A stretch of DNA of 64,000 bases. Source: Polytrichum commune (Eukaryota; Streptophyta; Polytrichopsida; Polytrichales; Polytrichaceae). Below, piece after piece: positions 1 to 64,000 of this stretch. The stretch spans positions 18,292,001-18,356,000 of the forward strand of contig OX485804.1 of the NCBI GenBank assembly GCA_950295325.1, in the 5' to 3' direction. Position 1 is the stretch's first letter. The number at the start of each line of letters is the position of its first letter. The notes beneath the pieces were generated by a model. The model worked only from the letters and a program-made list of their open reading frames with translations, searched no databases and was not told where the DNA came from. The translations under genes and the position numbers were made by a program.

Positions 1-601
1 TGATTGCACACAAGAGGGAGGATCGCGTTGATGTCGTTCTCTTCAGAAACACCAGACGCCAATCAAATCACACGAGCTTGCCATCATCTTCTACCATGGC
101 ACTCAAACCCTATCCACATTTTCCCGTGACATAGCTCAACACGGCGAATCTTCTCACCATCATTACCATTAAAACGGCGATTGACCACAGTAGTCGCACC
201 ACCAATTTGCGACGCGCATCACCGAAACCCTAAAATTGCACCAAACCCTTATCTCCGACGTCCTACACTCATCAGGGCTTTCGACCAAACCGCGCCCCTT
301 CTTTTGAATTGCACATAACTAACTTGTTTTCGTGGATCCACAGACAACAAGTCCGAGCTGCGCAGAAAACTTACTTCCTGTTGCATTGCGTCCAATAATT
401 GAAGCGATAATTGGCTTGGTGGCGACTCGCAACTGTTGTGATCCGACCGAGTTGCGGGAAGAATATGGCGACCGAGCTTCCGTGTCCCCCGCGACAGCTC
501 CCCCGTCCTGATCAGGCGCTGGGCCTGCGCCTCTCCTGCCCGCCCGACCCCCTGCCCGCCCTAAGCCCGGGCCCGGCTGCTACACCAAATATTATATTTA
601 A
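1..601. other. GC-richer promoter-like patch, no gene resolved
   Basis: This stretch is richer in GC and CpG than what follows. It holds a telo-box (AAACCCTAA, 225-233) and several AGGGTTT-like motifs on the minus strand, which are common in 5' leaders of plant housekeeping genes. No reading frame of convincing length or composition is present on either strand. It may be the upstream or 5' UTR portion of a gene lying left of the window on the minus strand; that is inference only. Confidence 0.3.
225..233 (+). promoter_or_regulatory. telo-box motif
   Basis: An exact AAACCCTAA is visible. In plants this motif is known from promoters and first exons of ribosomal and growth-related genes. No associated transcript can be shown here, so the role is conjectural. 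Confidence 0.3.
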
Positions 602-1052
602 TTAGTGTCACCAATTCTAATTGTCCTGCTCCATACTAATTGTAAACCGCGGTATAGTGTCACCAACACTAAAATTTAACCCCACATTATTTTTCATTCC
701 TTGTAAATTTTTTTGGGGGGGTTTTATAGATATATGTGTTGCAATTATTGTCACTTACCAAGTGATTTTTCAACAATCATCCATGACAATATTTCATCAC
801 CACTTGCTGACAAGAGAAGGTGGGGCTTTGGCTAATGAATTAACTCATTCATTGTTCATGAAATATTGTCATGGATGATTGAAAAATCACTTTGGTAAGT
901 GACAGTATTTGCAACACATATATCTATAAAACCCCCCAAAAAAAAATTTACAAGGAATGACAAATAATGTGGGGTTAACATTTAGTGTTGGTGACACTAT
1001 ACTGCGATTTATAATTAGTATGGAGCAAGACAATTAGAATTGGTGACACTAA
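602..1052. mobile_element. Foldback MITE, family A (full copy)
   Basis: Two arms of about 195 bp (602-797 and 858-1052) are near-complete reverse complements around a 60-bp loop. The ends read TTAGTGTCACCAATTCTAAT and its complement. The arms differ by scattered substitutions, so it is not a fresh insertion but would still fold into a long hairpin. The flanking bases give no clear target duplication beyond the TA within the termini, so superfamily is open (a TA-targeting Tc1/mariner-like or a TTA-targeting Harbinger-like element). A second, opposite-orientation copy lies at 5046-5318. There is no coding capacity. Confidence 0.9.
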
Positions 1053-2160
1053 GGGTTGCTTTACACTATGGTGGAGAAGTCCTTCAAGAATTCTAGGGGA
1101 ATTCTGAAATTTGATTGGCCAAGAGTGACACTCTTGTCCGGTGGTGGTTTACACTACGGCCAAGAGTCCTTTGGTGGAGAACTTTGTACAAAAGGGTATT
1201 CAATGAGAATTTTGCTCACAAAGTATACATTTGGGATGGGATGGGTATTGTTCTATCTAGCCTCATATATAAATAAATAACATAGTATGAATGTTGGGGG
1301 AGAGGTAAGTATCCCTAAGACCCCCTAATCATTTCTTACAAAATGAGTATAAAACATCCAAATATACCGTAAAGCCCCCAAATTTCCATGCTTTTTCATC
1401 CATGAAGCAATGTGTCATCCCCAATATCACACTTCAATGACTTTGTGTGTGTGTGTGTGTGTGTGTTTGTAAAGAATGGTTTTTAACATATTAATTACTT
1501 CTAATTTGTATACATAACCAAGCAATTCACTCTAAGATTTTAAAATTCTCATACACATTTACAAGACTACTCGGAATGTTATCTAGATTTGTCTTCTTTT
1601 TGGTCATGAAAACTTTGTTTAGAGAGGGGTGCTAAACAAGGGATGTTACATATATGTGGCTTGCACTCTCAAAGAAGAACCCACCCCACCCCGTGGGATC
1701 TTGCTTGTCATGGTACCACTAGTGGAGATCAGATTCCTTCCATGTTTCAATTTGCAACTAGATAGTCTCTAGTCTTCCTACCACTTGGATCATCATGTCG
1801 ATATTACCAGTTATCTCACATAGACCATTGCACTCTGTTACTTTAGGGAATTGGCCTTTTGGACTACACTTTGATGTTCTTTTGATCCCATACGTCTTAA
1901 GGTTTTCTAGACTTTTAAATCAATTCCGTGTCATTGTGATCATCCCTTTCCCTCTCCCCCTCAAAAAAAGGTCTTGACTCCCTTAGAATGTTTTGGAAAC
2001 ATTTAAATTTTTTAATGAATCATCCATGAGTCATATTTCCAAATTCAATCTTCTTCTCTCTTTTTTTGGCACAAATTGAAAATTCAATTGCAAGAGAGTA
2101 ACCAAAAACAATCCAAGTTCAATCTTCATCTACAACCTTGAATCTATATGATATTAAGAT
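1053..2160. other. AT-rich interval without gene
   Basis: Nothing coding is recognisable. It contains a (TG)n run at 1444-1466. Short open frames here have no family features. Confidence 0.5.
1444..1466. repeat. (TG)n microsatellite
   Basis: About eleven uninterrupted TG dinucleotides. Confidence 0.95.
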
Positions 2161-2164
2161 ATTA

Positions 2165-2360
2165 TGGACCCGAAATATGGGCTTGATGTTCATGGTGTCT
2201 ATGTTAACCCTTAACTTTCATGAGAGGCCCGTTTTGGGCATACAGATGAATCATGAAGGCAAAATCATCCAAAAGGAAGGTGCTCAGAAGGTCACAATCG
2301 GTATCATTGTGTTCCTGATGATATTTTCTTGTCAATGGCAATGATCTCATTCCAATATGA
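2165..2360 (-). pseudogene. Decayed copy of the unknown coding repeat seen at 32.2-32.9 kb
   Basis: Read on the minus strand from about 2360 down to 2165, this stretch aligns by eye with 32790-32640. Shared pieces include the codons for HIGM, EHND and CDL followed by a VKG block. Relative to the longer copy it has a small insertion near 2280-2290 and no long open frame. The protein family is not recognised. The similarity shows that this is a dispersed, formerly coding unit and not random AT-rich DNA. Confidence 0.5.
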
Positions 2361-4060
2361 AAAGATGGGCAATGTTGACAATGTGCAAGTGGACAATGTT
2401 GATCGTTGATACTGTTAAGTTGCGTTTCTAATTCTTAGAGTAATATGAATAGTGTTCATTTTGAAATAGGTAGTTTGACTTTGAGACAAAGTATAGGTGT
2501 TGAAATTGGGTGCTTCTACCTCACACATGTCCAACATTGGTCTCAACAAGAATGGTAGGGGTGGGGGTGGGGCGGTGCACCAATGACCTCTAGCCCCGTG
2601 GTGATGCGAATATATATATTTGGAACAAGGCGTATCAACTTCAAAGGAATTGTGCCTCTTTTACCGGAACCTACTCTTGGACCCATTGGAATTGTCATTG
2701 GAATTTTATATATATAAAGTGGTCCTACTTGTTATCAAAGGAAGTTTTCATCACCATCATATAAAAGACCACAAACAACCCCTTCATACACTTTTCTCCA
2801 AACATTATACCGCTATAGTGTTTGTTTAAATTTCAACCAATAGTCAATGTCGCGTCCTCCCTTGAACCTTGGGTTCATTGTCTACTTGTGTGCACTTCAT
2901 GAATAATTCAATGTGACTCCTTAGCCCATCATAAACACTCCCTTGAATATTTTTTTCAATATCATTTCAGGAAATATTGTATGTCACATAGAGCACGAGG
3001 AATGACATGGAGCTTTGAACCGTATTCAAATTCTTTCACTACATAATATAATTAATAAACTGTAAGCTTGTTAGATTGTGAAGAATACAAGAAAATAACA
3101 TTTAAGTATATATGGACAAACCACTTGTCCGAAAAAGATAAGAGATGTGCACTTGTGGGGACAAAAACATCAAACAACAACATGAAAAGGACCACCATAA
3201 CAAGCACAACTTCAAATGTTTGTATTCCATGTTTGTCAACCCCACAAAATTTGTGTAGTTTTGTGATCTAGTGTATGTCATATCGGTGGTTGGAATTGTC
3301 CAAAATTTATGCATAAATCTAAATATATTGAAATCCAAGTTATTAATTCCTATGCGAATACACAATTATTGAAATGGTTGAGACTGCAAGCATAAAATAA
3401 AGTCCTTACCCAAAAAAAAAATGTCATGAGTGAGAATTTTTCAATGAGTCATTTCAATCTTTGTAATCAAGGTGATGTGAAACTTTACTGCACCAAATAT
3501 AGTGATTAGTGTCAATTACTATACGGAGTTGCATAATGCTACATCTTTTTACTAATAATGTCATTTTTTACCAAGTAAAGATGTTAATGTTCTATGCGTG
3601 TTCTATGAAGTCCAAACAATCAATTTGACTTTGTTGACAAAAAATGAGATATATAGTAAATAAATATAATATTGCGTAATTCCAATTGATACTAAATACA
3701 ATGTTTAGTGTACTTCTAAGTGTTAGTAAAACAAATAAGCAAACAAACATCCTTGAAATTTGGTTTTAACCACATCCTATAAACAAGAAAATGTGGGAGG
3801 AGGTTGGAGCCTATATTGACAATGAGTAGGATGAAAAAGTAATATCTTATATGAAGTTGAAAATAATCCACAATGTGGATTATGTTGTTAAACCTTTCAC
3901 CAACAAAGAGACCATGCCGGGGGGGGGGGGGTGAAGTGTCCATCAATGTTGATTTCTAGGTATGAATGACCATATAATCAACCTTTTACATGTGAGAGTC
4001 GTATATTGAACTATGGTATTGTTGAGTTTCTACTAAACAAATAAATAAATGAATAACCAA
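2361..4060. other. AT-rich interval without gene
   Basis: No gene is seen. A run of 13 G lies at 3919-3931. Short ORFs on both strands lack domains and sit in AT-rich low-complexity DNA. Confidence 0.5.
3919..3931. repeat. G13 homopolymer
   Basis: Thirteen consecutive G. It is one of at least ten C or G homopolymers of 9 or more bases in this window. Confidence 0.95.
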
Positions 4061-4062
4061 CG

Positions 4063-4270
4063 TCAGGCAATCCGACATGAATTTGAGCCCATTGGCCCTA
4101 GCCTACTCAAGAATCCTCTTGGTACATGGTGGGGTTTACTGCTTACCTTGCAGTGGGTGGGCTCTTGGCTTCCTACCTATCTAGCTAGTTTTTTTTTGTT
4201 GTTAAGTAGAGGGAAGGTTTTACAGTGGGGATCGAACCGCCGACCACTCCATTCGGAAACGGTTTTAATA
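4063..4270 (-). mobile_element. SINE-like element, family L
   Basis: On the minus strand, GGTTCGATCCCC (within 4229-4241) matches the internal RNA polymerase III B box of a tRNA gene. It is followed by a pyrimidine-rich body and a poly(A)-like tract near 4190-4200. The body segment (CCTTCCCTCTACTTAA) recurs in diverged form at about 14800-14890 with the same orientation. A clear A box is not visible, so the head may be truncated. The extent is approximate. Confidence 0.6.
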
Positions 4271-4499
4271 AACACTTCTTACACTATCTCTTTAAATGAG
4301 TAAATAATATGATCAACCACGTGCGCTCTCCTTACAGATAGATAGAAACTCCAACCCCTTTCAAGCAAGGGGCCGGCGTGAATAAAGTGTCCGTTCGTAA
4401 TGCCAATGACCGATGCCCACTGGACAAGGGGATATTGGGACAAATACTACTCTCCCCTTTCGAGGATGGACACTATAGTGCCACACTATACAAGTTCCT

Positions 4500-4708
4500 A
4501 GCTAGCCACTAGTGCCTTGAAGATACCGGACATGGTATCCCCCCAAAGGGCTTTGAGGTACCCATACAACAAGGTCCAAGGACCCCCCACCATAGTTGGG
4601 TGGACTAAGGTGGTGAGCACCACGCCAGCATGGGGAATAGAACCCACAACCTCCTCATTGGGGGTCATGAGCCCTAACCACCAAGCCAAGGCCCGTGGTG
4701 CCTCGCTC
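4500..4708 (-). mobile_element. tRNA-derived SINE, family M
   Basis: Reading the minus strand from about 4708: GGCCTTGGCTTGGTGGTTAG resembles a tRNA head with A box, and about 45 bases on, GTGGGTTCTATTCCCC matches a B box. The remaining roughly 130 bp is a non-tRNA body ending at CTAGCTAG near 4500. Size and order (A box, B box, unrelated body) are those of a plant SINE. No flanking target duplication was identified. Open frames across it on both strands are incidental. Confidence 0.75.
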
Positions 4709-5045
4709 TCCTTACACCTTTTATATGCCGCTATTGTGAATGGCCAAAGTTGCTCCCAAGCTTGTGCTATTTTGTACCTAATACTTAACACATGTGATTA
4801 ATGATTTTCACATGGAGTAACTCAGTGTATTGTGCATTGTGGCACTCACTTGTTAATAATACCGCAAAGGGCTCTCTATTGCATCCAAACTAATTTTTCT
4901 TTCCTTCAAATTTGTCACATGTCAATCCTACTTGGTTGTGACCCTTTTGAATCCCAAAAGTCCTTGGAAACTACACTAACTTATGTTATTTAGTGTTGTA
5001 TGGTATTTTATGTCAGTATGGTAACTCTTCGCATGAATAAGTGAA
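4709..5045. other. Interval without recognisable feature
   Basis: AT-rich DNA; no coding, RNA or repeat signature was seen. Confidence 0.5.
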
Positions 5046-5318
5046 CAAATATTGTCATGGATGATGGTTGAGTTCATCCATTGGCCCAAACTGTACCTTC
5101 TCTTGTCAACAACTTGTGATGGAGTATTGACATGGATGATTGAAATTTAGATGAAAAATCACTTGGTAAGTGGCAGTAATTGTAACAATGTAATTCTGTA
5201 ATCCCCCGAAAATTTACAAGGATTGGCAAATAATGTTGGGTTAACATTTAGCGTTCATGACCATATACCGTGCTTTACAATTAGTACTGAGCAAGACAAA
5301 TAGAATTGGTGACACTAA
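5046..5318. mobile_element. Foldback MITE, family A (partial copy)
   Basis: The loop and the whole right arm match the reverse orientation of 602-1052, ending in GAATTGGTGACACTAA at 5318. The left arm survives only as a short stub near 5046-5060. The copy is therefore 5'-truncated, or diverged on that side, and is older than the full copy. Confidence 0.8.
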
Positions 5319-6050
5319 ATAACATATTTATTGTACATTCCAACACTAGTAAAGTTGAGAATAAAGCGCCCTTTAGGGTATTAGGGTGAATATAGGTGCC
5401 ATTATAAGGCTAATGCCCCTCCCCACCTTATTTTACCAAATAACCAAAAAAATTCCTAAAATCCGGGTAAAGCTCCCTCAGTTATAGCAGAGGCATCCGG
5501 CTATCCCAATGCACCTACAAGAACTTGCTCCGGAGATTTTTGAGTAGGTTTTAGTTAGGTAGCTTTCACACATGTTCATGATTTTATCTACCAAGCAGTG
5601 AATGTTGGATAGTTTTTGTCCCATCCCCAGAGGCCTTACTACTCATATATCTTACCATGGGTTTTTTTATTAATGAAGCTCCTCGTGCCCTCATAGCTAA
5701 GACTAAAAAGCAACCAATCACAAGGGCGGGAGGCAACACTTTTATAGGTCCTACATTCTTACCTCATGTCTAGGTACCAATGGGAGGGTCGGTGCTTGAG
5801 GCTTAAAACCTCCACGTTTAAACCATGCCACATCATTTGCCAACTAGGCTCAGCAGTAAATAGTGTTGATGGTGTGAAGGCCGTGTTTTTAGAACCATCT
5901 TTTAGGCTTAGCTAAAGTCAAGTGGGGAGGGGGCATAATGTTCCTTTGGGCATCACATCGCTTATTAGTCGCAGGTCCAAGTCTCTAGAGTCGTGATGGA
6001 GTCGCATGTAGCATCTCAAGGAAGTATATCGTACATAGGCCACTTACCGC
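5319..6050. other. Interval without recognisable gene
   Basis: No gene is supported. The 3' part could be leader sequence for the spliced coiled-coil gene that follows, because a short ATG with a GTAATT donor-like site lies near 6117-6125. Confidence 0.4.
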
Positions 6051-6054
6051 TCAC

Positions 6055-6873
6055 AACCACTAACCGTGCACTTCACCGTTCACTTTTAATCTCGACCGTC
6101 CAATCTCCGTGCTTCCATGGTAATTTTGAATTTTTTTTATGATTGAACAGTTAAGGAAATTGAAGTGGGAGCTCAAAAATGTTACATTTCAAGATTTAGA
6201 AGCAAATGCAAAGAGAATAAGCATCAAACAAACAATATTGATGCTCCAAGGTGGATCAATTTTCTCGTCAAATTCCAATGACAAGTAAGACAATATTTTC
6301 AATTTGATTATGTAAACTTGATTTTTGCTTCATTGTATGTCATGTATGTTAGTATGTCAACCTCTCAATTTTTACAAGCATTATTGATTTTCAAATATTT
6401 GATTTTGTATGTTGTTACAGGAACAATGTCCATCAACAAGAAGACCTTTCCAACATCTTGAAGATTCGTTCATTCCCTAAAGCTTCTAGAAGAAAACCTA
6501 AGAATCCTCATGGAAAATGCTTAACTTCACAAACATATACTTTGGAAAGGCAAAGAGTTGCAAACGAGTTGGAAGATGAGTTTAACAAGCAAGAAGAGAA
6601 GAAGCAAAGAAGAGCAAACCTTGCAAAAGCGAAGAATGATGAAAAAATCTGGAAGCAGCTTGAAAGGGAGAAGGTAGCAAAACTAAAGAAGGTAGCAGAA
6701 CTGAAGAAGAAAGAAAAACAAAAATGCCCAACAGAAAATAAGGTTGAGAAAAAACAAGAAATGAGGCTTAAAAGCCAACAACGTCCAACAGTCGTGTTTG
6801 CCAAAAAAAAAGCTTCTTTTGTAATGCCTCTAGCAAAAGTTGAATGAACATTGATAGTGCACGGTTAGTGGTT
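6055..6873. repeat. 18-bp perfect inverted repeat flanking the coiled-coil gene
   Basis: AACCACTAACCGTGCACT at 6055-6072 is the exact reverse complement of 6856-6873. The pair brackets the two exons at 6151-6847. A third, shorter partner (GTGCACGGTTAGTAG) lies at about 7058-7072. No convincing target duplication is visible outside the repeats. Confidence 0.85.
6151..6847 (+). CDS. Unrecognised lysine-rich coiled-coil protein, 3' exons
   Basis: Two exons splice cleanly. Exon 6151-6284 follows a GATTGAACAG acceptor and ends before GTAAGA; exon 6421-6847 follows TTGTTACAG and ends at TGA. The join is phase 2 and the frame stays open across it, giving about 187 residues. The first exon encodes a helical stretch beginning LRKLKWELKN. 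The second carries a basic linker (RSFPKASRRKPKN), then a long Glu/Lys-rich heptad-like coiled coil, then a basic tail ending in AKVE. The 5' start is not resolved; an upstream mini-exon ending at an ATG near 6117-6119 is possible. The protein family is not recognised. The flanking 18-bp inverted repeat suggests it could be a gene fragment carried by a transposon, or a host gene between repeats. Expression is unknown. Confidence 0.5.
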
Positions 6874-7111
6874 AAGGTAGTTAATTTCCAATGCCCAATA
6901 CAGTTGTATAAAGAACTATGAAAAAGTCATGATTTTTCAATAAAAATTTCCATTTTACTTTTCAACACTAATATTAAGTGAACCATTAATTTAATTCAAA
7001 TACCAAATTTGGAAAATTTTGCTACCCACCTCAAAAAATAAAACATCAAAGTCAAATGTGCACGGTTAGTAGCATGCCTACGATACCATGAGATGCATGT
7101 TGTGATATTGT

Positions 7112-7460
7112 GCCCAATGAACGGGGAGAACTGACTGGTACACTGATTTTTTTTTCCCCTAATTAGTGTGGGTTACCATTTGGAGTTACGTGTTGCTGTA
7201 ACGTTGTACCGACATTATTGTTTTGTACCAACTAAGTTATATCATATTCTTCAGTGTGCATACTAGCTACTTATGTAATTTGGGTGGAAAATAACACTCT
7301 CAATCAATTGTTATAGCAACATGTAACTCCGAATAGTAACCCACACTAATTAGACAAAACATCGTATTTACATATACACCGGTTGAGCTTGAGAAATAGT
7401 GGGTTGAAGTTCAAGACTTTGGAAAATTTACTCATCGTTTTAGAAGAATTTGTGGAACAA
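7112..7460 (+). repeat. Dispersed repeat family I, copy 1, split by a MITE
   Basis: The motif CCAATGAACGGGGAGAAC at about 7114 and, after the MITE at 7161-7352, CACCGGTTGAGCTTGAGAAA match a roughly 240-bp unit found at 7579-8020, 14341-14575 (inverted) and 52884-53105 (inverted). Its class is unknown; an LTR fragment is possible. This copy is older than the MITE that interrupts it. Confidence 0.65.
7161..7352. mobile_element. MITE family B, full copy
   Basis: The termini AATTAGTGTGGGTTACC (7161) and GGTAACCCACACTAATT-like sequence (ending 7352) form inverted repeats that continue inward as AGTTAC(G/A)TGTTGCT, about 37 bp with few mismatches. The length is 192 bp and there is no coding capacity. 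A shorter relative sits at 54664-54812. It is inserted within dispersed repeat family I. Confidence 0.85.
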
Positions 7461-7578
7461 ACCCCAATTTCATCAACAACAACAACAACAACCACCACCG
7501 AAAGATGTCAATCAATTATACCCAGAAATCTCCCCTGCCAATGATTGTGCCTTGTGCCACTCCCCAACTCTTGAGGTG

Positions 7579-8020
7579 AATCAATGAACGGGAAGAACCG
7601 ACCACTAGTTACAGATGAACCGGTTGAGTTTGAAAAATCACCAGTTCACTTGAGCTTACCTTGTAACTTTGTAACTTTTCCCCGTGGGACATTATTTTGA
7701 AATACACTTACAATCACTTTCTACTCAAGAGTGTGGTCTCTTTTCCTCGCTCAACTACTTTATGGGTTGTTGTGATACTACTTGAATAGTTTTCGATTGA
7801 GAGGAGAGTAGCATCTTTTGATAAGCACTCAAGAGAGTAGTGTGAGGGTGAGTCCAAGCGCTCAAGGCTTTAGTAAAACTATGGATGATTCTAGAGGAAT
7901 CTGAGGAATATACCTCAAATTAATAAAGAAATTTTGAGCGATCACAAAGTGTAACTAATTGAACTTGACAAGAACTAGGATGTTTGACCAATTACGCCCC
8001 AAAAACATTGAGGTGCATTC
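7579..8020 (+). repeat. Dispersed repeat family I, copy 2, internally interrupted
   Basis: The 5' part (7579-7650, GAACCGACC and GAACCGGTTGAG motifs) and the 3' part (7868-8020, AGAGGAATCTGAGGAA and GACCAATTACGCCCC motifs) match the family I unit, but about 210 bp of unrelated sequence lies between them. It is a second interrupted copy directly downstream of copy 1. Confidence 0.6.
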
Positions 8021-8084
8021 TTGTGAGATTCCTGTGGCTCGAAACAGAGGACAGTGGCAGCTTTTATACACATAAAAAGAACAC

Positions 8085-8275
8085 AGGTTCATGTGGGTCC
8101 CAAGTCCGAAGTCACCGGAGGTCAATCCATGCAATCTCAACCGTTGAGAGCATGGAAGTTGGGACTTATCACTGCCCATAGGTCCCAAGTCCTAAGTTCT
8201 AAGTATTGACATAAATGTCTACAGGTCCACACTTTTTGGAGGTGGGGCTTGGGACTTGTGTTGAGAGTTGGGTTA
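8085..8275 (-). mobile_element. MITE family E, partial copy
   Basis: This matches the right two thirds of the element at 24725-25104 in reverse orientation, including the terminal CATGGGTCC-like end, the AACCGTTGAGA block and the CCCAACTCTCAACACAAGTC block. The other terminus is missing. Confidence 0.7.
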
Positions 8276-9360
8276 AGCGAAAACTTAGAGTGATGTCTAT
8301 ATTTTAAATACACAATTCAATCTCATAGTCACACAAGTATTTTGGTGTATGTTCTCAACTACAAACCTTGCCATATACCACTCAAAGATATCAACCTCAT
8401 CATCATGTGATTATGGATTAAGTGGGCTCTAATGATGTACTAATTGTCCCAGTTCATTAGAGAGGGGGGACGGGTGCTTGTTTATGGTCGAGTTTCCTTT
8501 TGTTTAGGACGAGGTATGCATGTGAGGTATGCATTTGATGGCATTCTAGTGTTTAATTTTCACGAGGGTTTTCATGGTTGATTTTGGGATTTTTAGATTG
8601 GCAAGTTTATATATGGAACGTTCGTGTATAGCCTCTCTTACTCCAGCTGTGATGGTAATGAGGGGGTTGGTTTCCATTCATTATTTTGTATGGTGTTAAT
8701 TAGTGGGTATGATAGTAATTCGTATGCTTGTGTGTGAGGGTGAGTGTAGAAACTTGATAACCGACCAACACGAAAGGATATCTTAAGGAATGCAAGAACA
8801 TGACAGAATACAGAGGCGGGTATGTGCACATGAACCTGTTAGTATTGAGAGTTCTGGCCCACTTGAGAAGAGGACATTGCAGGTAAACTGTGAAGCAGGC
8901 AATAGATATAGAGCAACAACAATGGCAAATGTTGCAGGACAACACATAGAACTTAGATGAAGAAAGTGTACTCAGATGATTGAGATTCTCCTTATGGGAG
9001 ATGTTTAATTGAGTGAGCTCCTCCTTCATGCTGAATTTGCAGCAGCTTCTGAAGCAATTGCACATTAAGATCGATGATCTTCGTCCACTTCAACAATCAA
9101 CAAGGATCAACATTCCCTGTGAGGAGGGGAATAGCGATCAAAGTGCATAATTGAACCCACCCGATTGCAATTCCACAAAACACTTCACACAAGAGAGTTG
9201 TATGTAAAGCCGTCATATCAGACTTGGGGTGGGTTGATTAGAAAGCTGAGCTTCAAAGCATATTCGTAAAGACATTAAAGTGTTTTTAAGGGTTGAATTA
9301 TATTTGTTTCAAAAAACAAAAACAAAAATAATGGATGTCAAGTTACTAAATATTTATTGC
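8276..9360. other. Interval without recognisable gene
   Basis: Moderately AT-rich. A 121-codon open frame on the minus strand (8700-9065) has no domain features and looks accidental. Confidence 0.5.
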
Positions 9361-10060
9361 TTTCCCAGTTTGTCATACTAGGATTGGTGGGCTAAGTTAG
9401 TCTTGCATAGGCTAACCCATAAATTCATGATGACAAGTCCCATGGGTATATTTTGTTTTAAGCTGTACAAATCTCTTAGAAGTTTTGTAGATTGAAAAGT
9501 AGAGATCTAAGGAGTTCCAACTTTCACCCAACTTTTAGAGTGAGGCTTTGAAACTAGATAAGCTAATAAGCTCTTAATAGAAAAATCTCTCAAAGAGGGG
9601 ACCAAACTCCTAGATGAGCTAACACGTGCACTTTGTTTAAAGTGGACAACTGGAGACATTAGAGTTATTTGTAAAGTCTCAAGGCCAATCTCCAAGAAAT
9701 TTGGATAAAAAGTGAGTTTGGAAGCTCATAGTACATAAAGTGCCCCAAGTTTTATTAAAACTTGAATGAATATGCTAAAAGAGTGAGGTCAAGATATATA
9801 TATATATGGTTTTATAAAATTTCATAATAGGATATGTGGACAAGCTAGCCTTGCATAGGCCAAGCTAAGATTAAAGGTGGCGGGTCTCAAGTCATACAAC
9901 TTTTAGATCTTAGAGTTCTCTCTTGGATTGAAAGTCAAGGTCCAAGGAATTTCACCCACATTTCAAAATTAGACTCCACCACAAGAATCTCAAATGAGTT
10001 GTTAATAGGAAAGTCCTTAAAAAAGACATCAAACTCTTTGTGTGACCCCTTGTTGAGGAA
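9361..10060 (+). repeat. Two direct copies of dispersed repeat family J
   Basis: Segments 9361-9700 and about 9815-10060 are related in the same orientation. Shared order: a CCTTGCATAGGC block, then a tract on the theme ACTTTTAGA, AGATTGAAA and AAGGAGTTCCA, then AATAGAAAARTC and ACCAAACTC. A third copy lies inverted at about 27520-27830. There is no coding signature. The class is unknown. Confidence 0.6.
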
Positions 10061-10510
10061 CTTTGTGGAGAACTCTTCTAGCCAACAACTTAACGCATCC
10101 CTTCATGAAGAAAATATAGAGAGAGGTCGCTAGCCTCTAAGCTAGCATGAATGAAGGACGCTTCAGCTTGATCAAAACCGTGAGCTCAAATGTGAACTCA
10201 GAGAGGGTATACGGACCAAGGCTATGAAGAAGATGCACAATGTAGTTAAAATTAGACACATTTTGTGTTGGAATAACCCCTTCTACAACTTCATTATAGA
10301 TAGGTCCCCTTCCCTAATTCAAAATGTAGTGCTAGACAATCTTTTATTCCAATTAGATCAAGTTGATAATAGCCGCTATCTCATAGGCCACTCGCACTCC
10401 TTTACTCTAGGAAACTAACCTTTTTGACATCATCTTGACGTACTTCTAGCCCCCATAAGCCTTTTGGTCTCCCAGACTTTACAATCAATCCTTTCATTTC
10501 ATAAGTATAT

Positions 10511-10960
10511 CCACCATTAAGAACATTCTCCAATGTGGAAGCAAGGATGATGAAGATGAAAACTGGAAAATTTAGCTACCTACATGAAACGCATTCCTTC
10601 ACGATGACACATAATAAGCATGTCCGAATAAGGTAATGTGGGTGAACGATGAGTATGAAGATGAAAACTGGAAACATTTAGCCAATAACGAAACACACTC
10701 CATCTACAAGAAGAAACACAACCATGTCGGAAATCAACCATTGTTGTCCACGTTAGGAATATGCTACAATGTGGTGCGAGGATGAAGATGAAGAAACAAG
10801 GAACACTCGAAACATTATCCTGCAACGAAAGCCAATCTTTGGAAAACGGGATACAGAAGCATGTATGTAAGTAATCCACCATTGTTGTCTACGTAAAGAA
10901 CAGATTGCAATGTGGACGGAAGTCGAAAATGAAGATGCAAGACGTCAACCTTGGATGATT
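10511..10960. repeat. Diverged tandem repeat upstream of the calmodulin-like gene's 3' side
   Basis: Units starting with CCACCATTGTTGTC-like sequence followed by CAATGTGGA and GATGAAGATGAA recur at about 10511, 10737 and 10875, with an extra partial unit near 10640. Spacing is irregular (138 bp to 226 bp) and identity is modest. Confidence 0.55.
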
Positions 10961-10982
10961 CCCGTCCTACCTTCATAGATGT

Positions 10983-11405
10983 GTGTCCGTGTTGAACAAT
11001 GTACCAAAAGCGGGAACAATGCAGAAGAATGAACAAGGCAGTGTGAAATCCAAATGTTTGATCCGAAACGTAGCGGAAAATGCAAGAAAAAAGTCGTTGC
11101 ATTGTACAGTTATTTCAAAGCCAGCCAGCTTTAAGTTAGTTCGACCCAGCGAAAATAATAAGAGTACCTATTGTACAGCGTTTGCTGATGCCAGTCACTA
11201 CCCGCTCATCTTTGTACAAGAAAGTCACTCCTCGTCAACTACGCTACAGTACCTTCATCGGTCTCTTTGTATGACAAGCTTAGGGTTTCCTCTTCAGCAC
11301 ATGCTTGAGCATACAATGGCCATGGCTCACTCCGAAGGAGCGAACGAAAAAATTATAGTACAAGCTCTTCAACTTCCATGCTCTTCCCGGAGGCATCTGC
11401 AGTAG
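10983..11405 (+). other. 140-codon open frame of doubtful coding status
   Basis: The frame is open but starts at GTG; the first in-frame ATG is at 11019. It has no recognisable domain and lies tail-to-tail with the calmodulin-like gene. Composition is less AT-rich than the surroundings, which could reflect the 3' flank of that gene. I do not call it a gene. Confidence 0.2.
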
Positions 11406-11627
11406 TGGGCTCTGTCTGAGCAGGTGGTTTTGTGGAAGAAAGGAAATCTTCAAAACACTGGAGTAGTCATCAGGATGCTCAGATGCCCCTAAACACCTTC
11501 AACGTCCTTCCCTAAGATACACGCAGCATGTTCTCATCAGCATGTGATTACCAGAAGCAAGGAAAACTTCAGAGCATGTCAAAAGTCATCACACTGAAGT
11601 CCTCAGGCTCCTACTCCGTCAAGATGC

Positions 11628-12383
11628 TCAGTAAATCGGGTCATGCATGAGCCACTTGAACTCGGCTAAGTTTACGAGGCCGTCTCCATCTTGGTCAACA
11701 TTCATGATCATGGTGCGGCAATCCTCAAGTGTGAGGCCAGCCTCTCCTAAGCCAGACAAAACTCTGTGAAGCTCGGCTGCGGAGATGTAACCGTCTCCAT
11801 CGAGGTCAAAGACTTCGAAAGCCTCCTCCATGCTCTTGCTCTCACCCTGTACGCCTTCGGTTGCCTCGAGAGCTAGCATGTTGAGTTTGATGAACTCATC
11901 CAGCTTGATGTAGCCATCGCTATCGAAATCAACCGCGCTCACCATAGCCTCGAGCTCCTCATGTGCTGACTTGATGCCAAGGCATGTGAGGACATGGCCA
12001 AGCTCGGTTGCTGATATTTTCCCGTCACCGTTCCTGTCGAAGTACCGAAACGTTTCGGTGAGCTCCTTGGTGAGGTCGAAAGAGGCTTGACGCCCGCTGC
12101 TGCTCGTTGGTGATTGTCGTTGTGATGATCTAAAGCCCCAGAGTGACCCGGACTTCTCCTTCCGGAGCTTCGGAAGGCTGTTTCTCTTCTTAAGCTTCTC
12201 CATCCTCTTCTTCTCTTGAGGAGTCATCTTATCTCGGAACGAGAGAGGTGGACTGGAAGTGTCCGAGGAAAACGATGAGGACACCGAGGAGTTGGAGTCC
12301 GACGAAGATTGAGAGGATAAGTGCACCTCATTGCCCTCCTTCTTCGACCTGCTCTTCGGGAAAAAGGGGATGGTAATCTTCAT
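11628..12383 (-). CDS. CML: Calmodulin-like protein with four EF-hands and a serine-rich N-terminal extension
   Basis: An intronless 251-residue protein. Four canonical 12-residue calcium loops are visible: 116-127 (DRNGDGKISATE), 152-163 (DFDSDGYIKLDE), 193-204 (DLDGDGYISAAE) and 230-241 (DQDGDGLVNLAE). All have Asp at position 1 and Glu at position 12, so all four should bind calcium. Residues 1-110 are an extension absent from calmodulin: a short start with basic residues, a serine tract (23-44) and a basic Lys/Arg helix (about 52-77). Plant calmodulin-like proteins are calcium sensors that relay signals to target proteins in the cytosol or at membranes; the target of this one cannot be read from sequence. 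The basic, serine-rich N terminus may serve membrane association or phosphorylation (inference). The ATG at 12383 is the first in frame after upstream stops. A TATA box lies at 13105-13112 on the same strand. Confidence 0.95.
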   Translation of the reverse strand: MKITIPFFPKSRSKKEGNEVHLSSQSSSDSNSSVSSSFSSDTSSPPLSFRDKMTPQEKKRMEKLKKRNSLPKLRKEKSGSLWGFRSSQRQSPTSSSGRQASFDLTKELTETFRYFDRNGDGKISATELGHVLTCLGIKSAHEELEAMVSAVDFDSDGYIKLDEFIKLNMLALEATEGVQGESKSMEEAFEVFDLDGDGYISAAELHRVLSGLGEAGLTLEDCRTMIMNVDQDGDGLVNLAEFKWLMHDPIY

Positions 12384-13104
12384 CTTCGCTGGCCTACTAG
12401 ACCAGATGCGAACAGAGCTTCGGCAAAAGATTTGATGTCACAGAGAATAAAAACAACACCACTGCCACGCCAAACTCTAGATGAGCAACTACCACATCCA
12501 AAAACTAGGAAATCGCCAATATCACTACCTCACAACCACTCATACTCCGGCTGAACAGATACAAATTACGTTCCAGAAGCTCCAATGAGAAAGACGAGGA
12601 ATTGTGACGATGAAGAACAAAACCCCCCGCTCTTCACTACTTGTAGCGGCTCTTCCCCCCGACCACCAAGCTAAGGCTCGACTCCTGCAACAATGCAGAC
12701 AAATTACAGTCGGCCTTCCGACAAGGAATGCCTGAAGATTCCTCTCTGGCTCTCTGCAACGTGGAAGCTCTCCCTCTAGCTCAAAATTCCTTCTTCGACT
12801 CCTCCGACTCAAAGGCATCTGATGAACAATGCTACCTCTTGGGTGTTCTATAAACGCTGATCAACAGCAAGGTTCCCTCCATAGCCAGCCAAACCCATGC
12901 AACTGCCATGCACCTGCGGGGCAAACACGGTTCGCCTACTGGGGTCCTCCACGGACCAGAAATCTAGAAAATTCTTTAATCAGATCCACCCAAAACGTAG
13001 ATCTCGGGAGGTGGTTCGTAGATCCAGCCCTTCAGCCCCTCCGTGTGGATTCCAGGAACACAGGAAGGCTAGGAAGCTGCGATGCTGCTGCTGGGGAGGG
13101 GGGG
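12384..13104 (-). other. Probable 5' leader of the calmodulin-like gene
   Basis: This is GC-richer than the flanks and lies between the TATA box and the ATG. About 700 bp is long for a plant leader, so a 5' UTR intron is likely, but no splice pair can be chosen with confidence. Open frames here on both strands are taken as incidental. A short SINE-head-like piece (ACCACCAAGCTAAGGC, 12662-12677) is present. Confidence 0.45.
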
Positions 13105-13112
13105 CTTTATAG
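13105..13112 (-). promoter_or_regulatory. TATA box of the calmodulin-like gene
   Basis: The minus strand reads TTCTATAAAGCCCCCCC, a good plant TATA box in a GC-rich setting, followed downstream by a CAGCAGCAGC stretch. It is the only strong candidate between the ATG and the repeats farther upstream. Confidence 0.5.
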
Positions 13113-14340
13113 AACGATGATAAAATTGAAGCCAAGTCACTTGTGCCAAAAAGAAAAAGAAAAAACAAAACCAAAAAAGATGTGGTCCATCTCCTTTGAT
13201 GACGAGACGAGCGGAGAGGAGAGGATCATTCTAGGTGAGAAAGAAAAGACGTGAGGTAAAGATGGTAAGAAGTAGTACTAACAAAGGAATGGTCTTCCTC
13301 GTGACGAATACGGCACCCCTCGCAATGGACTTGCTTGCTTACCCTTGACGAGCGTTGTTTAATTGCCATAGGATGGTTTTTCCCGGTGCGGAACAAGACT
13401 CACAAGTCTGGTGTCGACTTGGTCATGGATCGAGTGCCCAAGATGCAATCACAAAAGAAAAAAAGGTAGGTGGGTGGGTGGGTGGGTGGGTGGGTGTGTG
13501 TGTGTGTGGGCCTTGTATGTGGTCACTTTACTTAATCGAACGTCTATGTTGGAGTGGCGCTACATGGCAAGGCGCCTAGTTAAGATCGGAGACGCGTATA
13601 GCAATGGGATCGGGACACAAACTATCGATGCCGTTTTGGGTGCAATAGTGACTGTCAATGCGATTGGGATTGCTCGGTTTTTTGGATTGTCTTTGATCTT
13701 GAACCCTATTGTAAACTCGCCCTTCAGGATGGGGTTGTTATTGAGGTTTTGATTCAAAAAACTTGGGGTCCAAAGTACTTCTTCATGGACCTTACTTTTG
13801 GACTCAAGATTGGTTACATCAAACTAGGAGAAGAGCAGTCTTGAGTCGCAACCAACAAGGCAAGTTGACAAGAAAGTGATTGTTTTTTAATTCATAATCA
13901 TGTCTCCAGAACCCCAACGTAAAGTCCTTTTGTTCCAAAATTTTGCTATGAACCAACAAGATTGCTCAATTTTGGAGTTTATTTGGTCTCGAGCGCTAGT
14001 TAACCCTAAGTTAGGGACCTCTAAAAGGGTTGAGTGACCAAAAGATGGGATTTTTATTATTATTAAAATAAAAATAGATCCTTGGTGTATTCAGTCATAT
14101 TTGATGACATTTTGTAGAGGTGTCACTCGTTGTTAAAAGGATGACTAGGTTATGCGTAAGTTATTCAACTCTTAGTACCATACCCAATACTACATCAACC
14201 CACTTGATTGTCACATGCAATTTTCAATTTAGTGTCAATGATCATGATTGTATAAGTAATGTAAACATGACTTTAATAAGTACATGCCCCAATTCTCATG
14301 ACCGTATCCATATTCCTTTATATCCCTCATACTCCTCACT
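13113..14340. other. Interval without gene
   Basis: This holds a compound microsatellite at 13466-13510 and no convincing coding sequence. Confidence 0.5.
13466..13510. repeat. (GGGT)n(GT)n compound microsatellite
   Basis: Tandem GGTG/GGGT units pass directly into a GT run. Confidence 0.95.
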
Positions 14341-14575
14341 CCAGTGTCCGGGAAGATTTTTGGGCATAACTGGTCGAAAGCCCGGTGTTTCCAAGTCCAA
14401 CCGGTGACATGTTGTGATTCCTTGGTGTTTCTTGTTTAATAATTTGATTAACGTATGTTCCCGAAATTCCTCTGAAATTATCAGTTATCTTCCTGAAGTC
14501 CTGAACTTCAACCAGTTATTTCTCAACCTTAACCGGTTATCTGTAACTAGCAGTCAGTTCTCTCCCCTTCATTCC
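14341..14575 (-). repeat. Dispersed repeat family I, copy 3
   Basis: Reverse orientation relative to 7579-8020. It shares CAGTGTCC, TTTCCAAGTCCAACC, ACATGTTGTGAT and AACCGGTTATCTGTAACTAG with the copy at 52884-53105. This copy and the one at 53 kb are the two uninterrupted ones and define a roughly 235-bp unit. Confidence 0.7.
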
Positions 14576-14623
14576 CTCGCTCTCATTCGTTATGATATTT
14601 AATTTGTATTCATTTACGGTGTG

Positions 14624-14647
14624 TATTTATTTATTTATTTATTTATT
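14624..14647. repeat. (TTTA)n microsatellite
   Basis: Six tandem TTTA units. Confidence 0.9.
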
Positions 14648-14799
14648 GAAACTGAGTTTGTTATTATTCAGTACGCCATTGTCCTCTGTATCCAGGTAGA
14701 TTTTCCCATCTTAATGTAATTTATCCTTGCCCCTTTTCACCTAAGTCATCAAGAAGGTCCTCCTTCTCTTCTTTGATTTTATTGTTTTGGAACAAAGAA

Positions 14800-14890
14800 G
14801 GCACATAGTCGCTTGGCTAGTTTTACCATCAAGTAGAGAGAAGATTTCATAGCCATGAATCAAATCGCCAACCACTCTCATCCGGTCATC
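14800..14890 (-). mobile_element. SINE-like family L, diverged fragment
   Basis: It matches 4170-4265 in the same orientation: TAGTTTT, AAGTAGAGAGAAGATTT, GAATCAAATCGCCAACCACTC and TCATCCGG correspond to blocks in the first copy. The B box is degraded (GATTTGATTC). Confidence 0.5.
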
Positions 14891-14979
14891 TTGGACAAAA
14901 GGTTCTCTTCCTCAAGAATTATATGGATGATGCCGAGTTTTTCAATTTATGCATTTACTTCAATTCCTCCCCACCCCCT

Positions 14980-15001
14980 CCCCCCCCCCCCCAAAAAAAA
15001 A
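14980..15001. repeat. C13 followed by an A tract
   Basis: Thirteen C followed by nine A. Confidence 0.95.
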
Positions 15002-15205
15002 TAAAAATAGAAATAGCTAATAGAATGAGACAATCTCCAATCCGATTTAGCAATTGAAGTTTGTCCTTTGAGATGGAAATACCCTACAATAGGCCCACAT
15101 TCCTCCTATGAGTCAGGGTGGATGCCCGCCTCTTTGAGCTTGGACCCCCCACCACTATTATAAAAGGTAAAGGGAGTCTAGTAACAACTCGACCCCCGTA
15201 GGTTT

Positions 15206-15455
15206 GGAAAAAGGGAACTATCATATGCGAATGAATGTACCCCTCATTCATCCAAGATAAAGCTTGAAATAGTATGCAACCCATAGGCTACTTCATTTAG
15301 TTGATTTTTGACACCGGAATCAACTATAAAGACCCCAAATGAGTCTACTCGAGGTCATTTGAGATGAACTGACAACAAACCTATAGGGGGTTGAGGTTTT
15401 AATGTTGGACGGATGGATGAGAGGTATGCTCGTATACAGTAATTCCCCCTTTGCC
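15206..15455. mobile_element. MITE family D, copy 1
   Basis: Inverted termini are related as GGAAAAAGGGAACTATCATA at 15206 and the complement of GTATACAGTAATTCCCCCTT (ends 15455). They continue inward through GAATGTACC and CTCATTCATCCAA. Relatives lie at 24302-24545 and at about 42684-43405. The length is 250 bp, non-coding. Confidence 0.7.
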
Positions 15456-15539
15456 GTGGATTTGTGAGTAATGTACACGCTATAATAAATAACCGCGTTT
15501 CCACCTTGTGAAATAAAGTATGCGGGTGTCATTTGGTTC

Positions 15540-15880
15540 CTCTTCTTAATCGGACCCCTGTATTCGATCGGTACGTGGTTCGGTGAGGATCAAAAAGCAA
15601 ACACCAATAAGACACATATTTTAAGGAGATTGGACTATGTCTTCGAATATCGTGAGCTATTCTACACTCAATAGTGACCACAACTAGGGAAGACCTATGT
15701 ACTTAATCAAGATATCAACAAACGTGCACTCTCCATAACCACAACTAAATCAAGGGAGTTTCGATTTCCAATCCGATTTTTGCAAATTCTTCATCGATAC
15801 CAATTTTGCTAATGCAAATCTAATTAATAGAAGTTGGAAAACATGACAAATGAACCGAGTAACACCCACATACCTTCGTT
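15540..15880 (+). repeat. Dispersed repeat family K, copy 1
   Basis: This aligns over about 340 bp with 57850-58195. Shared blocks include TTGGACTATGTCTTC, ACTCAATAGT, CACCTATGTA-like sequence, TTTTCAATCC-like sequence, TTTGCTAATGCAA, AGAAGTTGGA and AATGAACCGA with CACCCACATAC. No coding frame is conserved. The class is unknown, and it may be an LTR retrotransposon fragment. Confidence 0.6.
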
Positions 15881-16469
15881 CAGTGGTAGGGGCCCCACTC
15901 AAAGAGGGTGCGTGTCTAGCCCTGGCCACTTGTACTTATGTGTGGCAAGGGTTGAACACATGACCCAAAAATGACCACTTCAGCTGCATGCAACAACTTG
16001 GGAGTCCAGGCAACCATCTAGGCAATGAAACCATGTAGCTAAATCCATGCAACATCCATGACGCAATCTCCAAAACGCAATAAAAACGCAACCTACGTTT
16101 TTTACATCCCAAGTTGTTGCATGTCAACACACTACACGTGTGTTTTTTACCCCGAACATGAATCACTTGTTTTCACATCAAATTTTCACCTGTTGTGTTC
16201 AAATGCTTCACTTGTTACTGTTGTGGCCTGCATCCTCCAAGTGTCGCCCGGGCTGTGGACGCCCAGGACCATGGGCCCGGTCCTTGGCCTCCAATTTATC
16301 TCCAGTGTTGGGGAAACCGTCCCAAAGCAGTACACAATAAGGACAGTCCTTTACTCATGACCCACTTGATGAGCATCGCTTTTGGCTCTCAGGCCTGGAC
16401 TTCGAGGAAGGAGCGTGAATTGATGAGCAGAAAAATGTAAGGTAGCTTGGGTTCATGCCAGGCTCCACT
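15881..16469. other. Unassigned GC-richer interval
   Basis: Slightly GC-rich at 16200-16440, with overlapping open frames in several frames and no recognisable domain. It sits directly before a MITE and is probably transposon or non-coding DNA. Confidence 0.4.
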
Positions 16470-16966
16470 CAGGGCCACTTCACACACGAGGCAAGAGCCG
16501 TGCCCAGGACATTGTGAGGGCCCAAAAGAGAGTGTCCCAAGGCCGTCTCAAAACATCTCCAAAATCACGCAGTGTGGTCACGGACCCTCAAGTGGAGTGT
16601 GAAGTCGTATGTGACCGGGCCCTCAACCTAATGCTATTTCAACGAATCTCTATCCATGCCGATCTTCACACATGATCAACTAGAATAAACCAACGGTCGT
16701 GAGCGTTCAGAGTGCCATGGTCTCCCGGTTTTGTGTTGAGGCCTATCTCCAACATGTGGTTTTTGAAAACAATCCACGTGACCACGAAACATGGTCCATT
16801 CGATGCCATGCAGGATATCCATGTAGAGGTTACATCCATCTTGCATTCACATACTCTGTTGGTCCCTCGAGCGTGGTGTGAAGCGAACTTGGAACGGCTC
16901 CGCCTTTTCCACCAATGACAGTGCTTGAAGTGGAACGGTCACGGGCACTCAGTCTCGTGTGTGAAG
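16470..16966 (+). mobile_element. hAT-like MITE family C, copy 1
   Basis: It begins CAGGGCCACTTCACACACGA (hAT-style CAGGG start) and ends in the complement, CTCGTGTGTGAAG, with the last few terminal bases lost. The roughly 500-bp body is shared with copies at 25104, 42798 and 44001. There is no transposase; it is non-autonomous. No intact 8-bp target duplication is readable, because the 3' end is eroded. Confidence 0.8.
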
Positions 16967-19147
16967 CAATGTCTGGGGAGAACTGGTATGTAGTGTAATG
17001 GCGGTCGGTTGGTTTTGGGAAAGTGGAGGATGTGGAACCGGTGCTTAAAAATAAAAATTAAATTAAAAAAAAAATTTAACCAACAACCATTTTGAGGAGG
17101 AGGATTTTTACCCGGATGAATTGTGAAATAGGCATATTTCATCCGGTTTGATTCATTTAGGGTTGGGTATCATCTAGTTCTAGGGTTTAGGTTACGTGTT
17201 TGTTGTAGGCTTGTAGCGATTTGGTGAATGGCAGATAAGCTAAGCTTTTGCTTCATTATTGCATTTCATTGGTGACGGCTAGCGTTTATAATGTATTATG
17301 CGTGTGTCTATGAAAGACCTTCGTGGTGATCTTGATAACGTACTAATGAAAGCCATAGCTTTATGGAGGAACTCTGCAAAGTTTAGATGGTTGTTTTCAC
17401 ATCCACAAAGATACCTTTCAAGGCGTTTTCCTCTTGAAGGTGAAGATAATACTGTTGATTTTGACTCTAACAATTGATGAATTTCATTTTTGTATATAGT
17501 ATGGTATGTTAGGTTACTCTTTTATCATGTTGTGGCCTCAAATCTAATACGAGGTTTTAAGACCTAGGTATGATAGAAGAGTAAATCCATGGCCATCAAC
17601 CGGTTGATGGGTTATTTCAAGTTCAAATCCTGCTATGAATAAAGTGTTGATCATCGTTGTTGTTTCATGTATGTAACGAATTGTTGATCATTGTTGTTGG
17701 ATGTTGATATCATTGCATATCATTGTTATATGTTAATATGTTTTCTGAACGTTGTTGTTTGTAGATAAAAATTCGATACATTGAAAACCGGCTTACTTAT
17801 CAATGCCCAAGTTTTTGGCCGGTTGTCATGACAACGAAGAGGAAATTAGCCGGCACTTGAAACAAAATATAAGATTTTGGCCAGTCCAACTTAATGACAA
17901 CAAATTTGCAACCGATCAAATCCTGAAAAAAAACCGGTAAAAGTTGTGAAGAGGCGGATTTCAACTGGTTGAGCTCAAAATCCTCCCGAACCCTGGCATG
18001 AAGTGGCCCTAACTAGGCAATACATGCATACACACTTGAATACCAGGCAGCTTATTTTATTCATATTTGTTTATGCAAAGCTCTCTCTCTCTCTCTCTCA
18101 TCTGTGAGTGCCAAATCCATACTTAGCCTCATCAACGGCAATGTAGGTGCATGGTTTAGTGTGCCCAGCAGCAGAGGTTATGTTATATTGTTGGGGGGGG
18201 GGGTCAATCTGTCAGTTGAGCCCAACTGCCATTTTTGGGAGGCCAGGGCTTAAATTAGGTGTATATTCTCCCCTATTCTGGGCACTTCCAACTTCATACA
18301 CAATTCCTGACCGTTCGATCCACTCTGACCTTGTCTAATCTGATCCCCTTTAGCAACTTCGCAACACCATGCAGATTGTCAGTGCAGCTTTTCTAAATCC
18401 AAGTGGAGAATCATGCAACATTTAGAGTAGACAGGACCTATTTCCGTTACATTGGCCAATTCTCGCATCGCTGTAGTATATGTGTGTGATGTTGGGGTGA
18501 TTTTCTCGGGTTTCAAAATCGATATCACAAAGTTCAAAGTTCAAACCCGGGAAAATTAATTAATTCATTAAAAATCACAATTTTATCTTCACGTTTTGAA
18601 TTTTTTGTGAACATTTTAGACGCAAGATTATCTCCTGACTCATGCTCACAACATAGGTGACTTGTTTCCGATAACTCGGAGACGATAATTTGAGTACTAT
18701 TAGTGCCCTTTTCAAGGTTTTTATGTCATGTTAGACAATGACATCTACATGTGTGGAACTTCACAACTTTAGGGGACTCCATGCATTAAGATTTTTGGAG
18801 TAAGGGGTAGTAATAGAAATGAGTGTGTCTACTCTAAAAAAATACACCAGTAGGGTGTTCACGGGTCTTTTGAAATGCACGTTGTTTACATTGATTACAT
18901 GATGTGGCCAAACTCATGCATTTGCAATCAAGGTTAGGAGGTTAGGGTCCTTCAATTGTCAAAATAATCTTATCTTGGACATGTGCTATTTCTTCTTCAT
19001 GACATTCTTGAAAATTTGTCAAAAAACACGATATTCAATATGTTTGAGAGAGAGTGGGATTCTCTCAAAATAATATTGGCCATTTGGACACCTAAAAGTC
19101 ATGTTAGGTTGATAAATACTAGATTATACTTCAAACGTGTAGTTTCC
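16967..19147. other. Interval without gene
   Basis: AT-rich, with a G11 run (18193-18203) and a (CT)n run (18081-18099). A degenerate tRNA B-box-like piece (AGTTCAAATCC, near 17620) is present without a full SINE structure. Confidence 0.5.
18081..18099. repeat. (CT)n microsatellite
   Basis: Nine tandem CT dinucleotides. Confidence 0.95.
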
Positions 19148-19340
19148 ATTTAGGTTGAGTCGACCTAAATGAGGACAATATTTTGTCAATTTAGGTTGAG
19201 TTGACCTAAATGAGGACATTATGTTGTCAATTTAAGTCGAGTCGACCTAAATAAGGACAATATGTTGTCAATTTAGGTTGAGTCGACCTAAATGAGGACA
19301 ATATGTTGTCAATTTAGGTTGAGTCGACCTAAATGAGTCG
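19148..19340. repeat. 41-bp tandem repeat, about 4.7 units, each with a palindrome
   Basis: Units begin at 19148, 19189, 19230, 19271 and 19312, exactly 41 bp apart. Each contains TTTAGGTTGAGTCGACCTAA, an imperfect 21-bp palindrome centred on GTCGAC, followed by ATGAGGACAATATGTTGTCA. The units differ by one to a few substitutions. No gene is nearby. Confidence 0.95.
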
Positions 19341-22331
19341 ATTTCCCAGCTTAACATACTCTCATTTTAATGGTAACTATGGTGGAATTTACGGCGGAAA
19401 ATCAAATGTTATTTTTTTACTTGTACTCTACAACTTTCCAATGGTTTTCATTTCATTCTTGGATTAATAGTTTGCTTTATGTACTCTCAAATCATTGGAA
19501 AACTCTCGTTTTAATGAATATTGTGTCAAAATAGGTGTTTAAAATGATAGTTGTGGAATATTGATTGATGCCTCTAATTAGCTTATCCCTATTATTATGG
19601 GTATATATTGTGGCGGAAACCCCTATTCAAACGTATAGGCCACTTGAATAATGGATATTTAGTTGGTTCCACGTACTCTCGGAGTCCAACACTTTGATGT
19701 ATTGATGTAATATAATATGATATCCATGCATATATATATACATGCATGCATGCGGTTATTTCATATGTGTCCATCTTCATTTAATAACATTGCCATTTCA
19801 TTGTTGCACACAATACTTTGCAGGTGTCCATGTAAATTGATTAGGGCACATCTTTGCAACTGTATATTAATGTGTGTTTGTCCAATATATCTATGGTATT
19901 CTACATGCGAATGCATATACACATATTGTATATACCAAACATAATTGGTTCACATGCCCAATGCCCACTTATTGCATAATGTGGTTTATTTCATGTCTCG
20001 TATTGGACTTCAAACAACATTAAACACATTGTGTGGGTATACTATCACATCTATGTGCTCCAATGCAATATTGCACATCTTTCTACCATATGGAAAGCTC
20101 TTATATTTGACACCCAAGGTTCTAAACATGCATCCCTAAGGGTCTTTCTTGGGTACAAAGTTGTGTATGGACCACTTCATCATCATGTATAGAGCTCAAT
20201 GTTGGTGGTGTGCGTGCTTGGTCTTTGGTAATTGGAGCTATCTAGGATATACTTAACGACCGTATTGGTCCTATAAAATCTTGTGATTGTCACTAGTTGA
20301 GTTCCCTCCTCACACAACTGTGCAAGCAAGTTTTCTCCAGTGGGTTATGGTGTTTTGGTGGAGGGGGTGGAAACCCAATCAATCACTCTACAAGAAGTTT
20401 TGTTGGCCATGTTGCGTGGAGTACCCATATTGGTGTACTTACAACTATAAAAAAATTCCCACAATTATGATACCCTCCATCATGTCAATTTTGGGGCAAA
20501 AATCCCACATTAAACATCTTGTGAGAGTTTGGAATACATGGCCTATTACTACTAACCTAAAGTGAATGATGCACATTGTATGTCTAATAACAAACATCAA
20601 TCACTAGACTTGTGCTCAAAAGTGATGGCTTTGCATGCTCATATTTGGTTAACTATGCTATGATATGCAACAACCATTTGATCACATCACTCATAAAAAA
20701 ATTGTTGACTCCAAACCTTTATTGGATCGACCCTAACTTCTTTAAATGCATCTAGGGACGCACATTCATGCCAACCTCATGAATATGATAAGGGTAAGGT
20801 AGAAAATAGAAAAATGCAACCAATTATCACATGTCTACCTTACTTACCCAATAATGGTGTTGAGGCTTTATTGTTACATCATTGGGGTACACCACTTCCT
20901 CCACCTCTCACTACCTTTGCAGCTACCTTTCTTCCTTTTCTCATGTGCACCTTGGGCAACGCCCTTTCCTCACCCTTGCCCTTGGATTGCCAAATTAACA
21001 ACAACTAGAGGGAGATTCAAATTATGAAGCCATGTGTGGCACATGGCAGTGGAGCCATATGTAAATGACCCTTTGAACCACATTGTCTAGTTGTGAGGTT
21101 TGTCGGTTGCTCCTGCCAATTTGTCAATCCTCGTCTTTTGTAGCTACTTTATGTAATCTTCCATATTCATATTTAGGTGGGCATTGTGGGTGTCGGTTGT
21201 CATACTTGTTATTTGCCCAATAGGCTTTCCAAGTGCCTCTATGGTTGTGTACGTGTCTAGAATTATATTTCTCCACATTTATGGGCAAAAAGGGGTGAGT
21301 CAAGTACATATGGTGCATTCATATCCAACATCATGTATGCAACCTCCTTTACCGCAAACTGTCATTTGGCCTTCAAATGGGTATTGCTAGTGGGGATTCT
21401 CATAACCATTGACTTCTCCTTTTGAGAGAAACTTTAGCCATGAGGCAAACGTTGCATGCGTCCCCTTGTTCATTTTCTTCGTGTGGTTCAACTTGATCCT
21501 ATTTTGATCTTAGGGTTAAGTTGCAGTTTGGCAATTGCGCCTTTTTTTTTGTCTTCAATTGGGTCATGTAATGAATCACTCAATCGTATGGTTAATATGC
21601 TATGCATGCATAGACATGCACATGTTAAAATTGGTAAGTGCATGCATGCATGATCTATCACAATTGTTCAAAATTGACTTGCATGCCATGGGTGTGAGTT
21701 GTTTGGCATTGCACCCAAGGAAGGTATAGCTAGTCCTTTTCCTTGCATACACATACAACTTTATAATTTATAATACATGATGCAATGTTGGCGACGTATT
21801 GCTCCCCATCGTCCAAGTATCATATGTTGTGGCTAACCTTGATGAATGCAAATGAATTGAATGCTCTCATAGGGTACAAAGGTGTTTTCCCTACCATTTC
21901 TCCTTCATAAGTTGCAATTCCCTTGTTTATTTTAGGCGTCCAGACCGATTAGTGACACAACAACCCCTTTTCCACATTGTTTTGAAACACTAACCCAAAT
22001 GGGCCAACAAAATATAGCTCTATGAAGGCATATGCACCTACTTATGCCCTAAGCATCACTTTGGTATTGGATGAAGTCAAAGACATCAGTTGCGGATATG
22101 TGTCCGAACAATGTCCCAGTATCAACATTGGTAGCAAACCATGTGCCCAACCACATGCTCGATAAACTCAAATTCCAAATTGACAACGTGCATGAAAGCT
22201 TGTGTGGAATGGATGGGCGAACAATGCGGGCAAGGGGACATTGACACCAACAACAACGAGTTGATTTTTGGAAGAAAATTGGATTTGTTGTGGTTGAACC
22301 CCAACATATATGTGGAGTGGGGGGTAGCACC
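19341..22331. other. AT-rich interval without gene
   Basis: No gene, RNA or named repeat was recognised over about 3 kb. Small open frames lack family features. CATGCATG-rich stretches occur near 19733-19752 and 21640-21650. Confidence 0.5.
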
Positions 22332-22440
22332 AACACACACATACACACACATACACACACATACACACACACACACACACACAAGGGGGGGGGGGGAATA
22401 AAAATATAAAAAACAAAAACAAACAAACAAACAAACAAAA
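22332..22440. repeat. Compound microsatellite: (CA)n, G12, (AAAC)n
   Basis: CACATA/CA repeats run directly into twelve G and then AAAC/AAAAC repeats. Long open frames crossing it are an artefact of the periodic sequence. Confidence 0.95.
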
Positions 22441-24301
22441 TATATTAGCACATACCCAATCACCGGCAAAGCATGTGGCATTGCAAAACCAAACAAAGGT
22501 GAATCAATGCATATTTTAAAAACAAAATGAAAACAAAATGAAATCAAAGTGTCTATGAATGCAATGTGGTTGCACACGTGAATGCAAAGAACAACTTGCG
22601 CCATGGGATGTTGGCACGTGTATATTGACCTAGATTTTGTTATAGCATTGGCCAAACAACATTGCAACCACCTAAATTCAAGGGCACATCATGGAATTAT
22701 AATGATATTGCATATCTTAGAGCTCCAAAACTCAACCATGCAGGTTCCACATCAAAGACACTTGAAGTTCAATGTTTGGCAAATTTCAAATACAATCGAA
22801 TCCTAGTGTTTAGTCAACACATTTGATGAACCACCTCCATGCTATGAAATGTCATGTTGCTTGGTTTGATATATACAATAATACGATTAGTACCAAATAC
22901 GAAGCAAATGACCGAGGGTTTGATGGCCACTTCCTATTATGTAGCTTGCCTTAATCATAGTTGCCTAGTCATTATTTAGGGTAGCAAGTGCCATGATACC
23001 CAACCTTTGATACCCTTTGATACTATTGAGCGCTAGTAGTGAGAAGGTAGTGATTCACTGATGCAATTGCTGCCACTAATGGCAAGCATGAGCCCAACCT
23101 CAGCTAGTCGGCTAAAAATAAGTAGCTACTCTCGGCCCAAAATGGCATGCCTGACCATATAACATGGTATCTTCCTGGGCCAGTGACCTCCATGTCATAA
23201 GACAATGTTGTTCACATAAAAAAACCTGGTTGTTAGAGGCGAAATGGAGGGCTTTTGAAATTTTGGAGCCATTTGCCTGTCCTTTTCACCCAATGATGTG
23301 GGTCAAATTCATGTTGGATCTACTAGTTAAAGAATAATATTGGTATGATTCTCGAATAATCTCTAACATATTCTTGGTTCCGCCCAACATCTATCCTAAG
23401 CTAAATAATGTTAGTTGACTACTAAGAGGTTATTTATTATCCTAAGTCTACTCATACATGGTGTAGAAACCATGAGAGAGATAGACCAACCTCTAGTGTT
23501 GACATGGAAAAAGGACGCTTCACTTTGATAATACCCATGAGCTCATATTGATCTCACAACGGGGTTACTTGAACGCAAAGATCATATGTTTAATACTATT
23601 GTTGGAAGAGATGCAAGAATTGTGAACATTTGGCTTTATGTGCCATGACGTTGCTTGTTGGCACAAAGCACTTGGGTTTAACATCGGATCATTGCTGTTA
23701 TGGTGTATCCATGATTTCCCCACATACATATTGATAGCCGGAACTACTAACAAAGGATATGGCACAACCACATCTATTCATATATTCATACACTTCAAAA
23801 AAATGTTTTATTGTGTGGTTCCCATTGAGTTATTAATTTTTCTATTTCTTTTCTTTTTAAGTGTTCATGTTAGTAGGTCCTCATCCAGTTTACCAATTGC
23901 GTTAGCATTTCAACACACACTAAATAGGGTCATAAGTGTGACCTTCTCAATAATGTACCTTATCATGTTGATTTACAATTCCAAATTACTAAGATAAGTC
24001 AATTTCATTTCTTGACATGTGGAGACATGTAGAGCTATGTGCATATGTCATTGTTGTCCAAGTGTGTGTACCTTTATTATAGCATATATTCCATACAAAA
24101 AAAATGGGCTGAAAGACAATTACAATAACACTATGAATCGATATAAGGGATGTTTACAAAATGTTGGGAAAGTTGTGTTAGCCACATTAATGAGCCTATA
24201 AATATTGTAGAATAACTATATATTTTGGAGCACGTACAATTACATGTACTTTGATGTGTGCAGTTAGCTAGGTTGCCTTTGCAAATAGGATGTCTCTTTA
24301 T
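22441..24301. other. AT-rich interval without gene
   Basis: No coding or RNA feature can be supported. Confidence 0.5.
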
Positions 24302-24545
24302 GGAGAGAGGGAGTTATTGTATACGAGTGTACCTTTCCCCCATCTAACACAAAAAAATGAACCCCTATAGGTTTGTTGCCGATTCATATTAAATGACCTT
24401 GAGTCAACTAATTTTGTTAGCTTGAAGCTAATTACAGTGTCAACTCAACTAAAAAATGCTAACCTTGAGGCTACAAACTATTTCAAAGCTTTCAGTTGGA
24501 TGAATGAGAAGTATGCTCGTATTCAAAATTTCCCTCTCTTTCCTC
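24302..24545. mobile_element. MITE family D, copy 2
   Basis: The termini GGAGAGAGGGAGTTATTGTA and the complement of AATTTCCCTCTCTTTCCTC form inverted repeats. They continue through ATACGAGTGTACC and the complement of GAAGTATGCTCGTAT. This copy lacks the inserted MITE found in the 42.7-kb copy and so serves as an empty-site comparison. Confidence 0.75.
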
Positions 24546-24724
24546 TTTATATTTGCAACTTACCTTGCGCCAAAACCAAATCACAAAACTTAAGAATTTG
24601 ATTTTTCATCCATATATTAACCAAAGTTTTTTGTTTGTTTGAAGTAGTTTGTGTTGTGATACCAAATATTCAAAATAATATAGAATGTTGATAAAATATC
24701 ATGAGGCAACCTAATTATACATAT

Positions 24725-25104
24725 TAGGGTTGGTTCGCATGGGTCCCAAGTCCCACTATATGTTAGCAAGTCCTAACATGGAGGCAAAGCCTCAACTTAA
24801 AAACCTCGGGAAAACATTAAAACATTGCTATTTATCATTAAAGTTGGATCTGTATTATTTCATGCAAGAATATTCAGGGGACTTGGGTTGAGAGTTGGAT
24901 TTGTCTTGTTGCTCGACCCAACTCTCAACACAAGTCCCAAGCCTAGCCTCCAAAAAGTGTTGTCATGCAAATATCCATGTCATACTTGGGCCTAGGACTT
25001 AGGACCCCATGTAAAGTGGTAAATCCCAACTTCCATGTTCTTAACAGTTGAGATTGCACGGATTGACCTCAACTGGACCTAGGACCCATGTAAACCGGCC
25101 CTTA
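24725..25104 (+). mobile_element. hAT-like MITE family E, full copy
   Basis: The start is TAGGGTTGGTTCGCATGGGT and the end is the complement of TAAGGGCCGGTTTACATGGG, so the inverted termini carry a hAT-like TAGGG/TAAGGG tip. It contains an internal hairpin (GGACTTGGGTTGAGAGTTGG near 24884 against its complement at about 24908-24935). It abuts family C copy 2 without a gap. A partial copy lies at 8085-8275. Confidence 0.75.
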
Positions 25105-25610
25105 TGGCCACTTCACACACGAGTCAAGAGCCATGACCATGAAATTGTGAGAGCCAAAAGAAAGTGTCCAAAGGTTGTCCAAAGACACCTCCAAAATCAT
25201 GTAGTGTGGTTACAAATCCTCATGTGTAGTGTGAAGCCACATGTGACCCAACCCTCAACCATGTGCTATTTTAAAGGATTTCTATTCATGCAGGTCCTCA
25301 CACATGATAAAATAAAATAAGTCAACGGTTTGTGAACGTTCAGAGTGCCATGGTTTCCCAGTTTTGTGTTGAAACCTACCTCGGAGAGGTGGTTAATGAA
25401 AATAATCCAAACGACCATGAAACATGCTCCATTTGATGTCATTTAGGAATCCATGTAGGCTTTACATCCATCTTGCATTCACGTACTCCATTGGTCCCTC
25501 AAGCGTAGTGTGAAGTAGCGAACTTGGACCGGCTCCGCCTTTTCCACCAATGAGAGTGCTTGAAGTGATATGGTCACGGGCTCTCAGTCTCGTGTGTGAA
25601 GTGGCCCTTA
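25104..25610 (+). mobile_element. hAT-like MITE family C, copy 2
   Basis: It runs from GGCCACTTCACACACGAGTC to GTCTCGTGTGTGAAGTGGCC followed by CTTA, so both termini are largely present. The body is collinear with copy 1. It lies directly against family E, and the two share the boundary bases CCCTTA. Confidence 0.85.
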
Positions 25611-27519
25611 GTGTAGAGATTTGCGGCTATAGAAGAGTAACAAAAGCCAATGGCGGTTCGATGAGTGGCTATGCTCTAAGAAGAGAAAGGGCGCTTGGAG
25701 TAAGTTCCTGCTCCTCTTCCTGAATGACTATTTTGGTTGAATAATATATAATCTGGTCTTTGGTCTTAGCGGCAGATTTTTGAACTAATTCCGTCACTTG
25801 TCCTTAATAAAGAATGTCAGAGTACGTGAATCGTGAGGGAATAATACTGTAAGTTACATAACTTGCAATAAGTCAAAAGTCACCGTTGTGGCCCATTCCT
25901 GTGTAAATTTAGTTATTTCCTCTGCCATTAACAATTCATTTGGAATGTTTTTTTATTTAAGGAGGTACAATACTTCTCAAAATGAAAAATAGTTATGAAC
26001 TACTATGCGCACTTAGTATATCACACTAATTCTATCGAATGAGAAATTGGTGTGGTATCATGACCTTGTGGGTAGGCTTACATTGTAGCTCCTCGACAGT
26101 CAACTTTTCAGCACCAACAGTCCAAGAGATTTTCTACACGAATCCTTTAATAATTGATTAAGATGGGCCATGACCAATTGGAACACAATCTTTGTCAATT
26201 TGAGTTGAATCCACCAAGCTAATCTGGTTCATTTCTCCCACTTGGCATATTAGCTCGGTTGAGATCCATATGTAAATGTTTTTTTTTAAATCCATTTGAA
26301 TAAATTTTTGGTTTGGTTTTTTGTTTTTTTCAACTAAATTACATTACCTCGCCAAAAACCCAAATTTATCTTTAGCAAGAATTGGACATGGTTCAAATGC
26401 CCCCCCCCCCCATCAGTTAGAGGCTAAGGATTTACAATCCCTCGAACCATCAAAGTCTTCAAAGACTTCAGGATTTCGATGATTAACAAATTCATCTTGC
26501 ACATATATTCTTATACATATGACATGCAATAAAACACAAACCAACAACAAAACTAGTGAATACAACAATTCGTGTTATGAATATATTCATAGACTCATCG
26601 ATCATAATACCAAAGAACCTTGAATATTGAACCTAATCTAAGATTATTTTCTTAAATTGATGAAACAAAAAACCTCACCAAAACTTCTTCTATCATGATA
26701 AAGTATCTCCGTCATATTAGTTTTTACCTTCACAAATAAAGAGCATAAAGTTGGAAAATATTGAAAGAGAATAATTTCTTTCCCTTTGTAATAGATTATT
26801 TGGAACAAATAATGCATGACTTCATCACATCCTTCAATATGTCGTCCACATTGTCCAAGTCAAACACCCGTGCTCTCTATTCTTCCCATGGTCTTTAAAG
26901 ATTGATATTCAAATATTAATACTACCCGTAGTGGCAAAGGTTGATCTCCATTCTTTTTGTCTACAAATTTTATCAAAAATCTTATCCGTTACACAATCAA
27001 ACTCAATCTAATCAAGTTTAGTATATCATGTGTCCATTCCACTGACTCGCAACAATTTACAGTGGAGTCAAATCTAGACGAGAGTTACAACCTTCAGATG
27101 ATGACGATATTTGAATAGGTGTTGTGCCATCATTGTTGTCCTCACATATAAACCCATAATCATGTATTTTAGAAAATTTATGAAAGATACAAACTTGAAC
27201 TTTTTGGATGAGAAACTCGATATGATTGGCTTAGATCTCAAAGGAATTATTATTATTATTATTATTATTGGTGGAAATTTGCATGGTAAAACTATATTGA
27301 TTTGTGATCAACCCATAAAAATGTCTATGATCAACCTATGATGTAAAAGTTTGAGGATAAGCATTCATGAAATTTTATGATCAAGCTCTTGGAGGCGAGG
27401 GAGGAGTTCCAAGTTCTAAAACATATATATTGTTTTGAAAATTTGGATCATTCAAATGTTCCGTGTGGGTTGAAATTCAACACCATCAAACATTGTTGCC
27501 TAATAGGGTAATGTGTAGA
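25611..27519. other. AT-rich interval without gene
   Basis: Nothing coding is recognised. It includes a C12 run (26400-26411) and an (ATT)n run (27246-27269). Confidence 0.5.
27246..27269. repeat. (ATT)n microsatellite
   Basis: Eight tandem ATT units. Confidence 0.9.
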
Positions 27520-27830
27520 GACCCTCAAAGAGGGACAAAACTGTGGTGTGATTCTTCTTTCTTTGAGAAAACTTTCTATTAAGAGCTCACTAGCTCGTCA
27601 TACATTGGAGTCTATTTTGAAAGTTGAGATTTTCTTTTGGGACCTCCTTTTCCCATCTCTCAAACTTTTAGATATTTAATATCTAAAATAAGGTATGCGC
27701 ATGGAGCTCGCTGTCATAAATCCTAGACCAGTCTACGCAAGGATAGCTTTCCCCACCCATTCTAGTACGACAAGCTAGAAAGCCAATTTTCACAACCCAA
27801 CACCACTCTTTGTGAACGGTGAGTTAAGCA
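27520..27830 (-). repeat. Dispersed repeat family J, copy 3 (inverted)
   Basis: The reverse complement aligns with 9361-9700: a TGTCGTACTAGAATGGGTGG block, a CCTTGCGTAGAC block, a GCATACC end and an AACTTTCAAAATAGACTCC block. It is diverged and non-coding. Confidence 0.5.
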
Positions 27831-30800
27831 TTGAGAAGTAGAGACCAAAAAAAAAACTAGGGTGGCTTTGTGTTAATTCTCATAAACTTAAGGGATTGGG
27901 ACTAAACCATGAATGGTGTCATAACCTTTACTTCACAAATGACTCTAATCTTGGATAAATGAAGCACGCATAATAACCTCATTTTTCTTCACAAATTTCT
28001 GAACACGTCCTGCAATATGATTTGGGCGAACCAACCCATACACTCGTTCCTTGTTAGATGCCTAAACCCTTGCCTCCAAGGAACCAGTGTACGGGTCGGT
28101 TCGCCCTAGCCCTACAATATGTAACCATATTGTAAATAGTGTGGGGACGGTGGACTATTCCTTCATATGCTCTCAAGAGCGTGACTAAGTCGAATTTTGA
28201 GATACTAGGTGGAATGACTCGTAATTTGTTTTGTTTAGGTTGACAAGTGTCGCTTAAATTGGTGCATGGCATTCCCAACCACAACTGCTTCAAGGGGCTC
28301 CGATTCATAACTCTTGGGGAAGTTGTCATAGGGGAATGTGAGTCTAAATCGAGCACATCCGGGGAAGAAACATTATTTAATGATAACAAGTTTTAGCAAT
28401 GTACGACAACCTTAAATTTGCATTCCAAGACAAAGATATAAGCTCAAATTTTAGAAGATTTTGACTATATGATCGGTGGTTGTTTTAGTTTTACGCATCT
28501 TATTATTTGGCATATCGTCGATCAAGGTCAAGTTATAACACGTTCTCAACCACGTATATTAGTACGGCCGTACCAATATGACTCGTGTCCTTTTGTAATG
28601 ACATATAAGACATACAACCTTCATTTTGTTTTTTAATTAGGATGCATGTATTTGAGTGCTATATGGTTTGCAATGGCTCAAAGAATGGAGAGCATTCATC
28701 TAGAAACCCATCCACCCTGTCATAAGAAAAGAAAAAAAGAACGTTGCTATTTGTTTTACAATGGCATGCGATGTCCGTTTGCCAACTCCATTCCATAGTC
28801 ACGTGACCATGGGGCATCTACCTTATCACAATTTATGCCAACCAAATAATCGTGCCATTGTACTTAAATTAACAAACTCAATGGTCAAACTCGTATTTCC
28901 ACGCGGGGATTCTACACGTCTTGTCCAGTTGTGGTACGTTACATTGGACTCTTTAGGGAAAAAAATCCTTTTTTAAAAACAAAAAAACTCACTTTAGGGT
29001 TCCTACAACATATGTAGTGACTTAATAGAGGTTTGTAGAGGATTGGACGACGAGTGATGTACATGTGCACCAAAAGCTAGGCAACGACAGCAAGAGCTTT
29101 ATGGTGTCTACGTAAACTCATCCATTGTGAAGGTAAAAATGCAGTGAATCGTATCGTAACCTATAAGTGAATATCTTCATTTTCTTTGAATCCATAAATA
29201 GCATGTAAAACCCAAAATGAGTGCAGAGGAGTGAAGATGGAATGCATCCGTTCTCAATCATGTATGAGGGACTTGTTTTTTAAACTAGAGCCCCTTCATA
29301 TCCAAAGGATGATTTCGAAATAGATGCCACAATCCTAGGCCGGCAACGACAATGTCGAGAAACTAGGTAACTACTTGAAAGCTCGGTCCGTGTACGTACA
29401 TGCCTACCTTATTCCTCGAATGAAGAAACGAGGCTCCATCATGTTGCTCAACTAAACCTAAGTCGTGTGAACCAATAAGATGATCATTAATTGTAGGTTG
29501 AATATATTCAATTTCAATCACTTTGAAATACTTGTAAAAAAAATTAAAAAAAATCATTTTGTGGAAATGATTTGAGGTTTCCTAGCAAGGAAAATAACAA
29601 CATCGATGGCGCAGGCCAACAGTCACCCAAGGAAAGGAGGAAGGAAAGCATGCATTCAATCAAACAACGAATGATTAACCCTAGACCCGGACCTTTTGAC
29701 CTCCACACAACTCGGAGGCCTATCTGGATAAGGTAGACGTGCTTGATGCAGTTTTCAATCTTCAATGAACATCTATTATATAGGTGGTGTCCGCTTGGGT
29801 GTAAATTCAAGACCAAACACCAAAAACACATGAAACGGGAGTGGATTACATGTTCTATTTTTGTTAATCATTCTAGATTTGGTTGTTAACATAACTGGAG
29901 AGACCTACATGATCATCTATCAACTCATAAGTTCTTGCCTTGTTAAAAAACATGGTGTTCATATAAGCTCGAAAAATTATGAGACAAGTGGTTGTGGGCA
30001 CAATCTGGATTTGCCAATCATTTTGTATTGACTACTTGTTTCATGTCTTATAAGTGTCCATTTAAGACCCATTCACCCCCCCCCTCTCGAGTGTGATGAA
30101 AATAATTGAAGAAACCATGGTGAGCCATTATTCAAAGCATGCTCGCATGCATTAATTGTCTTGTCCCATTTGACTTGCCATAATCACAAGCTTGCTTCAC
30201 ATAATTTGGTGCACTCTCGATTTGAATTTTGTTTATAGGTCCTAAGAGTGTTTCCAATGGGATCACCAACAACATCTCATGGTATAAGTTGACACATGGC
30301 ACAATAAGGACCCCCCATTGGTAGGTTGGCATGTCAATATGTCTTATGGCACATGCACCCAAAACGTACACCTCTAACACTTGGGTGAATCTTTGTGGCC
30401 CCTTTCATGGTCCGGCCCAACTCATGCTCGTGGTTGGGAATATTGATAGTGTGACAATGATTCTCGTTAATCAATGGGGGCATGTCCTCGCCCAATAAAG
30501 AGTCAATTGCCATAAATGGGTGGGGTGTGAAATACTTGACTGGGATAGCTATCAGTCCATGCTCTTCATTGACTGAGGGGCTCTTCGAGTGACCGGTCCA
30601 TGAAGACTTGTGTGAACACTATAAATGACATAGATAAAAAAAAACTTTGTTCATACCAATGCAAAGTTCATTTTCATAATATTTTGAAAGGGGGAATTAC
30701 GTTTCTCAAGTTGTAGTGCATTTGCATATATATATATATATATAAGGTTATTACATTAGATGAGTCTAGTTCATATTAATTGATCTTTGACAAAAAGATC

Positions 30801-32213
30801 TCCCACATGGGATTTCAACAGCTCTCAAGCAAATTAGGCAAGATTGTCATGTTGCAAAGATATGATAATGCACCAATAATCCTTGTTTATTAAAAACCAA
30901 AACAAGCCTACTTTCACTATTGAATATAGGATGTTGTTTCTTTCATATGAATTGTGCAACCAAATAGCTACAAGCTCGTTTGTTTGCCTATTTTGTTTAA
31001 CTTTGTGTTTGTACCTTTCAAAGAAAGAAAGAAACATGAACATCGATGTATATTTAGCATCAACATGGGATGTACGTTCACTACCTCCTATCCATGTCCT
31101 TATGGATATGTAGGTGGGGGTAGCTTAATGCTTGGTTTTTAATAGGTGGACTGGAGGTAATATTATATATTAAGTGTTACATGCATATTTTGTTTAGTGG
31201 TTATTCTAGTGGTATTGGTGTTTGTTTCTTTTCAAGATTTATTTTGTTTAGGATGATGTGTATTAGGTATTAAATAGAAAATTTAGAGAAAAAAGAACAT
31301 TGGTTTTTGGATTTCATTGTTGAGGATTCTGAAATCCAAAAGAATTTCGGTGGTAGTAGTATGGATGGAGCCTATAACCCATGCGGTGATGATCTTTAGG
31401 GGGGAGAACCATCCATCCTTATTGAGTTAGGAAGGGTAGGGATATGTTGTATTCTTCTAGTTTTCATGTGGTGGCTTCTTGCAGGAACATGTCGTTGCAA
31501 TATGTAAACTCAAACATTTATAATTTTAGGTTGAGATTTGGTGAGGCTGGTGGTTGAGCCATGTGCATTGTGCCATGTACACATAGCATGTCTAGGCATA
31601 GTCATGCAAGGGATTTACATCTTGGGAGAGAACATGTGCATGGGAGGAGCCATGATGGGTTGATCTTGTCGGGTGTTCTATTTTGGTGTTTTCATCCGTT
31701 TATTAATGTATTACATCTCACAGTGGGATGGGCTAGTAGGTTGTTAGCTTGTGCATGGACTACCTTGTTATGTCTATTGATATGGAGGTTATTTACATGT
31801 TTATTTCTGCAACATGATAGTAGTTGAAAGCAATTATCACTCTCTTTCAATTTGCATAGGTTACAAAGTGGGCAAATGTTTGTTTAAGAATGTGTTTTTT
31901 AATTTTTTGGTAGTTTCCCATGTATCAACCATAGCGGAATTGCAGTACTTGTGTAATTTGGACATTCATGGTCCATGGTACATCCCAAAATGGGTTATAC
32001 CATTTTAGGTGTAGTTTGTCAATGAGAAGCCATTTTTTTAATTTCTTTTCAATTGGTATTGTGTTCGAGGGGTGTGATAGGAGCACACTTTGGTGTACTT
32101 TTTGTATGTATATTACCTTTCATATTTGAATAGGTGGAGTTCCAAAAGTTTGAAAGGGTCTTGCAACACAATTTAAGACTTTGGTGCATTTTCCATTCAC
32201 TGACAAATAAAAA
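27831..32213. other. AT-rich interval without gene
   Basis: Over 4 kb with no supportable gene. A 111-codon minus-strand frame (28054-28389) and an 82-codon one (30132-30380) have no family signature. A (TA)n run lies at 30726-30744. Confidence 0.45.
30726..30744. repeat. (TA)n microsatellite
   Basis: Nine AT/TA dinucleotides. Confidence 0.9.
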
Positions 32214-32864
32214 TCATGTAAATTCATCTTGGATATGCTCGACTACTTCGACATTTACCCTCCTCTTGACCTCTGTAAGGTATGCATATTCAAATCCAAC
32301 ACAAAACCTAAAATCAACACTTTGTACCACTAGCATACATTTGAAAGTCTTGAATCTATAATTACGATACAAAATGTTGGTTTTGAGTAGGCATACCTTA
32401 AACTCTAAAGGTCCAAGCGAAGTCTCTCCAAAGTCGTGTCTTAACAAATATTCAAAATGATGGATTTGACTGTATGGACGACATATTTGCAAAGTTAAGA
32501 TTGTTCCAATCAAATTTTTATTGTCCAAGAGTTTCAAATCAAAGGATTGTAATGTAAAGAATACGCTAACATGGTCAGGTAGAGGCAGTTGCCCAAACAA
32601 AGAAAATTCTTCTTGACCTTTAGTGGTCCACTTAAGTAAGCATTCACCCTTAACTTCCCGAGAGACCCATTTTGGGTTTATAATTGACACTGGAAGGCAA
32701 CTGCATCCAAAAGGAAGGTCACAATAGATATCATTGTGTTCCTCATGAAACATTCTTGTGAATGGCGACGACCCCATTCCAATATGAGTAAATGGGTGTT
32801 CACAAAAACTTTTTAAAGTTAAGAATGAACTAAGTTTTCCCTTTGTTGATATGTTACTATACAT
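32214..32864 (-). CDS. 216-residue unknown protein, best copy of a dispersed coding repeat
   Basis: The frame is open from ATG (32862-32864) to TGA, long for such AT-rich DNA. Recognisable stretches are HIGMGSSPFTRMFHEEHND, then NPKWVSREVKGECLLKW, then FGQLPLPDHVSVFFTLQSFD, and a C-terminal half with alternating hydrophobic and charged residues. The family is not recognised. Related remnants are the minus strand of 2165-2360 and a short NPKWV-like piece near 46790-46810. A further minus-strand frame just upstream (33065-33247) carries KWVIFQVHVFH, which resembles QWVILQTHVYH in a frame at 37088-37567. Together these point to a multi-piece gene or transposon protein now scattered in decayed copies. 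It may itself be a pseudogene; no splice structure is proven. Confidence 0.35.
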   Translation of the reverse strand: MYSNISTKGKLSSFLTLKSFCEHPFTHIGMGSSPFTRMFHEEHNDIYCDLPFGCSCLPVSIINPKWVSREVKGECLLKWTTKGQEEFSLFGQLPLPDHVSVFFTLQSFDLKLLDNKNLIGTILTLQICRPYSQIHHFEYLLRHDFGETSLGPLEFKVCLLKTNILYRNYRFKTFKCMLVVQSVDFRFCVGFEYAYLTEVKRRVNVEVVEHIQDEFT

Positions 32865-33064
32865 AGCAACATACTATTGTATTGATTGGAAACTATCAAT
32901 TTTCTATGATTTTTTTCCTTACCTTAAAGTGTATATACAATCTTAATGTAATCTTGAAAGTCAGGGTTAAACTTTTATTGTATATGTTTATCATAATTTC
33001 TTGAAACTTAATGATTCTAAACCCGTTACAAAAATCATAGAAATTACTAAATATTACTACTTTA

Positions 33065-33247
33065 TCAATGTGATCTTAAAATCACTAGGACCAACTTCTC
33101 CTTTATGTACAATAAAATTTGAAGTCTAGACGATCTAATACGCTCCATGAACTTAATGGATGAAACGTTGAAGTGAAAAACATGGACTTGAAAGATAACC
33201 CATTTGGCGTTCACCTTAAGTTGAGCGTGGGATTCCCTATGTTGCAA
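33065..33247 (-). pseudogene. Possible upstream piece of the unknown coding repeat
   Basis: A 60-codon minus-strand frame contains KWVIFQVHVFHFNVSSIKF. The pattern WVI-x-Q-x-HV-x-H recurs in the minus-strand frame at 37442-37567. It lies 200 bp upstream of the 216-codon frame in the same orientation and could be an exon of the same unit. The evidence is similarity by eye only. Confidence 0.3.
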
Positions 33248-33249
33248 TT

Positions 33250-35580
33250 GGGATGTGTGATGTCTATCTCTTGATATGTGAGCCCTTGTTTCTAGTAGCT
33301 TCGGGTGCTAGAAAGCTCGAACATCGCATAAGGACACATCTCACTTGAGATTTGGGCAAGTTGAGATGGGTTTTAGTTTATTTTTTTCCTCTTGACATGT
33401 AAGAATTTGAACTTTAACTTAGGTTACACAACGGAAAATAGATTTCTAAAATGAATGTAAATGCATATTAATTACTTGCCATAATAATTCTATAAGTATG
33501 CAAACTTCTACATTCTATGACAATCTTGACCACTAATGCTCTAATTGCTGGTAATATAATAAGATTGTGGTGCTCAAACAAAGATGTCATGCATTTATTA
33601 CACGTATGACATTCATGATGAAACAAAAATGACATAAAATATGTTAGATTTCTCTAGTTATTATTCAAATGCTGACATGGTTGTTATGGATTGTGATCAT
33701 TGTACCATTATCATGCGCCCCAAATTTCACGATGTCTTTAAAAAAAATTGAAATTTTTATCCCAGTTTTTTTAATTCAAAAGATCATGTTCCATTTTGGG
33801 TCACCTTCACATTACATCCTGTTACCAAGGCTTTGCATAAATGGTTTAGGTTGTTCTCTTGACTTCATACCACCTAACGTGACCATGAGAAATCCTAGCT
33901 CGTTTCTTTGGTCAAGTGTGTAAAACAACCCTTAAAGTGTTTCGTGTCTATTATGACCCACTAAACCATGATTTGTGAGCTGCAACGGTGTTATCACTAG
34001 ACTCACAATGCGATGAGATTTCCAACGAAACTTGCAAATGCATTATGGGCTAGAAAAGGAATTGTATAAACAAATCATGGTTGTCATGGGAAGCAATGCG
34101 AACCCAATGTAGGGGTCCTATTGTAAGTGGAGTGTTGTGAGGGATGAAAACGCCTTGATTTTGATATTTATGTTCTTTCATGTGTCCATAATATGGGGAT
34201 TTGGTCCGTTGAGGATGAGGAGTAGAACCCATTGCGTTGAGTGGGCAATGGGGACCTAATGATATGTCCCAAAATATAAATATCAAGTTAAAATCACTAT
34301 ATACAACTTCACATGAGACGTCTCAAATTGACAAGTATCCAATAGTTGTGTTATTCATATTTGTATTAGGTGAAGACATTATTTTTTCATGTGGCTTCAA
34401 GCATGGTAGAGTGGACCAAAAAAATAAAATGCTCCAATGTACTAAAACCATCATTTCTTGATCAAAATGCTTAAAAGTAGTAAAATTGTAATTTATGATG
34501 ATATCATTATGATAAATTTGATTTTGTAAGTATAGATTAAGACATGATTTTAAATCTATTTATTTTTGAAAACATTACACAATTGCAATTTGAATACAAA
34601 TTGATGGAAATACACAACTTCAACCATATGCAACTAGACCTATACTAGGGCCACCAATCAAAGAGTAAGATTGGTTGTTTTATTAGCAAGGGAAGCTAGC
34701 ATGTGAGTGGTGAGCAATAACATGTGAGCAATGAGCAATAATATGATATATGAATTTTCATTTTAAGAATATATTCCTTGAAATTCAAATAGTGTGGCTA
34801 TAAATGAACTGCAAGGGGACATTTGATATTTTAAACTAAACCCTATTACTGTGGAACTCATGCTCTACATCTTGTCGAGGGGTTTATTACCATGTAATCA
34901 ACTTGGTATTAATAGATATGAGAATAAACCCTAATACATTATTATAGCTTGAATGTTAGTAAACATAACTCAAAATAAACTACAATCACGTACATATATT
35001 GAGAGCTCATAAAATGTATATATCAATAATGTAAGGATCTCACATCTCGATCATATATATCATTGACTATTAGTGCTCGACAATAGTTGCAACCCTATAC
35101 AATTCAAGTATGATGCACATGATTGGTGAGCTCGCCTTCCGACACCATGGGAGGTCGAAGGACAAAGAAGCTTGAACATGCCGCGGGGAGAGAGAGAGCC
35201 ACCGGGCCGGTGGCAGTGTGAAATGAACACAGGGGCAGCTCGGGAACGCAAGGAGCCACTCGGGAACGTGAAGGGCCGCCCGGGAGCGCCACAGAGACCG
35301 CCAAGAAGCAGCTCAAGGGGTCCAGGCCAATGATAATGAGCCAAGGTGGCTAACACCCGTAGTTATAGGACATGTGGGGGAAATGATTAAGGACGGATGA
35401 ACTTGGGATGAAAATGTAACCACGGGATCCCAAGAGTTATGTAGTCATTAGAAACATATTAGGGAGGATAGATTTAGGATTATAGACTTAAGACGTTTGA
35501 TCCAGGCTATTAATAGATACAGTCCTAAAATTAGCCGAGCTAACATTTACAAAATTCTTACCAAAAACTAGATGTGAACT
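33250..35580. other. Interval without gene
   Basis: AT-rich apart from a GC-richer island at 35130-35330, where several frames are open on the minus strand without domain features. Confidence 0.45.
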
Positions 35581-35582
35581 AC

Positions 35583-35590
35583 TATATAAG
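35583..35590 (+). promoter_or_regulatory. TATA box, possibly of an LTR
   Basis: TATATAAG lies in the context CTACTATATAAGGAGGCC and is followed about 80 bp later by the 19-bp tandem array. The layout resembles the U3/R junction of an LTR, but no matching second LTR, primer-binding site or coding region is seen within the window. Confidence 0.35.
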
Positions 35591-35663
35591 GAGGCCTACT
35601 AAAGGGCCCTAATACACTTCATTCGCTCAAGCAAATTTTACATGAGTGTCAAGAGACCTCAAG

Positions 35664-35811
35664 CGTGCTACCTTTCTATAAACGTGCTACCTTTCTATAA
35701 GCGTGCTACCTTTCGATATATGTGCTACCTTTCTATAAGCGTGCTACCTTTCGATAAATGTGCTACCGTTCGATAAATGTGCTACCGTTCGATAATGTGA
35801 TACCTTTCTTG
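35664..35811 (+). repeat. 19-bp tandem repeat, eight units
   Basis: Units of CGTGCTACCTTTCTATAAA type start at 35664, 35683, 35702, 35721, 35740, 35759, 35778 and 35796. Two alternating subtypes (TTTCTATAAG and TTTCGATAAA, later GTTCGATAAA) indicate higher-order duplication. It directly follows the TATA box at 35583. Confidence 0.95.
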
Positions 35812-38657
35812 TGTTACCATTCTTATATCGAAAGGATTGACAAATCGGGCGATACAATTAGGAAGAGGATGGAATTCCTTATAACGTGAGGAAAACAACT
35901 AAGGACTTAAACGCTTTAAGTAAAGCACCTAAGGAGGAAACCATCGCGAGACAACAATTATGAGAAGCCCGGGAGGGGCTATCTCTTGAAGAACAACCAC
36001 AAGACTTTGTACGAATCACACTTGAGCTTAAAAAGGATTTAAATTGCTATTCAACTACTTGAGCAATTGTTGGACTAAGGTGTGTTATCCATGGCATTAG
36101 AATAAACACCGCAAGGCATTAAATTTGCACATACGCTCTCGCGCGCAATCGGAACATTCCCACAACATGCTATCACTCAACGGAAGAGAATTAATGAATT
36201 CCGAGCAACTTGAGAGATTAAAGAGTTAGAAAATAATTAAAAACTTATGTGAGCCCGTATGATTTAAGAAACTTGAAAGTACGAATCCATTACGGTCTTA
36301 GGAATTACATGTGAAATTTACCTAAGAGGATTTACCTAGAACGGTCTACGAATGATTTGTGATTTGGGATTCTCATGAGAGCTAACTTAGTGGCTAGAAG
36401 TGGATGTACCACATACTTGAGTATAAAGGGGAATTGGATTATGTGCCTCCATGTTGGTAACCCCTCGGATTTGATTTACTGGGGTTACATCACCGCCACC
36501 ACATGAGAGTATAATTACTACAAATTGAGGGTCCGCCAAGTGGCATATCAAAACATCCCCTCCCATCATACCTATCAAATCCATACAAGGTGTTAAAGGA
36601 GAAATAAGTAGAGAATTGAGGGAAGAAATACTAGGCTTAATAAAGCCCTAACCTTGGAGGACATCTTAAGGGATTTTTGATAGAACTTATCCACCCCTTT
36701 GAGATTAAGGCTACCAAAGGAGAGAATACACGAAGAATGTTTTCATGCCCGTGATTTTAATACAAATCCGGGAAATATAAGTTAGCGAGGGAATATGCTT
36801 GCAAACATTTTTACATTGAGACTTGGTTTGTGAACGACTCGCTAGTCATTCAAACCATGAAGGAGTTGGAGTGAATCTACAAGATATTAGACTTAAGGAA
36901 TGATTTCCCTTCACAAACACTTAACCTTGACATTAGAGAATTAGGGAACATTATCTTAAAGGTACCTATCCATTTAGGAGATGATTTAAAAGGAACTACA
37001 TACTAAGAGATATTGTAGAAGTGTTCTCATTAAGGGTACTTTCGGGGAACATAAACTTGACAACTTGGACACTTAATCCCTAGGGATTTATAAAAGGGTC
37101 TTGGACACAATATTCTTGATTAAGGAAAGTATTGTGTTACTAAATCTATTTAAAGGCTTAGGAACACCAAACCTTGACATTAGATTTAGGGAAACATAAA
37201 CTTGTAATCTCAGACCGACTACTCTTAGAGAGTTTATAAGGACATTGGAACTACATGTTACGGAATTGAGATACAGAAGAATGCAAACACCTTCACGAGT
37301 CTTAGAGAAGAGAAGATCTAATTTTGGTGGGAGTAACTTCCATGTAAACCGGTTCAGCAGCGGGTTACACCGTCTGAGGCTGGATGGTTGAAGGTGACCT
37401 CCAACAATGACCTTGTTGTAGCTCAAAGTTACAGTTGTATGCATGAACGTTTTCGCCATTATGTAGTCAACCTTGCATATAGATACATGATACACATGTG
37501 TTTGTAGTATAACCCATTGGCATATTTTTCCTACCATGGCATTCATTGTAAGTGTTCTCTCTCCCATTTGTTCCTATGCTTTCCAACATGTGAATGTGGA
37601 TTGTGCCCAGTTTTGGAGTTGGAAACCAACATCTTCTAGATTAAATATCTCATTCTAAGGTTCGCTTACAAATTAAATACCTCATTTCCAATTCACTCTT
37701 GCATTCAACTTTGAAAAAGGTTTGAAAGAGATTTTCATCCATTTGATGTAGCTCATGAGAATTTGACCATGCAACATGCATCATTGAAGCTAGGGAAATG
37801 ATAGAATCTAGATTTACCAACAAAGAGTTGTTTAAGTCATAAGGTAAACACAAATATTATTAATACAAAAACTTTAGGATTGTGATTTGTACATCTACCT
37901 CTATTTATAGTTATCAATAGCCATTTTATTTGTAGGACCCCCCCCCAAATAAAAAAAACTTCCCCTCACATATGATATAAATATCAATGCTTTAAAAAAA
38001 AAATTCAAACACTCATATAATCTACTTTGTGGTGTTCAAAGAACATACTTACCTCTCCAAACAAAAAATCATAGCACCCTGTTGATTTGTACAAAACTAG
38101 GTGGAACAATATCCCTCCCATATGTATACTTTGTAAGCCAAAATTTCAATAGAAGCCTTAGCTACTAGATCATAGACTTGTAATGTATGTATTTTGTGTA
38201 TTTTATGTTGGGTTGTTGGATGCAAGGACATATGTTCCGGAATAACAAAAGTTAATAGTCAAAAAGTAAAATTTGCAACAACTAGAGCATGCTAAAAAAT
38301 TACGTCTCCTACATTGTCTAAGTAACGTTAGGATTGATGAAATTAACAAAACAAAAACGGTGCTATGTATAACAATTGGGTGTAGTCAAATCAAGATCGT
38401 GCACTTATACCCCCCCCCCCCCCCCCAAAATAAAATAAAATTATACCCTCTCCAAGCACATGTTTACCACAACACGTATTAATTGTCCTCCCTAAGAACC
38501 TACCAAGAGCATGTATATATTGTATATGTTTATGTTGTTTGCATGTGCATTTATTTATACTTGTTGGTATAGTATCACTACTTCGTTGCATTTCAAAGAG
38601 AGGTTGCCATATTCAATGTCATCTTGGCATAATCATAGAATACACTATCCTTACCTT
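35812..38657. other. Interval without gene
   Basis: No gene is supported apart from a decayed minus-strand open frame (37088-37567, 159 codons) that shares a short motif with 33065-33247. C-rich homopolymers lie at 37937-37946 and 38410-38426. Confidence 0.45.
38410..38426. repeat. C17 homopolymer
   Basis: Seventeen consecutive C, the longest homopolymer of C or G in the window. Confidence 0.95.
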
Positions 38658-38659
38658 AT

Positions 38660-38735
38660 AGGGGTAGCTCAATGGCGAAGATGATCGCCTTTTAGTAGGT
38701 CATCATGTTATGATCGTTGCATCTTACCATTCGTA
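38660..38735 (+). mobile_element. tRNA-like SINE head fragment
   Basis: GGGGTAGCTCAATGGCGAAG matches a tRNA 5' end and A box (TAGCTCAATGG). The expected B box is degraded. It is too diverged to be a functional tRNA, and no acceptor or anticodon arm can be folded with confidence. Confidence 0.45.
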
Positions 38736-41104
38736 GATTTGAAGGCGAAGGATTGTATTGAACATGTTAGTGACAAAGGGGAGGAGGGAATGGAAGATGA
38801 TAGGGGTAGTTACAAAGCTTCTATGCATGATTCTACATTGATTGCATTGAATGTGCTCATTACTTTGTGGACATTGATATGTGTGAGTAATTTCCTCTAA
38901 TACTTCCACTATGTTCAACAACTTTGATTTCTAATATTTCTACAATGCCTCTATCATTTCATTCCTCAAGTCCACATGAATTCTAGAAATATAGTCTAGA
39001 GCATGCTTGACACTTGGGACATAGCTACATTTAAAAAAAATAAAAATAAAAATGAATGTGGGATCTCACGACCGTGTTAAAAATCATCTCCAAACTCTCA
39101 TGTCAAGCTTGCGGTTGTTGATTTAAGGAGTCAAGTAAGGCATTCATTAGGTTGATTACACTTTGTGTGAACTTCCCACTCGTATTATTATAAACAAAGA
39201 TGTTGCTATTCATGCCAAAATACTACGGTTATAGGATACTAGTGGGTGAACTTCAAATATTTGTCAACCTCACTGCTCACAAGTTACTACTCACATGTTA
39301 GCACCACCCCCCCCCTCTATTAACAAGTTCATTAAACATCTTGACGTTGATGTAAGTTAGAACTACCAAAGCCACTAAAACATGTATTTATTCATAGAGA
39401 AAAAGTGTTATTTTGGGTGGGATAATTGGAATTGCTTGAAAGCTTCATAAGATGTTGTCAATCTTCATGCACACGTATCGTGACACTTGAATCTTTGAGC
39501 ATGGAGACAAAGGTCAAAGTCCCTTTTTTAGTTCAAGCTAATCTATACATTCCAACAACGGGCTTATTCCACTTGTAGGTTGCACTAGAGAGTACATCCT
39601 CATGAAGGCTTAGTCCTTTCAAACCAATGTGTTGTGTGTTATGGTTTTGCAAAAGCCATGGCAATTGTCACATGGACCAAGTTACATCATCCTTGGAGTC
39701 CTTCCCTTTGGATCGCAACGGAAACTCTACCATTTGCAGTCAAAAGACTTGTAGCTCGCCCGTACTTACGTCAGTAGATCACCAATCTATTTGAAGCTCA
39801 ATAGAGGAATGACCCCATGCATTCAAGACTTGCAATACCTAGAATGAACATCAAATCACTCCTAACGATTTCCTTCAAATCTAAAGGTGGGACTGAAGTG
39901 CGTATCTTACCACTCTTATCACTTTGATTGTACTTATAGATATCCGAGGCCTCCATATATACTTCATGGTCCTTGTTGAATGAGGGACTTTGTGGACTTC
40001 AAAATCAATACTTGCGCTGTGTTCAGTGTAATCAAATAACTGTCGTGATGGAGCCGCTCAGCATATACACATTTACATTCAAAGCAGATAAGTAACCCTC
40101 CCCAATCTCCATCACCTGCAAAAAAAACTAAAAAAAAAACTTTGGACTTCAAAAGCATTCCCAAATTTGAGCCTTTCAAACCCTTGCTTCAAATGGAAAC
40201 AAGGGTGCGGATTTTCACATTGACAAGGACCGAGAACTCATGACTTCACCTTGCGGATACTACCGAGCGATGTCTAGCGGAGAGAATCGCATGAAGAGAA
40301 AAGGCCATGGAACTATCCGATGCTCGGGGGGGGGGGGGGCAGTGTGTTTAAAAGTTAAGGATATAGGTGCGAACAACCACTATTTTATAGGGGGGTATTA
40401 CTTTCAATTCTCTTCTTTTTTCACATGCTATCATTATGTAAATTTCTACTTTGGGTTAATAGAAAAATGGCTTGCATTACTTATAATTCCAAATTACCTA
40501 TTATTCCATACCCTATAGTACTTTAAAGATGTCCAGTGGCATTTTTGATACCCTATATTACTCTTAATTCCATTTATAATTTTTAGCCCCCATGTTTTTA
40601 AGATACCTATCATTTGTTCGCACGTATATTGCTACTCCAACCAATGACTACCCCCCCCCCCCGAGATCCGATGCAAAGTCCTCAATTCCGAACAACTAAT
40701 GATGCAAGTTTTGAAGCATTGCAAAATGAGACGCCTTGCTCTAAAAAGAAAGCCACCTCCAACACCATAAAGCTTACTCCAAATCGATCGACCTTGCTTC
40801 AAAACCATAAACTAGGAACCTCGCTCATCCCACCACAAATCCTATGGTCTCAAAATGGGTGAACAAAAAGAAATACAAAAAAAGAAAAGAAAAAACCACC
40901 TACCCATGTGCACATGCCATCCATATACTAGAAATCAAATGCCGGACTTCTCCTTGCAATTTGGGGCCTTCTCCAAGAATTGAAATGGGGGAGGGGAGGG
41001 GGGATGTTTACCATAGTGGGAGTTCATATGTGTAACGACCTTCCCCTTTCCAACCATTGTGGAGGCATAGCTTTATGTGGTACCTACCACATTTTAGTTA
41101 CCCA
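38736..41104. other. Interval without gene
   Basis: Nothing coding is supported. It contains C9 (39307-39315), G14 (40326-40339) and C12 (40651-40662) homopolymers. Confidence 0.5.
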
Positions 41105-41348
41105 CACTAGTAGAAAACTATGCCCCAAAAAATGTAGCCGAAATCAGTTGCAGTTGTTTTGACCAGCCTAATTTGTAGTTGCTAAACGACTACAAATTAT
41201 TCTTTTTTGTTTTGAAATTCTTAAGACCTTTCCAACGGTATATTACACATTCCCATATTCCTGAAATTTTAGTCGCTAGATGAGGCTAGTCAAAAGAACC
41301 GCAACTGATTTTGGTTGCGGTTTCTTTTGGCACAATTTTCTACTATTG
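41105..41348. mobile_element. Non-autonomous CACTA element with CCA target duplication
   Basis: The 5' end reads CACTAGTAGAAAACTATGCC and the 3' end is its near complement, finishing TTTTCTACTATTG. The inverted region extends about 70 bp inward, with shared CAGTTGCGGTT and TTTTGACTAGCC blocks. Direct CCA trinucleotides flank it (41102-41104 and 41349-41351), the 3-bp duplication typical of CACTA (EnSpm) insertions. The length is 244 bp with no coding sequence. Termini, size and duplication together make the superfamily assignment firm. Confidence 0.9.
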
Positions 41349-42054
41349 CCACCACTTCCAAGCCGTTGCCTACTTCCTCTAAAATCATTAGTTGGCTGAC
41401 CCATTGAACATGTTGTCTCTAGTGGACGCCATCAATTGCCAAGCAAAAACCAATTGTTCACATAGTTTGGTGATTTGTAATTTCTTATGGATTTCTCCCT
41501 TGCATGTTATGAAAAATAAAATATATACAGAATAAGGAGTCTATTGAATAATGTTATGACTCGGAACACCTCGACGATAGACAAACTTTAAACAAACTTA
41601 ATTTGAAGACCATGTTGTTGCATTCTTTATTAACAACTCATGTGTGAAAATGGGAACAATGTTTATTAAAATTTCATTGCACTTGTAAAAACTCGACAAA
41701 GAAACTACTACACTATCAATTGTATTCAGTCTCACTTACTATTTGTAGTTAGGCAATGCTATAACTATCTACTTACAAAGTAAGTTCCTACAAAGTAAAT
41801 TTATGAATATGTTATAATATTCACACTACTTTTTTTTACATGTATTGTTTAGAATTCATAACAATAATAGTAGAAAGGAGACGTGTTGAATAATGCCAGA
41901 GTAATAAGTGATCCTAAATGCCATACACATTGTAAAAAAAATAGAAGCTTGGCCATCAAATTAAGGACCACATTTTATGACCATTTATATGCCTGCAACA
42001 TGCACCTATTATACTCCATCAGTCATTGAATGCCTCCATCCCTCCACCCGTAAC
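41349..42054. other. AT-rich interval without gene
   Basis: No feature recognised. Confidence 0.5.
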
Positions 42055-42445
42055 TTGGGGCCGGTTCACACTATGTCCAAGTCGAGAGGAGAAGCGTCAC
42101 TTTTCTGGACCAAACTATGTCGAGAGGAGAAGCCTTTGGGCTAAAAAAGTATATTAAAATAATCCACTTGAAGCCTTTCGAATATTTTAATGAAAAAAAA
42201 GTTCGGCCTCTCAACAGAAGTTTGGGTCGAGCATTTTGCTCGACCCAAACTTTGCTCAAGAGGCCGAACTCTTGGCACCATAACTTCCTAAAAGTGCTGC
42301 CACCTAAGTTCTTTTGGAGGTGACGTCTTTTGGACTTCGGCCTCTAGTGTGAAGACCGAGAGGACAAACTTTGGACATTTGAGCATTTTCATTGGTCCAA
42401 ACGCTGCTCCTCTCGAAGTTTGGCCATAGTGTGAACCAACCCTTA
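42055..42445. mobile_element. hAT-like MITE family F with internal hairpin
   Basis: The inverted termini are TTGGGGCCGGTTCACACTAT (42055) and the complement of ATAGTGTGAACCAACCCTTA (ends 42445), followed inward by CGAGAGG. At 42200-42270 an internal hairpin has two paired blocks: AGTTCGGCCTCT with AGAGGCCGAACT, and AAGTTTGGGTCGAGC with GCTCGACCCAAACTT, separated by a 6/6 internal bulge and a 5-base loop. Non-coding. Confidence 0.85.
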
Positions 42446-42683
42446 AGCACGCGACGAAGAAGTTATTACGTTTTCTAGAACCGGCCTGCTTCTCCTAGGA
42501 GATGAAACGTGTGATAAGTTTGAGATTGTTAGCAAATCCAAATGGATGTCTTAGCCACTCTTCTCATGATTTTTCCGAGCTCATACAAATTTGTATTCAT
42601 TTACAAAGCAAAGTTATTTGTGCTCGTTACTTTTGCCATATAGGTTCTGAGTCACGTATGTAAAATGGGCCTTATTTTATGAA

Positions 42684-43405
42684 AGGAGACAAAAAAATGA
42701 TTGCATATGAGCGTATTTTTCAACCACCCAACACAGAATCTGGACCCCTTCTACGGTTGTGACCAATTCATCTCAAATGACATGGAATAGATCAATCTAG
42801 GGCCACTTCACACACAAGCCAAGAGCCGTAACCATGATATTGTGAGAGCCCCCCAAAAGTGTCCAAAGGCCGTTCCAAGACACCTCCAAAATCATGAAGT
42901 GTGGTCACGGATCCTGAAGTGTAGTGTGAAGTCATATGTGAGTGGGCCCTCAACCAAATGTTATTTCAATGACTTTCTATTCATGCGGGTCCTCACATGT
43001 GATAAAATACAAGAAATCAATAGTTGTGAGTGTTCGGAGTGCCATGGTCTCCTAGTTGTGTGTTAGGCCTACCTCCAAGAGGTGGTTTTTGAAAATAATC
43101 CAAGTGACCATGAAACATGATCCATTCAATGCCACGTAGGAATTCATGTAGACTTTACATCCATCTTGCATTCACATACTCCATTGGTCCCTCAAGCGTA
43201 GTGTGAAGCAAACTTGGATTGGGCCCACCTTTTCTACCAACGAAGGTGTTTGAAATGCAATGGTCATGGGCTCTCACTCTCGTGCATGAAGTGGCCCTTA
43301 GAATCTTAAAAGCTAATTTCAACAAAAATAATAACCTTCGGGCTGCATACTATAGGAGGGCTTTTATGTTGCATGAATGAGAGGTACACTCGTATATGAT
43401 AATTT
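42684..43405 (+). mobile_element. MITE family D, copy 3, containing a family C insertion
   Basis: The left part (TGATTGCATATGAGCGTA at about 42699) and the right part (ATGAATGAGAGGTACACTCG, 43373-43392) belong to family D. Family C copy 3 sits between them. The empty-site copy at 24302-24545 shows the uninterrupted arrangement. Confidence 0.65.
42798..43300 (+). mobile_element. hAT-like MITE family C, copy 3
   Basis: It runs from TAGGGCCACTTCACACACAA to CGTGCATGAAGTGGCCCTTA, collinear with copies 1 and 2. AATCT precedes AGGGCC (42793-42797) and occurs again just after the 3' end (43302-43306), a possible remnant of target duplication. It is nested in family D. Confidence 0.8.
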
Positions 43406-43680
43406 GATGCCATGTAGGAATTCATGTAGACTTTACGTCCATCTTGCATTCACATACTCCATTGGTCCCTCAAGCGCAGTGTGAAGCAAACTTGGATTGG
43501 CCCCACCTTTTCTACCAACGAAGGTGTTTGAAATGTAATGGTCATGGGCTCTCACTCTCGTGCGTGAAGTGGCCCTTAGAATCTTAAAAGCTAATTTCAA
43601 CAAAAATAATAACCTTCGGGCTGCATACTATAAGAGGGCTTTTATGTTGCATGAATGAGAGGTACACTCGTATATGATAA
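43125..43680 (+). repeat. 278-bp tandem duplication spanning the MITE C/D junction
   Basis: About 43125-43402 and 43403-43680 are two copies offset by exactly 278 bp. For example, GAATCTTAAAAGC occurs at 43301 and 43579. Only about seven differences were seen by eye (roughly 97% identity). Each copy holds the 3' half of family C and the 3' end of family D. It arose after the nested insertion. Confidence 0.9.
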
Positions 43681-43682
43681 AT

Positions 43683-43706
43683 CCCCCCCCCCCCTCTCTC
43701 TCTCTC
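43683..43706. repeat. C12 followed by (TC)n
   Basis: Twelve C run directly into six TC dinucleotides, at the right edge of the tandem duplication. Confidence 0.95.
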
Positions 43707-44000
43707 GCATCTCCCTTATGAAAGGGCACTCATACAAAGTGCATTCCTTTGTAAGGGGAATGTGCCGGAAGTTGCCGTGCCATATGCTCGTACTCAATGT
43801 ACGTTGCCAACCGCTCCACATAAATAAAATAATAATGCCCTTCTTGGGTGGAGAGGCTTTTGTGTGATGAAGTGCATGCAGTTGTGAAGGGAGTGTATTA
43901 ACAGAGCACATGCAGCAGATACCTTACATGTTGACAGCTTCCCAAATAAAGGTGACTCTTGGCTCAAATCCACAGCTTAAATAACAAAGTCCTCCATCCT

Positions 44001-44499
44001 CAGGGCCACTTCACACATGGGACTGAGAGCCCGTGACCATTACACTTCAAGCACTCTCATTGGTGGAAAGGACGGAGCCGGTCCAAGTTCGCTACTTCAC
44101 ACTACGCTTGAGGGACCAACGGAGTAGGTGAATGCAAGATGGATGTAAAGTCTACATGGATTCCTACATGGCACCGAATGGATCATGTTTCATGGTCACT
44201 TGGATTGTTTTCAAAAACCACTTCTTGGAGGTAGGCCTAACACATAACCAGGAGACCGCGGCACTCCAAATGCTCACAACCGATGGTTTATTCTATTTCA
44301 TCATGTGTGAGGGATTTGCATGGATAGAGATTCATTGAAACAACATTTGATTGAGGGTCTGGTCACATACGACTTCACACTACACTTGAGGACTTGTGAC
44401 CGCACTACATGATTTTGGAGGTGTGTTGGGACGGCCTTTGCACAATTTCTTTTGGGCTCTCACTATTTCATGGTCACGGCTTTTGGCTCGTGTGTGAAG
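44001..44499 (-). mobile_element. hAT-like MITE family C, copy 4 (inverted)
   Basis: It begins CAGGGCCACTTCACACATGG and ends GGCTCGTGTGTGAAG. The body is the reverse of copies 1-3, so together with copy 3 it forms a large inverted pair about 0.7 kb apart. Confidence 0.85.
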
Positions 44500-44976
44500 A
44501 ACAAATAAACAACATCGTACCATTTCGTGAACCTCATGAAGGTCAATGTGCCAAGAATATATTCACGTTAGTGTGGAGTTGCCAAAGCATATTCTAAACC
44601 ACGTGCTTTCACATTTGGTTATTTTGTCAAAACTAACATGATATAAAACTAACTTCATTCATCAAGTGTGTTTTTCCACTTAGTTTGAAAAGTGCATCTC
44701 AAGAATATGTTAATTTTAGATAGGGTCCTTTCTTGACATGATTGACTAAAATGGAAGTTTGTGACCCAAATATTAAGTAAAGTGATCATCAAATGTGACA
44801 AATGACTATGTTTTTTTTTTTTTTTCCTTGACATAAGATAATGTGCCCCTTATCATTTGGAACCAACTTAAATAAAAATGACACATATTTCAAAATTCGT
44901 GATGACTTGTGAAAAATGTGCATACATGACTTAGATGTTGAGAAGTTAAGAAACAAGCCCTAACTACAAAGCTTAA
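44500..44976. other. Interval without gene
   Basis: AT-rich, with a T16 tract near 44810-44825. Confidence 0.5.
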
Positions 44977-45207
44977 CTACATTAATATGTGCAACTAGGC
45001 TACCCCGTGTTAATATGTCAACATTCCACATAACTTTTATAATCACTACAGTAGTAAAGAAATACAATAACTACTATTTTATTAAAGTTTCTATACAAAC
45101 TAATAGACAAAGTTATGAATGGTTGTCATTTGATTTTGACCAAAGGTAATTTGCATGGGTAAAAAGCAACTCATTTGCAAAGGCAACCAACTTGCACATA
45201 CCAATGT
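44977..45207. mobile_element. MITE family H, copy 1
   Basis: The termini ATATGTGCAACTAGGCTACC and the complement of GGCAACCAACTTGCACATA are inverted. The body shares ACATTCCACAT and AATTTGCATGGGTAAAAAG with copies at 53588 and 54976. About 230 bp, non-coding. Confidence 0.7.
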
Positions 45208-48200
45208 GCAAATTATATTTATGTTAGAGTTTTAGAGCCTGCTAGCTCACTATGTATTGGAGACTATTTTACAACTTCATCAATTAACTTGGGAATAATG
45301 AAAGTGATGTGAACTTGAATAATTATAACTTTGAGCAAGTATTGTCACATTGGTTCCCAACAGGGAAGAGTTCCCACACAAGTGCGGGCAGGAAGACCGG
45401 ACAATGAAGGAGGCGTGGGAGGGGCAGGGTCCGGCCGAATAAAGATGTGATCTAGCAAGGGGCCAAAATTATGTCAAAATGTGTTGATTCTTAACCATAG
45501 CTATCGAAATATTTTGACTTAAAACTAGAGTTGTCATATGGTGTTGTCATGAAAGTAACTTGTTTCTAGTAGTGCATGCAAGAATTTGATCCAAAAATTG
45601 TGAACAAACTTGGGATCCATACTTGGATGTTGAGGGGTGCACTATTGACAACCTCTCCTCCTCCCTCTTTTAGAAGGGACAAGAGCCAAGAAGTTGTGTA
45701 ATGTTAAGTCATGTCAAATGTTGTTGATGCACAACGTTCTTCAATCTTATGGGTTCTTTGCAAATCAATAGCAGATTCTTTTTTTTGCTAAATCGTGGCA
45801 CCCATGTCTTCCTAGGAAGGTGAGTGCCATGATCCGGCTCCTCTTCTCCACGGAGACGTGGGTGGGCAAGGGAGCATATGATTGGGTTTGATGCATGGGT
45901 AGATCACTTAGTGCATTTTAAAAACGACGTGCGGCATAATATAGAGAGGATTAAAATCATTTGAAATAAAAATTATAAAGGAATTCCAAATAACGAAGGG
46001 GCCATTAAATGTAGACAATCCCATTATAAGTAAGTTAGATGGACATAAAACGTGGGCCGTTATTTTTTTGTAAAATTAATATAGGGGCTGAAGATAAGGA
46101 TCCTAGAAGGTATGTTTAGTATGGTATGTTTGCAATGATATTAATGTTTGCACCCTTCTTTGTTTCCATGCTTTCCCTCAACACTCGTCAATTGCGTTAG
46201 GAAGTAGATTAGCTTTTATTACTTAAAAGGAATATAGAGTACAAAAAATTGCAGTGATTTGGACAATATAAGTAATGCAAAGGTGCAAACAAATCGGCCA
46301 TTTTTGAAATTTAAGTAATTATAGGGAGGCTTTAATTTGGCCCTTGAAGGTAAATAGCCCCAAAACAAAAAAAAACCCCAAGCCGCACGTGGTGCACAAA
46401 AATGCCTTAGAGAGATCTACCCGTGGTTTGATGAGAAAATTCGACTTTGTCACACGCACGGTCATAGAACCACCAAACACTCCCGGAACATGTGTGTTTG
46501 GGTTAAGGTAGCATGGATTATGTTCATGTCCATTATTGTGGTTGCTTGACTAATTATGTGCTAATTACTCTACCTAAGCCACGACTTGTTGTTGAGGATT
46601 TGAGTGGGCCGCATGATGAACATGAGTTCTCATGGTCATGACCAACTTGTTCATTGTCAATGTTGACATTCCTTGGAACATCCTTATGTGCTTAATCCCT
46701 ATGGCAAATGTGGTACGATAACAATAGGTTTCAAGATCATCTAATGTAAACTCGCTCTAAGGGGTTGGGCTTAACCTCTAACTACCCAAGCAACCCATTT
46801 TGGGTTGACGAATTGCTCAAAACATGTGGAGAACGGAAACTATCAAAATGTTGCACACAACACGGACAAATTAATAAGAGGCGTTGTCTAGCTAGATAGA
46901 CAAAAAATCTGGACCTTTTGCAAGGTTGCTATTTCCTCGTGGTGTTGTCTACATTGAAGTTACAACAAAGACAATGAAAATTAAAAAACATGAAAATTGT
47001 AAGATAAATACTTATTTGTTTGACAAATTCGTGTGACTTCACCAACAATGGATGAGATGGTGTATTGATAGTATTAAACATGAAAGTGTTTTCCAAAATT
47101 TTCTTGATTAGCAAATTTTGGCGTAAAACAACTAGAACATGTTGAGAGCCAAATGTGAAGATAATGGATGTTTTTGGTACCATTGAACATAGGGCTAACT
47201 TTATGCATTTGTGGTAGTATTGCCAAGAGGTTGAGTATTAGAAAGAGGTTTGAGTATTGGCGAAATGAGGAGTTGGTATCCCCGCATTCTTGCTTCATTG
47301 CTTCCTTTTGCCAGTTTGTTGTGATACAACTTGTGATTTAACTGGAACTTCCACAACATGTGTAATTCTCTCAATAGCTTTAAATTCTTTCTCCTCCCTA
47401 GACATGAAAAAACCATCAAGACAATCCAAAAATCAAGGAAATACCTGCAACATATTATATTCCCAAGCAGGTGCTTGGGCTACTGTATAGGTGCAGAAGT
47501 TGCGTAATCTATCAATCCAAACGTTGATTTCTTTTGGGCAAAGCCAATGCGTTGGTGGCTTTTTGCATGAGCAACTTCATGCGAACAAATTTGCAAGTAT
47601 TAGGAGTACATCATTAGTGACTGCAACCTTTACAAGTGAATAAGGTTGATTAGCAATGACCAAAGATATTACATACCACATTATTGGACGGCCTTACATG
47701 TCTATCACACGTTTGATTGCAATACCTCCAAACTTGAAATTACACAGTTTAAACCCTTTTGTGATTGTATGCCACCCAACCACCCAACCACCCACCCATC
47801 CCAACAATGATTGACTAACCAAAGGGGGCCACACATGCTTTGAATCTGTTGGTTTCTTTCATTGACGCCACTGCCCTAGCATTCCGAGAGCTAAAAAAAA
47901 GTTGATCCTCTATTGAATTGGTAGTTGGGGATGGGATTTGCCTCCCCACCAAACTGCCAACTCTTGGAAAACAGTGGGGGAAAAACACAGTCACCAATTT
48001 GGGAGCCAATGAAAATGCAACATTGGGTTGTGCACATTTTAGATTAAGATTTTTGGTCTCTTTGCTAACTAATTAACTTTAAAGTGTGAGAGACCTCATG
48101 ATTCCTCATCCTGACCATGTCACTAAACTAATGAAAATGACAACTTATTTACACATATAACATGACTGCAAGTTTCAAAACATCAGATTTCACCTCTCTA

Positions 48201-48290
48201 GTCCAAGACGACATTTTTATGAAACATCGGGTTTCATCTCTTCTCCAGTCCGAGACGGCATTTATATGGAAAACCTCCGGTTGGGGGCGT
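45208..48290. other. Interval without gene
   Basis: AT-rich. A lone CACTA-like 3' tip (TTTCTAGTAGTG, 45563-45574) occurs without a partner. A (CCCA)n stretch lies at 47773-47802. A short NPKWV-like minus-strand remnant of the unknown coding repeat lies near 46790-46810. Small open frames have no family features. Confidence 0.45.
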
Positions 48291-48421
48291 GTGTAGCCTC
48301 CACTTAACCTGACAACTGACCAGCAGCATCATCATGGCACCGGAAGCCAAAAGAGGCTCTTAGAATTTCAAAAGAATTTGGCCATGCTCTGCCTCTACTA
48401 GGGCTTGGCCTGCTGCACCAG

Positions 48422-48430
48422 TTAGGGTTT
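48422..48430 (-). promoter_or_regulatory. Telo-box near the lunapark transcription start
   Basis: TTAGGGTTT on the plus strand is an inverted AAACCCTAA. Such boxes sit close to the transcription start of many plant housekeeping genes. No TATA box is obvious, which fits a TATA-less housekeeping promoter. Confidence 0.4.
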
Positions 48431-48452
48431 AGGTCTCGCGTCAGTCGCAGCG

Positions 48453-48482
48453 ATGGCGAAGCTGCTGCGGACTCAGCTCTAA
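48453..48482 (+). CDS. Possible upstream ORF in the lunapark leader
   Basis: ATG to TAA, nine codons (MAKLLRTQL), 370 bp before the main start. If transcription starts near the telo-box it would be translated first and could dampen lunapark expression. Other tiny upstream ORFs are at 48575 and 48841. Whether it lies in the mature mRNA is unknown; a possible 5' UTR donor (GTAAGT) is at 48583. Confidence 0.25.
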   Translation: MAKLLRTQL

Positions 48483-48498
48483 CTTAGCATAGCATAGT

Positions 48499-48527
48499 AT
48501 TGCATTGCATTGCATTGCATTGCATTG
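48499..48527. repeat. (ATTGC)n microsatellite in the lunapark leader
   Basis: About five to six tandem ATTGC pentamers. Confidence 0.9.
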
Positions 48528-48703
48528 AATTGATAACAGCTTTCGCATTTCGCTGCACTCCACCTATCTCCTGCATGTCGCAGTAAGTAGATTCTTCTGT
48601 AGCAACCTTCCTCTCGATCTGCTTGGATTCAGGAGATTCTCAGGTTCTCGCTAGGGTGCTCAGCTGAGTGGAAGAAGAAAGTTCTGCTTGGAGAAGGGAG
48701 CGC

Positions 48704-48732
48704 GTTGTTGTTGTTGTTGTTGTTGTTGTTGT
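48704..48732. repeat. (GTT)n microsatellite in the lunapark leader
   Basis: Nine to ten GTT trinucleotides, located in the presumed 5' UTR 120 bp before the start codon. Confidence 0.95.
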
Positions 48733-48854
48733 GCGGGTAGAGGGTTTGGGGCGATTTGCATTTGTGAGTGAATGATGGATCTGTGAGGTGAGGGAGGGGA
48801 GGGGAGGGTTGAGCGAGGGTTTGGGAGCTGCGGAATTTGGATGAGATTGGCGAG

Positions 48855-51800
48855 ATGAAGGAAGGGGGAGAGGAGGCGGCGTCTCAGCCGTCGATGGCTG
48901 TGCAGCCGGCAGATCGGAAGGCGCAGAGGGGAATGGTGGGGAGGATCTGGAGCGGGATGGGATCTCTGTTCTCACGGGGGAACAAGAACGACTTCGAGAA
49001 GAAGCTACAGCACTTGACCAAGGAGGAGGTGGCCGTGCACAGCCGATTGAAACGACGGAGCCAGTTTTGGCGAAAACTGGCGCGAGCAATCATCATATAC
49101 TCCGTCGTTGGCGAGGTTGGTGTACTCTTTAACCCTCATTATCACTTCCATGAAGAAAATCATCATCATTATCATCTCCAAAACCCTTGCAGATGTCCTC
49201 CGTTCTTTGTGAGGTTGATCGGACTTACCTTACCTCCCCTATTTTGTAAAATTGCACTGTATGGGGGGATAGGCAATGTCTTCTTTGATACAGAAACGGG
49301 TTATGTAAAATTTCATTGTAGGGGGGATAGACTCATGCCTCTTTTGATAAGTGATTGAGGTTAACAAACAGCGAGGTTGGTTTTAAAGTATCAAATTGGA
49401 GGCACAAGTAACAGGGTTTTGAGCTGATATGAATGTGTTCTTGTCAGGCTCTGGCATTGGGATTTGCAATTATTTCAACAAGGTCAACAGAATTGCCATG
49501 GCAGGTGCGCGCTCTGCGTGCTCTTCCTGTCTTTGCCTTGCCTGCGGTTGTCACTCTGCTGTATTCGACCTGCGCAAGCTACCACCGCATGAGTAAGAAT
49601 CTGTGTTGCACATCCTGGAATGTCTTAATGATACACGAGTCCTATATTGCAGCTCTTCTGTAAGGATGTGTATATATATGTTTTAGTGATGTGTAGTAAC
49701 ATCTATGCCATTGTTTTGAATGCTGATTTTTCTTCGGAACTCCTGACAGGGGAGCGCAAGGATCAGGAGAGACTGGAGCGTTTGAAAGCAGAGCGTCAGG
49801 AAAAAATCAATGAGCTGAAAGAGAAGACCAATTATTACATCACACAACAACTTATTCAGGTTGGATCACTTTCTCAGTGCCCGATGTAAGGGATTATCAC
49901 TGCCTGAACTCTTTTATGGATTCACCTTTGTTTCTTTTGCTTGCTTCAAATTAACAAATGGGAGCAACTGTGTTGGTGAGCCATTCTGGCCATATGAGTG
50001 CCACGCTGCCATGGTGGTCACCGTCTGCCTCCTCCAACATTGAGCAAGTAATCTTGCAAGCTATGCTCCTCTCCAAATCTCCAATTTGTTCATGTGTCAG
50101 TTAGGTGGAAAGTGCCAAGGATGAAATAGTTAGCAACCTGTGTTAGTCTCAATAATTGCTTCACAGGGGAACCTCACCCTTAAAGGTCTGATAGGCCCAT
50201 GTGGAGGAGGGGTTAAAGATTACCTTTGGATTTTTTAAACTAAAATTGTTAAAAGTGACCCTATCTCAAATTAGCCCATTTATTATATGCATTATTCCAA
50301 TTGAAACACATTGCATGTAAAATGAACTATAAGGAGATTTGAGCTTGTACAAATGACCTAGACTTATAAACATACTATGCATATCTAATCACTGTTGTCA
50401 CATGACTTTATTTTTCACTTTGTCTTTTCAATAGGCTGTGCCAAATAATTTTATTTAATTTGTGTGGGGGTTCATTCAAATTGTTATGTATACTGTATAA
50501 ACAGACCCCCAGTCCTTTAGGGGTTAATGGACTTGGGTTAAATGATTTTGGCTTTGATGGACAGCAATATGACCCTGATCCAGCAGCGAAAGCAGCTGCA
50601 GCAAGCATCCTTGCATCTAAGCTGGGGGCAGAGTCAGGTCTCAAATTAGCTCTAGCTGCAGGTCTCACCAACAAAGAGGAGCTAGCTGCCCAGGGGAAGA
50701 GTGTGGGGTCTGCTAGTGAACACACAGCCCCAGCGAAAGGTCGGGAGCAGGAAGCAGTAGACTCTGTGGGTCTGAGGAATCGCAAATCTCAGCGGCGCCG
50801 AGACAGTGTTGGCCAAGCACAGTCATCTGGGATGTCTAGATTGGACGGCATTGAACAGAATATTCCTGGTGGCCCAGGTGCCTTGGAGGTTTGGGATGAG
50901 CAGGGCATGGATGTGCGGCCTCCTCGCAACAAGGCCAGTGATGGGGGTTGGGTTGCACGTTTGGCAGCAATGCTTGTGGGAGAAGATCCCACCCAATGTT
51001 ATGCTCTCATTTGTTCGAAATGTCATGCACACAACGGTAAGAGTACTCATTTTAACCTCAACTTCTTCATTCAGATTTGGATTAACCACATAGTATTCTT
51101 AAGCATATGTAAGGACGTTCTCTTTCTATTCTAGCTTCAAGTATAATTCTAAGAATCAAGGTCCTTGATTACATGCATGAATGCCAAGCATAATCAAGTT
51201 TCAATGTCTCATTGGTTGGCACCTCCTTGCTACATATCCTGGGACAAAGCCTTCTCCATCTACCAAAAGTTAACTTAAAGACCTTGCCCGAAAAAATCTC
51301 TTTGAGATTATTCTCTCCAAGATGCTTATCTATGGAGTACACCACTTAAGAATCCTATGCAAGCCAGTTACAGAGCTTCATCAAGAGGCTGGGTCTACTG
51401 TGTGTGCAAGTGGGAGGTCTTTGTCATTTCCAGTAACTCTAAATATTTTAAGGCTTCATTAAGATCCTCTATACAACTCATCATGGATAAGGTTACCTTG
51501 TGCACAGTATGATATCAGAACCGTTGGAGTTTCTAACGGCCCTAAAAACGAATATCTCTTTGCTTAGTATGGTTGCAAAGTTCAGGGATAACTTGGGTTG
51601 GGTCCTAGGAACTAAAGACCCCTGGGTTCTTGGGACCATTTTAATGGAATACAGATTTCACCTACAGAACATTGATGTGCAATCCGAACAGATTGCTGGT
51701 CTTAAGTATGTATTACAGAACCCTTGGGTATATTTTGCTACTTGAAAGGAAATAGATAGAGCAATACATAGAGACTGTAAAAGTCTCAAGATCATGCTAA

Positions 51801-52199
51801 TTTAAAGTACTTCACTTCTAAGGAGATGGTCCTGACACTGATATGGTCTGGACTGGATACACAGGGTTGGCCAGGAAGGAGGATTATCAGTACATCACAT
51901 ATTATTGTCCCCATTGTCAAACTTTGAATGGCTCTCGCCATGTTAAAGATGGCCTCCAACTCAATGATGAGCCAGAGGGGGTGTCACCAAACCCTGCATT
52001 GTCTGCTACAGAAGGTATCCGTAGCCATGGGCCTCAACAATCAGCAGCCCACAGTCAAGCCTTGAGTGGTTTTGCCACTAACCCGTCACCAGGAAATCGT
52101 GAAGTATCCAGCAGTGGAGCCCCTGCTCTAATTTCACAGCTTATTTCTGGTGACCTGGGTGAAGCAGGGGAAGCAAACAGTTCAGGAGAAAGCAGCTAG
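48855..52199 (+). CDS. LNP: Lunapark-family ER junction protein, five coding exons
   Basis: Proposed exons: 48855-49115, 49448-49592, 49750-49859, 50565-51036, 51865-52199. All introns are GT-AG and the joins keep one frame, giving 440 residues. Lunapark proteins sit in the ER membrane, accumulate at three-way tubule junctions and counterbalance the atlastin/RHD3 fusion GTPases; plant forms are also linked to RHD3 turnover. Visible features: cytosolic N terminus with a basic helix (43-75), two hydrophobic segments (about 77-97 and 110-130), a charged coiled coil (136-168), a long low-complexity linker, then the conserved GWVARLAAMLVGEDPTQ block (300-316) and a C4 zinc ribbon with Cys322, Cys325, Cys344 and Cys347, followed by a disordered tail. 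The ATG at 48855 is the first in frame; Met14 is an alternative start. Length and order fit the family. The zinc ribbon is split by the last intron (828 bp), which contains repeat-like sequence. Confidence 0.95.
49116..49447 (+). other. LNP: Lunapark intron 1
   Basis: 332 bp, GTTGGT donor and TTGTCAG acceptor. It contains the near-repeated phrase TTTGATA with TAGGGGGGAT/TGGGGGGAT at about 49262 and 49319. Retaining it would add unrelated residues, so it is treated as an intron. Confidence 0.85.
51037..51864 (+). other. LNP: Lunapark intron 4 with possible retroelement debris
   Basis: 828 bp, GTAAGA donor and ATACACAG acceptor. Around 51508-51525, ATGATATCAGAACCG resembles the tRNA-Met primer-binding site of plant LTR retrotransposons (TGGTATCAGAGCC). 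No gag or pol can be read, so an old insertion is only suggested. Confidence 0.5.
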
Positions 52200-52883
52200 A
52201 AGCTTTGTAGTCTAGGCCCAATACTTGATCCTGGAGTTTGGGCTAGGTTTTGTGACATAATTTCTCCCATCGCGAAGTTGCTCAGGGAGTTGTGGCTAGC
52301 ACTGCTTTGAAGGTGGTCTTTTAGGTAGTTTTGCTCTGGTTTTAGGTGTCAATCTACGACACCTGAATGGGTGGCTTTGTTTTGAACTGTCTTCAATTCA
52401 TTGGTGGGGTGCTGATTGTTCTTCATAGAACCAAAAAGGGATACAGGAGAGAAATTCGGTAGGCAGCTGATGCTGAGAGGTTCCTTATTGGAACAAGAGG
52501 GGATTTTAGTCACCAGTGATAGCATGATACAATTTACTTTTAATTGGTCGCAGTCAAAATGCATATCAAATGCAAATGGTTCGGGATATCATAGCAAGTA
52601 CCCTAGTAGGTGTAGTTTGATTCACATGTTCTTTGATATCACTGCTGTGATGCACATATATGAATCTAGAGTTGCAATCTAATTAAGTCCGTCAAAGTTG
52701 ACTGTCAGCTGCTACTGCCATACCACTTACTATATTATGTCTTGAGAGAATATATCTTAGGCTTTTGAGCTCCAGGTGATTTTTGGAACCACATGTCACG
52801 TACTTGAGATCTTCTTCCTGCAAGTCTATTTGCTGGGGTTGTTTTGGTGCCTTTCGTTTATCTGTATTTCTCAATGCAATGGG
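52200..52883 (+). other. 3' UTR and downstream flank of lunapark
   Basis: The sequence after the stop is moderately T-rich, without a canonical AATAAA close by. The transcript end cannot be placed. Confidence 0.4.
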
Positions 52884-53105
52884 CAGTGTCCCAGGAGATT
52901 GTTGGGCATAGTTTGTCAAAATCCTAGTGTTTCCAAGTCCAACCAGTTACATGTTGTGATCTTTCAGTTTTTCTTTATTAATTTCCATAGATTCCTCTAA
53001 AATAGTCGGTAAGTTTCTTGCAGTCTTGAACTTCCACCAGCTATTTCTTAAACTCAACCGGTTCATCTGTAACTAGAGGTCGGTTCTCCCTGTTCATTGG
53101 CAATG
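52884..53105 (-). repeat. Dispersed repeat family I, copy 4
   Basis: Collinear with 14341-14575: CAGTGTCCCAGGAGA, TTTCCAAGTCCAACCAGTTA, ATGTTGTGATC, GATTCCTCTAAAATAGTCGG and AACCGGTTCATCTGTAACTA. It lies just downstream of lunapark. Confidence 0.7.
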
Positions 53106-53587
53106 GGAATCCGTTGTAATCCTGCAATAAATCTTGGTTCCTTTGTGCTAAAAATTTGGTATAAACAAACCTTGGAATGTATGCAACTGATATTTGCTGT
53201 TATAATGTTCTTTTGTTGTTGTTCCAAGATACCTACAGTAGTCTTATAGATTTTAAAGTGATTTCTCAGAGGACTCAAGTATTCCGGAGAATCTAATCCA
53301 CTTGGCTTCACCAATAAAACTGCATGGTCGCTTACTATATCAAGAGTTAGGTCATGAAGGGAGATGGGTTGCAATGGAATTTGATACTTTATCTAACAAA
53401 GATGTGAAGATTGAGGAGGCAGTGTGACTTAGGAAAGATACCACACCAGGTTTGTATCAAATGAGTGGATGGTGTCATATCCTCTGGGACTATAACCAGT
53501 TGCTATAACAGTTCTACCCACAAAGAAGATTTCTTTCATAATTTCCAGTTTCTGACCATGCCCAGATGGGTTGTGTCCCACAAACAT
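53106..53587. other. Interval without gene
   Basis: No feature recognised. Confidence 0.5.
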
Positions 53588-53817
53588 CTACACTGATATG
53601 TGCAATTAGGGTTGCCACACACTAATATTTTAATATTCCACACTATTTCAAATATTTACTGTCACAGTAACAGTTCACAATTATTTTTAATGTGTTTACT
53701 AAACGGATGAATAACAAAGCCAGAAGTTTTTGTGTTCTGGTTTTGACCCAGGTTAATTTGCATGGTTAAAGAGGTATCCTATTTGTGAAGGCAACCTAAT
53801 TGCACATATAGGTGTAG
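53588..53817. mobile_element. MITE family H, copy 2
   Basis: The termini CTACACTGATATGTGCAATT and the complement of AATTGCACATATAGGTGTAG are inverted and extend through GGGTTGCC/GGCAACC. 230 bp, the best-preserved copy of the family. Confidence 0.85.
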
Positions 53818-54663
53818 ATGTAGTTGGATGTCTTGTTGCTATTGCACTCTTCTCTTGCCACTTATATGGTCCATTTTCTTGTGCGTGTGTTTTGTTGTCA
53901 TCACTACATTAACCCCCAAATGCTCAAGCCTTCATATTCCATTTTCGGGCATTTCCAACGCTAGTGGTGAAAATTCTCTTATGTAGAAAAATAGACTTTG
54001 TTTTCTTGAAATCCGGTGGTATGGATGTGAACTAGACTACCATGTGTTCTCTATGTGAAAACGCGAAGTCAATTGAACCACATTTGCTAGGTTAGAAGAC
54101 ATATAAACATGGCCTTCATCCAGGGGGCATCTAGAGAAAACTCTAATTTTAATTTTGTTTCATGCCACAAATTGTTGAAAGCTGGCAACTTTGCCATGAT
54201 ATGTTATGTGGATGAAAAATGAGCTACTCCTAACAAATCGGGGTTTTTTTAACAAATTTAGGTGAAGTCCAATTCATACTCAAAGTTGGAAGGTCACATG
54301 AGGTCATTTTTGGGAGATTTCCCTTTGTCATGGAGCAAGCAATATGTGCAATATATTCCAAATCCATCTAGTTAAATTGTGCACAATCGTCATCTTTGTC
54401 CTAAGGGGAAAACCCCCACTCAAATTGGGCATCATGTGTGAAAGATATTGGCTCCTACATTTGTGCAACTCATGAGACTCCCTCCCAAAACAAGCAATGC
54501 CAAAGTAATCAGAAATCCTATATGCTTGGAGTATGAGGTCTTTATGTGTTATTTTGACCCACATGGTAGTGGACACCACCCTACACTAATAAATACCTTT
54601 TTCCCATGTAGATTGCCACTAGTGGGTTGCAAGAGCATTTAAGAGTTAAGAAGTCCTACTACG
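53818..54663. other. Interval without gene
   Basis: AT-rich, no supportable feature. Confidence 0.5.
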
Positions 54664-54812
54664 GTGGGCTACCATTTGGTTTACATGTCACTATAACACT
54701 ATATTGAGATCATTTCTTTTGAGTCGAGTCAACTACTTCATGTTCTTTCATGTGCACACTAGTTGTTTGCCTTTTTTGAGTTATGTAACCACAAATGGTA
54801 ACCCACACTATT
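54664..54812. mobile_element. MITE family B, shorter relative
   Basis: GTGGGCTACCATTTGGTTTA at 54664 and the complement of AACCACAAATGGTAACCCAC (ending about 54807) form inverted termini like those of 7161-7352, with a different internal part. The outermost CACTA/TTAA bases are present only on the right. Confidence 0.7.
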
Positions 54813-54975
54813 AACCTATTTATTGCATCATCATACGAGTCCTTGAGTACATGTCCTACACAATCACGATAATTTGCAAATTTGTCACTGATGAATTTAC
54901 AAACTTTTGTAGTTGCGCATTATTGTGAGCTCTGGGTCTTGCATGCTAGCAGTGTAACCTCTTTGTGAAAAATGT

Positions 54976-55622
54976 ACAGTGATATGTGCAGTTTGGTTAC
55001 CCCACACTGGTTTATTGACATTCCACATTATCTTGAATATTTACTACCACAATAACAAGAAAACGGTAGAACCGTGAGGCTCTGTTCTTTATTATGAAAG
55101 ACTACAATTGTAGTTGTCCATTTTGCTCATGCCAATTCATGGCTATTCACTATACCAAACCTCTCTTGGATTTTGTGCAGCTTCTTCTCAAATACGGGTC
55201 AAGGATTGAAGCTACTCATTTATCACCCGAATTTTTTTATAAAAATAATCAAGAACTACTGAAATAACTATAGTTAACTAGATTTCTTTCAATGCATTTT
55301 AGGGAGCACTTATATATAAACTACAGATAACATCCACATTAAATACAATGGACCAAAAATAACAAGAACAAGTAACGTCCAAGTGTGAACACAAAGTGGT
55401 TAGGAGATTTGCTCATGAAACGAAGAAGTTGATGCATAGTCTCTGTCCTACAGACAGAGCCAACAAAACACAATGATCATTTCATTACTGCGATTGCTAC
55501 TAACACAAACAAATAACCACATTTATAAAATTTTGCGATCTGGTTTTGACGCAAGATAATTTGCATGAACGAAAAGAGGCAACTTATTTGCGAAGGAAAC
55601 TTGATTGCACATATCAGTGTGG
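54976..55622. mobile_element. MITE family H, long copy with internal extra DNA
   Basis: The termini TACAGTGATATGTGCAGTTT and the complement of TTGATTGCACATATCAGTGT are inverted. Terminal regions match the 230-bp copies, but about 400 bp of extra sequence (about 55065-55480) is present. Either it is a longer, less deleted relative or it carries a nested insertion. Confidence 0.7.
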
Positions 55623-55768
55623 TTAAGAGCTTGTCCAAGCTCTGACCGGATGGATGCTTGAAAGTCACACCTGTGAAATGCTTTTCCAAATCCCTCAATC
55701 CTCAATGGAATGTAAAGTATCAATAGTTTATCCTCCCAAAAGCTGATTCTTAACTGGCTGACTTCCAA
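55523..55768 (-). other. 81-codon open frame of uncertain status
   Basis: Minus-strand frame with the plausible-looking segment PLRIEGFGKAFHRCDF. It ends inside the MITE terminus, so any gene would be broken. The family is not recognised. Confidence 0.15.
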
Positions 55769-56215
55769 TGTATGTTTTGAGCTTCATATTTTCTGGTAGG
55801 CCCTAGTCCCGGGTCCTTGACCAGCAAGCCAACCTACCTAATTTTATACTTAGAAGACGTCACCATGGGAACATTAAGTACCATTTGTCCTTACTGTTTA
55901 CGAGCATGTTGCATTCTTTTCAAATTAGTGCTCATTGAGTCATGAGCATCTTCAATGAGATGACTAGTACTTCTCTTTGAGAGTCAACAAGCTCTTGAAG
56001 ATGTTGTGAACCGAGGTCAAAACACATTTTTGAGAAAGAAGCACAAATAGTGAGCTATTTGATCACTTATAGCACGCATGTTTTAAAGTGTCGGTTTAGT
56101 GTCTTTATTTTGTGTGCGAAAGGACCCTGCTTCCTACTAGTGTATTAAAGCAAACGTCATGCGTAGTGGAATCTTTTTTGCAATATCTATCAGGGTGGCA
56201 CATTTGCAAATTTTC
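55769..56215. other. Interval without gene
   Basis: No feature recognised. Confidence 0.5.
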
Positions 56216-56510
56216 GGTTGCTTAGGATGTGTGCGCCTGGACTTGTAAACTAGTAATGTGTACGTTTTCAAGTACTTTGAAAATAACCTTGTTGACGAGA
56301 GTTTTCTACTTGTAAAAAGCACGTGCTTTGAGACTTGCATGTTGGTAGTGTGTATGCAACATTTCAAGTGTTTTGAAGATAGTTTCTATTGATTGTCATA
56401 TTTATAGAAAACATTAGTTGCATAGGGCGTGTCCTTTGGGACTTGTACATATGCAACATTTCCAAAATGCTTTGAACATCTTTTTGTTGACATCTAGACT
56501 AGACACTCCA
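56216..56510. repeat. Diverged tandem repeat, about three units near 105 bp
   Basis: Units built on GGACTTGTA, ATGTGTACGTTTTCAAGTAC, TTTGAAAATAA and TTGTTGA recur near 56236, 56330 and 56447. They resemble in style the TTGAG-rich arrays at 59.5-60.4 kb. Confidence 0.55.
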
Positions 56511-57849
56511 ACTTGAATGAGTGAGTGATAACTTCAACGTCTTCATATAGATCTTGAAAATGTCACTCTCCACAGTACAAACATATGAGACTTTGGCAAC
56601 ACATCATGCGTTGGTGTAAGACCATGTAGATCTCTCAAAGTGGCAGATTCACAACTTTTCAATGAGCACACGACAATTTCATCAATGCTAGATGTGTTCA
56701 TGCCCAAGCCTCACATGCTTGTAATACGATTTGCCTATTCAAATCGTATACCGCATATTTGTTTCCATCGAAACAAGAAAACATCATAAATCACTACAAA
56801 CATAGAAATCTTGGGTAAGTTGTCCCATGTCACTAGAAATAAATCCTAAATCACTAGAAAATCTACAAATCTATCCTATAAAATTTAAGTGACGAAAGAC
56901 GATCTGCACAGACACAAGAGTCAACATGAGTTGTCGATGACTTGACTGACATATGCTTGTAGTATGTGGCACTAAAATTGGTATGCTATGTTAATTAGAG
57001 TGGTCATGCAACACCAAGTGTTGACACTATAAGCACATGAATCCTAGGCATGTCTTGCATTGGTGAAAAACATCTTGGTTATCTAAAAATTCCAAAATTT
57101 TGCTGTTGTAGTAGATTTGCAAGAAAACTCACCAACACAAGATGAGTTGCCTATGTCTCTCATATGCCTGTAGTGGTCATATTACACCCTCCTTAGTTGC
57201 CACCCAACGGATTCAAGATGGTGAATGCGGGTCGATGATGAAAAATGTGGGATACAGTAGTTGAATCAAATGTTTAGTGTGGTGGGCATATACTTGGCCT
57301 CGTTGGATGTTAAAAATAAACCAACACTACAAGGATCACATGGTCAGGTTACTAGCAAATCAACTAGTTTAGAGGGTAGAAATGATGCATATCACTAGTC
57401 CATTTATGTGGCACTATGTAGTATATGTGATGGGATTGAAACATTGAGTCGCCCATCGTCAATGCAAAATTACATGGGAAAGTTTGCATACAATTCATAC
57501 AATCATATTAATTTCAATCATTAGGTCTACCCAACCAATATTAAAAAAAACCCACCAATTTGTAGGCATGTTGCTGCACGGGGTGGGTTCTACTGAGGCA
57601 TACATGGCTAAGTTAAGGGGGTTAGCTGAGGGTTTGAAACTTGGAACCACTCCCAAATGGCTAGCCTGGCCACCTAGTCCACTTAGTCCACTCATGACAC
57701 ATGCACACATTGAGGTTGGAACCAATTTATTAATCACTTTAGAGTAGCCACGTTTAAATTGAGGTATCAAGGGGGCTACAAATTAAGAGGCTGAACTAAA
57801 TGAGGTATGCCAAATTTTGCTATTAATCTGGGCCACAATATTGGTCATG
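56511..57849. other. Interval without gene
   Basis: No coding or RNA feature is supported. Confidence 0.5.
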
Positions 57850-58195
57850 AAAAAATCATCTTTGAGCTCAAATGAACTCGAACCCTCAACGTCATCTACA
57901 CCTCATTCGAGCTTGTTTAAAAGAGGTTGGACTATGTCTTCACATTTCATTAACTATTCCATACTCAATAGTATACACAATTGGGAGCACCTATGTATTT
58001 GGTTAAGAAATCCACAAACAAGCGCTTTCGATAATCATTACAAAATAAGGGTAAGTCTAATTTTCAATCCAATTTCTGCTCATATTTCATTGTAGATTTG
58101 CTAATGCAACACATGTTTTGGTGTGTAAAAGTTCATTGGTAGAAGTTGGAGAAGACGAAAAATGAACCGAATAACATCCACATACATTACTTGAA
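57850..58195 (+). repeat. Dispersed repeat family K, copy 2
   Basis: It aligns with 15540-15880 in the same orientation over about 340 bp, with small gaps. Confidence 0.6.
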
Positions 58196-59494
58196 TTGCT
58201 ACTGCATAGCTCACCAATAACAAACTTGATGGAAACATTGGTGGAAAGAAACCAGGACAACAACTGGCTTGAATATTAACTTTCAAAGAGATTTGCGCCA
58301 ATCTTTCAAAACTCTAGAAGTAGTTTATACTGCATCTCGTAATTTACAGCTAGAATCAACTGCTGAAGTGCAGTTGATCGAGAGCTTCGATCCAATTCAA
58401 AATGAGAATCGCAAACACGAGCTGCACCATGATTCCTCAAAACTGTTGCAAACTTTAGCACCATGAGTTTCACACTCACAGACAGACAGACAAATCCATT
58501 TGCTGTATGCATTGACACGCAATTCTCCGCTCCTCTCAAATCTACAACTACTCAATGCTCACAATAATTACAGATTCATGGTACTTTGTACACAGATTCC
58601 GCAGATTGTAAGCTTGTTGAGAGAGAGCCTTGGATGTTCTCCATGGTGGGAACAATCTTTGAGCCCTCTTTGAACTCACTTGAGCTCCTCAAATAAGCTC
58701 AAAATGGTTTCCCATCGCAAGAGCCAGTTTTGAGCACACTTCAGCTTGTAAGCTAAAAAGTGGTATCATTGTGTTCGGTGATTGGAGACTTTTTCATGAT
58801 TTTGAGACTATTCAAGAACATGGTTTTCAAATTAAGAACAAGAAAAACACAAAATATATTCAATGTGACTTAATAAAGCGATTTGCATGGGCGGCACTAA
58901 CCAACTTGGGAAATGTACATGTCATCACAATAAGAAATTAACCAGATATTAAACCATTTGCATTTATTTTGAAACTTTCCAAAATCTCTGATTAACGAAT
59001 ATAGAGGTTATTTGTTTACCACTGTGGGAAACATCTTTGAGCTCACTTGAGCTCATGAAATCAAGATTCACATTCAAATTGTAGAAGGTAGAGCATTAGA
59101 TTGCTTGTAGTCAATATAAAGGAAGAAACATGAGAAAGAATAAGGTTAGAATAAGGTTACCATGCTAGTCCGAAGAGAAATACGAGTTATCCCGTATTGT
59201 TTGTATGAACTAATGAAGAGAAGAAATTAAAAACAATAAAAGACAAAGCCAAGAGAGCATGAGACCATCTCACTCCAAGCATTGTTCATATGTCTTTGTA
59301 TAGGTGCCTATGCTTATGCAATCTTATATCCTATTGATTCCAATAGGTTATGGGCCCACCATACAAGTGAAGTGCCTAGATGTTTGATTGCATTTGAGTT
59401 TGCGGAGTGGATCTCAAGCAGTTGGCGCTTCGGAGCGTTGGAGGTGTCCAAGGGTGTATTTTGTTGTAGTAAATATTTCCTTTTTTTTGTTTTT
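58196..59494. other. Interval without gene
   Basis: It contains a loosely repeated phrase (TTTGAGCTCACTTGAGCTC near 59033, related to 58660-58690). No gene. Confidence 0.45.
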
Positions 59495-60110
59495 GCTTGA
59501 ATGTATGTTTGATACAAGAGCACGTGATTTGAGTTTCTTGAGTGTTGAAGATGTTTATTTGAGAGGTTTGGAGGTGGGTAGACTTCAAGCATTTGACTTG
59601 ACTATTTTAAGTGTTCAAAGGTTTCTTTGAGAGCTTTGAAGGTGTTTAGACTCCAATAATACATTACTTGAGAGACTTGAGTGTTGAGAGACTTATATAA
59701 AAGATTTGGAGGTGTTTAGATTTAAAAGCATTTGCCTTGAATGTTTTGAGCGTTCAAGAGTTTTTTTGAGAGCTTTGAAGGTGTTTAGACTCCAATAGCA
59801 CATGACTTGAGAGAGTTGAGTGTTGAGAAATTTATGTGAGAGGTTTAAAAATGTATAGACTTTAAAACAATTGTCTTGAATGTTTTAAGAGTTCAAAATT
59901 TTCTTTGAGAGCTTTGAAAGTGTCTAGATTCCAATAGCTCATAACTTGAGAGACTTGAGTGTTGAGAAATTTATGTGAGAGGTTTGGAGATGTTTAGACT
60001 TTAAAGCATTTGATTTTAATGTTTTAAGAGTTCGAGAGTTTTTTTTAAGAGCTTTAAAGGTGTTTAGACTCCAATAGTACATGACTTGAGAGGCTTGAAT
60101 TTTGAGAATA
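59495..60110 (+). repeat. 139-bp tandem repeat, about 4.4 units
   Basis: The phrase ACTCCAATAGCACATGACTT recurs at about 59511, 59650, 59789, 59928 and 60068, a steady 139-140 bp period. Each unit contains GAGTGTTGAGAAATTTATGT and GAGAGCTTTGAAGGTGTTTA. Units are 80-90% alike by eye. Confidence 0.9.
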
Positions 60111-60129
60111 TTCCTTTAGAATATAAGAT

Positions 60130-60450
60130 GAATTTGAATTGAAGAGATCTCAATTGAGTGATTTGAATGTCCTTTGAACTCTCTTGAGGTGTAGAAAATC
60201 TTCTTTGAATGATTTATAAATGTAAAACATTTAAGGTAAAGAAAATCTTATTTGAGTGATTTGAGGTCTTTCAAATTCTTTTGAGGTGTAAAAAATTATA
60301 TTTGAATGTTTTGAGAGTGTAAGACATTTGAGATGAAGAAGATCTTATTAAGTGATGTGTATGTCTTTCGAAGTCTCTTGAGGTGTAGAAGATCTAACTT
60401 GAGATATTTGAAAGTGTAAGACATTTAAGATGAGATATATATTGTTTGAA
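60130..60450 (+). repeat. 97-bp tandem repeat, about three units
   Basis: CTCTTGAGGTGTAGAAAATC-type phrases recur at about 60181, 60278 and 60375, each followed by a TGTAAGACATTTAAGATGA-type phrase. The array ends just before the copia gag start, so it may belong to that element's LTR or leader. Confidence 0.8.
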
Positions 60451-60477
60451 TGTTTTGAGCGTATATCCGAGCATACA

Positions 60478-60990
60478 ATGGCATTATTTGAAAACGAGGC
60501 CGCTAGAATCATTGACAAATTCAATAGATTGAAGTTAAATATTTGAAAGTTCAAAATTGAAATATTGTTGGCATCTATGGATCTTTGGGATACTGTGGAT
60601 AAATCCGAAGAACCTCCACCTTCCAATGCGGATCCCAAAGTGTTGAAGAAGTACTAAAGACGCATCAAGGAGGCCATGTCTATCATTAGCCTCAATTTGG
60701 CGGACAATCAACTTGCGTACATCAAGAGTTGCAAAGGACCCGCGGAGGTGTGAAAAACCCTTTGCAACATTCATAAGACGAAGAGTTTGTCTAACATTTT
60801 CTTCATTTGCCGCAAATTTTTCACATGTAAGATACAAGAGGGCGATGACTTGTTGCACCACATCAACAAGGTTAAGGCGGTCACGGATTAACTCACTTAT
60901 TTGAAGGTATCCGTGAAAGACGAAGACATTGTCATGACCTTGCTCGAGAGCTTGCCGACGTCGTTTGAATACTTGATCACCACCAGGGTT
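60478..60990 (+). pseudogene. Ty1/copia gag remnant (UBN2-type)
   Basis: A single continuous frame from ATG at 60478 shows copia gag landmarks: a RRIKEAMSII-type helix, a LADNQLAYI segment, and DEDIVMTLLESLPTSFEYLI near the end, the typical LL-x-SLP motif. Four in-frame stops interrupt it: TGA 60544-60546, TAA 60655-60657, TGA 60751-60753 and TAA 60889-60891. Homology fades after about 60990, just before a strong hairpin, so zinc knuckle, protease, integrase and reverse transcriptase are all missing. Gag would form the particle shell of the retrotransposon; this copy cannot make it. Confidence 0.85.
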
Positions 60991-61018
60991 GTCTATTGTG
61001 TCGTGACGGAGGGTAATC

Positions 61019-61054
61019 CCGGCATAATGTCGTGCCGTCACGACATTATGCCGG
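61019..61054. repeat. Perfect 16-bp inverted repeat with 4-base loop
   Basis: CCGGCATAATGTCGTG (61019-61034) and its exact complement (61039-61054) flank CCGT. It lies at the point where gag similarity ends. Confidence 0.95.
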
Positions 61055-61195
61055 ATGCTGTCTTTATCCTGACGGACTTGAATTTTACCGATTTTTTTGT
61101 GTAATTACATTAACCCAATTCGGACACGTAGGATTTACAATGTCCACGTGTGATGACATGTCAGCAAAGTAAAGGTAAAGTGGGGAAAAATTTAC

Positions 61196-61748
61196 TAGAG
61201 CCCGTCCGCCCCCGTTCCCAACCCCCGTTCGCCCACGTTCCCCCCCCGTCTGCTCCCGCTCCCCGCCCCGTCCCCAACCCGTCCGCTCCCCCCCCTTTCC
61301 CGTCCGCTCCCCACCCTCCCCCGTCCGCCCCCCCTGTCCGATCCCCACCCTCCCCCGTCCGCCCCCCCGTCCGCTCCCCACCATCTCCCGTCCGCCCCCC
61401 CCGTCCGTCCGCTCCCCCCCGTCCGTCCGCTCCCCCCCCGTCCGTCTGCTCCCCCGTCTGCTCCCCCCCTCCCCCGTCCGCTCCCCACCATCTCCCGTCC
61501 GCCCCCTCCGTCCGCTCCCCCCCGTCCGTCCGCTCCCTTGTCCGCTCCCCCCCCCGTCCGTCCGCTCCCTTGTCCGCTCCCCCCCCGTCCGTCCGCTCCC
61601 TTGTCCGCTCCCCCCCCGTCCGTCCGCTCCCCCCCCGTCCGTCCGCTCCCCCCCCGTCCGTCTGCTCCCCCGTCTGCTCCCCCCCTCCCCCGTCCGCCCC
61701 CCCGTCCGCTCCCCCCCCTCCGTCCGCTCCCCGTCCGCTCCCCCGTCC
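61196..61748 (+). repeat. C-rich minisatellite built on CCGTCCGCTCCCC
   Basis: About 550 bp consist almost wholly of C with spaced GTCCG/GTCTG/GCTCC words. I counted about 35 GTCCG by hand. Larger units are duplicated: a block with GTCCGCTCCCTTGTCCGCTC occurs three times between 61525 and 61615, and a CCGTCTGCTCCCCCGTCTGC block occurs near 61438 and 61656. Open frames on both strands through it are a by-product. The minus strand has many runs of 4 or more G and could form G-quadruplexes. Confidence 0.95.
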
Positions 61749-61759
61749 GATTCGAATAC

Positions 61760-61766
61760 TATAAAT
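61760..61766 (+). promoter_or_regulatory. TATA box of the hAT transposase
   Basis: TATAAAT immediately follows the C-rich array and lies 231 bp before the transposase ATG. It is the only good TATA there. Confidence 0.6.
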
Positions 61767-61996
61767 TGAGGGTTCAAGGTGCCATTTTTGCCTCCACTGA
61801 CATAGTGTGTCTCAAGTCTTTTGATTCTCCTTTGAGGAGTGAGGATTGAATGCGTGAGACCCGAATGCAGAGGATACTTTGTCCAATCTAGTGACTGTGA
61901 ATTAGGGTTGCCCTTGTGGCACTCTTGAACAGGACCTAGTATGCGATCAAAGTTACTTGCTCTAACTTGTTTGTATTTGCAAGTTTTGTTGAAGTC

Positions 61997-64000
61997 ATGC
62001 CACGCCGAAATGATGCATGGGATCATTGGTACGAGGATAAGGGGATGGTTCCCGGTAAATCACAAAGGCAGGTTAAATGTAGGTTTTGCCCGTTCGTCAT
62101 ATCTTACCGAGGAAATAGACCTCCTGTAGGGGGTGCTTGTGATGTTTCCACATGTAGGATGGTTCCCCCGCATATTAGGGTCTTGTTTGAACATTGCGGA
62201 GGCATTGTGCCCTTACATGTAGGCATTGTAAATGAGGACTCTCCGGTGCCAGATATTGTACCTCTGGAGCCTATTATAGCGGACTCTGTAATTAGTGAAA
62301 CAGAGCCTTTGCTTATGTCCCAATCCACTCAACATTATGATGTTGTGATATATGGCACACCTCCTCGTGAACTACGTCAACTCAACATAACGGAGGGGTT
62401 CAATGTGTCAACAAAACAACTCCTTGATAAAGCATGGGCAACGGCTTTTTATGAAGCTAACATTCCTTTCAACATTGTGAGACATCCTGCATTTGTTCAT
62501 GCTGTGCGTGAAACTGCCCGTTATCGAATGCCAGCCTACACACCACCATCGTACAATGCCATCCGTACGAAGTTGTTAACTGATAAAAATGTTGACCTAG
62601 ATAGGCAAGTGAAGGAGAAGCTGGGGAATTCCGTTGACAAATATGGCGTTACACTATGTTGCGATGGATGGGACAACGTGCAAAACCGACCTCTCCTAAA
62701 CGTTCTTCAATGTGGCACAAAGGGAGACGTTTTCTTGGATACCATTGACACCACGGGAAATCACAAGGATCATGTCTACGTTGCTGCTCAAATTCAACCA
62801 TTTGTGGAAAAGGTTGGTCGACATAATGTGGTCCAAGTTTGCACCGACAATGCCCCAGTTATGGCCTCCGCTGCTCGCGACTTGATTTGAGCAAATCCCG
62901 ATCTATATTTTCAAGGATGTGCTGCACATTGCCTAGATCTCCTCTTAGAAGATTGGGGGAAGGAGGAATGGGTGAAAAAGTTGGTAAAAAAAGCGCGCCA
63001 TATTTGTGTATTTGTTAAAAACCATCATGCTTCTCAAGCTATATTCCAGAGGTTGTCACCAAATCTCTCATTCCACCTACCTATAGAGACCCGTTTTGCA
63101 ACGAACTTCATCATGATAGAACGTCTTCTCCAAGTACGCAATGCTTTGGAAAGAATGGTGGTTGATGAGGATTGGCCTACTCTAATGCGTGATATGAGGA
63201 GGAGATCTCGCACCTCTTACATGAAGGGCTCTGCTGTGCGAAGCTTTATACGTTTTGATGGATTCTGGAACACGTGCGAAATTTTTTTGTATATGGTGAT
63301 CCCGGTTGTTAAAGCTCTTTGTGTATTTGATGGCAAGGCGCCTGCAATGAGAATGGTTTGGAGGGTCATGCATGATTTACAAACCCATATTCGTGGATTC
63401 AGTAAACCTCCATTTCGCTTAAGCCCTGAGCTTGCTGCAAATGCTATGCTAACGTTTCAAAATAGATGGAGGTTGATGTTGAATGATCTACATTGGACTG
63501 GAGCGATGTTAAATCCGCTTCTACGTGGTTGGGCCCCACTCCATGAGGATGACAATTCGAGGACAATCCTAAATCGAGTTCTTCGCAGGCTTGCTCAAGA
63601 TGAGGACACTTATGTCCAAATCCTCCACCAGTACCAAGATTTCCTTGAAAATCGAGGGCCTTTTGCTGATTCTACTGACCCGAGCGTGCATGCCGCACCT
63701 CTCCATGAATGGTGGGATGCAATGGGAGGTGGAGCTAAAGCCCTCCAAACAATAGCAAGACGTATCCTTGCACAAGTATGTTCCGCATCCGCATGTGAAC
63801 GCAATTGGAGCATGTACTCATATGTTCACAACAAGAGTCGCAATCGCTTGAAGCATAGTCGTGCTGAGGACCTCGTCTACATATATACCAATAGTAGGCT
63901 CATTCGACATCGGAGGGGCCCAAGATCTGCGCAATGGTACGAATTGAATGAGGTCCATTCTGACGATGACCTTGAGGAAGAAGATGACAACGAAGATGAC
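61997..64000 (+). pseudogene. hAT transposase (BED finger, DUF659, hAT dimerisation), one in-frame TGA
   Basis: Start MPRRNDAWDHWYE at 61997 is typical of plant BED-type hAT transposases. Order: BED-like zinc finger with C28-x2-C31; a linker; the DUF659/RNase H-like core with the first catalytic Asp in CDGWDN (residue 223) and the second in VCTDNA (284); an insertion domain; then the C-terminal dimerisation block with the catalytic Glu in ACERNWS (601) and RLKHSRAEDLVYI; and an acidic tail at the window edge. A single TGA at 62888-62890 (codon 298) interrupts it. The frame is otherwise open to 64000, 668 codons in all, close to full size. The protein would cut and paste its element in the nucleus. 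As it stands only the first 297 residues would be made, so the copy is disabled unless read through or spliced. Confidence 0.93.

Follow-up and report, generated by a model that had tools for sequence, protein, structure and literature searches.

A C-rich minisatellite of variable length at a fixed position in a family of large hAT elements of Polytrichum commune

The window analysed here is the whole stretch of 64,000 nucleotides on contig C2 (18292001-18356000) of Polytrichum commune, and the searched genome comprises 408 Mb in 64 contigs. The right-hand end of the window holds the first part of a long hAT element, which was read beyond the window to its 3' end. Positions are window coordinates; where a position p is given with the prefix W (counted from coordinate 60000), the window coordinate is p + 59999. 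A tandem repeat of 97 bp in three copies (60140-60433) lies upstream of the hAT insertion. We identified the following features.

60976-60983, + strand: 8-bp target-site duplication ATCACCAC, with its direct repeat at 78708-78715, beyond the window
60984-64000, + strand: the part in the window of a 17,724-bp hAT element that ends at coordinate 78707 (contig C2:18370707)
60984-60996, + strand: 13-bp terminal inverted repeat CAGGGTTGTCTAT, with its partner at 78695-78707, beyond the window
60984-61195, + strand: 5' terminal region of 212 bp, common to the sampled copies, holding GTCGTGACGG / CCGTCACGAC motifs
61000-61075, + strand: cluster of GTCGTGACGG-like words, candidate transposase-binding sites, from word counts compared with shuffles
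61200-61749, + strand: C-rich GTCCGC minisatellite (array 1), from base composition, word counts and repeat finding
61760-61767, + strand: TATA box TATAAATT of the transposase gene, by consensus only
61997-64000, + strand: gene for a hAT transposase that has DUF659, a hAT dimerisation domain and, by eye, a BED-like finger, the frame continuing beyond 64000
68616-69133, beyond the window: array 2, a C-rich tract next to a TATA word and reading frames, all on the minus strand
Near 69289-69317, beyond the window: short C-rich remnant
72867-73224, beyond the window: array 3, a C-rich tract preceding TATATAAA and a 651-aa frame
76304-76934, beyond the window: array 4, a C-rich tract, subterminal at the 3' end

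The preliminary description of this DNA had placed the element terminus at 61196, where the base composition changes. In BLAST comparisons, homology of seven other copies to the window begins no more than 4 bp from 60984. Among 40 copies of 60984-61195 scored from 596 candidates, 39 start at the first base and one at the second. Together with CAGGGTTGTCTAT, these starts put the terminus at 60984, 212 bp further out, and exclude 61196. The sequence TAGAGCCCGTCC, proposed as the element tip, is likewise not borne out, as the tip is CAGGGTTGTCTAT. Ends lying elsewhere in other copies had been named in advance as an outcome that would count against the description, and the terminus is indeed found at 60984 instead of 61196. 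The 5' terminal region contains a palindrome (61019-61054). The 3' end of the element is ATAGACAACCCTG at coordinate 78707. The length of 17,724 bp includes about 1.5 kb near the 3' end without a counterpart in short copies; this segment, which recurs elsewhere in copy A, is taken as a nested insert.

The terminal inverted repeats of hAT elements start with CAGGG or CAG, and the 13-bp CAGGGTTGTCTAT at both ends is of this type. Target-site duplications of 8 bp, as expected for a hAT element, are present: the window copy is flanked on both sides by ATCACCAC and copy A by GCCTTAGG, each matching at 8/8 positions. Among 25 short copies, 22 score 8/8, and the others score 7/8 (L032), 6/8 (L031) and 3/8 (L033), the last because its first base was misplaced; once placed, it also scores 8/8. 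The duplications of L086 and L087 are 8/8 as well. The transposase gene, correctly predicted to lie downstream of the array, matches PF04937 (DUF659, E 6.1e-21) and possesses the dimerisation domain characteristic of hAT transposases (PF05699, Dimer_Tnp_hAT; E 9.4e-11, 41.8 bits, cut-off 21.4). An in-frame stop at 62888-62890 interrupts the window copy of this gene, which also has a short in-frame loss within the BED-like finger. In other copies, no stop was found in six of seven across the 433-434 codons read.

The DNA switches sharply to C-rich sequence at about 61196-61200, just where the preliminary description had seen an abrupt change. C makes up 363 of the 559 bases over 61196-61754, and on the + strand each 100 bp between 61201 and 61700 contains 64-69% C (about two thirds C overall). 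The earlier figure of roughly 35 GTCCG words agrees with our count of 35 overlapping words in array 1. Without overlap there are 28; 500 same-composition shuffles averaged 0.84 and never exceeded 4. Tandem Repeats Finder did not return a clean GTCCGC tandem array at 61200-61749; array 1 appears there as a degenerate minisatellite with periods of 19, 21, 31, 34 and 50 and 65-79% matches. From its final GTCCG, which ends at 61749, 10 bp lead to the TATA box, whose first base is 61760; this upholds the claim that the array stands just before the TATA box of the transposase, directly upstream. The claim that it is an integral part of the hAT element is borne out by the copies described below. The observed/expected ratio of CpG is 1.32-1.61 in the arrays of the element versus 0.75 in the interior stretch tested. 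A potential for G-quadruplex structure had also been suggested. The array contains six such motifs against a mean of 9.0 in composition shuffles, which is no rise above the expectation from base composition and rules out an excess of G-quadruplexes as a special feature of the array.

We found the array to be a property of the element family. All 40 copies picked by their 5' flank alone enter a C-rich tract at the same point; this sample consists of 25 short copies with both ends, nine copies with the transposase promoter after the array, five with other interiors and one nested pair. A second sample was drawn from the array itself. The word CCCCGTCCGCTCCCC occurs 524 times exactly (0 times for the reversed control), and the first 100 matches listed are all on contig C1. 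Leaving out previously known clusters, 22 clusters remained, of which 20 were fetched, the two left out being 7-9 kb from a known piece. All 20 fetched clusters (from the first 100 of the 524 matches listed) are flanked by parts of the hAT element; for three of them, situated about 3-8 kb from earlier matches, the sampling was not fully blind. Because both the 40 flank-picked copies and the 20 fetched clusters combine array and element, the array belongs to the family. A general genomic satellite is rejected for this sample, and an array unlinked to hAT elements, the other outcome that had been said to speak against the description, was not seen in it. Three hAT copies in C1 21.88-21.97 Mb have near-equal array spacing, perhaps as a result of segmental duplication.

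The position of the tract is fixed and its length is highly variable. Of 60 distinct copies, 55 had a recognisable next landmark, and in these we measured 48-953 bp. L006 and L076 do not differ in their 5' flanks; the tract measures 593 bp in the former and 389 bp in the latter. One exact pattern identified 340 heads (GGAAAAAWTTACTAG) genome-wide, with two matches for the reversed control. Two head-to-tail (CACACMCTCCTTAG) pairs in the genome are joined by at most 30 bp and ten by 31-61 bp, as counted by exact patterns that miss diverged copies. A GTCCGC unit is present in all 12 pairs from both gap patterns. The shortest pair has a single GTCCGC unit, with 13 bp between the landmarks, and the next has two units. 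Because both of these copies have perfect 8/8 duplications, transposition can probably do without a long array. Mobile copies would not require many GTCCGC words in their ends, and movement would be possible with one or two units if the array was already that short at insertion. Later shrinkage could have occurred and would weaken this argument.

Short copies with both ends, no transposase promoter and an array in between, the form of a MITE with an internal minisatellite, account for 25 of the 40 flank-picked copies (508-1366 bp), and the shortest tracts among them have only one to three GTCCG words. In two short copies, L036 and L071, the array unit is complex, with T and A runs alternating with GTCCGCCCC blocks. 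A tree of 60 5' flanks shows three well-supported groups of 25 rows (20 short), 5 rows (4 short) and 29 rows (6 short), with one short row outside; its bootstrap is not fully settled and its root is for drawing only. Short and longer copies occur together in each group, which fits a change in either direction: short forms may have arisen several times, or may several times have captured genes. The idea that short copies are simple deletions between array 1 and array 4 is weakened, as 12-mers specific to array 4 are almost absent (0 to 6 per quarter) from seven short copies, six from the group of the window copy and L075 from the 25-row group, with uneven references of 20 copies for array 1 and three for array 4. 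Since these 12-mers are almost absent, the ancestors of many short copies may have been short founder elements that had arrays of their own.

We then investigated the interior of the long element, which contains four C-rich arrays, two subterminal and two internal. They make up 13% of the element when the nested insert is excluded. The preliminary description had proposed looking for a GTCCGC-rich subterminal region at the 3' end, and a second subterminal array does exist there, in direct orientation and not inverted. A 651-aa open frame (L010 5287-7239; coordinates 73287-75239, beyond the window) constitutes a kinase-like gene. It has a weak match to the protein kinase family (E 2e-06, 27.8 bits, below the Pfam cut-off of 31.7) and no match in the PDB. 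The first gene of L054+L088 corresponds to this kinase-like stretch, the two being 89% alike along 2370 bp. A second gene is found in copy A on the minus strand (L011 2597-4955), with frames of 576 and 286 aa. Neither frame matched Pfam or NCBIfam, and the best PDB hit of the 576-aa frame has an E of 0.65; a RING-like cysteine pattern is visible by eye only. A tandem repeat of about 85 bp inside the element (coordinates ~70466-71013; L010 2466-3013) varies between copies.

TATA words lie 6, 1 and 56 bp from the edges assigned to arrays 1, 2 and 3, respectively, and three of the eight array edges have such a word within 90 bp. With a chance of 0.089 per edge for a TATA word within 90 bp, three or more such edges among the eight would arise by chance with a probability of about 0.03 (hand calculation). 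These words raise the possibility that the arrays are kept as CpG-rich, nucleosome-poor upstream promoter DNA for the genes of the element. Three genes begin near an array, whichever array strand is C-rich, and in L054 the kinase-like cassette, now beside the 5' end, again has an array before its TATA box; the high CpG ratios point the same way. However, short copies hold tracts of up to 953 bp between their ends without any gene, array 4 faces no gene in the orientation of the window copy, L057 retains the transposase TATA box with a tract of only 74 bp, and five of the eight array edges have no TATA word within 90 bp. We regard retention for this purpose as unlikely, and a promoter role of the array as possible.

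The preliminary description had favoured a different function, an expanded array of transposase-binding sites. In maize Ac, according to PMC3260210, multiple AAACGG hexamers in the terminal 200 bp are bound by the Ac transposase. A motif of this kind, short and repeated in either orientation no more than about 100 bp from each end, was found in our element as GTCGTGACGG. This word or its reverse complement occurs exactly twice in the 5' 212 bp (mean 0.0 in 200 shuffles) and twice in the 3' 191 bp. Near-copies with at most two mismatches number four in the 5' stretch (shuffle mean 0.2, maximum 2) and six in the 3' stretch (shuffle mean 0.5, maximum 4). No GTCCGC was found in either of these terminal stretches. 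Judged by such word counts, GTCGTGACGG is a better candidate transposase site than the GTCCGC array. If the BED finger instead bound GTCCGC repeatedly, an expanded array might raise transposition or autoregulate the gene. Long copies do have a GTCCGC-rich tract inside each end, none of the 40 sampled copies is without at least a short tract, and every one of the 12 head-to-tail pairs contains a GTCCGC unit. We nevertheless consider this explanation quite improbable: perfect 8-bp duplications surround the one-unit and two-unit copies, both subterminal arrays are direct and not inverted, arrays also stand at internal genes, and it is GTCGTGACGG, not GTCCGC, that is enriched in both orientations inside both ends.

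Several rearranged copies have array joints. L054+L088 shows the order 5' flank, array, TATATAAA, kinase-like gene, further DNA, second C-rich tract, TATA and transposase. Copy A carries the kinase-bearing segment in inverted orientation, with the G-rich face of array 3 directly against array 4; the left joint of this inversion lies outside the arrays. The kinase-bearing segment W 12666-16170 (coordinates 72665-76169) is inverted relative to L002+L011+L025, and L016 and L017 have the same left inversion joint as copy A. L070 has gene 2, at W 7554, fused to array 2. Array 1 exits into other DNA in L034, L046, L048, L063 and L079. In L079 with L089, the 5' end and array 1 are followed by DNA dissimilar to the long element, with several long open frames. 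Other breaks have no array: the rearrangement from W 2256 to 6339 in L077, the joints near W 2469 and 2919 in L057, the joint just past the transposase TATA box in L078, the end of homology at W 7787 in copy B, and the internal loss from W 15627 to 15893 in L054+L088. These comparisons suggest that arrays hold more of the rearrangement joints than their 13% share of the element would predict. Purely neutral expansion, in which a slippage-prone GTCCGCCCC seed sits in a tolerated spot and plays no role in joints or expression, would agree with lengths from 13 bp to about 950 bp without visible effect on movement, with a G-run structure explained by base composition and with the own array types of short copies, but the recurrence of similar arrays, four times within one element and again where cassettes are newly joined, makes it very improbable.

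The description that we consider reasonably probable is that the array is a hypervariable C-rich minisatellite at the cassette joints and promoter fronts of one large modular hAT family. It would probably serve as an elastic joint and promoter-side spacer rather than as a grip site for the transposase. The tract would lengthen and shorten from a GTCCGCCCC seed with a constant place, a little more than 212 bp in from the 5' end, and slippage or unequal repair during excision and gap refilling would be the probable cause. In long elements, four tracts would mark the joints of gene cassettes, near the TATA boxes of the transposase, the kinase-like gene and an opposite-strand third gene. Because the tracts resemble one another, they could provide joints of low specificity for the loss, inversion, permutation or replacement of cassettes, and would set a C-rich, CpG-rich spacer before whichever gene lands there. 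Recombination driven by the arrays, like any effect of the arrays on transcription, is something that we infer. For hAT copies that are short or carry filler, the usual explanation is gap repair that breaks off at arbitrary points. We tentatively propose, as a conjecture that is less likely than not, that the arrays are the shuffling joints of a giant modular hAT, where post-excision repair switches template and so assembles array-bounded cassettes, each with its own C-rich, CpG-rich promoter front. A family-specific hypervariable tract at the border where interiors change makes it testable whether tandem arrays steer the loss, capture and reordering of transposon genes. The analysis also separates two things that are easily confused when a sequence is read: the subterminal array, which catches the eye, and a less striking inverted motif, which is the more probable requirement of the transposase.

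No hAT element with such a C-rich array was found among the papers listed by searches of an open-licence library, and the family shares parts of its organization with several known systems. Maize Ac has CAGGG-type ends, as does the present element. Further likenesses to Ac/Ds, as described in PMC3260210, are the 8-bp duplications, the repetition of short motifs in terminal regions of about 200 bp, and the short copies that have the terminal 200 bp in common and carry variable interiors or filler. Ac differs in being 4.6 kb long with AAACGG hexamers in its ends, whereas here GTCGTGACGG is the candidate motif, the two long copies that were read from end to end measure about 17 kb and carry further genes, and a C-rich minisatellite stands at the border of the terminal region and the interior. 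Copies of Galileo, a Drosophila element, also vary by expansion of direct tandem repeats and by recruitment of internal sequence, as described in PMC4168063. However, Galileo belongs to another superfamily (P), and its repeats of about 140 bp lie inside long terminal inverted repeats, in contrast to the C-rich short-period minisatellite at gene fronts described here. A tandem array is also carried inside satellite-seeding MITEs and similar non-autonomous DNA elements, as outlined in a review (PMC9659126). Unlike in those elements, the array type of the Polytrichum family is also found in gene-carrying copies, near promoters and at cassette joints, and the array always accompanies the element in the 20 sampled places, taken from the first 100 of 524 matches listed.
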